A DNA stretch of 40,558 nucleotides, from NCBI GenBank assembly GCA_947631705.1, contig CANRMJ010000012.1, positions 1-40,558 on the forward strand. The letters are read 5' to 3'. Source of the stretch: an uncultured Clostridia bacterium. Lineage in GTDB: Bacteria; Bacillota; Clostridia; Oscillospirales; Acutalibacteraceae. Of this stretch, positions 1 to 40,558 are shown piece after piece. The position numbers and the translations under genes are program-made. The notes beneath the pieces were generated by a model. It had not been told where the DNA came from, searched no databases, and saw only the letters and a program-made list of their open reading frames with translations. Within the stretch, counting starts at the first letter, position 1; every line of letters begins with the position of its first letter.

Positions 1-1680
1 AATGTGGAATTTTTCGGTAATATAGTGATATGAATAATCAACACCGATTTTTTCGAGTGTCTGCGCGGATATAGTGTTCAGCGAATTTGAAAGACCGTAT
101 TGAACCGTAACGTTTCTGCCGGAATATTTGCCGCCCTCATTTGTTGGCCACCACTTGCCCTTAACTTTTCGTAAAGGCTTATCCGGCGTCAGCGTAGACC
201 AATAAATATCAACATCATCGCTGTTAAGACTTTTTTCAAAAGCCGGTCCGTATACCGAAAGAGGTTTGATTGTTGAACCGGGCGGTCTTTTTGCGTCTGT
301 TGCCCTGTTAAAATTAAGCGCAGTGTCCTTCTTGCCAGTTCCTCCGATTATTCCGAGAACACGACCCTCATAGTTCATCACAGCCATAGCGCCCTGAACA
401 GTTTCATCGGGCATTCGCCTATAGTTTTCATAAACGTCCTCAAGAGAATTTTGAACGTCAAAATCAATGGCTGAATATATTTTAAGACCGCCGCCGTAAA
501 TCATGGATTTTGCTTTTCTGTATGTGTATCCTTGTTTTTGGAGGTCGTCCATAACAGTATTGATAACATAGTCAATATACCATGAGTCAATTACATTTGT
601 TTTGGATTCGGATTCATCTTCTGTTATCTGACTGCCGCCGTAATTGGGACTGTTTGTAAACACCATTTCATAGTCAATCGCCTCATCGTGCTGTTCCTGG
701 GTTATAAACCCTTCGGCGAGCATCTGATCTATTATCCACACCTGGCGTTCCCTGTTAGCCTCGGGATGTCTGAGCGGATTATTTGCGCTCGGTTTATTTG
801 TGATGGCAACAAGGCAAGCACACTCGGCAATATTCAGATTTGAAACGTCTTTTCCGAAATATTTTTCCGCGGCGGTTTTAACGCCGTAGCATCCCTCCGA
901 GAGATAAATCGTATTAAGATAAGCCTCAACTATTTCGTTTTTATCGTGATAGCGTTCAAGATTGAGGGCGGAAAGAATCTCATTGAATTTTCTTGCAAAT
1001 GTAACCTGGCTTTCATCGGTCAAATTCTTTATAAGCTGTTGAGTGATAGTTGAGCCACCCTGTCCGAAATTCTTGGGTTTTACAATAACTCCGACAGTTC
1101 TTATCCAGTCTACGCCGTGGTGTTTCTTAAATCTTGTGTCTTCGGCGGCAATAGCCGCCTCGTCCATATATGGGCTCATATCGTCAAGATTGACCCAAAT
1201 ACGGTTTTCTTCACCGTGAAGGCGAGTCATTTCAACCTGATTTCCGTCTGAATCAGTGCCGTAAATAAAAGAAGTTTGATTTTGCGAATACTTCTGAACG
1301 GTAAGGTCAAACACGGGGTCACCGTGAACAACACTGTAGCCGTATATCGTTATAACGGAAACACAAACTATTCCCACAACTGCGATAACAAGAGCGATTC
1401 CCGCAAAAAATCGAAAAATATTAAAAGCTATCTTTTGACCTTTTGTTCTTGTTGGCTGTGGCTTTTTACGTTTATTTTTATTTTTGCCGGAGGCAATTTC
1501 TTTTTCAATTACTCTGCCTCTTTTCAGGCGCTTAGAATCGTCCTTCCCCGTTTTATCAACCTTGTAGGCGGAAGGAACTTTTTTCTCCTCATCTCTCTGC
1601 CTTTTCTTGTCTTCATTATATACTTTGGCAGAATTGTTCATAAAAGATTCAAGCAAATCATCATAATCTTTTGATGCCAT
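1..1680 (-). CDS. ponA: Class A penicillin-binding protein (PBP1A type), 3' end outside window
   Basis: Bifunctional peptidoglycan glycosyltransferase/transpeptidase acting at the outer face of the membrane. The 560 codons present run from the start at 1680 to the window edge without a stop. They show a basic cytoplasmic tail of about 85 residues, a transmembrane helix near residues 91-113, the glycosyltransferase motif EDTRFKKHHG (catalytic Glu180) and GGSTITQQ (208-215), then the transpeptidase SxxK box STIK (Ser469, Lys472) and SxN box SLN (533-535). The KTG box lies beyond the window. Two in-frame ATGs follow GGGAGG. The first touches the ribosome binding site, so the second (1678-1680), spaced 7 nt, is chosen. 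The family is certain; the gene symbol is by analogy with Bacillus. Confidence 0.95.
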   Translation of the reverse strand, partial: MASKDYDDLLESFMNNSAKVYNEDKKRQRDEEKKVPSAYKVDKTGKDDSKRLKRGRVIEKEIASGKNKNKRKKPQPTRTKGQKIAFNIFRFFAGIALVIAVVGIVCVSVITIYGYSVVHGDPVFDLTVQKYSQNQTSFIYGTDSDGNQVEMTRLHGEENRIWVNLDDMSPYMDEAAIAAEDTRFKKHHGVDWIRTVGVIVKPKNFGQGGSTITQQLIKNLTDESQVTFARKFNEILSALNLERYHDKNEIVEAYLNTIYLSEGCYGVKTAAEKYFGKDVSNLNIAECACLVAITNKPSANNPLRHPEANRERQVWIIDQMLAEGFITQEQHDEAIDYEMVFTNSPNYGGSQITEDESESKTNVIDSWYIDYVINTVMDDLQKQGYTYRKAKSMIYGGGLKIYSAIDFDVQNSLEDVYENYRRMPDETVQGAMAVMNYEGRVLGIIGGTGKKDTALNFNRATDAKRPPGSTIKPLSVYGPAFEKSLNSDDVDIYWSTLTPDKPLRKVKGKWWPTNEGGKYSGRNVTVQYGLSNSLNTISAQTLEKIGVDYSYHYITEKFHI

Positions 1681-1722
1681 ATTCATACCTCCCAAAACAA
1701 GTTTAGACTGACAATATTATTT

Positions 1723-1751
1723 ATTATACAATAATTTAATTATTTAATAAA
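1723..1751 (-). promoter_or_regulatory. Possible promoter of the penicillin-binding protein gene
   Basis: A perfect TATAAT (1723-1728, minus strand) lies about 45 nt before the start codon with TTTATT 17 nt upstream. The -10 is good and the -35 poor, in a very A+T-rich stretch, so this could be chance. Confidence 0.35.
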
Positions 1752-1773
1752 GGATTAATTTGTAAATTTAATA

Positions 1774-2652
1774 TTATTTTTCGTCTTTATTCATCAAACG
1801 CGCACGTTTATTATTCATCAATGTGATTTTTTTAGAAACAACAACTCCGTCATAAGTCATTTTTGCCCTTATAAATGCCCAAAATTTCTTTTTGCACCGC
1901 TTACATTCGCACACGGCTCGGTATGTTTTGTTTACCGATTCAAAATCTGTAAGCGTGCGAAGTGCGGAATTACAAAATAAGCATTTGAGATCCTGTGAAT
2001 AAACGTTAAAACCTTCGGTTACGTTTTTAGTTAAGTAATACGGTTTGAATACAAGTCTTTCAAAGAAATCCCCGTCACAATTAATTACATAATCCGAAAG
2101 AATGTTTTTATCAAAAACGCTTTTGAAACACTTAGCAGTAAGATAACAGTCTTCAAGTGCTCTGTGAAGATTTTCTTCACTTAATGATATATTAAACGCC
2201 TCAGCGCAGTGAGCAAGGCTGATTTGATTTCCCGAATCAGATTGAAGAAAAGATTGGCAGTATTTCTGAACATCAACGTATTTTTTTAAAAAATCTATAT
2301 AGGAATTGCCGAGAAATTTTTTACAGTTATCAATAAGAACATACAAATCACTGTTTGACCAGCTCATAAAAATATTTCCTTCGCCGGTGCTCCAGCGAGC
2401 AAAATCTTTTAAAGCATACTCAAAAGGTATTCCGTTTGCTGCAATTTCATCAGCCGTGATGTGCGTCAGATTTTTAAATCTTGAAGAGAGCTTAGTTGAC
2501 AGTCTCGGCTTTATAAGCAATTTAAAAGTATCTGTAATATTCAGTTTTTCATCAAGCTTAACGGCACCGATTTCAATGATTTCGTTCATTCCCCTGCCGA
2601 GCTTATAATTATAAGCGTTATTCCACTCTAAATCAAATATCACATAGTTCAT
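1774..2652 (-). CDS. DEDDh 3'-5' exonuclease (KapD/DnaQ-like) with C-terminal zinc ribbon
   Basis: Predicted 3'-5' exonuclease of the RNase T/DnaQ superfamily, 292 aa. Exo I is FDLEWN near residue 6 (Asp and Glu metal ligands), followed by EIIEIGAVKLDE. Exo II lies around NSDLYVLIDNCK, and Exo III is HRALEDCYLTAK, where His and Asp complete the DEDDh set. In Bacillus the related KapD inhibits entry into sporulation through KinA; that role is known for the family only. Beyond the nuclease domain are two CxxC pairs (LKCLFC and CECKRC), a zinc-ribbon tail not usual in short DnaQ-like exonucleases. It starts directly behind the secG terminator, with only a weak AGGG ribosome binding site, and is separated from the next gene by about 90 A+T-rich bases. 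Confidence 0.85.
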   Translation of the reverse strand: MNYVIFDLEWNNAYNYKLGRGMNEIIEIGAVKLDEKLNITDTFKLLIKPRLSTKLSSRFKNLTHITADEIAANGIPFEYALKDFARWSTGEGNIFMSWSNSDLYVLIDNCKKFLGNSYIDFLKKYVDVQKYCQSFLQSDSGNQISLAHCAEAFNISLSEENLHRALEDCYLTAKCFKSVFDKNILSDYVINCDGDFFERLVFKPYYLTKNVTEGFNVYSQDLKCLFCNSALRTLTDFESVNKTYRAVCECKRCKKKFWAFIRAKMTYDGVVVSKKITLMNNKRARLMNKDEK

Positions 2653-2671
2653 TAATTAAGACCCTGTCTGC

Positions 2672-2702
2672 AAAAAAAATAACCTTGCTGACGCAAGGCT
2701 AT
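2672..2702 (-). terminator. Rho-independent terminator of secG
   Basis: On the minus strand a 10-bp stem (ATAGCCTTGC against GCAAGGTTAT, one G-T pair) closes a GTCA loop and runs straight into a tract of T. It begins about 10 nt after the secG stop. Confidence 0.9.
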
Positions 2703-2711
2703 CAATAAATT

Positions 2712-2963
2712 TTAGCCAATGAAAAGGAAAATCATAAACGCTGCAAGCACAATAACAAAGAAACCGCCTATAAGCCATTTCGTTGCCTTTTCAAGCTTCG
2801 CCTCAATCGTGCGAGCCTTAGCCTTACCGAGAAAGGTTTCAGCGCCTCCGGCAATAGCACCGGAGAGATTCTGAGATCTTCCTTCCTGCATAAGAACAAC
2901 AATGGTGATAATTATTGACGCAAAAATAAGAACAAAACCGAAAACATAATGATACCAAAGCAT
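2712..2963 (-). CDS. secG: Preprotein translocase subunit SecG
   Basis: Small subunit of the SecYEG protein-export channel, 83 aa from the chosen start. Two transmembrane helices are visible (about residues 5-25 and 60-82) joined by the conserved SecG loop: VLMQEGRSQNLSGAIAGG, then ETFLGK. The upstream in-frame ATG at 2970-2972 directly abuts GGAGG (2973-2977) and is too close to serve. The ATG at 2961-2963 has 9-nt spacing and gives the usual SecG N-terminus. It is a single-gene transcript with its own promoter and terminator; rnr and smpB, its frequent partners in Firmicutes, are not beside it. Confidence 0.95.
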   Translation of the reverse strand: MLWYHYVFGFVLIFASIIITIVVLMQEGRSQNLSGAIAGGAETFLGKAKARTIEAKLEKATKWLIGGFFVIVLAAFMIFLFIG

Positions 2964-2997
2964 CGTAAACATCCTCCAGATAAATTAATACTTATGA

Positions 2998-3026
2998 ATT
3001 ATATCACAACGCAAAATATATTGCAA
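2998..3026 (-). promoter_or_regulatory. secG promoter, extended -10 sigma-A type
   Basis: Minus strand TTGCAA (3021-3026), 17-nt spacer, TATAAT (2998-3003), with TGA just before the -10, giving an extended -10. Confidence 0.85.
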
Positions 3027-3117
3027 GAGTTTTTTACCATTAATTAACTTGAATTATTGATGCGTTTTAAAGAAAAATATAAATGTCGGTATGATAAATG
3101 CGTTTGCCCTACCGGCT

Positions 3118-3135
3118 GCCGCCCTTTCGGGCGGC
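3118..3135. terminator. GC-rich hairpin after the topoisomerase A-subunit gene
   Basis: Perfect 7-bp stem GCCGCCC/GGGCGGC with a TTTC loop, 18 nt past the stop of the A-subunit gene. The T-rich tail (ATTTTAC) is on the plus strand; on the minus strand, where the gene is read, no T tract follows. It may be an incomplete terminator or an RNA 3'-end stabiliser. Confidence 0.55.
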
Positions 3136-3152
3136 ATTTTACTTAAAATATT

Positions 3153-5302
3153 TTAAAAAGTAAGCTGTTCTCCCAAATCGCCTGCGCTCGGAAGAGCTCC
3201 AAGAGCGGGAAGATTTTTCGGGCGGTATCTCCACGCCTTTTCAAATTCGCCCTCTTGATAGAGATGAACAGAAACGACCCTGTCTGTTTTTTTCTTTAAA
3301 GTCATTGCCTGCACACCTTGCGTATTCTTTGTTGTTTTAGGAAGAACAGAGGCAGTATTAATAAGCAGCTTTCTTTCATTAGAACCGCAGATAACTATAT
3401 CGGTGTCCTCAGGAAGATACAAAGCGGCTGCAAGCGGAGATTTTGCCGAATAGGCATTAATAAGCTTTTTCCTGTTAGTTTTTGTTTCATAAGATTGCAA
3501 GTCAACCTTCGCTATTTTGCCGTTTTCAAACATAAATATCATATAGCCCTTATATTCCGCGAAAACAACAACGCAGGAAACCTCTTCACCGTCATCCATA
3601 TTGAGCTTTGCCGGAACATATTCGCCCATAACGGAGGCTTTTGTATCCTGAAAATCATCTACCTTTGCCTTATAAACCTGTTGCTTGTTTGTAAAGACGA
3701 GGACATTATCTTTATTTGAACATTCAACTTCGTTAACGATTTTATCGCCCTCTTTAACCTTCTGTTCACCGCTCATACGCAGATTTGCGGTTTTAATTTT
3801 CTTAACATAACCGCCTGCCGAAATAAACATTGTAACAGGATAGTCGGGAGTTTCCGGCTCGGTCAAGACGATTTCATTCGGAACTTCATAAAGAATCTGT
3901 GAACGTCTGCCCGTATCATATCTGCTGATTACGTTTTCAAGCTCGGAGATAATGATTTTTTTCATTCTCGTTTTGCTTGAAAGCGTTTTCTCAAGGTCGG
4001 CAATATCGTTTTCAAAATCCTCAATATCCTTTATGCGCTTTAGGATATATTCACGGTTCAGATGGCGCAGCTTGATTTCCGCAACATATTCCGCCTGCGT
4101 TTCGTCAATGCCAAAGCCTATCATAAGATTAGGCACAACCTCAGACTCGCTTTTTGTTTCACGGATAATCTTTATTGCCTTATCAATATCAAGCAGAATT
4201 TTTGAAAGACCTTTCAGCAAATGAAGCTGATTGCGCTTTTTGGAAAGACTGAAATTAATTCTTCTTGTTATGCAGTTTAAACGGAACTTTAACCATTCGT
4301 TAAGAATTTCACGCACTCCGCGAACACCGGGCGCGCCGTCTATAAGCACGTTGAAGTTGCAGGAAAAAGCGTCTTCAAGAGGTGTTGATTTATAAAGCCT
4401 GTTCATAAGCGCGTCTGGATCTACGCCGCGCTTTAAATCAATTGTAATTTTAAGTCCCTTTAAATCGGTTTCATCGCGGATATCCGAAATTTCCTTTATT
4501 TTATTGGCTTTTACAAGCTCAATAATTTTATCAATGATAGCCTCCGAAGTTGTTGTTGGAGGTATTTCCGTTACTTCTATGCAGTTATAAAATTTATCGT
4601 AAGTATATTTTGAGCGCACTTTAACGGTTCCGCGCCCGGTAGCGTAAATCTTTTCAAGCTCCTCTTTATCATAAATAATATAGCCGCCGCCAACAAAATC
4701 CGGCGCGATAAGAGTATCGGATATAATATGTTCGGGATTTTTTATCAGCGCAATCGTTGTTTCACATAATTCTTTTATATTAAACGACGCTATTGAAGAC
4801 GCCATACCTACAGCTATGCCGGTTGTTACATTACATAATATGGTTGGAAAAGTAACAGGCAGCAGGCGCGGTTCTTTCATTGTGTTATCATAATTATCAA
4901 CGAAATCAACGGTATCTTTATTTATATCGTCAAAAAGTTCTCTGCAAATAGGCGCAAGCTTTGCCTCTGTATATCGTGAGGCGGCGTACATCATATTTTT
5001 TGAGTAAGCCTTACCGAAATTGCCCTTTGACTCAACAAACGGGTATAAAAGCTTTTAACAGTGTTGCCCTTTAAAAGATCCATATTATACATAGTATAGA
5101 GCAGCTTTCTGTGAGACGGTTTCAGCCCGTCTATCTCGGGAATTGCGCGCGAAAGTATAACGCTCATAGCGTAGGGCATAAAATTTTTTATGAGCGTGTC
5201 TGTAACTATTTCGGTTTTAACAGTACCGGCGTCTTCTATATGAACATTGTCGCTGAGGGGGTTACTGTTATCAGTAGGAACTGTCTTTCTTCTTTTAGCC
5301 AT
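3153..5302 (-). pseudogene. parC: Type IIA topoisomerase A subunit (ParC/GyrA-like), broken by internal deletion and frameshift
   Basis: DNA-cleaving subunit of topoisomerase IV/gyrase. The start at 5302 (ribosome binding site GGGAGG, 15 nt after the B-subunit stop) reads 84 normal residues through IPEIDGLKPSHRKLLYTMYN and LLKGNTVKS, then out of frame to a stop at 4991. The family sequence resumes in the -1 frame at 5051 with LLYPFVESKGNFGKAYS, then AASRYTEAKL (catalytic Tyr), and runs intact to 3153. By comparison with ParC about 31 residues, including the whole quinolone-resistance helix (the HPHGD...Y region), are missing between the two parts, so frameshifting alone could not restore a normal protein. 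The intact length would be near 745 aa, shorter than usual GyrA, which favours ParC. Sequencing or assembly error is the alternative. Confidence 0.85.
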
Positions 5303-5317
5303 AGTTAAATTCCTCCC

Positions 5318-7294
5318 TTAGCTTACGTCTGCCGCGTCAACATAAAGATGACCGAAATCCGTGATATACTGTTTTCGGCCGTCAAGATCGTCGCCGAGGA
5401 GCAAATCGAAAATCCGAGACGTCTTCTCCGCCTCGTCCGGCGTTACACGAATAAGTCTTCTTGTGGCGGGATTCATAGTTGTGAGAGCCATCATTTCAGC
5501 CTCATTTTCACCAAGACCCTTTGAACGCTGAACGGTATATTTCCGATCTCCGATTTCTTCTCTGATTCTTTCCATCTCAATTTCATTATAGGCAAAAAAG
5601 GTCTGATCCTTGCAAGTAACCTCATAAAGCGGCGATTCGGCAATAAAGACTTTCCCCTCCTCAATCAGCTTTGGCATAAGGCGGTAAATCATTGTTAGAA
5701 TCATTGTTCTGATATGAAAACCGTCAACATCGGCATCAGTGCAGATAAGCACCTTGTTCCAACGCAGGTTATTCATATCAAAATCCGAAAGTCCCTTTGC
5801 CGCTTTTGAGCGAACTTCAACACCGCAGCCGAGAACTTTGATTAAATCGGTAATTATTTCACTTTTGAAAATCTTATCGTACTCACATTTCAGGCAATTG
5901 AGGATTTTACCTCTAACAGGCATAATTGCCTGAAAATTAGCGTCTCTCGCCTGTTTGCAGGCTCCGAGAGCCGAATCGCCCTCAACTATAAATATTTCCC
6001 TCTCACTCACGTCCTTTGAACGGCAGTCAACAAACTTCTGAATTCGGTTTGTCATATCAATTTTGCCTTGAAGTGTATTTTTGAGAGTCTTTCTGGTATT
6101 TTCCGCCTTAACGCGGCTTCTCATATTGATTATAACCTGATCGGCGATTTTTTCCGCCTCAATCTTGTTCTCAATAAAATAAACCTCAAGCTGCCTGCGG
6201 AAAAATTCTGTCATCGCGTCCTGAATGAATTTGTTAGTAATCGCCTTTTTCGTTTGATTTTCATATGAAGTTTGGGTTGAAAAAGAAGAAACAACCAAAA
6301 TAAGAATGTCCTCAACGTCCTGAACGTTAATCTGACTGTCTGTTTTGCTGTATTTGTTATTTGCCTTTAAATAGCTGTTTATCTGGTTAACAAACGCGCT
6401 TCTAAACGCCTTTTCGGGCGAGCCGCCGTGTTCAAGATAGCTTGAATTGTGGTAATACTCTTTTATCTGTGTTTTAAGAGAAAAGCAAAGAGCGGTCTTT
6501 ATTTTAAGTTTGTAATCTTTTAAATCACCGCGGTCTCTTCCCTTTCTTTCACATTCCCAGTATTGCGGTGTTGTAAATGCAGAATCACCCGCAAGCTCAT
6601 TAACGTAATCCTTAATACCGTCTTTATAGCAATATTCGGTAGTTTCAAATTTAGAGCCTGTCTGATTTTTAAAAACAAAAGTAACGCCGTCGTTAACGAT
6701 AGCTTGTCTTTTAATAGTTTCGTGAAAGTATTCTGTGGGAACGTTGATATCTGTAAACACCTCTAAATCGGGTTTCCATCTTATTCTTGTGCCCGTATCC
6801 CTTTTAGAATATTCTTCCTTGTGAAGTCCGCCGATATTTTCGCCCTTTTCAAAATGGAGTTTATAGCAATATCCCCCTGTATGAATTTCAGCGTCCATAT
6901 ATTCCGAGGCATACTGCGTGGCGCATAGACCAAGACCGTTTAAACCGAGTGAAAATTCATAGTTTTCCTCACCGTTTTCATATTTGCCGCCTGCGTACAT
7001 TTCGCAAAAAAGGAGTTTCCAGTTGTATTCGCCTTCAGCCTTGTTGTAGTCAACAGGGATTCCCGCGCCGAAATCCTGAACTTCAACCGAACCGTCCTCA
7101 AATTTTGTTACAATTATTTTGTTTCCTCTGCCCTCTCGCGCCTCGTCTATAGAATTAGACATAATTTCAAATATTGAGTGCTGGCAGCCTTCAATACCGT
7201 CGGAACCAAAGATAACTGCCGGTCTTTTTCTGACGCGGTCAGCACCTTTGAGAGATTTTATACTATCATTTCCGTAATCATTATTTTTAGCCAT
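5318..7294 (-). CDS. parE: Type IIA topoisomerase ATPase subunit (ParE/GyrB-like)
   Basis: ATP-driven subunit of topoisomerase IV or a second gyrase, 658 aa, a normal ParE length. The GHKL ATPase site is EIMSNSIDEA (43-52), VQDFGAGIP (72-80) and the lid GLNGLG (117-122). The TOPRIM magnesium site shows EGDSALG near residue 438 and DADVDG near 520, followed by SKGLGE. The start has GGAGGT at 6 nt. It precedes the A subunit by 15 nt in one operon, as usual for this pair. This subunit appears intact while its partner is disrupted, so the lesion in the A subunit is either recent or artefactual. Assignment to ParE rather than GyrB rests on length and divergence from canonical gyrase motifs. Confidence 0.9.
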   Translation of the reverse strand: MAKNNDYGNDSIKSLKGADRVRKRPAVIFGSDGIEGCQHSIFEIMSNSIDEAREGRGNKIIVTKFEDGSVEVQDFGAGIPVDYNKAEGEYNWKLLFCEMYAGGKYENGEENYEFSLGLNGLGLCATQYASEYMDAEIHTGGYCYKLHFEKGENIGGLHKEEYSKRDTGTRIRWKPDLEVFTDINVPTEYFHETIKRQAIVNDGVTFVFKNQTGSKFETTEYCYKDGIKDYVNELAGDSAFTTPQYWECERKGRDRGDLKDYKLKIKTALCFSLKTQIKEYYHNSSYLEHGGSPEKAFRSAFVNQINSYLKANNKYSKTDSQINVQDVEDILILVVSSFSTQTSYENQTKKAITNKFIQDAMTEFFRRQLEVYFIENKIEAEKIADQVIINMRSRVKAENTRKTLKNTLQGKIDMTNRIQKFVDCRSKDVSEREIFIVEGDSALGACKQARDANFQAIMPVRGKILNCLKCEYDKIFKSEIITDLIKVLGCGVEVRSKAAKGLSDFDMNNLRWNKVLICTDADVDGFHIRTMILTMIYRLMPKLIEEGKVFIAESPLYEVTCKDQTFFAYNEIEMERIREEIGDRKYTVQRSKGLGENEAEMMALTTMNPATRRLIRVTPDEAEKTSRIFDLLLGDDLDGRKQYITDFGHLYVDAADVS

Positions 7295-7330
7295 TTTTAC
7301 CTCCGTTTAAAGAAGTTCATACAGATTAAT

Positions 7331-7358
7331 ATTATACAAGATATTGTACTTTTGTCAA
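7331..7358 (-). promoter_or_regulatory. Consensus promoter of the topoisomerase operon
   Basis: Minus strand TTGACA (7353-7358), 16-nt spacer, TATAAT (7331-7336), about 37 nt before the start codon. Both hexamers are perfect. Confidence 0.9.
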
Positions 7359-7364
7359 GATTTC

Positions 7365-7378
7365 GTAATAATTATTAC
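7365..7378. repeat. 14-bp perfect palindrome just upstream of the topoisomerase -35 box
   Basis: GTAATAATTATTAC is self-complementary over its full length and begins 6 bp beyond the -35 hexamer. It may be an operator for a dimeric regulator or, being A+T-rich, simply part of an UP-like element. Confidence 0.5.
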
Positions 7379-7436
7379 AATATAGCGAATCGACATGAGA
7401 AAAAAACATAAATTTTTGTCACTTTTAAAAATCATT

Positions 7437-7470
7437 AAAAAAAGAAAGTGAGAATTTAGCTCTCACTTTC
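7437..7470 (-). terminator. Terminator of the RNase J - ftsH operon, overlapping the ftsH stop
   Basis: Minus strand stem GAAAGTGAGA/TCTCACTTTC (10 bp), loop GCTAAAT containing the TAA stop of ftsH, then seven T. The 5' arm encodes the last residues of FtsH. Confidence 0.92.
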
Positions 7471-9459
7471 TTCGCTTTCTTCATTTTCCGCGCCGTTGTT
7501 AATTTCATTATCATTATTTTCAGCGTCGGTATTATCTGTTGTTTCGTTTTCTGCCGAATCGTCTTTATTCTCGGACACAGCGTTATTTTCCTCTTTATTC
7601 GGAAGAGCGCCGGTTTTCATAAGAGATTCAAACTCTTCTCCCGAAATTTTTTCGTTTTTGAGAAGTGTTTCGGCAATCAGTATAAGTTTATCATTATGTT
7701 CTCGAAGAATTTTTTCCGTCATATTATAAGCGTGACGCATCATTTTTTCAATTTCCGCGTCGATTCTTGCGGAAGTTGCCTCACTGTAATTATTTACGTG
7801 ACCGTAATCTCTGCCGAGAAATACCTCATTGTTTTCATCGCTGTAAACAACAGGACCGAGCTCATCGCTCATACCGTATTTTGACACCATATCGCGGCAA
7901 ATTTGCGAAGCGCGCTGAAGATCGTTTGACGCGCCGGTTGAAATATCATCAAGAGAAATCGCCTCGGCAACACGACCTCCGAGCATAGATACGAGAAGAT
8001 CGAGCATTTCATTTTTGGAGTCATAATTCTCCTCCTGCGGCTGATACATCGTATATCCACCCGCTCCGAGCCCTCTCGGAATAATTGATATCTCCTGAAC
8101 GGGATCATGGTGCTCAAGATAATACGACGCAACGGCATGACCCGCTTCATGATAAGCGGTAAGTTTTTTAGCTCTTTCGGAATATTTATGCGATTTTTTC
8201 TCGGCGCCCATTACAACTTTTGTGCTTGCGTCCTGAATTTCAGCATATGAAATCGCATGCTTATGCCTGCGTGCGGCAAGCAGAGCGGCTTCGTTGAGCA
8301 AATTTTCAAGATCGGCGCCGGTGAAGCCCATAGTGCTCTTTGCAACCTCTTTCAGATTAACATCCGGCGCAAGCGGCTTGTTTCTTGAATGAACCTTGAG
8401 AATGTCCTCTCTTCCCTGCGCGTCGGGTCTGTTGACGGTGATTTGTCGGTCAAAACGACCCGGTCGCAGAAGTGCCGGATCAAGTACATCGGGTCTGTTC
8501 GTTGCGGCGATAACAATAACTCCGCTGTTTGTTCCGAATCCGTCCATCTCAACAAGAAGCTGATTAAGCGTTTGCTCTCTTTCATCGTTGCTGTTTCCGG
8601 CGCCGGCGCCTCTGTGTCTGCCCACGGCGTCTATTTCATCTATAAACACAATTGCCGGACTTTTCTTGATTGCCTGATTAAACAAATCTCTTACACGGCT
8701 TGCGCCCACGCCGACATACATTTCAACAAAATCAGAGCCTGAAATTGATAAAAACGGAACAACAGCTTCGCCCGCAACAGCCTTTGCAAGCAACGTTTTA
8801 CCTGTTCCCGGAGGTCCAACGAGCAACACGCCCTTAGGAATACGCGCACCGAGCTCCGTGAATTTTTTCGGATCTTTTAGGAAATCAACAATCTCCTGCA
8901 AATCATCTTTTTCCTCATCGCAACCCGCAACGTCCGCGAATGTTTTGGTTTCTCCGTTTTCGGAAAGACTTTTTGTTCGCACCTTGCCGAATCCGATGGA
9001 ACGGTTTGTTTCGTTATTCATTGTGGCTGTCATTCTTTTAACCATAAACCAACCGCCGACTATAAGCAAAACGGCAATTAATAAGGTTGGAAGAAGACTT
9101 ATAATCCAGTTTCGAGAGTTGCTTACCTTATAATTATAAACGATCTGATTATCCGGGTGCTCCTCGTTATAATCATTTACACTTTCTCTTATGTCTTCAA
9201 GAAAATAAGTTACGCTTTTAACATTATATTTTTCTTGAGCATCGGGATTTGCAAATGTTTTATAAACCATAGCTCCTGTCGATAAATCAAGCTCAAATTC
9301 CGACACTTGATCGGTTTTGAACAGATTTACTATTTCGCTGTATTTTTTCTCGGCGCTTTTATCCGCATTAACGTAATAAAACACAGCGCTTGAAAGAACT
9401 ATGGCTGTTAAAATACAGATAAGAATTGATGTCAAATTTTTAGACACATTATTGTTCAT
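7456..9459 (-). CDS. ftsH: ATP-dependent zinc metalloprotease FtsH
   Basis: Membrane-anchored AAA+ protease that extracts and degrades membrane and regulatory proteins, 667 aa. Transmembrane helices lie near residues 9-29 and 118-139 with the small extracytoplasmic domain between them. Walker A is GPPGTGKT (215-222), Walker B is [11 protein letters not shown] (270-280), the second region of homology is [20 protein letters not shown], and the zinc site is HEAGH (437-441). The C-terminus is a long acidic, Asn/Glu/Ser-rich tail, common in FtsH. The start overlaps the tilS stop by one base (TAATG), so translation is coupled. In Bacillus hpt lies between tilS and ftsH; here it is absent. It is the last gene of the operon. 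Confidence 0.98.
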
Positions 9460-10766
9460 TAAATATTGTCCTCCGTGAATATGCTTACGGCAATAACGTT
9501 TTTTGTTGAACTGTTGACGGCAACACGCTCGTCAACACAATAGCCGCAAACGCCTATAACTCCGAGTTCATCAGAAATAACGGGAATTTTGTTACGAATT
9601 TCTATTGGTATTCCCAGCTCGTTATAGAGCTTTTTCAAAGTTTTTGTGCAGCCGCGCCTCAATGGAGTGATTTTATCACCCTCACGTCTGCTTCTGATTA
9701 CTACACTGCCAATTATTTTATCACAGTCGCAGTAAAAATCAAACTTTTTATTATATAATTCACATTTATTTAAAAATTCCTCAGCGGAAAATAATGATTT
9801 TTCAAATTTGTAAATCCCATTTTTTTCGGAATCGGAAAAATAAACGGCACGCAATCTGTTTTTAGCGGAAACAGCAAATAAATTTCCGCTGATCTGAGTC
9901 CTGCCTGATGAATAAACAAGCTTTAAAATTTCGCGTATATGATTTTCGCTGAAAACAAAATTATAATTTGAAAAGAATTTAATTAAAACCCTTTTTATTA
10001 TTGAAACATGATACTCTCTTAATTTAAGCGTATTCAGCTCTCCGTTTTCACAAACAAGATTATATGCCGATTCGGCACTTTTTTCAATAAAAGAGCAATC
10101 CTCATTTGAACTCTCAATAAAGCGCAGCGCCGCACGCTCAAATTCGGGATTCATCGCTTTGAATAACGGAAAAATATTATTTCTTACGTAATTTCTTTCA
10201 TATTTATCGCTGTTATTTGTTGAATCAACGCAATACTTAATATTTCTGCCGTTGAGGTAATCTCTGATTTCGGAGCCTGTAACAAACAACAGGGGGCGAA
10301 TTATTTTGCCCCTTTTAACAGGAATCCCGCAGGCTCCTTTAAGCGACATTCCCCTTGCAAGACGCATCAAAACGGTTTCTATGTTGTCTGAAAGATTATG
10401 CGCCGTTGCGATTTTATCACATTCGATCGTATCAAAAAATTCATAACGCCTGTTACGGCTGTATTCCTCAACGCTTTTACCGGCAATACGCGCCTCTTTT
10501 TCGGCTTTGATATGAAGAGTGTGGCACTCAATATTATTGTCGCGGCAGAATTTTTCGGTGAATTCACAATCGGAAAGACTGTCCTTTCCCCGAATACCGT
10601 GCTCAATATGAGCAGCTTTAAGCGTTAAATTATATTCTTCTCTTATTTCTATAAGAAATTTTGCAAGAAAAACGGAATCTGCGCCGCCGGAAATGGCAAT
10701 CAAAACAGTATCGCCCTTTGAAATCAGTGAATACCTGTTTATAGTGTTAAAAACTGTATCATTCAT
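9459..10766 (-). CDS. tilS: tRNA(Ile)-lysidine synthetase TilS
   Basis: Converts C34 of the CAU-anticodon tRNA-Ile to lysidine with ATP, so that it reads AUA; essential. Length is 435 aa from the chosen start. The PP-loop ATP site SGGADS is at residues 26-31, and the C-terminal TilS domain carries [11 protein letters not shown] and [17 protein letters not shown]. The reading frame extends upstream to a TTG at 10808, inside dnaB. The ATG at 10764-10766 is preferred because it places the PP-loop at the family's usual distance from the N-terminus and overlaps the dnaB stop by 8 nt, a coupling arrangement. No strong ribosome binding site is present, which fits translational coupling. Confidence 0.95.
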
Positions 10767-12132
10767 ACTTTTTTTCAAGACTTCTGAATCTTGTAAATTC
10801 CTTATCAAATGTCATCTCAATAGTTCCTGTTGCACCGTGGCGGTTTTTGGCAACAATAAGCTCCGTAAGATTAGCATCAATTTCCTCCTGCTTGTCCTCA
10901 TCAAATTCACCGCGGTAATAATCCTCGCGATAAAGGAACATAACTATATCCGCATCCTGCTCAATTGAACCCGAATCTCTTAAATCGGAAAGCTGGGGTT
11001 TATGGCTTTTTCCCCTGCCCTCTGTGCCTCTTGAAAGCTGAGCGCAGCAAATTACGGGTATGTTTAAATCCTTTGCGAGCATTTTGAGATTTCTTGTAAT
11101 TTCGGCAATTTCCTGCACACGGTTATCTTTACGAGTCGGTGACTGCAAAAGTCCAAGATAGTCAATAATAACAGCGTCAACGTTCTTGAGCCGCCTTACA
11201 CATGATTTGATTTTCGGAACGGTGATGGAAGAAGTGTCGTCAAGATAGAGCTCCACTTTTTCATATTCACCCGCGGCATTACCGAGCCTTATCCACTCAT
11301 CGTCGCTTAACTCTCCTGTTCGCAGCTTTTGACTCGGAACTCCCGCTCTTGCGGCCAAAAGTCTTTCCGCAAGCTGTTCTTTCGTCATTTCAAGACTGAA
11401 AAATACGCATTTCTTTTTTGAAATCATTGTAATGTTCTGCGCAAGATTAAGCGCAAACGATGTTTTGCCCATCGCGGGTCGAGCGCCTATGAGAATCAAA
11501 TCCGATTTATTCAGACCTGTTATGTACTTATCAAGCATACCAAAGCCTGTCGGGATCGCTTTGTATTGCTCTTTATCATCACCCGTAAGCTTATATAGCC
11601 TGTCATAAACGCCGTTAATTATTACATCGGATATTTTCCTCGGACCGTCTACGTCAAGACCCTTGCGTATATCGTAAATGGTCTGCTCTGCCCAATCAAG
11701 CAAAGCGCTTGCGTCCGCGCCGCTGTTTGTTGCCTGTTCTATAACACTCTGCGAAGTAACTATAAGAGAACGAAGGTGGAACTGCTCCTCAATGATATTT
11801 GCATAAGTTTCAACATTTGCGGTTGAAGGCACGCTGTCTCTTAAAGTCAGCAGATATTCTCTGCCGCCGGAAACATCATAATGACCCTCTTTTGCAAGTA
11901 CGTCCGCAATAACAACCGGGTCAATTTTTGCTTTTGAGCCCGTATACATCGAAATCATTGAGCCGTATATTGCCCTGTGCTGAGGAAGATAGAAATACTC
12001 CTGCCGCACTTTTCCCACAATTTGCTCCATACAGTCGGGGTTTATAAGAACAGCGCCCAAAATTGCCTGTTCAGCCTCAAGGCTGTATGGCAGAGTTATT
12101 GAATTTGATATATTTGCATTTACATCTGCCAT
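10759..12132 (-). CDS. dnaB: Replicative DNA helicase DnaB
   Basis: Hexameric 5'-3' helicase at the replication fork, 457 aa, a typical length. The N-terminal domain opens with LPYSLEAEQAILGAVL. The RecA-like domain has Walker A ARPAMGKTSFALNLA near residue 217, Walker B VIIDYLGLL, and the DnaB motif SDLRDSGSIEQDADIVMFLY. No intein interrupts it. The ribosome binding site AAGGTGAT precedes the ATG. It follows rplI by 35 nt, the conserved rplI-dnaB order of Firmicutes, and overlaps tilS by 8 nt. Confidence 0.98.
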   Translation of the reverse strand: MADVNANISNSITLPYSLEAEQAILGAVLINPDCMEQIVGKVRQEYFYLPQHRAIYGSMISMYTGSKAKIDPVVIADVLAKEGHYDVSGGREYLLTLRDSVPSTANVETYANIIEEQFHLRSLIVTSQSVIEQATNSGADASALLDWAEQTIYDIRKGLDVDGPRKISDVIINGVYDRLYKLTGDDKEQYKAIPTGFGMLDKYITGLNKSDLILIGARPAMGKTSFALNLAQNITMISKKKCVFFSLEMTKEQLAERLLAARAGVPSQKLRTGELSDDEWIRLGNAAGEYEKVELYLDDTSSITVPKIKSCVRRLKNVDAVIIDYLGLLQSPTRKDNRVQEIAEITRNLKMLAKDLNIPVICCAQLSRGTEGRGKSHKPQLSDLRDSGSIEQDADIVMFLYREDYYRGEFDEDKQEEIDANLTELIVAKNRHGATGTIEMTFDKEFTRFRSLEKKYE

Positions 12133-12167
12133 ATAATCACCTTATTGCAAATAAATGAATATGTAAT

Positions 12168-12611
12168 TCAGGCCTCTGTTACCTGAATATAAATTTTTGC
12201 CGTTATTCCCTGATAAATTTTAATTTCCGCCTCACTGGTGCCGAACTGCTTTATATCATCCATTAATATCTTTCTCTTGTCAATGTCAAGGTTAAGATCC
12301 GATTTGATTTTAGCGGAAATATCTTTTGCGGTAACAGAACCGAAAAGCTTGCCGTTTGCTCCTGCTCTTGCGGAAACCTTGAATGTTTTTCCGTTGAGCT
12401 TTGCGGCGTCGGCTTGAGCGGCCTTAATTTCCTGCTCTTTGTGATATTTCTTGGCTTTTTCCTTGTTGTTGAAATCGTTCATAGCGGCGGCGTTTGCCTC
12501 GGTTGCGAGTCCTTTCGGAAAGAGAAAATTTCTCGCGTATCCGTCTGAAGCCTCAACAAGATCGCCCTTTTTTCCCAAACTTTTTACGTCCTGTTTTAAA
12601 ATTACTTTCAT
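12168..12611 (-). CDS. rplI: 50S ribosomal protein L9
   Basis: Large-subunit protein that binds 23S rRNA near the L1 stalk base and helps keep the reading frame, 147 aa. The N-terminal rRNA-binding domain is recognisable from MKVILKQDVKSLGKKGD and GYARNFLFPKGLA (the L9 signature), followed by the long Ala/Lys-rich connecting helix and the C-terminal domain ending in IYIQVTEA. GGAGG lies 6 nt before the start and overlaps the stop of the RNase J gene, so the two are translationally close. It is the second gene of the operon. Confidence 0.98.
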   Translation of the reverse strand: MKVILKQDVKSLGKKGDLVEASDGYARNFLFPKGLATEANAAAMNDFNNKEKAKKYHKEQEIKAAQADAAKLNGKTFKVSARAGANGKLFGSVTAKDISAKIKSDLNLDIDKRKILMDDIKQFGTSEAEIKIYQGITAKIYIQVTEA

Positions 12612-12621
12612 ATCTGTCCTC

Positions 12622-14397
12622 CTATATTTCCATAAGAATCGGCAAAATCATCGGGCTGCGCTTTGTTTTTTCATACATAAGACGTGAAATTTCATCACGC
12701 AGCTTTGATTTTACACTATTCCAGTCATGATATCTGCTGTCATATGTTTCATCAATCACTCTGCAAGCAAGATCACGCGCTGAATTCATAAGCTCCTCGC
12801 TCTCTCGAACGTAAACAAATCCGCGGCTTACAATATCAGGTCCGCTCTCTATTTCGCCGGTTTCTGTATTTATTGTGGCAACAACGATAATAAGACCGTC
12901 CTGCGAAAGGTGTTTTCTGTCGTTAAGAACAATGTTGCCCACGTCGCCAACACCTATTCCGTCAACGTAAATTTCCCCGCTGGGTACCGTGTCTATATTT
13001 TTTATACCGTCCTCGGATATTTCAATATAATCGCCTATATTGCCCACATAAATATTATCTCGTCCGAATCCCATTGACTGAGCAAGGAGAGCGTGTTTTT
13101 GCAGATGCTTTTGCTCACCGTGCACGGGAAGGAAAAACTTGGGTTTTATTATACCCATCATCAATTTCAGCTCTTCCTGGCAGGCGTGACCCGAAACGTG
13201 TACCTCATACATTTTTTCATAAATAACCTCAATACCGCGTTTCATAAGCTCGTTAACAACATTGCCCACCATTTTTTCGTTGCCCGGAATCGGTGTTGCG
13301 GAAATAATAACATAATCATTCGGGGACGCAACAACTTTTCTGTGTTCGCCGAACGCGATTTTTGTGAGCGCGCTCATTGGTTCACCCTGAGAACCTGTTG
13401 TTATTATCACAAGATTTTCATCTTGATAATCTTTTATATTATCAATATTTATAAGAATGTTTTCGGGAACATTTAAATAACCGAGCTCTTCGCCGACCTG
13501 AACAAGGTTTTCAAGACTTCTGCCAACAACGGCAACCTTTCTTTTAAGCTGCTGCGCAACGTCTATAATCTGCTGAACGCGATGAATATTTGATGCAAAT
13601 GTGGCAACAACTATTCTTCGTTTTCCCGCCTTTCTGAAAAGGTTTGCAAATGATTCCCCAACCGTTCTTTCACTCATCGTGTATCCGGGACGTTCGGCGT
13701 TTGTTGAGTCCTGAAACAGTGCAAGAACGCCTTTTTTGCCGTATTCGGCAAATCTTGTAAGGTCTATCATATCGCCGTCAACAGGCGTTGTGTCAATCTT
13801 AAAATCACCTGTGTGTATAAGAATACCGGCGGGGCAACGAACAGCAAGCCCAACCGCGTCGGGAATTGAATGATTAACATGAATCAGTTCAATATTAAAC
13901 GAACCGAGCGTGATATTATCGTGCGGCTTTATTTCAACGAGTTTTGCGCTTTCAAGAAGATTATGTTCTCTTAATTTTCCTTTAATAAGCCCTATAGTCA
14001 GCTTTGTAGCGTAAATAGGAATATTTACTTTTTTCAGCAAATAAGCAATTCCGCCAATATGGTCTTCGTGACCGTGAGTTATAATAAGTCCTCTGATTTT
14101 ATCGGCATTTTTTTCAATATAAGTAAAATCGGGTATAACGAGATCAACACCGGGCAGCTCTTCACCGGGAAAAGCAATTCCGCAATCAACAATAAACATA
14201 TCTTCATTATACTCAAAAACAGTCATATTCTTGCCAATTTCGTTCATTCCGCCCAAAAAAGCAACACGAACAGACTCCTTCTTCTTCGGTGGATGAAGAG
14301 AGGGTTTCTTGTTAACCTTACGGTAAGTATAATATCGCTTTTGGGAATTCCGTTTTCCCGAAGCGGTTTTATCGTAAGGCATATTCTGTTTTGACAT
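12622..14397 (-). CDS. rnj: Ribonuclease J
   Basis: Metallo-beta-lactamase/beta-CASP nuclease with 5'-3' exo- and endoribonuclease activity; with RNase Y it leads mRNA decay in Firmicutes lacking RNase E. It is 591 aa, about 35-40 residues longer than Bacillus RNase J1 because of a Lys/Arg/Tyr-rich N-terminal extension (residues 1-40). The fold starts at VRVAFLGGMNEIGKNM. The zinc motif HGHEDHIGG is at 108-116, with later ligands in IHTGDFKID and the beta-CASP region VSGHACQEELKLM. Ribosome binding site AAGGAG. Here it heads the rplI-dnaB-tilS-ftsH operon, a place often held by gdpP (yybT) in Firmicutes. Confidence 0.95.
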   Translation of the reverse strand: MSKQNMPYDKTASGKRNSQKRYYTYRKVNKKPSLHPPKKKESVRVAFLGGMNEIGKNMTVFEYNEDMFIVDCGIAFPGEELPGVDLVIPDFTYIEKNADKIRGLIITHGHEDHIGGIAYLLKKVNIPIYATKLTIGLIKGKLREHNLLESAKLVEIKPHDNITLGSFNIELIHVNHSIPDAVGLAVRCPAGILIHTGDFKIDTTPVDGDMIDLTRFAEYGKKGVLALFQDSTNAERPGYTMSERTVGESFANLFRKAGKRRIVVATFASNIHRVQQIIDVAQQLKRKVAVVGRSLENLVQVGEELGYLNVPENILINIDNIKDYQDENLVIITTGSQGEPMSALTKIAFGEHRKVVASPNDYVIISATPIPGNEKMVGNVVNELMKRGIEVIYEKMYEVHVSGHACQEELKLMMGIIKPKFFLPVHGEQKHLQKHALLAQSMGFGRDNIYVGNIGDYIEISEDGIKNIDTVPSGEIYVDGIGVGDVGNIVLNDRKHLSQDGLIIVVATINTETGEIESGPDIVSRGFVYVRESEELMNSARDLACRVIDETYDSRYHDWNSVKSKLRDEISRLMYEKTKRSPMILPILMEI

Positions 14398-14444
14398 TAA
14401 ATTTACTCCTTTTAAATAATTTTCCGAACATTAAAATTAGATAT

Positions 14445-14473
14445 ATAATATATTATATTCGTCGAAATGTCAA
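14445..14473 (-). promoter_or_regulatory. Promoter of the RNase J operon
   Basis: Minus strand TTGACA (14468-14473), 17-nt spacer, TATTAT (14445-14450). It is back to back with the rnhA promoter on the other strand. Confidence 0.8.
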
Positions 14474-14485
14474 GTAAGTTACATA

Positions 14486-14514
14486 TTGATTATTACCTAA
14501 AATAATGTTAATAT
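14486..14514 (+). promoter_or_regulatory. rnhA promoter
   Basis: TTGATT (14486-14491), 17-nt spacer, TAATAT (14509-14514), leaving a short leader of about 15 nt that holds the ribosome binding site AGGTGA. Confidence 0.65.
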
Positions 14515-14535
14515 ATTCCCTCAGGTGAATAAAAA

Positions 14536-14973
14536 ATGAAAAATGTTGAGATTTATACGGACGGAGCTTGCAGCGGGAATCCCGGAAAGGGCGGCTGGGG
14601 CGCAATTCTGATATACAAAAACGAAAAGAAAGAGCTCTGCGGCGCCGCTGCCGACACTACAAACAACAGAATGGAGCTCACGGCGGTGATTGAGGCTTTG
14701 AAGGCTTTAAAATTTCCATGCTCGGTTAATCTGACCACAGATTCTAAATACGTTTGCGACGCTATAAATAAAGGCTGGGTTTATTTATGGCGAAAAAACG
14801 GTTGGAAAAAAGCAGACAAAAAGCCTGCTTTAAACGTTGATTTATGGGAGGAGCTGCTGCCTCTGCTTGAAAAGCACAGCGTAACCTTTAATTGGGTAAA
14901 AGGACACAGCGGTCACCCCTATAATGAAAGGTGCGACAGAATGGCTGTCAGAGAATATTTAAAGCTGCAATGA
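14536..14973 (+). CDS. rnhA: Ribonuclease HI
   Basis: Cleaves the RNA strand of RNA-DNA hybrids (R-loops, Okazaki primers), 145 aa. All catalytic residues are visible: Asp9 ([11 protein letters not shown]), Glu47 (NRMEL), Asp69 (TTDSKYV), His124 (VKGHSGH) and Asp134 (NERCDRMA). The basic handle region [13 protein letters not shown] is present, so it is the E. coli-like type. Its stop overlaps the end of the convergent acyltransferase-like gene by 15 nt, with no terminator in between. Confidence 0.97.
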
Positions 14974-15777
14974 CATCATATCCGCTTTGATATATCCTAC
15001 TCCTATTCCGAATTTACCGCCTTGTTTAATATATTTCTTTGCCGATTTCTGAAGAGACGTTCTCTGCGCATAGCAATCGGCAATTATTTTTCTTTTGCCG
15101 AAAATTCTTTCAATCGCCTGATTTTCATAATTCAAGGAATACGCAATGCTGAAAAGGGATTGAAATTTAATAATATTAGAGTTTTCATCCATAAACTTTA
15201 TGTTGTCCCGATACAAAAGCCAACTTTCACAGAAAAAATAATCATATCTGTATTCGGGAAAATAGCGTTTAAAAAACGTCCTCGCCGCTTTGATTGACTC
15301 TATGCAGTCATTCAGAATAAGCTTGTTGCCCTGCGGTATATGAATATAGATAAGGCTGTCTCCAAATTTAAAAGGCAGCTTATCATATTGCAAGGTCGGA
15401 TTGACCGCTTTGTAAAATTGGAACTGCAATCTGCCGATTCTGAAAATTTCACAGTAAATGTGATTCTTTATCCAGTTATAATTGCGAAGTCCCCTGTTTG
15501 AATTGTTTTCACACCATATGCCAATATCGTCCATCGTAGCGAAAAATATTTCTTCTCCGATTCCAAGCGACTTATATTTTTCAAAGGTCGTTTCTGCCGA
15601 TTTTAAAACCACGGCAAGCCTCGTCAAATCGCTTTTTAATACAAGGCATTTTGTCTTTCCTGAAAGAAAAGACTCGGAAAGGCGCAGAATACCGTCCTCG
15701 TTTTTTTCAACAAGGGCGGCAGCTTTCGCTTTTAACGCAGCGTCAATATTGATTTTATCAATGATTTCATTATTCAT
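14959..15777 (-). CDS. Acyltransferase-like protein with N-terminal NAT_N-like and C-terminal GNAT_C-like parts
   Basis: 272 aa; substrate unknown. The middle and C-terminal half fit the GNAT-like family often annotated only as acyltransferase-domain protein: [51 protein letters not shown] and NIIKFQSLF follow one another in the order I recall for that family. The frame extends up to 15849, but the ATG at 15775-15777 is chosen because it overlaps the preceding gene's stop by 8 nt (ATGAATAA) and removes an odd Arg-rich leader. It is the second gene of a two-gene unit with the membrane protein upstream. Its 3' end overlaps rnhA by 15 nt. The assignment is from memory of conserved blocks, so moderately sure. 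Confidence 0.65.
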
Positions 15778-16402
15778 TTTCCGGCTGTGAACTTCCCTGC
15801 GCCTCAGCCGAGGATGCTGTTTCCGAAGCCGGCGCGGAAGTTGTTTCATACTTACTCATAAGCCCGCTTGACACAATAAATTTCACTTCATATTTGATGC
15901 CGTATTCTTCAAGCAACGGCAGAATTTCCTGACCGAGAAATGTGTCGTCGGCATTTTCATTCTGAACAATAAACGAAGAGCCCTCGGGCAAATATTTGAT
16001 TTCACGGGAAAGACCGTTAAGTCCGTCAACTTCTTCGCCCTCAAAAAATATATATGTTCCCTTGACTGTTATATAGCCCTCAAACTTGTTTTCGGGCTCT
16101 GTAAGATATGTAGGGCGCGTTGCGGAGGTTTCTTCAACAGGCTCCGGCTGTTTGAAAACGCCGCCGAAATATAAGCCGCAAAATACGGCAACAACAGCAA
16201 CAACGGCAACAACAGCATATGGCCACTTCTTTTTCTTTTTTACTCTTTTGAAACGGTGACGTTCAAGAGTAGCGCTGCTGTCTGACTCACCGTGAGTGGT
16301 GTCAACTTCAACAACGCTTGCGGTTTCACGATAAGACGCGTCTGTGATTTTATGCACGATCAGCGGACTGTCTAACCTTTCCTCTTCTAATTCATCAGAC
16401 AT
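15770..16402 (-). CDS. Single-pass membrane protein of unknown function
   Basis: 210 aa, not recognised. An acidic and Ser/Thr-rich cytoplasmic N-terminus is followed by a KKKKK patch and one transmembrane helix (about residues 64-84, Ala/Val-rich). The outside part has a compact domain of about 75 residues (from GYITVKGTYIFF to EVKFIVSSGLMS) and a Ser/Ala/Glu linker-like tail. The alternating strand pattern, with GTYIFFEGEEV and then SFIVQNENAD, is vaguely like an ExbD/TolR periplasmic domain, but this is a guess. Ribosome binding site AAGGAAAT. It overlaps the acyltransferase-like gene by 8 nt, so the two are co-translated and may act together at the envelope. Confidence 0.6.
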   Translation of the reverse strand: MSDELEEERLDSPLIVHKITDASYRETASVVEVDTTHGESDSSATLERHRFKRVKKKKKWPYAVVAVVAVVAVFCGLYFGGVFKQPEPVEETSATRPTYLTEPENKFEGYITVKGTYIFFEGEEVDGLNGLSREIKYLPEGSSFIVQNENADDTFLGQEILPLLEEYGIKYEVKFIVSSGLMSKYETTSAPASETASSAEAQGSSQPENE

Positions 16403-16454
16403 ATTTTATTTCCTTTTCAAATTCATAATTATTTATCGGTTTGAGATATATAAT

Positions 16455-16483
16455 ATATTAGCACACTTCAGTATTTTTTTCAA
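16455..16483 (-). promoter_or_regulatory. Promoter of the membrane protein / acyltransferase-like pair
   Basis: Minus strand TTGAAA (16478-16483), 17-nt spacer, TAATAT (16455-16460). Its -35 box lies 7 bp from the -35 box of the ROK kinase promoter on the other strand. Confidence 0.65.
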
Positions 16484-16490
16484 TATTTCA

Positions 16491-16519
16491 TTGAATTTAC
16501 CGATTATCATTGCTATAAT
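16491..16519 (+). promoter_or_regulatory. ROK kinase promoter, extended -10
   Basis: TTGAAT (16491-16496), 17-nt spacer, TATAAT (16514-16519) preceded by TGC. Confidence 0.8.
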
Positions 16520-16551
16520 TTATTTAAAGCGAGCGAAATAAAGGTGATAAT

Positions 16552-17433
16552 ATGAAAATACTTTCATTTGACATCGGCGGAACCAATATAAAATACGCCC
16601 TTTGCAATGAAAAATTCGTTCTTTCGGAAAAACATTCAGTTCCCACAGAGGCACCTCTCGGAGGTCAGCACATTATCAACAAAATCATTGATATAATTGA
16701 GAGCTACGGAGACATAGACCGCGTTGCGGTGAGCACAGCGGGTCAGGTTGATTCGGAAAACGGAATTGTTGTTTATTCAACAGACAATATACCGTATTAC
16801 ACGGGAATGATGGTAAAAAAAATAATTGAAAATAAAACAGGAATACCCGCATATGTTGAAAACGACGTAAATGCCGCCGCGCTGGGAGAAGCGGTATTCG
16901 GAGCCGCAAAGGGCGCGAAAGACTTTATATGCCTAAATTTCGGAACAGGAATTGGCGGCGCTGTTTACCTCAATAATAAGCTCTACAAAGGAATGACTTC
17001 TTCGGCGGGTGAATTCGGGCATATAATCACCCACGCCGGCGGCAGACCTTGCACCTGCGGCGGTGAAGGCTGCTTTGAGCAGTATGCATCCGCAAAGGCG
17101 CTGATTAACGATGTTAAAAAGGTTGCGGGAAAAACAATGAACGGCTTTGAGATTTTCAAAGAAGAAAATTTTTCAAACCCGGAAATCCGTCATGTTATAG
17201 ATACTTGGATAGATGAAATCATAATCGGCTTAAAGAGTATTATATACTCATTTAATCCATCGCTGATTGTTTTGGGCGGCGGAATTATGAACGAGGATTA
17301 CATCGTTGAACTAATAGACAGAAAAATTTATAAACAGCTTATGGACAACTACAGAAAAGTTAATATTGTAAACACCGCCCTCGGAAACGACGCCGCGCTA
17401 CTCGGAGTCGCCTACGAAGCATCAAAATTATAA
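16552..17433 (+). CDS. ROK family sugar kinase (glucokinase-like)
   Basis: Predicted cytoplasmic ATP-dependent hexose kinase, 293 aa. The phosphate-binding motif DIGGTN is at 7-12, the catalytic Asp in YVENDVNAAALGE (Asp105), the second ATP loop NFGTGIGGAVY (129-139), EFGH at 154-157, and the ROK zinc loop CTCGGEGCFEQ with Cys167, 169 and 174. There is no helix-turn-helix domain, so it is a kinase rather than a NagC/Mlc-type repressor. Substrate (glucose, N-acetylmannosamine, allose or other) cannot be told from sequence. Ribosome binding site AAGGTGAT. Monocistronic between its own promoter and the bidirectional terminator. Confidence 0.9.
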   Translation: MKILSFDIGGTNIKYALCNEKFVLSEKHSVPTEAPLGGQHIINKIIDIIESYGDIDRVAVSTAGQVDSENGIVVYSTDNIPYYTGMMVKKIIENKTGIPAYVENDVNAAALGEAVFGAAKGAKDFICLNFGTGIGGAVYLNNKLYKGMTSSAGEFGHIITHAGGRPCTCGGEGCFEQYASAKALINDVKKVAGKTMNGFEIFKEENFSNPEIRHVIDTWIDEIIIGLKSIIYSFNPSLIVLGGGIMNEDYIVELIDRKIYKQLMDNYRKVNIVNTALGNDAALLGVAYEASKL

Positions 17434-17439
17434 CTAACT

Positions 17440-17474
17440 ATAAAAAAACAGAGCTTTGCGCTCTGTTTTTTTAT
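17440..17474. terminator. Bidirectional terminator between ROK kinase and the GtrA cassette
   Basis: Stem ACAGAGC/GCTCTGT flanked by A7 on one side and T7 on the other, loop TTTGC. The T tract is good on both strands, serving the two convergent units. Confidence 0.93.
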
Positions 17475-17475
17475 A

Positions 17476-17862
17476 CTAAACTTTATAAATCAAAAATTTT
17501 CTAATAAAGAAATTCCAAAGAAATACTATTCCCGTTGCAATTATTTTTGAAATCATTTCATTAATTCCGATCAGATTAACTGCTATCCACATTATCAAAA
17601 GATTCATTAGTAAACCGGCAATGCTTGTAAGATAAATTTTAGCAAGCTCCTTTAAAACGTTTTGCTTTTCCTTAAAAAGAATAATTTTACCAAAAGCCCA
17701 ATTTGCAAAGGTGGAGATAATAAATGCAAGTGCTGTAGCAATCATATAGTTAATTGCGCACATTTTATTAAAAATATAAAACGCTGCCCATTCAACAACT
17801 GTAGCAAGTCCGCCGACTATTACATACAGCGCAAGCTGTTTTAAATTTTCTTTCAATTTCAT
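17476..17862 (-). CDS. GtrA family membrane protein
   Basis: 128 aa with four predicted transmembrane helices. The GtrA signature is visible: ALYVIVGGLATVVEWAAFY at the start, TFANWAFGKIILFK in the middle, and a C-terminal helix ending FFIRKFLIYKV. GtrA proteins are thought to help move undecaprenyl-phosphate-linked sugars across the membrane for glycan decoration. The start is the ATG at 17860-17862 with GAGG 6 nt upstream; an upstream TTG frame extension is rejected. It is last in a three-gene unit with the DUF6020-like and mutase-like genes. Confidence 0.88.
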   Translation of the reverse strand: MKLKENLKQLALYVIVGGLATVVEWAAFYIFNKMCAINYMIATALAFIISTFANWAFGKIILFKEKQNVLKELAKIYLTSIAGLLMNLLIMWIAVNLIGINEMISKIIATGIVFLWNFFIRKFLIYKV

Positions 17863-17890
17863 ATAAGACCTCAAAAATAATTATAACTAT

Positions 17891-19504
17891 TTATTGTTTC
17901 GGAAACAGAAATTTAAGTTTTGAATCAATTCTATTTTCGGTTTTTACCTCATTATTCTCCGATTTAAGCGTCAAAACAAAAATCAAGAGCGGAGTAATCA
18001 AAAAAGTGTAATAAAAGAATCTGAAATCAGTTCCGGACAGCATAAGCATTGTACCGAAATTATACATAAATAAAGGGATACAAAAGAGAATTTTTCTAAA
18101 GTCAGCAACTTTTCTGAATTTTGAAACCATAAAAGTAAGCAAAATTAACATATATAATCCAACGCACCAGCTTGGATAAGCAAACCACGATTTTATAACA
18201 GTTTGATTAAGCAACAGTTGCATTTGATATATCATTCCGACTCCTTGATAATCAATGCCTAAATCGTTATCATTGATTTCAGGCAAAACTGCCCAATAAC
18301 AGTTTTCGGTGCTTATTGCCCAAACCATTTCCGTTGCCTTTATCAATGCATCAAAAGCATAAACAGGTGACGATATCATACATTTAGCAGTGATTTTAAG
18401 TATTTTCATCGCACTGACATCTTCAATATGATCCAAGTTATAAACAACACTTTTAATGCTGTTCCATCCTGATCTCGGACTGTATTTATTCCACTCCTCC
18501 TGTGTCCCGATTGAATAAACAAACTCTTTTGATTCATCATCAAGATCTTCTGGTGTCTCTTTGACCACGTTTGCAATTATGCTCATAGGCAAACCCGTCA
18601 TTTCAACTTGCCGTCTGTTAGGATCTTGCACATTGAAAGCAGAATAAAGAGGTACTTTCACAAAAATACAAAGAACTGCAAAAAGAGCAATTAGTTTTAC
18701 TTTATTTTTCCACGCTTTTTTTATCGTTCCGCTAACAAACAAAATTGCAATTAGATACGGAATGGTAAACAATATTGCATTGTGTCTTGAACATTGCGCG
18801 ATGCAAAGAAAAACAGCAAGAGCGGCTATATTCATAAATTTTCTAAGCCACTCACCATTTGTGGCATATATGTGAACACCAAAACTCACGCACATTAATA
18901 CGCAAATTGCAAACGTGATATCTTTCCAAGGGTAAAGTATCATTATTGAGGTTACAGGATTAAAAACAATTACAGCAAATGCTATAAACACATAGAATTT
19001 TCTTTTTGAATAAGTAAGCATTGTTAACATTGCATAAGCGACGGCAAGAGAAAATTCAATAATTTGCAAAAGTACAACAGCAAAATAGCTTTTAAATATA
19101 CGAAGTGGCAGAGTAAACACAAGCAGCGTTTGCAAATAGGGATGCCAATCGGAATAACTTCCAGATACAGCCTGTTTGTATTGTTCAATACTATCTGGGG
19201 AAAGACCGCCGGGAAACGCTCCCACATACCAAATCATTAACCAAAACAATGAAATTCCGAAAAACAATATAAAATATTTAAATTTGATTTTCTTTGAGCA
19301 GACTCCATCTTTTTTTAATTCAAACTTTTTTATTTTCGGAATTATGAAATAGAAGAAAAGCGTTACCGCAAACGGCAGAATTAATTTGCCAAAAGAAGAA
19401 ATATAGTTTTCATCTATAAGCGCCTCTAAGTATATTACGCAAAGTGTGTAAATTATGAGAAGTACTCCCCATATTCCATTTATGTTTTTAAAAATCTTTT
19501 TCAT
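17891..19504 (-). CDS. Multi-pass membrane protein, DUF6020-like, possible GT-C type glycosyltransferase
   Basis: 537 aa with roughly 12-14 hydrophobic helices. After two or three helices comes the conserved extracytoplasmic block YVGAFPGGLSPDSIEQYKQA, then SDWHPYLQTLL, resembling the acidic first loop of GT-C membrane glycosyltransferases and the DUF6020 family. A large outside loop lies around residues 310-390 (MSIIANVVKETPEDLDDES). The frame runs upstream to 19639 inside the flavoprotein gene; the ATG at 19502-19504 is chosen because it follows GGGG and a natural 37-nt gap. The middle gene of the cassette, probably acting on a lipid-linked sugar, though activity is inferred only. Confidence 0.7.
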   Translation of the reverse strand: MKKIFKNINGIWGVLLIIYTLCVIYLEALIDENYISSFGKLILPFAVTLFFYFIIPKIKKFELKKDGVCSKKIKFKYFILFFGISLFWLMIWYVGAFPGGLSPDSIEQYKQAVSGSYSDWHPYLQTLLVFTLPLRIFKSYFAVVLLQIIEFSLAVAYAMLTMLTYSKRKFYVFIAFAVIVFNPVTSIMILYPWKDITFAICVLMCVSFGVHIYATNGEWLRKFMNIAALAVFLCIAQCSRHNAILFTIPYLIAILFVSGTIKKAWKNKVKLIALFAVLCIFVKVPLYSAFNVQDPNRRQVEMTGLPMSIIANVVKETPEDLDDESKEFVYSIGTQEEWNKYSPRSGWNSIKSVVYNLDHIEDVSAMKILKITAKCMISSPVYAFDALIKATEMVWAISTENCYWAVLPEINDNDLGIDYQGVGMIYQMQLLLNQTVIKSWFAYPSWCVGLYMLILLTFMVSKFRKVADFRKILFCIPLFMYNFGTMLMLSGTDFRFFYYTFLITPLLIFVLTLKSENNEVKTENRIDSKLKFLFPKQ

Positions 19505-19541
19505 ATAATTTACCCCGCAAAAACAGCCTATCGCCACCGTC

Positions 19542-21098
19542 TTATTGTTCGGCCTTTTCATGATATTCCTGTTCTGTATTGACATTCCAGATATTTGTTT
19601 TGTCCTTTTCTCCTGTAATAATATTTTTAACAGCTTCAAAAGACGTCATCATTGAGTGGTCTATATTATTATAGCGGTGCTGTCCGTTACGTCCCACGCA
19701 ATATAAGTTTTCAATTGTATTAAGGTAATTAATAAGCTTATCCATTTCATCATATGTATCAAAATAAGCCGGATACGCTTTTTTAACTCTTTCCATATGA
19801 TAATCCATGACGCTATCAGGACTGTCGATTAATCCAAGCTTTATCATTTCAGATATTCCGATTTCTGCAAATTGTTCTTCAGACATATTCCAAAAATCGT
19901 CGCCCTCATTAACGAAATATTCAAGACCTAACCAAACTGTATTTTCAAGATCCTTAACCAAATACGGCGACCAGTTGTTATATATTTGAAAACGTCCCAT
20001 TTTAACGTTTCTGTCCTGAACATATACCCAGCAATCGGGTACTATATTTCCGATTGTTTTCATGTCGGTTCTATTTTTAAGGTTCAACTTTGATACAAGA
20101 ACTCCAAGAGTCATATAATCGCGGTAAGGCAGACCTTCGGCGATACGTTTTGGTTCAGACGGTACGCCGTTCATTCCTTCAATCAAATCCTTAATCGGCA
20201 TAGACGATATAATGTAATCGCCGTCTACAGTTATAAATTCACCGTTTTTTTTATATGTCAGCGAAGTGATTAAATTATTTTCGTTCTTATTTATTCCAAT
20301 AACTTTTGCGTTTTTAACTATTTTTCCGCCAAGCTTTTTTACTTCATCTGCAGTAACATCCCATAATTGTCCAGGACCTAATTTAGGATATTTAAACTCT
20401 TCTATAAGTGAGGTTTCAACCTTACGGTTTTCTTTATTGAAAATTTTTCCTAAAATATCTTTTAGAACAGCAGATATCGAAAGACCTTTAACACGCTGTG
20501 CCCCCCAAGAAGCATCTATTTCACTTGGATGTCTTCCCCAGAGATTTTCTGTATAATATTCAAAAAACATTGAATATAACTTTTTTCCAAAACGATTTAT
20601 ATAGAAATTTTCAAGATTGTCCTCAGGTAATTTATGAACCATCGCAGCCAAATAACTGAAACCAACCTTTATTGTATTTACAATACCCATATTTTTAAGC
20701 GTTTCCATTTTAAGAGAAACGGGATAGTCATAAAATTTAGAATCAAAAAGTATTCGTGAAACACGATTTCTCATGAGCATTACTTGATCCTCTGTTTCAG
20801 GATTTGGACCATGGTTTGAAAGAGGAACGTTTCTTCTAAGCACAGCATCGTCATAAGACGGCTTGCCCTGTAATGGAAGCATTTTTTCCCACCAATCATT
20901 TACCTCCGAAACTTTAGAAAAAAATCTGTGACCTCCCATATCCATACGGTTGCCTTTATATTCAACAGTTTTTGATATGCCTCCAAAAGCATCGCTTTCT
21001 TCAAATACAATTACCTCAATATCATCAGATCTTTTCAGCAATTCATAAGCAGCAGTTAATCCGGCAGGTCCTGCACCAATTACTAAAGCTTTTTTCAT
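19542..21098 (-). CDS. FAD-dependent UDP-galactopyranose-mutase-like / NAD(P)-binding flavoprotein
   Basis: 518 aa. The Rossmann FAD motif is [18 protein letters not shown] near the N-terminus, followed by [14 protein letters not shown] and [10 protein letters not shown]. Blocks such as [15 protein letters not shown] and [19 protein letters not shown], and the C-terminal [11 protein letters not shown], resemble the amine-oxidase/UDP-galactopyranose mutase-like proteins found next to glycosyltransferases and GtrA. Whether it isomerises a nucleotide sugar or oxidises another substrate is unknown. Ribosome binding site AAAGGGA. It is the first gene of the cassette; its start lies 21 bp from the left inverted repeat, and the promoter that reads into it lies inside the putative invertible segment. 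Confidence 0.75.
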
Positions 21099-21119
21099 TC
21101 ATTTTCCCTTTCTGCAACA

Positions 21120-21145
21120 TTCATATATTAGCCTCATATATGAAA
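21120..21145 (+). repeat. Left copy of 26-bp inverted repeat (putative recombination site)
   Basis: Perfect reverse complement of 21413-21438. Internally it is TTCATATAT, then a 7-bp core TAGCCTC, then ATATATGAA: 9-bp inverted arms around an asymmetric core, the layout of a tyrosine recombinase crossover site. Confidence 0.9.
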
Positions 21146-21175
21146 TGCTTAATTATTATAAAAATTGTTTTATGA

Positions 21176-21205
21176 ATTATAGCATAATATATGCTATATT
21201 TGCAA
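21176..21205 (-). promoter_or_regulatory. Extended -10 promoter inside the invertible segment, reading into the glycan cassette
   Basis: Minus strand TTGCAA (21200-21205), 18-nt spacer, TATAAT (21176-21181) preceded by TGC, so an extended -10. The predicted transcript starts near 21169 and gives a leader of about 70 nt across the left repeat. Confidence 0.75.
21179..21197. repeat. 8-bp inverted repeat within the invertible promoter
   Basis: ATAGCATA and TATGCTAT separated by 3 nt, covering the spacer and overlapping the -10 box. It is a possible operator for a dimeric regulator. Confidence 0.5.
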
Positions 21206-21412
21206 TATAAATTTTAATCTATTAATTCATTTTTCATTTTCTAAAATTAATATTATTGTTCTTGATGTATATTTATCATGAATAATAAAATCAATTTTTA
21301 AAAATATGTTCAAAACAAACAAAATTTTATACTTAAATTAATAAATTATTTGCCGTCAAATTTATGGTAAATTATTCAATCATTTCAGCAATAATCTAAA
21401 ATATTTCCCGTT

Positions 21413-21438
21413 TTTCATATATGAGGCTAATATATGAA
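21413..21438 (-). repeat. Right copy of 26-bp inverted repeat (putative recombination site)
   Basis: Exact reverse complement of 21120-21145. On the plus strand its core reads GAGGCTA between the same ATATAT-rich arms, so the two cores face opposite ways, as needed for inversion rather than deletion. Confidence 0.9.
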
Positions 21439-21447
21439 ATTATATTT

Positions 21448-21490
21448 AAAAACGCGGCTGCTCATCAAATTTGAGTCAGTCGCGTTTTTA
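21448..21490. terminator. Bidirectional terminator between the FliB-like gene and the right inverted repeat
   Basis: Stem AAAACGCGGCTG/CAGTCGCGTTTT (one mismatch) around a 16-nt loop, with a T tract on each strand. The arm on the gene side encodes the last residues of the FliB-like protein. It insulates the invertible segment on its far side. Confidence 0.85.
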
Positions 21491-22427
21491 ATTCGTTTAC
21501 TGAAAAATTAACATTATTTTTCAGCTCATATTCATATCTTCTCATATTGATATCGCTATGCTCGGTTTCTTTGCTCCAAAGGTGAACAGTCCACGCGTTG
21601 TTGCCAAAATAAGATGGGATCATAGCGCCTATAACAGCCATTTTCACTTTAGACAAAATGTCTTTATCATACACTGCCGTCAGAAAATATCTGTAAAGAA
21701 AATACATTGCAGTGTTTTCACAGCTTTTCGGATTATCAAAATTTACTTTATCGGAGTGGTTATCAACCTTTTCAAGCCACTCGGGATTAATAAGTTCGGG
21801 ATTTCTGAAAACGTCAAAAAAATCCGTTTCACTATCCTGTTCTGTATATTTTCCAAGCTCATTTTGAAGATTTTCGGCAAAATCAAGAAGATTTATAAGG
21901 CGTTGATTCAATGGCAATCCTCTGTCTGTTACGATCTTGTATGCATTTTTTCTCGCTTTTACAAGTTTAAAATACAACTCGGCGTTAATGTCATTGAGTA
22001 TGGGAGGCAAATTATTAATTTCATCGCAAAAATCAAATGATTCCGCGTTCCACATCATCTCAGCCGCCACAGGGCAGGAAAATGAAATTCCGATTTCTCT
22101 TGTGCCTCCGAAATCATTTATAAATCTTGGGAAAGTTCGGCAGGTGTAAGGTGTGTGCTCCTGCCCTATTTCGATATGCATATCGCATAAATTTTCGGCG
22201 TTTAAAAACGGACAGCGCTTATTATCGGTTAAACGAAACACCGTGTTTCCGAATTCATCTTTATCTAAAAGCGACTCAATGTGCCTGCCGAAATCATTTT
22301 TTAAAGATTTATAATATTCAAGCGAATCTTTATCAGCATCAACCTCCCAACCCTGGCAGCAGGAATCGGGACAATCGCCGGCAATGCATTTAAAATCTTT
22401 ATAAAAAGCGGGAGTTCTTATAATCAT
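21465..22427 (-). CDS. FliB-like / YkgJ-type cysteine-cluster protein (putative lysine N-methylase family)
   Basis: 320 aa. The cysteine-cluster family pattern is clear: CIAGDCPDSCCQGW near residue 14, then CPFLNAENLCDMH, YTCRTFPR and FSCPVAAE, eight or more Cys likely to hold an Fe-S cluster or zinc. FliB methylates flagellin lysines in Salmonella, and members in Clostridia are annotated as flagellin lysine-N-methylase. No flagellar genes are nearby, so the substrate is open. The start codon sits immediately next to the 83-bp palindromic element and has no properly spaced ribosome binding site (AAGG is 14 nt away). It ends inside a terminator. Confidence 0.8.
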   Translation of the reverse strand: MIIRTPAFYKDFKCIAGDCPDSCCQGWEVDADKDSLEYYKSLKNDFGRHIESLLDKDEFGNTVFRLTDNKRCPFLNAENLCDMHIEIGQEHTPYTCRTFPRFINDFGGTREIGISFSCPVAAEMMWNAESFDFCDEINNLPPILNDINAELYFKLVKARKNAYKIVTDRGLPLNQRLINLLDFAENLQNELGKYTEQDSETDFFDVFRNPELINPEWLEKVDNHSDKVNFDNPKSCENTAMYFLYRYFLTAVYDKDILSKVKMAVIGAMIPSYFGNNAWTVHLWSKETEHSDINMRRYEYELKNNVNFSVNELKTRLTQI

Positions 22428-22430
22428 TTT

Positions 22431-22513
22431 AATTCACATAGCCTTTCCGACCGCAAACAGTAGTTAAAATCACGATATCCCTTGCCGCAGTCAAACAAGG
22501 CGTGATGTGAATT
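22431..22513. repeat. 83-bp palindromic element abutting the FliB-like gene start
   Basis: Terminal 9-bp perfect inverted repeats AATTCACAT (22431-22439) and ATGTGAATT (22505-22513), then nested complementary pairs GCCTT/AAGGC and GACCGC/GCAGTC (one wobble pair), making one long hairpin with a loop of about 30 nt. On the minus strand it would form in the leader of the FliB-like mRNA. It may be a dispersed MITE-like repeat or a structured RNA leader; I recognise no known riboswitch class. Confidence 0.65.
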
Positions 22514-22607
22514 TTGCCATATATAAATTATTTCACAGAAAATTTTGAGGGCATTATAATTGAATTCGCGTGTTTTTCACACAGATTCACAGTGATATTC
22601 TAAGAAT

Positions 22608-22646
22608 AAAAAAGACTCGGAATTCAAATGAAAACCAAGTCTTTTT
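22608..22646 (-). terminator. Terminator of the tRNA-Leu gene
   Basis: Directly after the encoded CCA the minus strand forms AAAAGACTTGG/CCGAGTCTTTT with a 14-nt loop and ends in T6. Confidence 0.9.
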
Positions 22647-22730
22647 GGTGCGAGAGACGGGACTTGAACCCGTACGAGTCGCCCCACACGCCCCTCAAAC
22701 GTGCGCGTCTGCCGATTCCGCCACTCTCGC
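22646..22730 (-). tRNA. tRNA-Leu (anticodon GAG), CCA encoded
   Basis: 85 nt including CCA. The acceptor stem GCGAGAG pairs with CTCTCGC and A precedes CCA. The anticodon stem CACGT/GCGTG closes a TTGAGGG loop with anticodon GAG, so it reads CUC/CUU. A long variable arm (class II) and a T arm CGGGTTCAAGTCCCG are present. It has its own promoter and terminator. Confidence 0.95.
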
Positions 22731-22744
22731 TTACAACGATAGAG

Positions 22745-22773
22745 ATTATAACAGAAGAACAATTAGTTGTCAA
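22745..22773 (-). promoter_or_regulatory. Consensus promoter of tRNA-Leu
   Basis: Minus strand TTGACA (22768-22773), 17-nt spacer, TATAAT (22745-22750), both perfect. The -35 box overlaps the last codons of the HAD phosphatase gene. Confidence 0.9.
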
Positions 22774-23494
22774 TATTAAAATCAAAAATTTCTAAAATAT
22801 CTTTTGGGGTGTCAACTATCAGAGCAGGAAATGAAAGGTGCAGCAATTCAAAAGAAGTATAGCCCCAAGTAACCGCAATGCATTTGCAACCGATATTTTC
22901 GGCGGATTTTATATCAACAGGGCTATCACCTATCCAAACACATTCCTCGGGACTCAGGGAAAGCTTTTCAAGTATATTTTTCGCCATCGCGGCGTTCGGT
23001 TTTCTTGGAACGCCGTCTTCCGCTCCGCGGATAACGTCAAAAAAGTTCTTTCCGAAAAAATGCTCAACCATATCAACTGCCGCTAAGCAGGGCTTATTTG
23101 AGCAAACGGCAAGTTTCATGCCGTTTGTCTTTAACGCTTGGCAAAGCTCTTTAACGCCGCTGTATATATATGCGTTATCAAGCTTTATTTCATTATACTT
23201 TTTCTTAAAAAGCTCATATCGTAAATTCAATTCCTCACCCGAAAGGGTGCCTTCATATGCTCTTTCAACAAGAACTTTTGCGCCGTTTCCGACGAAACGC
23301 GTGTAATCTTCTATCTTCCATTTAGGCTCAATACCGTCATTTTTTAAAAGGAAATCACAGGTGCGCGCCAAGTCATCTATTGTATTGACAAGCGTTCCGT
23401 CTAAATCAAAAATAACACATTTCGCGTTTCTTAATGACGAAACGGTTTCGTTAAGCCCTTCATCATAATCATCTAAAAGTATGGCATCATTCAT
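22763..23494 (-). CDS. HAD-superfamily phosphatase (phosphoglycolate-phosphatase-like)
   Basis: 243 aa. The HAD nucleophile motif FDLDGTLVNT (Asp34 and Asp36) follows a 30-residue leader. The alpha-helical cap contains RFVGNGAKVLVERA, motif II is AVCSNKP, motif III is PRKPNAAM, and motif IV is VWIGDSPVDIKSAENIGC. This is the Gph/PpaX subtype. The substrate is not determined by sequence. The ATG overlaps the potD stop by 8 nt (ATGAATGA), so it is the last gene of the polyamine transporter operon. A link with polyamine uptake is contextual only. Confidence 0.88.
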   Translation of the reverse strand: MNDAILLDDYDEGLNETVSSLRNAKCVIFDLDGTLVNTIDDLARTCDFLLKNDGIEPKWKIEDYTRFVGNGAKVLVERAYEGTLSGEELNLRYELFKKKYNEIKLDNAYIYSGVKELCQALKTNGMKLAVCSNKPCLAAVDMVEHFFGKNFFDVIRGAEDGVPRKPNAAMAKNILEKLSLSPEECVWIGDSPVDIKSAENIGCKCIAVTWGYTSFELLHLSFPALIVDTPKDILEIFDFNIDN

Positions 23495-24746
23495 ATAAAT
23501 CGCTTAAATCCTCTGCTTTTTTCTTTTTATAATTCAAAAATAGCTTAACGGCAGAAATGCAGAGAACAGCGGCGGCAAGAATGCCGGATTCAATATAAAT
23601 TTTCATGTTCTGCTCCTCGCTTTGCGCCGAAAGCTGACCGCTCTTAACGCCTGTCCACAAATCAGCCTGCAATTCAAGAATATTTTGGGGCAAATTTTCA
23701 AAATACTGACCATCCGGCATAACCTCAGGATAAACGGTTTCATTTTGGTAAAGAGAATATTCTTCATTATTGATTACCGTAAGATTGGGAGAGGCATAAT
23801 AAATAAATTCCGCATTGGCAAGAGCCACCTGGGGCTCCTGCATAAAGTTTATAAAAGCCTCCGCTCCCTTTTTATTCTGAACACAGGTAGGAATACAAAA
23901 AGCGTCGTAGAAAATATTCAGCCCCTCTTTTGGAAAACAATAAGCAAGATCGGGATTGTTTTCCGACATAAGAACATAGTCTCCCGCATAATAAGTGGCA
24001 AACGCGTATTCTCCGCTTTCCATCAGATTAAATATCTCGTCCATAACATAAATCGGGTGTGTTTTATCCTTCTGCTCAGCAAGAAGATCTGCGGCGTCAT
24101 TCCAATCGGATTCATCAACAGAGTTGAAATTCTGACCGAGAATTGCCTGGGCTATTCCGAAAGCGTCTCTTGAATTGTTGAACATAAGAATTTTTCCGTC
24201 ATATTTTTCGTCCCACAAAATCCGCCAACTGTCGGGCACCTCGTCAACAAGTTTTGTGTTATATATCAAAACAGTTGTTCCCACATTATAGCAGATTGAA
24301 TATTTCTGTTCAGGATCAAAATAAAGATGCTGATATTCGTCGGCGATATATTTGAGATTCGGAACATTCTCCCAGTTGATTTCAACAAGCATTCCCTCGT
24401 CAATGAGTCTGCTTATCATATAATCGCTCGGAACTATAACATCATAGGAAACTCCGCCTCCGGCAAGCTTTGAATACATATTTTCATTTGATTCATAATT
24501 TGTGTAGTTCAGTTTTGCTCCCGTAAGCCGTTCAAATTCGGCAACAACGTCCATTGTGCCCTCTGTTCCGTCTGAAATATATTCACCCCAGTTGTAAACA
24601 TTTACAGTCGTGCCCTGAAGTCCGAGATTCGCATAATATTCAATCTGTTCATCAGTAAACACTTCTTCTTCCGTGTCTGCAAACGCGGTTGTGCAGACAG
24701 ACAAAATCATAAGCAGGCTCAAAAGAAAAATCAATATTTTTTTCAT
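23487..24746 (-). CDS. potD: Polyamine ABC transporter substrate-binding protein PotD, C-terminally membrane-anchored
   Basis: Extracytoplasmic spermidine/putrescine-binding protein, 419 aa, longer than the usual ~350. Residues 1-24 are a Sec signal peptide ending AFA-D. The position of its only cysteine (LSVC) does not satisfy a lipobox, where G/A/S should precede Cys. The periplasmic-binding fold shows TVNVYNWGEYISDGT, FERLTGAKLNYTNYESNENMY and SYDVIVPSDYM. A C-terminal transmembrane helix (about residues 384-404) is followed by a Lys-rich cytoplasmic tail, so the protein is likely held by this helix rather than by lipid. ATGA overlap with potC. Confidence 0.93.
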   Translation of the reverse strand: MKKILIFLLSLLMILSVCTTAFADTEEEVFTDEQIEYYANLGLQGTTVNVYNWGEYISDGTEGTMDVVAEFERLTGAKLNYTNYESNENMYSKLAGGGVSYDVIVPSDYMISRLIDEGMLVEINWENVPNLKYIADEYQHLYFDPEQKYSICYNVGTTVLIYNTKLVDEVPDSWRILWDEKYDGKILMFNNSRDAFGIAQAILGQNFNSVDESDWNDAADLLAEQKDKTHPIYVMDEIFNLMESGEYAFATYYAGDYVLMSENNPDLAYCFPKEGLNIFYDAFCIPTCVQNKKGAEAFINFMQEPQVALANAEFIYYASPNLTVINNEEYSLYQNETVYPEVMPDGQYFENLPQNILELQADLWTGVKSGQLSAQSEEQNMKIYIESGILAAAVLCISAVKLFLNYKKKKAEDLSDLYE

Positions 24747-25564
24747 CTTGCGGCACCCTTACCCTTTTTGTTCGTTTTAGACTGCGCAACATTCATTATT
24801 ATCAGCAGAACGAGTATAACCGCGAATATCAGCGTTGAAAGAGCATACATATCGGGTTTTACTCTTTTTTTTGTAAGTGAAAAAATATAAATGGGAAGTG
24901 TTTGATAGCTTGGTCCGTTTGTAAAGTAAGAAATAATAAAATCATCGAGCGAAAGAGTAAAACTCATTACAAGACCTGTAACTATTCCGCTAATGATATT
25001 CGGCATAACCACTTTAAAAAACGCCGCAAGTGGCTTGCATCCCAAATCGACTGCCGCCTCATACACATTTATGTCAAACTGTTTCAGCTTGGGCATAACG
25101 TTTAAAATAACATATGGCAGAGAAAATGTTATGTGCGCTATAAGAAGCGTCCAAAAACCGAGAACGTCAGTTTTGTTTACAAGTGCGCCGGCGAATGCGT
25201 AAAGAAGCATCATTGAGATGCCCGTAACAATTTCGGGATTCATCATCGGGATATTTGTAACGGTCATCATTGAATTTTTGTAGAGCTTGTTTTTAGCGTT
25301 AAAAAGACCGACGGACGCAAGCGTGCCGAGAATTGTTGAACAAATTGCAGTTGCAACCGCAAGAACAAGCGTGTTTGTCAGCGCTTGCATAGCGGCCTCG
25401 TTCCGAAACATCTCGATCCACCATTTAAGTGAAAACCCGCTGAAAGTATATGTGCTTGACGAGGAGTTAAAAGAAAACAAAGCCATAACGATAATCGGCA
25501 AATACAAAAATATGAAAATAAGAGCCATATAAAAGCGTGAGCCGTGAGAAAGACCTTTTTTCAC
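24743..25564 (-). CDS. potC: Polyamine ABC transporter permease PotC
   Basis: 273 aa, six predicted transmembrane helices. The binding-protein-dependent permease EAA loop reads EAAVDLGCKPLAAFFKVVMPNI. The N-terminus FLYLPIIVMALFSFN, followed shortly by FSLKWW, is typical of PotC. It starts with GTG (25562-25564) behind GGAGGGG, and its first bases overlap the potB stop (GTGA). Partner of PotB in the channel. Confidence 0.95.
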   Translation of the reverse strand: MKKGLSHGSRFYMALIFIFLYLPIIVMALFSFNSSSSTYTFSGFSLKWWIEMFRNEAAMQALTNTLVLAVATAICSTILGTLASVGLFNAKNKLYKNSMMTVTNIPMMNPEIVTGISMMLLYAFAGALVNKTDVLGFWTLLIAHITFSLPYVILNVMPKLKQFDINVYEAAVDLGCKPLAAFFKVVMPNIISGIVTGLVMSFTLSLDDFIISYFTNGPSYQTLPIYIFSLTKKRVKPDMYALSTLIFAVILVLLIIMNVAQSKTNKKGKGAAR

Positions 25565-26388
25565 AGTATAACCCCTCCTTCATTTTCATTGTCAGCGCCG
25601 AAATAATTCATAATTCCAAGTGAAATCAATATAAGAACCATCAAAACAAACGAAAGGCTTGCTCCGAGATTATAATTATTTGCGTTTTGGAATTGTGTTT
25701 CGATAACGTCACCTATAAGCACTATCTGACCGCCGCCGAGCTTTTGCGTTATATAGAAGGTTGAAACACACGGAACAAAAACCATGGTAATTCCGCTTAA
25801 AACTCCCGGAAGAGAAAGAGGAAAAACCACTCTTTTAAGAACCTGAAAACGGTTTGAACCAAGATCCTGCGCCGCCTCTATAAGCGAGTGATCCATTTTG
25901 CTGAGAACCGAGTAGATGGGCAGAATCATAAACGGAAGAAAATTATAAACCATTCCGAGCATTACAGCGCCGCCCGTATTTATCAACTTTGCGCTTTCAA
26001 GCCCCAAGGCGTTAAGAACCGTGTTAATAATTCCCGAATCGCCCAAAATAGTCATCAAAGAATATGTTCTTATAAGAAAATTCATCCACATCGGCAACAT
26101 TACAAGCAAAACAATAGTGCTCTGTGTGTTGAGCTTTGCCTTGGAGATGAAATAGGCAAAGGGATAGCCGAGCACAAAGCATATTGCCGTTGCAAAAACG
26201 CCGTATAATATTGAAAGAAGAATAGTAGAAGTGTAGCTTGGTATTGCCTCAACGTATTTTAAAGAAAACGCACCCGTTGAATCGGTCAGCGCATAATAGA
26301 GCACCATAACAAGCGGAGCAATTATAAAGAGCAGCGACCAAATCAAATACGGCTTATCAAGAAGGGTCCGCATAAGTTTACTGCTCAT
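25561..26388 (-). CDS. potB: Polyamine ABC transporter permease PotB
   Basis: 275 aa with six predicted transmembrane helices and EAA loop EAAQDLGSNRFQVLKRVVFPL, followed by PGVLSGITMVFVPCVSTFYI. The frame extends to 26436 inside potA; the ATG at 26386-26388 is chosen because GAGG lies 6 nt before it and it overlaps the potA stop by 11 nt. Product ends at the GTGA overlap with potC. Confidence 0.93.
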   Translation of the reverse strand: MSSKLMRTLLDKPYLIWSLLFIIAPLVMVLYYALTDSTGAFSLKYVEAIPSYTSTILLSILYGVFATAICFVLGYPFAYFISKAKLNTQSTIVLLVMLPMWMNFLIRTYSLMTILGDSGIINTVLNALGLESAKLINTGGAVMLGMVYNFLPFMILPIYSVLSKMDHSLIEAAQDLGSNRFQVLKRVVFPLSLPGVLSGITMVFVPCVSTFYITQKLGGGQIVLIGDVIETQFQNANNYNLGASLSFVLMVLILISLGIMNYFGADNENEGGVIL

Positions 26389-27511
26389 TTTCAGCCTCCC
26401 AGTCATAATCGGCGTCATTAATATGGTCGAACTCATCGGAGAAAGACGAATAGTCGCCGAATTCGCCGCTGTATTCGCTGCGTTTCATAACATGAATGGC
26501 GTCTGCGTCAATATACATACCGATAGTTTCTCCAACCTTGTGATACTCCGTTGTTTGAATAAGCCATATAAAACCGTTAACGTCAACAAAGGTTTCAAAG
26601 AAAGTGCCTTTAAAAACAACATCGGTAATAACGCCGGTTAACGAGTCTTTCTCCCCGGCTTTGCAAATTTTTATATCCTCCGGCCTGACAACAGCGTCAA
26701 CCGATTCATTAGGAGAAAATCCGCTGTCTAAGCAATCAAATGCAACGCCCTGAAATCTGACAAGATAATCCTTTATCATAACAGCGTCAACTATATTTGA
26801 TTCGCCGATGAAATCGGCAACAAAAGCGTTTACAGGCTCGTTATAGATACCCTCGGGAGTGCCTATCTGCTGAATCTTGCCTTTGTCCATAACAACAACG
26901 GTATCGCTCATTGAAAGCGCCTCTTCCTGATCGTGCGTAACATAAATAAATGTGATACCGAGTCTTTTTTGAATTGCTTTGAGTTCTTTCTGCATATCCT
27001 TGCGCAGCTTCAAATCAAGAGCGCCGAGAGGTTCGTCCAGCAGCAGCACACGAGGCTTGTTTGCAAGCGCCCGCGCGATGGCAACTCGTTGCTGCTGACC
27101 GCCCGATAAGCTGTCTATACTTCTTTTTTCAAAGCCTTTGAGGTTAACAAGTTCAAGCATTTCGGCAACCGTTTTTCTGATTTCCGCCTTAGGCATTTTT
27201 TGAATTTCGGGACCGAAAGCAATATTTTCATAAACGTTAAGATGAGAAAAAAGAGCATAACGCTGAAAAATAGTGTTGACCTTACGTTTGTGAGGCGGAA
27301 CATTATTTATAACTTTACCTTCAAAAATAACTTCTCCGCTATCCGGCTCTATAAAGCCTGCGATACAGCGAAGTGTGGTTGTTTTTCCGCAACCTGAAGG
27401 TCCAAGCAGCGTTATAAACTCTTTTTCGTTTATATAAAGATTCAGTTTATCCAACACAACATTGTCACCGTACTTAACGGTGATATCCTTTAAGTCAATT
27501 AATTTTTCCAA
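26378..27511 (-). CDS. potA: Polyamine ABC transporter ATPase PotA
   Basis: 377 aa. Walker A GPSGCGKTT (37-45), Q loop at FQRYALF, signature LSGGQQQRVAIARAL, Walker B VLLLDEPLGALD, and switch His in YVTHDQEEAL. A C-terminal TOBE-type regulatory domain follows (VDAVVRPEDIKI). The start codon is TTG (27509-27511) with a strong AGAGGAAG ribosome binding site; no in-frame ATG is available. First gene of potA-potB-potC-potD-HAD, all joined by overlaps. Confidence 0.96.
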   Translation of the reverse strand: MEKLIDLKDITVKYGDNVVLDKLNLYINEKEFITLLGPSGCGKTTTLRCIAGFIEPDSGEVIFEGKVINNVPPHKRKVNTIFQRYALFSHLNVYENIAFGPEIQKMPKAEIRKTVAEMLELVNLKGFEKRSIDSLSGGQQQRVAIARALANKPRVLLLDEPLGALDLKLRKDMQKELKAIQKRLGITFIYVTHDQEEALSMSDTVVVMDKGKIQQIGTPEGIYNEPVNAFVADFIGESNIVDAVMIKDYLVRFQGVAFDCLDSGFSPNESVDAVVRPEDIKICKAGEKDSLTGVITDVVFKGTFFETFVDVNGFIWLIQTTEYHKVGETIGMYIDADAIHVMKRSEYSGEFGDYSSFSDEFDHINDADYDWEAENEQ

Positions 27512-27575
27512 TTATGCACTTCCTCTTTGTAACCCGATTTTAATGTTATGAAAGCTCATATACATTAATAAATTA

Positions 27576-27603
27576 AATATATCAAATTACACGCAAATGT
27601 CAA
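27576..27603 (-). promoter_or_regulatory. Promoter of the pot operon
   Basis: Minus strand TTGACA (27598-27603), 16-nt spacer, TATATT (27576-27581) preceded by TGA. Leader of about 60 nt. Confidence 0.8.
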
Positions 27604-27610
27604 CAGCATT

Positions 27611-28174
27611 TTAAAATATTTTTTTCAATATTTCCTCGCCGTTTTCAACCTTACTTACCGTGTCCGCCACAAGTGTAAAATCACATACCATAGACTTGGT
27701 TTTGTGAATACAATCGTCCATTCCGAACGGAACAAAATAATAATTCTTATAATTCAGCAGGCTGCCTATGTTTTTTGCGGCAACACCCAATGCATCGTTT
27801 GTTGAAACGCCTATTATCACGGGTCTTGAATTTCTCAAATGGCTTTTTGCCGCCATAGTTACGGAAGTATCCGCTATGCCGTTTGCGAGCTTTGCAAGCG
27901 TATTGCCCGTGCACGGCACTATGCATAAAATATCAAAAAGCTTTTTCGGACCAATAGGTTCCGCCTGCTCGATTTTATGAATTATACTGTGCCCCGTTAT
28001 TGAAATGATTTCGTCCTGAATATCCTTTGCGTCACCGAAACGCGTATCGGTGTTGTATGCGTTTTCACTCATTATTGGATACACGTCGTATCCCTTTAAA
28101 ACAAGCTCTTTCAACGCTTCAATTGATTTTGAAAAGGTGCAGAAAGAGCCTGTTAATGCATATCCGATTTTCAA
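27611..28174 (-). CDS. dpaB: Dipicolinate synthase subunit B
   Basis: Flavoprotein-like subunit (SpoVFB) of the enzyme that makes dipicolinic acid in the mother cell for spore heat resistance, 187 aa. The N-terminus KIGYALTGSFCTFSKSIEAL is the characteristic opening. IVPCTGNTLAKLANGIADT and RPVIIGVSTNDALG are the flavoprotein-family phosphopantothenoylcysteine-decarboxylase-like core. It overlaps dpaA by 4 nt. Its presence is the best evidence that the organism forms endospores. Confidence 0.95.
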   Translation of the reverse strand: MKIGYALTGSFCTFSKSIEALKELVLKGYDVYPIMSENAYNTDTRFGDAKDIQDEIISITGHSIIHKIEQAEPIGPKKLFDILCIVPCTGNTLAKLANGIADTSVTMAAKSHLRNSRPVIIGVSTNDALGVAAKNIGSLLNYKNYYFVPFGMDDCIHKTKSMVCDFTLVADTVSKVENGEEILKKIF

Positions 28175-28899
28175 ATAAATTCCTCCTCAATTATATCCGC
28201 TACCGCCTCTCCGATTATAAAGCCCGCAGTTTTCACAGTATATTTTGAGGGCATGGCTCTGCCGTTTATAACGGTCAGTCCCATGCTGTCTGCGCACAGA
28301 GTATCTATTCCGCCCGGGAAAGACGCCAAATCAAGGATTACCGCGTCTTTTCTCACAGCGGAAAGCTCAGGCTTTGTAAGTACCGTATGAGGAACGGTGT
28401 TTATAATTATATCTGAATTGTTATCAAATCTTAAATCTTCAAATTTAATATGATGCGCTCCGTTGAAAACCGAGTTTGCCTCAGACTCCTTACTTCTTGA
28501 ACAAACGGTTATTTCAGCACCGTATGAGCTCAAAATTTTGTGAAGAGCCTTTCCGATCCTTCCGTATCCGATTATAAGTATTTTTGATTTAAAAAGCGAA
28601 AAAAGAGTGTTCTCCTCCAAAAGGGTCACTGCCCCCTCGGCGGTTAAAAAAGCGTTTTTAAGAACGTAGCTTTCATATTTCATATAATCATAGCCGTTTT
28701 TGTAATCACCCATGCCGTAAAAAAGCACCTTGTTATCCAATCCGGCAAGCATATGTTTTTTTACGGGAACAGGCAAAAGTATAAAATCAGCATCATCAGT
28801 CGATTTTGTATATTCAAAACCGTTATTTTCAAGATATTCCTTAGCATAATCCATTCGCTTATCTTCATTAAACGGAACGGCAAATTTTTTAAGTTTCAT
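28171..28899 (-). CDS. dpaA: Dipicolinate synthase subunit A
   Basis: NAD(P)-dependent oxidoreductase subunit (SpoVFA), 242 aa, about 50 residues shorter than the Bacillus protein. The Rossmann motif ILIIGYGRIGKALHKIL is near residue 108, followed by VCSRSKESEA. The tail ILDLASFPGGID and NGRAMPSKYTVKTAGFII match the family. The shortening is at the N-terminal side; no better upstream start exists before the divergent intergenic region. ATGA overlap with dpaB. A sigma-K-like promoter precedes it. Confidence 0.92.
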   Translation of the reverse strand: MKLKKFAVPFNEDKRMDYAKEYLENNGFEYTKSTDDADFILLPVPVKKHMLAGLDNKVLFYGMGDYKNGYDYMKYESYVLKNAFLTAEGAVTLLEENTLFSLFKSKILIIGYGRIGKALHKILSSYGAEITVCSRSKESEANSVFNGAHHIKFEDLRFDNNSDIIINTVPHTVLTKPELSAVRKDAVILDLASFPGGIDTLCADSMGLTVINGRAMPSKYTVKTAGFIIGEAVADIIEEEFI

Positions 28900-28920
28900 A
28901 TAGACACCTCAGTTTCAATC

Positions 28921-28947
28921 CATACTATGCTTAATTTTTTTCATTGT
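28921..28947 (-). promoter_or_regulatory. Sigma-K-like sporulation promoter of dpaA-dpaB
   Basis: Minus strand AC (28946-28947), 16-nt spacer, CATAGTATG (28921-28929), one base off the sigma-K -10 consensus CATAnnnTA. In Bacillus spoVF is sigma-K-controlled, so the site agrees with expectation. Confidence 0.55.
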
Positions 28948-28985
28948 TAACGGAGTTTGTTGTTTATTTTTTGAAATAAAAGTAG

Positions 28986-28991
28986 TATAAT
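28986..28991 (+). promoter_or_regulatory. Likely -10 box of murC
   Basis: TATAAT 31 nt before the murC start. No convincing -35 is seen at 17 nt (TTTATT), so only the -10 is given. Confidence 0.45.
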
Positions 28992-29021
28992 AATTAAAAC
29001 TGATTATTTGGAGGCTATCTC

Positions 29022-30404
29022 TTGAAAGACATAGATACATTGCTTAAAGAATCCAAAAGAATACACTTTATCGGAATCGGGGGCGCGGGAATGTGTCCGC
29101 TTGCCGAAATTCTCCTGTCACTCGGCTATGACGTTTCCGGCTCAGATAACAACGACACGGAAACTTTTCGTAAAATTGAAAAAGAGGGGGCAAAGGTTTT
29201 TCTCGGTCAGTCAAAAGAAAATATTGATGAGAATGTTGAGCTTGTTATATATACAAACGCCATTCTTAAAGGAAACGATGAGCTTGAATATGCAAAAGCA
29301 AACCTGCCGACCTTTGAAAGAGCGGAGCTTTTGGGCGCTATGAGCAGAATTTTTTCAAACTGCATAGGAATTTGCGGAACACACGGTAAAACCACCACTT
29401 CTTCCATGACTACACAAATTCTGCTTGAAGCGGGTCTTGACCCAAGCGCAGTTATCGGCGGAAAACTTGCGGCAATCAACGCATACGGGCGTTTTGGAAA
29501 AAGCCAAAATTTTGTTTGCGAGGCGTGCGAGTTCAACAACACGTTTCTTCATATGAATTCCGATATGGCGGTTGTTCTGAATATAGATGAAGATCATCTT
29601 GATTTTTTCGGCAATCTTGAAAACATTAAAAAGTCATTTAGGGAATTCTGCGAAAAAACGACAAAAACTATTATTTATAACGCTGATGATAAAAACACCG
29701 TAGATATGCTCAAAGGCATCAGCGGCAAAAAGCTTGTTTCTTTCGGCACAACGGACGAATGCGAATGGTCGGCAAAAAATATCACTTTGCCGGGCGGCTT
29801 TAGCTCGGAATATGATGTGTATCATAACGGAGAATTTCTTGCGCACGTTGAGCTCTCTGTCCCCGGCGGGCACAATATTTTAAACTCTCTTGCCGCTTTT
29901 GCCGCATCATATATCAGCGGTGCAAAAACGAACAGCATATGCAGCGCGCTCAAAAACTTTAAGGGAGCCGGCAGAAGATTTGAAATCTGCGGAGAATATA
30001 ACGGAATAACGCTGGTAGATGATTATGCTCATCATCCAAAGGAAATTGAAGTGACTTTAAATGCCGCAATGAAAATGGGATATAAACGTGTTTGGGCAGT
30101 TCACCAGCCGTTTACATTTTCAAGAACGGCAAATCTGCTCAACGATTTTGCGCGTGTTCTTCAGATTGCCGACAAATGCATTGTTTCGGAAATTATGGGC
30201 GGAAGAGAGATTAATGAAATAGGAATTAAAGCGTCTGATTTGTCATCTAAAATTCCTAACTGTATTCAAATAGACAGTCTTGCCGATATTGCGGATTATC
30301 TCGCCGAAAACTGCGAAAGCGGAGATCTTGTAATAACGCTCGGTTGCGGCGATGTCTACAAGGTTTCAAGAATGCTTGCCGAAAAACTCAAAACACATAA
30401 TTAA
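29022..30404 (+). CDS. murC: UDP-N-acetylmuramate-L-alanine ligase MurC
   Basis: Adds L-alanine to UDP-MurNAc, the first amino acid of the peptidoglycan stem, 460 aa. The UDP-binding Rossmann motif HFIGIGGAGMCPLAEI is near the N-terminus, the ATP loop GICGTHGKTTTSSM at about 114-127, with later blocks DEDHLDFFGN, PGGHNILNSLAA and VDDYAHHPKEI. Starts with TTG behind GGAGG at 7 nt. Monocistronic, divergent from the dpa operon, and not in a dcw cluster, as is common in Firmicutes. Confidence 0.97.
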   Translation: MKDIDTLLKESKRIHFIGIGGAGMCPLAEILLSLGYDVSGSDNNDTETFRKIEKEGAKVFLGQSKENIDENVELVIYTNAILKGNDELEYAKANLPTFERAELLGAMSRIFSNCIGICGTHGKTTTSSMTTQILLEAGLDPSAVIGGKLAAINAYGRFGKSQNFVCEACEFNNTFLHMNSDMAVVLNIDEDHLDFFGNLENIKKSFREFCEKTTKTIIYNADDKNTVDMLKGISGKKLVSFGTTDECEWSAKNITLPGGFSSEYDVYHNGEFLAHVELSVPGGHNILNSLAAFAASYISGAKTNSICSALKNFKGAGRRFEICGEYNGITLVDDYAHHPKEIEVTLNAAMKMGYKRVWAVHQPFTFSRTANLLNDFARVLQIADKCIVSEIMGGREINEIGIKASDLSSKIPNCIQIDSLADIADYLAENCESGDLVITLGCGDVYKVSRMLAEKLKTHN

Positions 30405-30429
30405 ATAACAGCGGAAAATTTTATAAAAT

Positions 30430-30469
30430 AACGGCGGCTTTGTCCAAAAAAGGCACTAGCCGCCGTTTT
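30430..30469 (+). terminator. Terminator of murC
   Basis: Perfect 10-bp stem AACGGCGGCT/AGCCGCCGTT, 18-nt loop with inner GTCC/GGCAC pairing, followed by TTTT (two T inside the stem end). Confidence 0.8.
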
Positions 30470-30533
30470 GCTGCGTATATCAAACTTGTAATCCGAAAAC
30501 TTATTAATAATATCTTAAACAATCTGATTTTCA

Positions 30534-30562
30534 TTGAAAAACACATGAAACTGTGATATTTT
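30534..30562 (+). promoter_or_regulatory. Promoter placing transcription start at the HD-protein start codon
   Basis: TTGAAA (30534-30539), 17-nt spacer, TATTTT (30557-30562) preceded by TGA. The expected start of transcription, about 7 nt on, coincides with the A of the ATG at 30569. Confidence 0.6.
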
Positions 30563-30568
30563 ACTGAT

Positions 30569-31075
30569 ATGAAAAAATTAGGAAAAGAACAGAATATAAT
30601 TGAATATTGCGCAACTGTGGAAGATTTGCTTAGTCATGAAAAAGTGAAGGAAATGAAAAATTATCCTCACCACGGAAAAATAGACACTCATTTTCACAGT
30701 GTTTATGTTTCATTCAAAGTTTTCAGAATATCAAAAGCACTTGGTCTTGACTACAAAAGTATTACGCGTGCCGCATTGCTGCACGATTTTTATTTATATG
30801 ACTGGCATACCACAAAGCACGGGGAAATGCACGCGTGGTATCACCCGAAAGAGGCAGTAAGAAACGCAGAAAAATATTTCGGAAGATTATCCGATATGCA
30901 AAAGGAAATGATTTTACATCATATGTGGCCGCTTGCGAAAACTCCGAGAACGACCGGCGGTTTTATTCTGACTGTATGCGACAAACATTGCGCAAATATG
31001 GATTTAACAGGTCTTTCAAAATACTTTTTGCCGATATATAACGAAATAATAGAACGGAGCGAAAACAATGGCTGA
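30569..31075 (+). CDS. HD-domain hydrolase
   Basis: Predicted metal-dependent phosphohydrolase, 168 aa. HD motifs are THFHSVYV (first His), AALLHDFYLYDW (His-Asp doublet), HAWYHPKEAV and ILHHMW (further ligands). The substrate cannot be told; small HD proteins of this kind act on nucleotides or are uncharacterised. No ribosome binding site precedes the ATG, and the best promoter puts the +1 at the start codon, so translation is probably leaderless. It overlaps the next gene by 8 nt. Confidence 0.82.
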   Translation: MKKLGKEQNIIEYCATVEDLLSHEKVKEMKNYPHHGKIDTHFHSVYVSFKVFRISKALGLDYKSITRAALLHDFYLYDWHTTKHGEMHAWYHPKEAVRNAEKYFGRLSDMQKEMILHHMWPLAKTPRTTGGFILTVCDKHCANMDLTGLSKYFLPIYNEIIERSENNG

Positions 31076-31907
31076 AACAATATGCAGATATTTTTTCTGG
31101 TTTGAAATATACAGTATTGCAGGGTGGATTATGGAAACCCTGCTCTATGTTATAAGGGACAAAAAATTTGTTAAGCGTGGGTTCCTTTTCGGTCCGTTTT
31201 GCCCAATATACGGAACAGGAGCCGTTTTATTGACCGCACTGTTTTATGGCAGAATAACAAATATTTTTCTTATCTTCATCTACGGTTTGCTCGTTTGCGG
31301 AACGCTTGAATATATCACACATTTTTTGCTGGAAAAATTATTTCACGCAATGTGGTGGGATTATTCCTCAAGAAGATTCAACATAAAAGGCAGAGTTTAC
31401 CTTAACGGACTGCTTACTTTCGGAGCGGGCTCGGTGCTGATTCTTAAAGTTTTTCAGCCCTTTGTTATAAGGTTTACCGACGCGATACCCGTAACTGCGC
31501 TTTACATAATTTGCTTTATTCTTTATACGGTTACAATAATGGATTTATGCCTTACTGTTTCGGATTTAAAAAATGTTGTTCAAGCATTAAAAATTATTCA
31601 GTCATCTGTAATTTCAAATGCTCAAAAAGGATTTGATATAACGGACGAAACGCTCAAGGAGCTGATAAAAAACGCGAAGGAAAAAGAAATAGTGAAGGAT
31701 TTAACCAACAGGCTTTCACATGAAAATTCCATCATAAAAAGAATTCGCAAAAAGTATCCTGATTTCACACTCAAAAAATACAAATATATTCTTGATGTAA
31801 TTCTTGACAAACCGCAGGAAAACAAGGAAAGAAAAGACATAAAGCTCTACGGCACCGCGGATTCGATTCCTAATCCTGATGAAAATAACAAACATTCAGC
31901 GTTTTAA
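31068..31907 (+). CDS. CmpB-like (putative ABC-transporter type IV) membrane protein
   Basis: 279 aa. Five or so transmembrane helices in the first 170 residues carry the family blocks FFWFEIYSIAGWIMETLLY, KRGFLFGPFCPIYGTGAV, LEYITHFLLEKLF and WWDYSSRRFNIKGRVYL. The C-terminal 110 residues are charged and probably helical on the cytoplasmic side. The family is annotated as a putative ABC transporter component but its role is unproven. It is translationally coupled to the HD hydrolase, and its end overlaps the convergent AlkD-like gene by 12 nt. Confidence 0.8.
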   Translation: MAETICRYFFWFEIYSIAGWIMETLLYVIRDKKFVKRGFLFGPFCPIYGTGAVLLTALFYGRITNIFLIFIYGLLVCGTLEYITHFLLEKLFHAMWWDYSSRRFNIKGRVYLNGLLTFGAGSVLILKVFQPFVIRFTDAIPVTALYIICFILYTVTIMDLCLTVSDLKNVVQALKIIQSSVISNAQKGFDITDETLKELIKNAKEKEIVKDLTNRLSHENSIIKRIRKKYPDFTLKKYKYILDVILDKPQENKERKDIKLYGTADSIPNPDENNKHSAF

Positions 31908-32555
31908 CTTTTTCAGATACTCTTTCGTTTCATCATCTACTCTGAAGCTGTCTCTTATTTTTGAAACAGTCATATTATTTATCTCCCTGCTTAGGCAGCC
32001 GCTTTCAAGAACAGAAAGCACCTTTTCTCTGTTCTTAACAAAAGCGTTGGAAAGCGCCCAGGCAACAGCCATATTGACGTAATAAAAATCACTTTTAATG
32101 TTTTTAAGATAGTCAAGCGAAATATCAAAATATTTATCATCAAGGTAATAATCCATAAGAATCACAGACACAAACCTTAATTCATATTCCCTGTTGGAAT
32201 ACATATATTTTTTTAAATATTTCAAAAATTCATTTTTATTGTTTTCTATAAATTTAAGAGTTGACGAAACACAGTCGCAAACCGCCCAGTTATCTATTCT
32301 CGGCACAAACTCATCAAGAAGATTAAGTCTTTCTTCAAAAGAAAGTTTTGCGTATCCGATATAAAACCCGTGAAGCATTACTTCCTCATAATATTCCCAC
32401 TGAAAGTCGCTGTTTTTAAGCGACTTTCCTATTTTACGAAGCACAGGCAGCCTAACGCCTATAATTTTATTTTCATTTACACCGGGAATTAATTTTTTAT
32501 GAAATTCCCTATACTTTAAATCACGGTTATTAAACAGCTCTTCCCTCACGTTCAT
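31896..32555 (-). CDS. AlkD-like DNA alkylation repair / HEAT-repeat protein
   Basis: 219 aa, mostly helical. Family blocks include GVRLPVLRKIGKSL, EEVMLHGFYIGYAKLSFEERL, PRIDNWAVCDCVSSTLKF and YYVNMAVAWALSNAFV. AlkD is a DNA glycosylase for alkylated bases, and many clostridial relatives are annotated only as alkylation repair proteins. The upstream ATG at 32576 lacks a ribosome binding site; the ATG at 32553-32555 has GGTGA at 5 nt and is chosen. It overlaps the 3' end of the upstream gene by 26 nt. Confidence 0.82.
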   Translation of the reverse strand: MNVREELFNNRDLKYREFHKKLIPGVNENKIIGVRLPVLRKIGKSLKNSDFQWEYYEEVMLHGFYIGYAKLSFEERLNLLDEFVPRIDNWAVCDCVSSTLKFIENNKNEFLKYLKKYMYSNREYELRFVSVILMDYYLDDKYFDISLDYLKNIKSDFYYVNMAVAWALSNAFVKNREKVLSVLESGCLSREINNMTVSKIRDSFRVDDETKEYLKKLKR

Positions 32556-33402
32556 TACTATCACCGCGTTTATCATACCATTTTCTCTTTTCTTTTACAA
32601 GGCGCGCAATATAATACGAAACGGCTGAAAGAAAAATTCCCACGACAAGAGTGTAAACGTAATTATTTGAATATGCGAAAAGTTCAAAAACAGATGCGTT
32701 AACGCCAAAACCGCTCCTAATCTGCGCAAAATTTGCCGCAAAAAATGCGAAAAAATGAAATAGCAGAAATATGAAATAATCGGGTGTGCTTAAAAGAAAA
32801 AGCATAAGGAGATAAGGAGTTAGATTTCCCGTAAGAAATGAAAACAGAGCCGAAAAGAGAAACGCACCCCTGTTTTCTCTTTCGGAAAGGGCAATTCCGA
32901 ACGAAGCCAGTATGGCGATATATCTGCCGCTGAGATAAGCGTATGTTTCCGCGGCTCCCGCGTTTTCAATAAATATATCCGCCGCGCCTGAAACAATTTT
33001 TCCGTTAATGAATTTAGCCCCGCCGTATGATGTGTGATATATTAAATTCTCTAAATCCGTCAGCCCTGCCGTATTGAAAAGCGGGTTTACAAATCCGAAA
33101 AGTATTCCGTTTTCCTTGCATTTTTCCGCAAGAAATTCAACAAAATCGTTGTAGATATTGAGATATAATATTATTGCAATAAAGAGCAAAACAGCGGCGG
33201 TAATTTTATAATATTTATTTTTTATGTGCTTTAATACTGATACAAAAACAATAATGATAAAAGCGCCTAAAAAAATATCATCTGCCACAGGAAAGCCGGA
33301 AAGTTTGAGAATATAAGTAACTGCAGATATTACAGACAGATAAATAAGCGGCTTTTTCATATACCAAAAGTCAAGTTTTTTTAAATTCAACAGCTTTTTC
33401 AT
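32530..33402 (-). CDS. Multi-pass membrane protein, PTS EIIC-like
   Basis: About 290 aa with eight or more hydrophobic helices. The region GILFGFVNPLFNTAGLTD, with SYGGAKFINGKIVSGAADIF, resembles the substrate-side loops of glucose-family PTS EIIC membrane domains, but no EIIB or EIIA domain or neighbour is present, so sugar phosphotransfer is doubtful. The start is uncertain: the frame extends to 33537 through a terminator, which is rejected. ATG 33402 has no clear ribosome binding site, and ATG 33360 is an alternative. Overlaps the AlkD-like gene. Confidence 0.5.
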   Translation of the reverse strand: MKKLLNLKKLDFWYMKKPLIYLSVISAVTYILKLSGFPVADDIFLGAFIIIVFVSVLKHIKNKYYKITAAVLLFIAIILYLNIYNDFVEFLAEKCKENGILFGFVNPLFNTAGLTDLENLIYHTSYGGAKFINGKIVSGAADIFIENAGAAETYAYLSGRYIAILASFGIALSERENRGAFLFSALFSFLTGNLTPYLLMLFLLSTPDYFIFLLFHFFAFFAANFAQIRSGFGVNASVFELFAYSNNYVYTLVVGIFLSAVSYYIARLVKEKRKWYDKRGDSNEREGRAV

Positions 33403-33424
33403 ATGAATATTATTGGCATATATG

Positions 33425-33464
33425 GGAAAAAATAAACAAGGCACCGATAATTTATAATCGGTGC
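33425..33464 (-). terminator. Terminator after the GH51 / zinc-ribbon gene pair
   Basis: Minus strand stem GCACCGAT/ATCGGTGC (8 bp), loop TATAAATT, then a T-rich tail with T6. Confidence 0.85.
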
Positions 33465-33472
33465 GCTTGGTT

Positions 33473-33727
33473 TTACCATTTTTCGCTGCCGTAATTCGGG
33501 CAGCTTTTATTTTTATATGCCGCTCTGAGTTCAACATAGCAGCCGCATTTCAGACACATTCCGCTGATAAGCGATTCGCAATTTTGGCAAATTGAAATTC
33601 GTTTATTGTAAAGTAAATCGTTTGCCCTCAAATCATCGTCTATATCATCAATCAACTCTCTGATTTTTTCATGCGCGCCTCTGTTTCCTGCCTCAAGCAA
33701 CAGACACTTTTTACAAATATGCTCCAT
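33473..33727 (-). CDS. Small zinc-ribbon protein (DUF6171-like)
   Basis: 84 aa, cytoplasmic. Two pairs of cysteines at the N-terminus (CKKC) and centre (CQNC), then a third cluster CLKCGCYVELRAAYKNKSCP, probably binding zinc. The middle is an acidic helix (ELIDDIDDDLRAND). Function unknown; the family is widespread in Clostridia. ATG shares one base with the stop of the arabinofuranosidase gene (TAATG), so it is co-translated. Confidence 0.75.
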   Translation of the reverse strand: MEHICKKCLLLEAGNRGAHEKIRELIDDIDDDLRANDLLYNKRISICQNCESLISGMCLKCGCYVELRAAYKNKSCPNYGSEKW

Positions 33728-35214
33728 TATTTTTCAATAGTGAATTTAACAACAGAGCAAGCGGGAATAGTTGCGGTGAAACCGTCTCTCAGAATTCTGA
33801 AATCGTTAAATTCTACGGTTTTAACCGTATCGGTATTATCAAAATCATTTTTATCGTGAATATCGCCGGTCAAAATTTCAGCTTTAACGCTTTTAACTCG
33901 TGTGTCCGCAATCTGACATTTTATTTTAGAAGCTTTCACGGCGGATGTGTTTGTAATTGTGGAATAAATCACTCCGTTTTCGTCTATTGAGGCGGATTCA
34001 ACAAGCTGCGGAAAACTCGATTTATCATTTTTTGATTCGATTTCATCGGTAGTTATATACGAACCAATAAGTGTGTTTTCCTGGTGATCCTTATACATTT
34101 TGAAAACATGATATGTGGGAGTGAGTATCATCTTTTCTCCCTCGGTAAGAACAACAGACTGCAAAACATTTACTGTTTGCGCAATATTCGCCATCATAAT
34201 CCTGTCGGAATGTTTATTAAAGATGTTGAGCGTAAGACCCGCGACGATAGCGTCGCGCATAGTGTTTTGCTGATAAAGAAATCCGGGATTCGTGCCGGGC
34301 TCAACATCATACCATGTTCCCCACTCATCAACAATCAGCTTAACCCATTTCTGCGGATTGACAGAATCCATAACGGCAAGATGATTTTTTATAAGCTCTT
34401 CCATTCTATATGCCTTACATATTGTTGAATTGTATTCTTTAACGTCAAAATCCGTTGATGAACCCTTGTGATTCCATTCACCCGTGGGAATCGTGTAGTA
34501 ATGCAGAGAAATGCCCTGCGCCTTATGTTTAACTTTAACCATAATCTCACGAGTCCAGTGGTAATCGTCCACATTGGGACCGCAGGCAATGCGCAAAATT
34601 CTGTTGTTTGAGTCATAATCGCGAACGAACGTATTGTATCTCTTAAAAAGGCATCCATAGTATTCGGGATCCATATTTCCGCCGCAGCCCCAGCTTTCAT
34701 TGCCAACACCGAAATATTTAACTTTCCAGGGCTTTTCGGCTCCGTTTGCCTTGCGCAATTCAGCCATAGGCGAAATTCCGTCAAACGTCATATATTCAAT
34801 CCATTCATTCATTTCCTGAACAGAGGCGGAACCAACATTTCCGTTTATATATGTATCGCAGCCGAGCTGACGGCAAAGCTCAAAATATTCATGTGTGCCG
34901 AATGAATTGTCTTCAACAACACCGCCCCAGTTGGTGTTTACCATTTTCTTTCTTGTTTCCTTAGGACCGATTCCGTCTTTCCAATGATATTCATCGGCAA
35001 AGCAACCGCCCGGCCAGCGAAGAACGGGTATTCCCATTTCTTTTAAAGCGTTCACAACGTCGGTTCTCATTCCGTTCACATTCGGAATAGAGGAATTTTC
35101 GCCGACATAAACACCGTTATATATGCATCTGCCGAGATGCTCGGCGAAATGGCCATATATATCTTTATTGATTTTACTGATTTTCTGATTAGGATTTATA
35201 AGATATTTTTCCAT
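33727..35214 (-). CDS. Alpha-L-arabinofuranosidase, GH51, intracellular
   Basis: Releases L-arabinose from arabinan or arabinoxylan oligosaccharides, 495 aa. No signal peptide, so it acts on imported oligosaccharides. The N-terminus [20 protein letters not shown] and [21 protein letters not shown] are GH51 hallmarks. The acid/base Glu173 is in GNESWGCGG and the nucleophile Glu297 in [11 protein letters not shown]-terminal beta-sandwich follows. The frame runs upstream to 35274, but the ATG at 35212-35214 with GAGGGG upstream is the family start. No transporter or regulator for arabinose is adjacent. Confidence 0.95.
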
Positions 35215-35245
35215 AAAATACTTACCCCTCTGATTTGATACAAAT

Positions 35246-35274
35246 AAGTTATCATAACCGAAACGCAAAGTCAA
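35246..35274 (-). promoter_or_regulatory. Promoter of the arabinofuranosidase operon
   Basis: Minus strand TTGACT (35269-35274), 17-nt spacer, TAACTT (35246-35251) preceded by TGA. Its weaker -10 fits a regulated gene. Confidence 0.65.
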
Positions 35275-35281
35275 CCATAAT

Positions 35282-35310
35282 TTGACAACAGCAGTATTAA
35301 AAATTATAAT
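35282..35310 (+). promoter_or_regulatory. Consensus promoter of the Xaa-Pro peptidase gene
   Basis: TTGACA (35282-35287), 17-nt spacer, TATAAT (35305-35310), both perfect and only 7 bp from the divergent -35 box. Confidence 0.9.
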
Positions 35311-35325
35311 AAAATCGGTGATAAA

Positions 35326-36393
35326 ATGAAATTTGATAAAATAACAAAATTAATTAAAGATATCGGCGCAGACGCGCTTTTGCTGCTTAATGAAAGCAAT
35401 ATGCACTACCTTTGCGATTTTTCGCCGAGCGAAGGCGCGGTTTTCGTTTTAAAAAGCGGAGTTTCTTATCATATTGTTGATTCAAGATATACGGAAACAG
35501 CGGAGGAGCACGCAAAATCAACGGGTCTTAATGTAATCGAAATCACAGGAAAATTTACGGAAAAAATTGCCGAGCTTTGCAAAAAGCACAATGTTAAAAA
35601 AATTGCTTTTGAGAATAAAACAATTTCTCTTTTATCTTACACATCATACAAGGAGGCAACCGGCTGTGAATTTATCGGCATAGACGACTCCTTGATGAAA
35701 ATAAGAAATGTTAAATCGGCAGAAGAAACAAAACTTATGAAGAAATCAAACGAGATTGCAGAGAAAAGCTTTCTTGAGCTGCTGAATCACGTTCGCGCCG
35801 GAAAAAGCGAAAAAGAATTACAGGCTTATTTTGATTATCTGATGGCTCAAAACGGTTCGGAAGGCGTTTCTTTTGCAACGATACTTCTTACCGGCGAGCA
35901 CACTTCACTTCCCCACGGCACACCGACAAACAAGATAATAAAAAACGGCGATTTCGTACTTTTTGATTTCGGGGCAACATATAAGGGATATCATTCGGAT
36001 ATGACGCGCACGGTTGCCATTGGCGGAGCAACAGATGAAATGAGAGAAATGTATTATCTTGTTTTGAAGGCGCAGTTGGCGGGAATAGCGGCGCTTAAAA
36101 GCGGAGTTAAGTGCTCGGAAGTTTATAAAGCCGCATACGATGTGCTTGAAGAAAAAAATATGGGCAGATATTTTAGGCACTCTCTCGGTCACGGAGTTGG
36201 CCTTGATATTCACGAGGGATACAACGCGTCTCCTAAGAGTAATGATACTTTTGAGACGGGCAACGTAACCTCAATAGAACCCGGAATATATATTCCGAAA
36301 AAATTCGGAATAAGGATTGAAGATGTTTGCATCGTAACGGAAAACGGGAACGAAAATATTTCAACAGTAAATAAGGAATTGATCGTGCTGTGA
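35326..36393 (+). CDS. M24 family Xaa-Pro peptidase
   Basis: Cytoplasmic dinuclear-metal aminopeptidase or dipeptidase that cleaves before proline, 355 aa, the length of the short PepQ/YpdF-like type. A creatinase N-domain (residues 1-125) is followed by the pita-bread domain with the five metal ligands: Asp in [18 protein letters not shown] (two Asp), His in [14 protein letters not shown], Glu in SIEPGIYIP, and Glu in GIRIEDVC. Ribosome binding site GGTGAT. Monocistronic; ends near a GC-rich hairpin. Confidence 0.93.
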
Positions 36394-36401
36394 AACAGAA
36401 A

Positions 36402-36421
36402 AGAGCGGGCAAACCCGCTCT
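36402..36421 (+). terminator. Hairpin after the Xaa-Pro peptidase gene
   Basis: Perfect 8-bp stem AGAGCGGG/CCCGCTCT with CAAA loop, 8 nt after the stop. No T tract follows, so termination may be incomplete and helped by the second hairpin at 36452. Confidence 0.55.
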
Positions 36422-36451
36422 CAGACTGTTGATATAATTGATTTTTGTATT

Positions 36452-36492
36452 GCGAAAAGTCGCTTGAACATCGAATTCAAGCGACTTTTCGC
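36452..36492. terminator. 17-bp perfect hairpin between convergent transcripts
   Basis: GCGAAAAGTCGCTTGAA pairs exactly with the arm at 36476-36492 around the 7-nt loop CATCGAA. The arms carry A4/T4 near the base but no long T tail. It lies between the convergent peptidase gene and the plsY-peptide unit and probably ends both transcripts. Confidence 0.7.
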
Positions 36493-36557
36493 ATTTTCAC
36501 TTATCGGCAACTCCGCAATACCATTTCTCAAAGTCTGCCGGTGTGTAAAGAATATTA

Positions 36558-36674
36558 TTAATACCACTTATCTACCCAGCCGGAAGGCGTTGTGCCTATC
36601 TTACTTGTTGTTACAACATCTTCAAACTTAAAATCAACAAGTTCAACGGTTGGTTTTTCATACTTTTCCTTCAA
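36558..36674 (-). CDS. 38-aa peptide with YxxP leader-like N-terminus (possible RiPP precursor)
   Basis: A small reading frame starting with TTG (36672-36674) behind a full GGAGGTG ribosome binding site at 5 nt, only 15 nt after the plsY stop. The product begins KEKYEKPTVELVDF, continues KFEDVVTTS, and ends SGWVDKWY. The YxxP motif followed by hydrophobic-acidic alternation and a VTTS stretch resembles leader regions of small ribosomal peptides in Clostridia, such as lasso-type leaders recognised through YxxP. It has no cysteine. No maturation enzyme is in the window. A chance frame with such a good ribosome binding site is possible but unlikely. Confidence 0.6.
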   Translation of the reverse strand: MKEKYEKPTVELVDFKFEDVVTTSKIGTTPSGWVDKWY

Positions 36675-36689
36675 AACAGCACCTCCGTT

Positions 36690-37343
36690 CTATTTACCTT
36701 TAAAACTTATTTTATTTTCGGTTCCGTTTAAAATTCTCTTAATGTTTTCTCTGTGAGCAATAACAACAATCGCTGTAAACAACAAAGAAACAGCGGTTAA
36801 AATTAAACTTCTGTGGAAAGCAAAAATCAAAATAGGAAAAAACAGCGCAATCACTATGGAGCCAAGACTTATCCATTTTGAAATAAGAACAGTAATAACA
36901 AAGATAACAAAAAGTATCAGCGCGATGCGCCAGTCAACAAGAATAACCATCCCCGTGCACGCCGCGACTCCCTTTCCTCCTCTGTAATTAAAGTAGAGCG
37001 GAAAAATATGGCCAAGAACGCAAAAAAAGCCCGAAAAAGCTTTATAAAGCGTAAGCGTGATTGCCGAATCATTTTCACCGAAGCTGAAAATCATTTTGAC
37101 AGGTTCTCCGAAAATCAGAAAAGCTATCATAATAGCCAGCGCAACTTTTAAAATATCACCTATCATAGTGAGCACGGCAAATTTTTTGCCGTAGGTTCTG
37201 AGCATATTTGTTGCCCCTGCGTTTCCGCTGCCGTATTCTCTTATATCTCTTTTAGCAAGTTTACGTGAAACGATAATCGAAAAATTAAGACTTCCGAGAA
37301 GATAAGAAATAAGCGCTGCCGCAATGAACTTAAAAACAGTCAC
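36690..37343 (-). CDS. plsY: Glycerol-3-phosphate acyltransferase PlsY
   Basis: Transfers acyl groups from acyl phosphate to glycerol-3-phosphate, the first step of phospholipid synthesis, 217 aa with five to seven membrane helices. The three PlsY motifs are present: REYGSGNAGATNMLRTYGKK, then GHIFPLYFNYRGGKGVA, and the late region around AHRENIKR with the conserved Glu. Starts with GTG that shares its first base with the der stop (TAGTG), so the two are coupled, as in many Firmicutes. It is followed by the 38-aa peptide gene. Confidence 0.96.
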   Translation of the reverse strand: MTVFKFIAAALISYLLGSLNFSIIVSRKLAKRDIREYGSGNAGATNMLRTYGKKFAVLTMIGDILKVALAIMIAFLIFGEPVKMIFSFGENDSAITLTLYKAFSGFFCVLGHIFPLYFNYRGGKGVAACTGMVILVDWRIALILFVIFVITVLISKWISLGSIVIALFFPILIFAFHRSLILTAVSLLFTAIVVIAHRENIKRILNGTENKISFKGK

Positions 37344-38671
37344 TATTTACCCTCTCCCCTTTCTCTTATAATAAACTTTATTGGGGTTGAGTCAAGTGCA
37401 AAAACTTCTCTTATTTGATTTTCAAGATAACGTTGGTATGAAAAGTGAAACAACTCGGAATTGTTAACAAAAAAAACAAAAGTCGGAGGTCTTGTGGACG
37501 CCTGCGTCATATAATAAATTTTAAGCCTCTTACCCTTATCTGTCGGAGGTTGAACCCTTGCGGTTGCTTCGGCAAGCATTTCATTGAGGCGTCCCGTGGG
37601 AATCCTCATTGAATTCTGAGAATGAACGTGTGCAATCATTTCAAACAGAGAATCAATCCTCTGCCCTGTTTTTGCCGAAATAAACACAACGGGAGCATAG
37701 CTCATAAAGGAAAAATCAACTGCAAGCTTTTTGCGAAATTCCGCCATTGTTGAGCCGTTCTTGTCAACAGCGTCCCATTTGTTAACGGCAATAATACACG
37801 CCTTGCCCTGTTCAATGGCAATTCCCGCTATTTTTGAATCCTGTTCTGTAAATCCCTCACAGGCGTCAATCATGATAACGCATACATTTGCCCTTTCAAC
37901 TGCCATACGGGCTCTTAAAACGCTGAACCTTTCAATTGCGTCGTTAACGCGGCTCTTGCGCCTTATACCAGCCGTATCTATAATATTAAATTTTCCGAAA
38001 GAATTTTCAACAAGCGAATCTATAGAATCCCTTGTTGTGCCGGCAATATCGGATACTATCGCTCTGTTTTCACCGCTGATTTTGTTAACAAGCGAAGATT
38101 TGCCCACATTAGGTTTTCCGATTACGGCAACATTAATAATTTCCTCATCGTCATTTTCATCGGGATCACTTTCGGGCAGATACTTAATAATCGCATCAAG
38201 CAAATCGCCGGTACCGTGACCGTGAACAGAAGAAACAGGAAACGGATCTCCGATTCCGAGATTATAAAACTCATATAATTCCGGCGGAGGAGCTCCGATA
38301 CTGTCACTTTTATTAACGCAGAGAATAACAGGCTTGCCGCATTTTTGAAGCATAGACGCAACTTCATAATCAGACGAAACAACACCGCTTGTTAAATCTG
38401 TTACAAATAAAATAACGTCTGCCGCGTCTATGGCAATTTCCGTTTGCTCTCTCATGCTGCTTAACAGAATGTCGCTGGAGTTTGGTTCAAGACCGCCTGT
38501 ATCAACAAGCAGAAAAGTGTGATTAAGCCATTCGCATTCACCGTATATTCTGTCTCGTGTAACGCCCGGCGTATCGTCTACTATTGAGAGCCTTGTTCCT
38601 GTCAATTTATTAAAAAGTGTTGATTTACCCACATTTGGTCTGCCAACAACGGCTACAACGGGTCTGCTCAT
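37343..38671 (-). CDS. der: Ribosome-assembly GTPase Der (EngA)
   Basis: Tandem-G-domain GTPase for 50S subunit assembly, 442 aa. Domain 1: GRPNVGKST, DTPGVTRD, VDTGG, NKSD. Domain 2: GKPNVGKSS, AGTTRDS, IDTAGIRRKSR, NKWD. A C-terminal KH-like domain follows (YYMTQASTRPPTFVFFVNN). Ribosome binding site AAGGATGA. Read with plsY, just after the rpmF terminator. Confidence 0.98.
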   Translation of the reverse strand: MSRPVVAVVGRPNVGKSTLFNKLTGTRLSIVDDTPGVTRDRIYGECEWLNHTFLLVDTGGLEPNSSDILLSSMREQTEIAIDAADVILFVTDLTSGVVSSDYEVASMLQKCGKPVILCVNKSDSIGAPPPELYEFYNLGIGDPFPVSSVHGHGTGDLLDAIIKYLPESDPDENDDEEIINVAVIGKPNVGKSSLVNKISGENRAIVSDIAGTTRDSIDSLVENSFGKFNIIDTAGIRRKSRVNDAIERFSVLRARMAVERANVCVIMIDACEGFTEQDSKIAGIAIEQGKACIIAVNKWDAVDKNGSTMAEFRKKLAVDFSFMSYAPVVFISAKTGQRIDSLFEMIAHVHSQNSMRIPTGRLNEMLAEATARVQPPTDKGKRLKIYYMTQASTRPPTFVFFVNNSELFHFSYQRYLENQIREVFALDSTPIKFIIRERGEGK

Positions 38672-38691
38672 AAAACTTCATCCTTATAATA

Positions 38692-38719
38692 AGAAAGGCG
38701 GACAGAAATGCCCGCTTTT
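38692..38719 (-). terminator. Weak terminator after rpmF
   Basis: Minus strand stem AAAGCGGGCA/TGTCCGCCTTT with TTTC loop (one wobble, imperfect base) followed by CTTATT. Possibly partial, letting some transcription reach der. Confidence 0.55.
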
Positions 38720-38733
38720 CATCTTGAATCTGA

Positions 38734-38916
38734 TTAATCCTCTTTTGAAACAACTTCCTTGCCGTTGTAATAACCGCATGAGCCGCACACCCTGTGAGGA
38801 ACGGTGTAAGCCGAGCAGTTAGGACATTTTACAAGTGTGGGCGCGCTTAATTTCCAAACGCTTGAACGTCTTTTATCTCTTCTTGCCGATGATGTTCTTC
38901 TTGCCGGTACTGCCAT
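38734..38916 (-). CDS. rpmF: 50S ribosomal protein L32
   Basis: 60 aa. The N-terminus AVPARRTSSARRDKRRS is the L32 signature, and CPNCSAYTVPHRVCGSCGYY supplies four cysteines, so it is the zinc-binding form. Ribosome binding site AAGGAGG. It follows the yceD gene by 32 nt, the conserved bacterial order. Confidence 0.98.
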   Translation of the reverse strand: MAVPARRTSSARRDKRRSSVWKLSAPTLVKCPNCSAYTVPHRVCGSCGYYNGKEVVSKED

Positions 38917-38948
38917 TTTTATAGCCTCCTTTATTCAAAATGAATTGT

Positions 38949-39449
38949 TTAATCTTCATCAAGCAACTGCAAAAGCGCCGCCATACGCGGATCTGTTTGC
39001 TTTTTACAGGTGCATTTTTCATAATTTAAATTTTTACCGCAGGTTGGGCATATTCCCTTGCAATCGTCTCTGCAAAGAATCTTTGCGGGCAAAAATAATT
39101 CTATTTCTTCCTTGATAAGCTCGTCTAAATCAAGCGTTCCGTTTTTTACAACTATGTAATCATCGGAATCCGAATCATTTGCAAGCTCCTGAACAAGTAT
39201 TCTTAACAAATCAAAGCTGTATTCTTTTTTGAAATCATCGGCGCAGCGATCGCAAACACCGAAAAATTCAAATGAAACCTTAGCGTCAAGATACACAATT
39301 CCGGCTTTTTCATAAACAGAACCCTTTACAAAAACTCCGTTTTGAATGGGGTTATAAACTCCGTAAACAAAATCGCTGAAATCAAATGAACAGTCAACGG
39401 AAACCGCGTCTCCGCCGCCGTTTAAAAGGTTTGTAAGGTCTATTTTCAT
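38949..39449 (-). CDS. YceD family (DUF177) protein
   Basis: 166 aa. YceD-family proteins are almost always paired with rpmF and are linked to 23S rRNA accumulation. Here the family blocks are VYEKAGIVYLDAKVSFEF, CDRCADDF and ELIKEEIELFLP. There are two extra cysteine groups near the C-terminus (CRDDCKGICPTCGKNL and CTCKKQTDPRMAAL), a likely zinc site seen in many Gram-positive members. First gene of the rpmF operon. Confidence 0.92.
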   Translation of the reverse strand: MKIDLTNLLNGGGDAVSVDCSFDFSDFVYGVYNPIQNGVFVKGSVYEKAGIVYLDAKVSFEFFGVCDRCADDFKKEYSFDLLRILVQELANDSDSDDYIVVKNGTLDLDELIKEEIELFLPAKILCRDDCKGICPTCGKNLNYEKCTCKKQTDPRMAALLQLLDED

Positions 39450-39476
39450 ACAGCTGCCTCATCCTGCACTTTTAGT

Positions 39477-39505
39477 ATTATATAGATAAGAAGAAAGTTT
39501 GTCAA
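39477..39505 (-). promoter_or_regulatory. Consensus promoter of the yceD-rpmF operon
   Basis: Minus strand TTGACA (39500-39505), 17-nt spacer, TATAAT (39477-39482), both perfect, 28 nt before the start codon. Confidence 0.92.
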
Positions 39506-39516
39506 TAGAAAATTCA

Positions 39517-39555
39517 ATAAAAAAGGCGTGCAGAACCGAGGAGATACCGCACGCC
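39517..39555 (-). terminator. Terminator after the P-loop ATPase gene
   Basis: Minus strand stem GGCGTGC/GCACGCC (7 bp), 17-nt loop, then T6. Confidence 0.9.
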
Positions 39556-39569
39556 GAATAAACATTTAA

Positions 39570-39986
39570 TTATACTTCCTCGCAATAATCAAAAACTTCA
39601 ACGGGTAAATCTTCCTTATCGCAACTGATAGTAAACGTGAAATCAACGTCTGCCGCATCTGAAAGCTCGGAGAGCATTTCAAAAAACTGCGGGAGCTTTT
39701 CATATTCTCTTCCGACAATTTTAAACGTTGCGTCTACAAGAATATCCGTTACATCGTAATTGCCTGCGCATATACCGGCAAGAAAGCCGTAAAATGCCTT
39801 ACAGCCGCTTACTCTGTATGTATCCGTTTCAAGAAGTCTTGCTTTTGAGGATACATCATAGGTGAGCTTTGGCTCTTTTTCTATGCAAACAACGTTACCG
39901 TCTGAATTTTCAACGCATGAATTAACCATGTCTATAAGCTTTTTTGTTTTACCAGAGCCTTTATTTCCGATAATAAGTTTAATCAT
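39570..39986 (-). CDS. Small P-loop ATP-binding protein of unknown function
   Basis: 138 aa, cytoplasmic. The Walker A motif GNKGSGKTKKL lies at residues 7-17. ILVDATFKI may be the Walker B strand. The rest is acidic, with no recognised partner domain and no HEXXH or helicase motif. Ribosome binding site GGAGG. It is read between pgi (34 nt upstream) and its own terminator, so likely the last gene of that transcript. Not assigned to a named family. Confidence 0.7.
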   Translation of the reverse strand: MIKLIIGNKGSGKTKKLIDMVNSCVENSDGNVVCIEKEPKLTYDVSSKARLLETDTYRVSGCKAFYGFLAGICAGNYDVTDILVDATFKIVGREYEKLPQFFEMLSELSDAADVDFTFTISCDKEDLPVEVFDYCEEV

Positions 39987-40020
39987 TTAAGAATCCTCCA
40001 AGGTTTATTTCAATTTAATT

Positions 40021-40558
40021 TTAGCATATGCCAAGCTCTTTTTCAAGTTTTTCTTTTTCACTTTCATAACCCGGTTTGCCGAGAAGAGCAAACATATTCT
40101 TTTTATAGCTTTCAACACCCGGCTGATTAAAAGGATTTACGCCAAGGATATAGCCCGATACGGCGCAAGCCATTTCAAAGAAATAAATCATATAGCCTAT
40201 ACATTCGGCAGTGATTTCCTCGGATTCAACAATGAGATTCGCAACTCCGCCTTCCGTGTGCGCAAGCAGAGTGCCCTGCCTTGCTTTCTCATTTACAAGG
40301 CTCATCGTTTTGCCTGCAAGAAAATTAAGACCGTCTATATTTCCCTCTTGCTCGGTAATCGTGAAATCGTCAAGCGGCTTGTTGAATTTAAGACACGTCT
40401 CAAACATCAAATCACCGCCGCTTTCCTGAATATACTGACCGACCGAATGTAAATCGGTTGAAAAAATGCAGGAAACGGGATAAAGACCTTTTCCGTCCTT
40501 GCCCTCGCTTTCGGCAAAAAGCTGCTTTAACCATTCATTGAACATTGCCATACACGGC
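40021..40558 (-). CDS. pgi: Glucose-6-phosphate isomerase, C-terminal part (gene continues past window edge)
   Basis: Interconverts glucose-6-phosphate and fructose-6-phosphate. About 178 C-terminal residues are present out of roughly 450. [31 protein letters not shown] and [18 protein letters not shown] are classic isomerase blocks: the PGI signature region and the C-terminal Gln/Lys segment with the catalytic Lys in ESYKKN. An internal ATG at 40551 is not the start, because the family sequence before it (sugar isomerase domain 1) must lie upstream. The frame is open to the window end. Confidence 0.95.

Follow-up and report, generated by a model that had tools for sequence, protein, structure and literature searches.

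A probable invertible promoter of a tyrosine-recombinase site family ahead of a flavoprotein–DUF6020–GtrA gene cluster in an uncultured Clostridia bacterium

The Locus and Its Inverted Repeats

The window, by which we mean the whole stretch of 40,558 nucleotides analyzed here, comes from an uncultured Clostridia bacterium whose genome assembly (G000; G, L, and C numbers are our handles for genomes, loci, and contigs) amounts to 2.04 Mb in 129 contigs and is 92% complete. On its minus strand, the genes for a flavoprotein, a DUF6020 protein, and a GtrA family protein follow one another (Table 1) and presumably form one operon. A sequence-only reading of this DNA had described them as a glycan-modification cassette; this putative role is drawn from the family names GtrA, DUF6020, and PRK07208-type flavoprotein. 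A fourth minus-strand ORF lies upstream of the flavoprotein gene, and just upstream of that ORF a tRNA-Leu (gag) gene, at 22646–22730, is a possible integration landmark.

Table 1. Features of the switch region in window coordinates.
Feature	Position	Strand	Remarks
Left recombination site (predicted)	21120–21145	+	9-bp arm TTCATATAT, 7-bp core TAGCCTC (21129–21135), 9-bp arm ATATATGAA, plus A
Right recombination site (predicted), inverted copy	21413–21438	-	Identity 26/26 to left site
Segment between sites	21146–21412		267 bp, 16% G+C
Extended -10 promoter match	21176–21205	-	TTGCAA-18-TATAAT (TGCTATAAT); 30 bp from left site, outward to flavoprotein gene
Probable ribosome-binding site	21106–21111	-	AAAGGG; between left site and ATG at 21098; by eye
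Hairpin with A/T runs on both sides	21446–21491		Outside right site; folds at -26.1 / -20.7 kcal/mol (two strands)
Flavoprotein, amine oxidase / PRK07208-type	19542–21098	-	518 aa; first controlled gene; family search
DUF6020 protein	17891–19639	-	582 aa from listed TTG (true start may lie inside); second gene; family search
GtrA family protein	17476–17874	-	132 aa; third gene; family search
Upstream gene	21465–22427	-	320 aa; no Pfam family; family search

Between the flavoprotein gene and the upstream ORF stand two inverted 26-bp copies, complementary at 26/26 positions and separated by 267 nt with a G+C content of 16%, against 39% for the window. Each copy contains a 25-bp site of the form 9-7-9, with arms palindromic at 9/9 positions, TTC...GAA ends, and the core TAGCCTC. 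The sequence-only reading had reported the exact copies, the A+T-rich DNA between them, and the arms around the core in each copy, and all of these, coordinates included, proved correct. Within 5 kb this is the longest exact inverted pair of the window, the runner-up measuring 18 bp. When positions 20501–22500 were shuffled 500 times with dinucleotides preserved (spacing 60–1500 bp), the longest exact inverted repeat was at most 16 bp, against the 26 bp observed, and 0/500 shuffles reached an exact pair of 20 bp.

The promoter match inside the segment has TG / TGC ahead of its -10 and agrees at 8/8 letters with the outward motif of related segments described below. It was confirmed as a sequence match, aimed, as previously proposed, at the first cassette gene, whose ATG lies 21 bp beyond the left repeat; matches of the sigma-70 type in general are no more frequent in the region than chance predicts (9 vs 6.3 expected, sd 2.8). 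The hairpin outside the right site is likely the terminator of the upstream ORF on the minus strand, and on the plus strand it would likely halt an inverted (OFF) promoter. A stricter consensus terminator scan listed nothing between 20900 and 21700, and under the layout rule used below a weaker hairpin (-13.6) was found inside the start of the flavoprotein gene. With the promoter directed outward to the flavoprotein gene and the strong hairpin outside the opposite end, the layout reads as ON in the assembly, the state that the sequence-only reading had assigned.

Distribution of the Pair and of the Genes Behind It

A short A+T-rich unit framed by terminal inverted repeats could also be the remnant of a MITE, with a promoter enclosed by chance. 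Copies at many unrelated loci with target duplications, which the sequence-only reading had named as the mark of such an element, did not materialize: a search of the genome for the 26-bp site, which it had also proposed, returned only this one pair with up to three mismatches allowed, and a target duplication flanking the 319-bp unit was looked for and not found. At the same tolerance the site was missing from 97 other genomes searched; the exact site had no match among viral contigs, nor the 501-bp region in plasmids. Furthermore, the terminal repeats are themselves 9-7-9 dyads that resemble recombinase sites. The MITE explanation can claim a syntenic locus that has no such pair, and on balance we regard it as extremely unlikely. 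That locus (L003, from the uncultured Clostridia MAG Lapin-003-2) has homologs of the 320-aa ORF, the flavoprotein, and the DUF6020 protein in this order, with identities of 70, 84, and 61%, and its contig ends within the DUF6020 gene; the roughly 90 bp between the ORF and flavoprotein homologs lack an inverted pair, and inspection by eye gave no obvious hairpin.

More broadly, no 26-bp pair or pair of the TTCATATAT type was found upstream of the best 80 of 505 flavoprotein homologs, 7/80 of which had less than 700 bp upstream. Other pairs occur among these best 80 of 505, the longest being a 24-bp pair 154 bp apart (L065), along with a 21-bp tight hairpin in L004. In L065, from Butyrivibrio hungatei NK4A153, the exact 24-bp copies lie 348 and 170 bp upstream of the flavoprotein homolog and are accompanied by further 18- and 14-bp pairs; this is possibly another, unrelated rearranging or hairpin-rich region. 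The flavoprotein itself is 58–71% identical to its homologs in 18 loci of the genus (75% for a fragment in G020) and 73–84% identical to the best 80 of the 505 homologs, mostly from Lachnospiraceae. Because identities are higher in these 80 loci than in those of the genus, the comparison suggests a source outside the genus for the flavoprotein gene.

A Family of Sites Around Tyrosine Recombinase Genes

Relatives of the site were sought in 80 genomes of the genus with a core-free pattern (TTCATATAT, any 7 bases, ATATATGAA, at most two mismatches). Matches were present in 31/80 genomes, many of them chance-like single ones, and a reversed control pattern also matched. Inverted pairs were found in G057 and G006, with copies 316 and 1295 bp apart, respectively, and single matches in G099, G024, G054, and others. 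Fourteen places were taken for closer study. A second inverted copy and an enclosed tyrosine recombinase gene were found in G099, at two places in G024, and in G006; in G054 the recombinase gene was present and the inverted pair emerged at a finer setting. No recombinase-enclosing pair was seen at the places examined in G024 C11, G047, G116, G022, G109, G107, G023, and G014.

The G099 recombinase was then used as a protein query. It matched in 36/80 genus genomes at E 1e-20 or better, and the genus cassette set was formed from the 20 top rows, which come from 14 genomes and have E values of 2.1e-56 or better. An inverted pair bounds 19 of these 20 loci, at about 1.2–1.5 kb end to end, and a contig end truncates the 20th (G035). 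Across the order, 30/197 genomes matched at E 1e-40 or better (42 rows); the pair test covered 29 of these rows, and 23 of the 29 loci are enclosed by an inverted pair. In both sets the cassette segments measure about 1.2–1.6 kb, with the tyrosine recombinase gene inside. Under the same rule, pairs were rare around control genes: one borderline case among 14 other integrases, 0/11 flavoprotein genes (11 of the 18 genus loci), and 0/7 of the recombinase genes of the window genome itself. One locus at a contig start without a pair (L176, in G003) was left out of both cassette and control sets. The G099 query had no match in viral contigs, and the structures nearest to this enzyme by sequence are the Int proteins 6EN0 and 6EMY (E about 2e-16).

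Most cassette sites consist of a 9-bp arm, a 7-bp core, and a 9-bp arm. The arm types TTCATATAT, TTCGCAGAG, and GCGTAGAAC tend, by eye, to track the recombinase subgroup, with exceptions. A half-site model was trained on the 23 enclosed order loci, which had been found via protein homology and thus independently of the arms of the window; the register of each training site was chosen from its palindromy and the agreement of cores, irrespective of letters, and two loci whose register is visibly off (L221 and L232) were retained. Among 40,534 positions, the two window sites received the top score (14.1 each), with an unrelated place at 9455 close behind in third rank (13.7). The presence of the same site family around tyrosine recombinase genes and the scores of the window copies in this model bear out their assignment as tyrosine-type recombination sites.

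Outward Promoters and ON/OFF Layouts

Besides the window, one other short segment without a recombinase was found, that of G057, with an inner length of about 295 bp. Its two sites disagree at the last two inner bases, and its layout reads OFF, the promoter facing a terminator-like hairpin while the gene for a giant protein stands at the other end. This gene (L148:8516-14722) starts 94 bp beyond the other site and encodes more than 2000 aa, being open at the contig end. The protein has a signal-peptide-like start by eye, has no Pfam match at E 0.001, and is related to giants beside the G099 and G006 cassettes, of which the G099 giant bears laminin-G.

When these two short segments were pooled with the 19 genus cassettes, an outward TGNTATAAT with at least 7/8 letters was found in 20/21 segments, at the end upstream of the recombinase or its equivalent, compared with a mean of 8.5 (largest 15) in shuffles that preserve composition only and 10 on the inward strand. 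Perfect outward matches number 8/21, both short segments included (6/19 without them), against a mean of 0.5 and a maximum of 4 in shuffles of all 21 and none inward. The match lies 27–51 bp from the site in 17/21 segments and 65–175 bp from it in G029, G037b, G054b, and G055.

States were assigned by simple rules to 42 cassettes. Eight read as ON, with a gene start just outside the promoter end, and 16 as OFF, with a terminator-like hairpin outside the promoter end and the gene at the other end; eight more are probably OFF and 10 were unassigned. A terminator outside the end opposite the controlled gene, which folds and the rule both place in the window, is frequent in the cassettes without being universal. 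One ON-layout cassette (L193:2774-5366) stands directly ahead of an Acyl_transf_3 gene, possibly encoding a glycan O-acetyltransferase.

Inversion of Related Cassettes Between Species

Four orthologous loci from four species, L204 in G105, L205 in G116, and L201 and L202 in G054 and G008, allow orientations to be compared. Between L204 and L205 the flanks are collinear (91% on one side, 73–79% on the other) and the 1.4-kb stretch that the sites delimit is inverted (92%), its breakpoints falling at the repeats. Likewise, L201 and L204 differ by an inverted segment between two collinear flanks. L202 has only one homologous flank; judged by it, the segment is oriented as in L204 and opposite to L201 and L205. 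Opposite orientations are therefore found in 4/6 comparisons, two of them with both flanks collinear, and these alignments indicate that the cassettes of one subgroup do invert. This subgroup has arm letters that differ from those of the window (GCGTAGAAC type). A conserved FeoB-like gene adjoins the cassette in all four loci; in G105, the operon beside the cassette encodes FHA, PP2C, and protein kinase domains, with homologs in G116.

Each site, being a dyad, could instead bind a dimeric regulator, and two such operators flanking the promoter at a spacing of 294 bp would permit a loop without any movement of the DNA. However, both copies share the same asymmetric 7-bp core, and operators do not require such identity. 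Among the 42 enclosed relatives, moreover, cores differ between loci and agree within a pair (by eye, in a pair search that itself favors agreement), and related segments invert. An immobile pair of operators is consequently very unlikely. The invertible-promoter architecture that the sequence-only reading had proposed for the window is strongly indicated, with a related subgroup standing inverted between species and the site family surrounding tyrosine recombinase genes.

Recombinases of the Window Genome

A Pfam search identified seven tyrosine and four serine recombinase genes in the window assembly; tyrosine rather than serine recombinases were followed because of the 7-bp core. Of the site-to-site architecture of the cassettes, the window with its 267 bp has no recombinase gene between the sites. 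A tree of 60 recombinase sequences, which included the 20 genus cassette enzymes and those of 22/29 order loci (among them L218, labeled as enclosed despite a pair score of 11, with no effect on the tree), grouped 41 rows in a cassette clade with support of 100/97, all 20 genus enzymes included. All seven tyrosine recombinases of the window genome and all three of G057 fall outside this clade, with long branches that leave the place of several of the window genome's own genes unsure. In that assembly, a profile of five cassette enzymes matched only these seven genes, with the best score for C39 (157.7 bits; 34% identity with the G099 enzyme). Protein, tree, and profile searches thus recovered no clade recombinase from G057 or from the 92% complete window assembly, which implies that the enzyme was lost, belongs to another kind, or lies in unassembled sequence. 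As the closest match in the genome, the C39 recombinase may be the enzyme of the window switch.

None of the candidates was accepted as a cassette enzyme. C39 is a near copy of an integrase in G047. The C6 recombinase sits between inverted pairs in hsdS-like genes. C19 groups with G057_C11 (100/98), adjoins a SpoIIM gene, and is probably a housekeeping Xer, while C118, C35, C54, and C51 have long branches that fall outside the cassette clade, their place being unsure. The C6 locus (L084, G000:C6:48652-52122) places a 326-aa tyrosine recombinase between two inverted pairs of ATAAATGATAATTTAGCGG(C), at 290/930 and 2526/3121, and is probably a phase-variable hsdS shuffle, its host genes being read by eye as type I restriction specificity subunits. 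Assembly breaks also seem to cluster at recombinase genes: among L135, L136, L137, and L138 (C51, C35, C39, and C118 of G000), three of the seven tyrosine recombinase genes have their start or end some 110 bp or less from the edge of a contig, and one more is on a 4-kb contig.

These results bear on the main rival explanation, in which the window holds a locked relic, that is, a former switch whose recombinase gene was lost and whose promoter is now fixed and constitutive. It draws on the lack of a clade recombinase in G000 and G057, on the two differing inner bases of the G057 sites, and on the inner lengths of the two short segments, 267 and about 295 bp, which come close to the non-coding ends of the G006 and G099 cassettes added together (about 250–280 bp). 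Nevertheless, the window sites are still identical at 26/26 positions with arm pairs palindromic at 9/9, a recombinase gene may be missing from an assembly that is 92% complete in 129 contigs, and no recombinase remnant was detected in the segment (none was convincing in either short segment; best E 0.29 in G000 and 0.065 in G057). Loss of the recombinase from a full cassette was also considered through homology of the 267-bp DNA to nine cassette promoter regions, an argument that was rejected (best comparison, with G027a, at 4/200 shuffles); for the inner DNA of G057, the best of the same nine comparisons stood at 20/200 shuffles. A locked relic appears unlikely, with more weight than the MITE or the operators.

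Our preferred explanation, to which we give a probability of roughly 0.68, is that the window contains an invertible promoter of the tyrosine-recombinase site family, ON as assembled, for which the recombinase would be supplied from elsewhere or from unassembled sequence. Points that tell against it are the recombinases of G000 and G057, none of which joins the cassette clade, the chance-level alignment of the 267-bp DNA with cassette promoter regions, the score at 9455, the empty consensus terminator scan, and the different arm letters of the subgroup whose cassettes stand inverted. The window copy likely flips at present.

Relation to Known Switches

Recombinase-driven invertible promoters are well known as a kind, and what is new here is a recombinase-less member of a recombinase-carrying family. 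To our knowledge, the placement of the promoter within the segment is not the rule for the RecV switches of Clostridioides difficile. Hin of Salmonella is a serine recombinase; unlike Hin, the enzyme enclosed in the relatives of the window is a tyrosine recombinase. For the fimS switch of Escherichia coli, the recombinase genes are adjacent and the repeats are 9 bp only.

The term "undescribed" used in the sequence-only reading is too strong for the kind, since Clostridia invertons linked to tyrosine recombinases are already published (PMC11892184). In that study (Microbiome 2025), inverton group 139, with 32/33 segments from Clostridia, is linked to tyrosine-type recombinase/integrase group 35, orientation shifts are followed in reads, and in two named examples repeats of about 13 and 25 bp enclose about 205–230 bp (PMC11892184). 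By this description, with motif letters left aside, group 139 resembles the window switch in its invertible segments and its link to a tyrosine recombinase; there, a recombinase was counted if it intersected the segment or lay within 5 kb (PMC11892184), whereas in the relatives of the window switch it lies inside the segment and in the window assembly none of its clade was found. The C. difficile RecV switches (flg, cwpV) likewise have inverted sites and a tyrosine recombinase that acts on multiple switches, a likeness drawn by description only (PMC5386303; PMC2784873; PMC5903667). In segment size, the window switch resembles E. coli fimS, a 314-bp element that is inverted by the tyrosine recombinase FimB and connects or disconnects an operon (PMC9993118). 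Recombinases occasionally lie inside the invertible segment, as described for Hin of Salmonella (PMC5903667), and in this respect Hin is like the relatives of the window and unlike the window copy, which has no enzyme inside. Nothing closer to the window layout was noted in the accessible text of PMC8138268. Among the titles and beginnings of abstracts listed, in a literature where subscription journals and supplements are thinly covered, none concerned tyrosine recombinases enclosed in promoter invertons with such a layout.

Proposed Mechanism and Biological Meaning

In the proposed mechanism, a recombinase, encoded elsewhere or in unassembled sequence, would bind the 9-bp arms of both inverted 25-bp sites, and strands would be cut and exchanged over the identical 7-bp core, so that the 267-bp segment flips. 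In the ON state, transcription from the extended -10 promoter would pass the left site and enter the flavoprotein, DUF6020, and GtrA genes. In the OFF state, the flipped promoter would read through the right site into the two-way terminator hairpin, which would also shield the three genes from upstream transcription.

As a tentative and rather doubtful extension, recombinase-carrying invertons may have spread through the order as self-contained modules, some of which shed their recombinase and became non-autonomous satellites, such as those of the window and G057, worked in trans; the envelope operon would then be under a borrowed switch.

An active switch in the window would mean that this uncultured bacterium turns an envelope operon on and off by inverting DNA. 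Seen more widely, the pattern amounts to a compact module, composed of a site, an outward promoter, a tyrosine recombinase gene, and a second site, often with a terminator outside, that can be recognized from sequence alone. Its neighbors include genes for surface giants, an acyltransferase, and an FHA-phosphatase-kinase operon. With such a pattern, phase variation could be predicted in genomes for which no reads exist, and new site/recombinase pairs would be on offer for testing.
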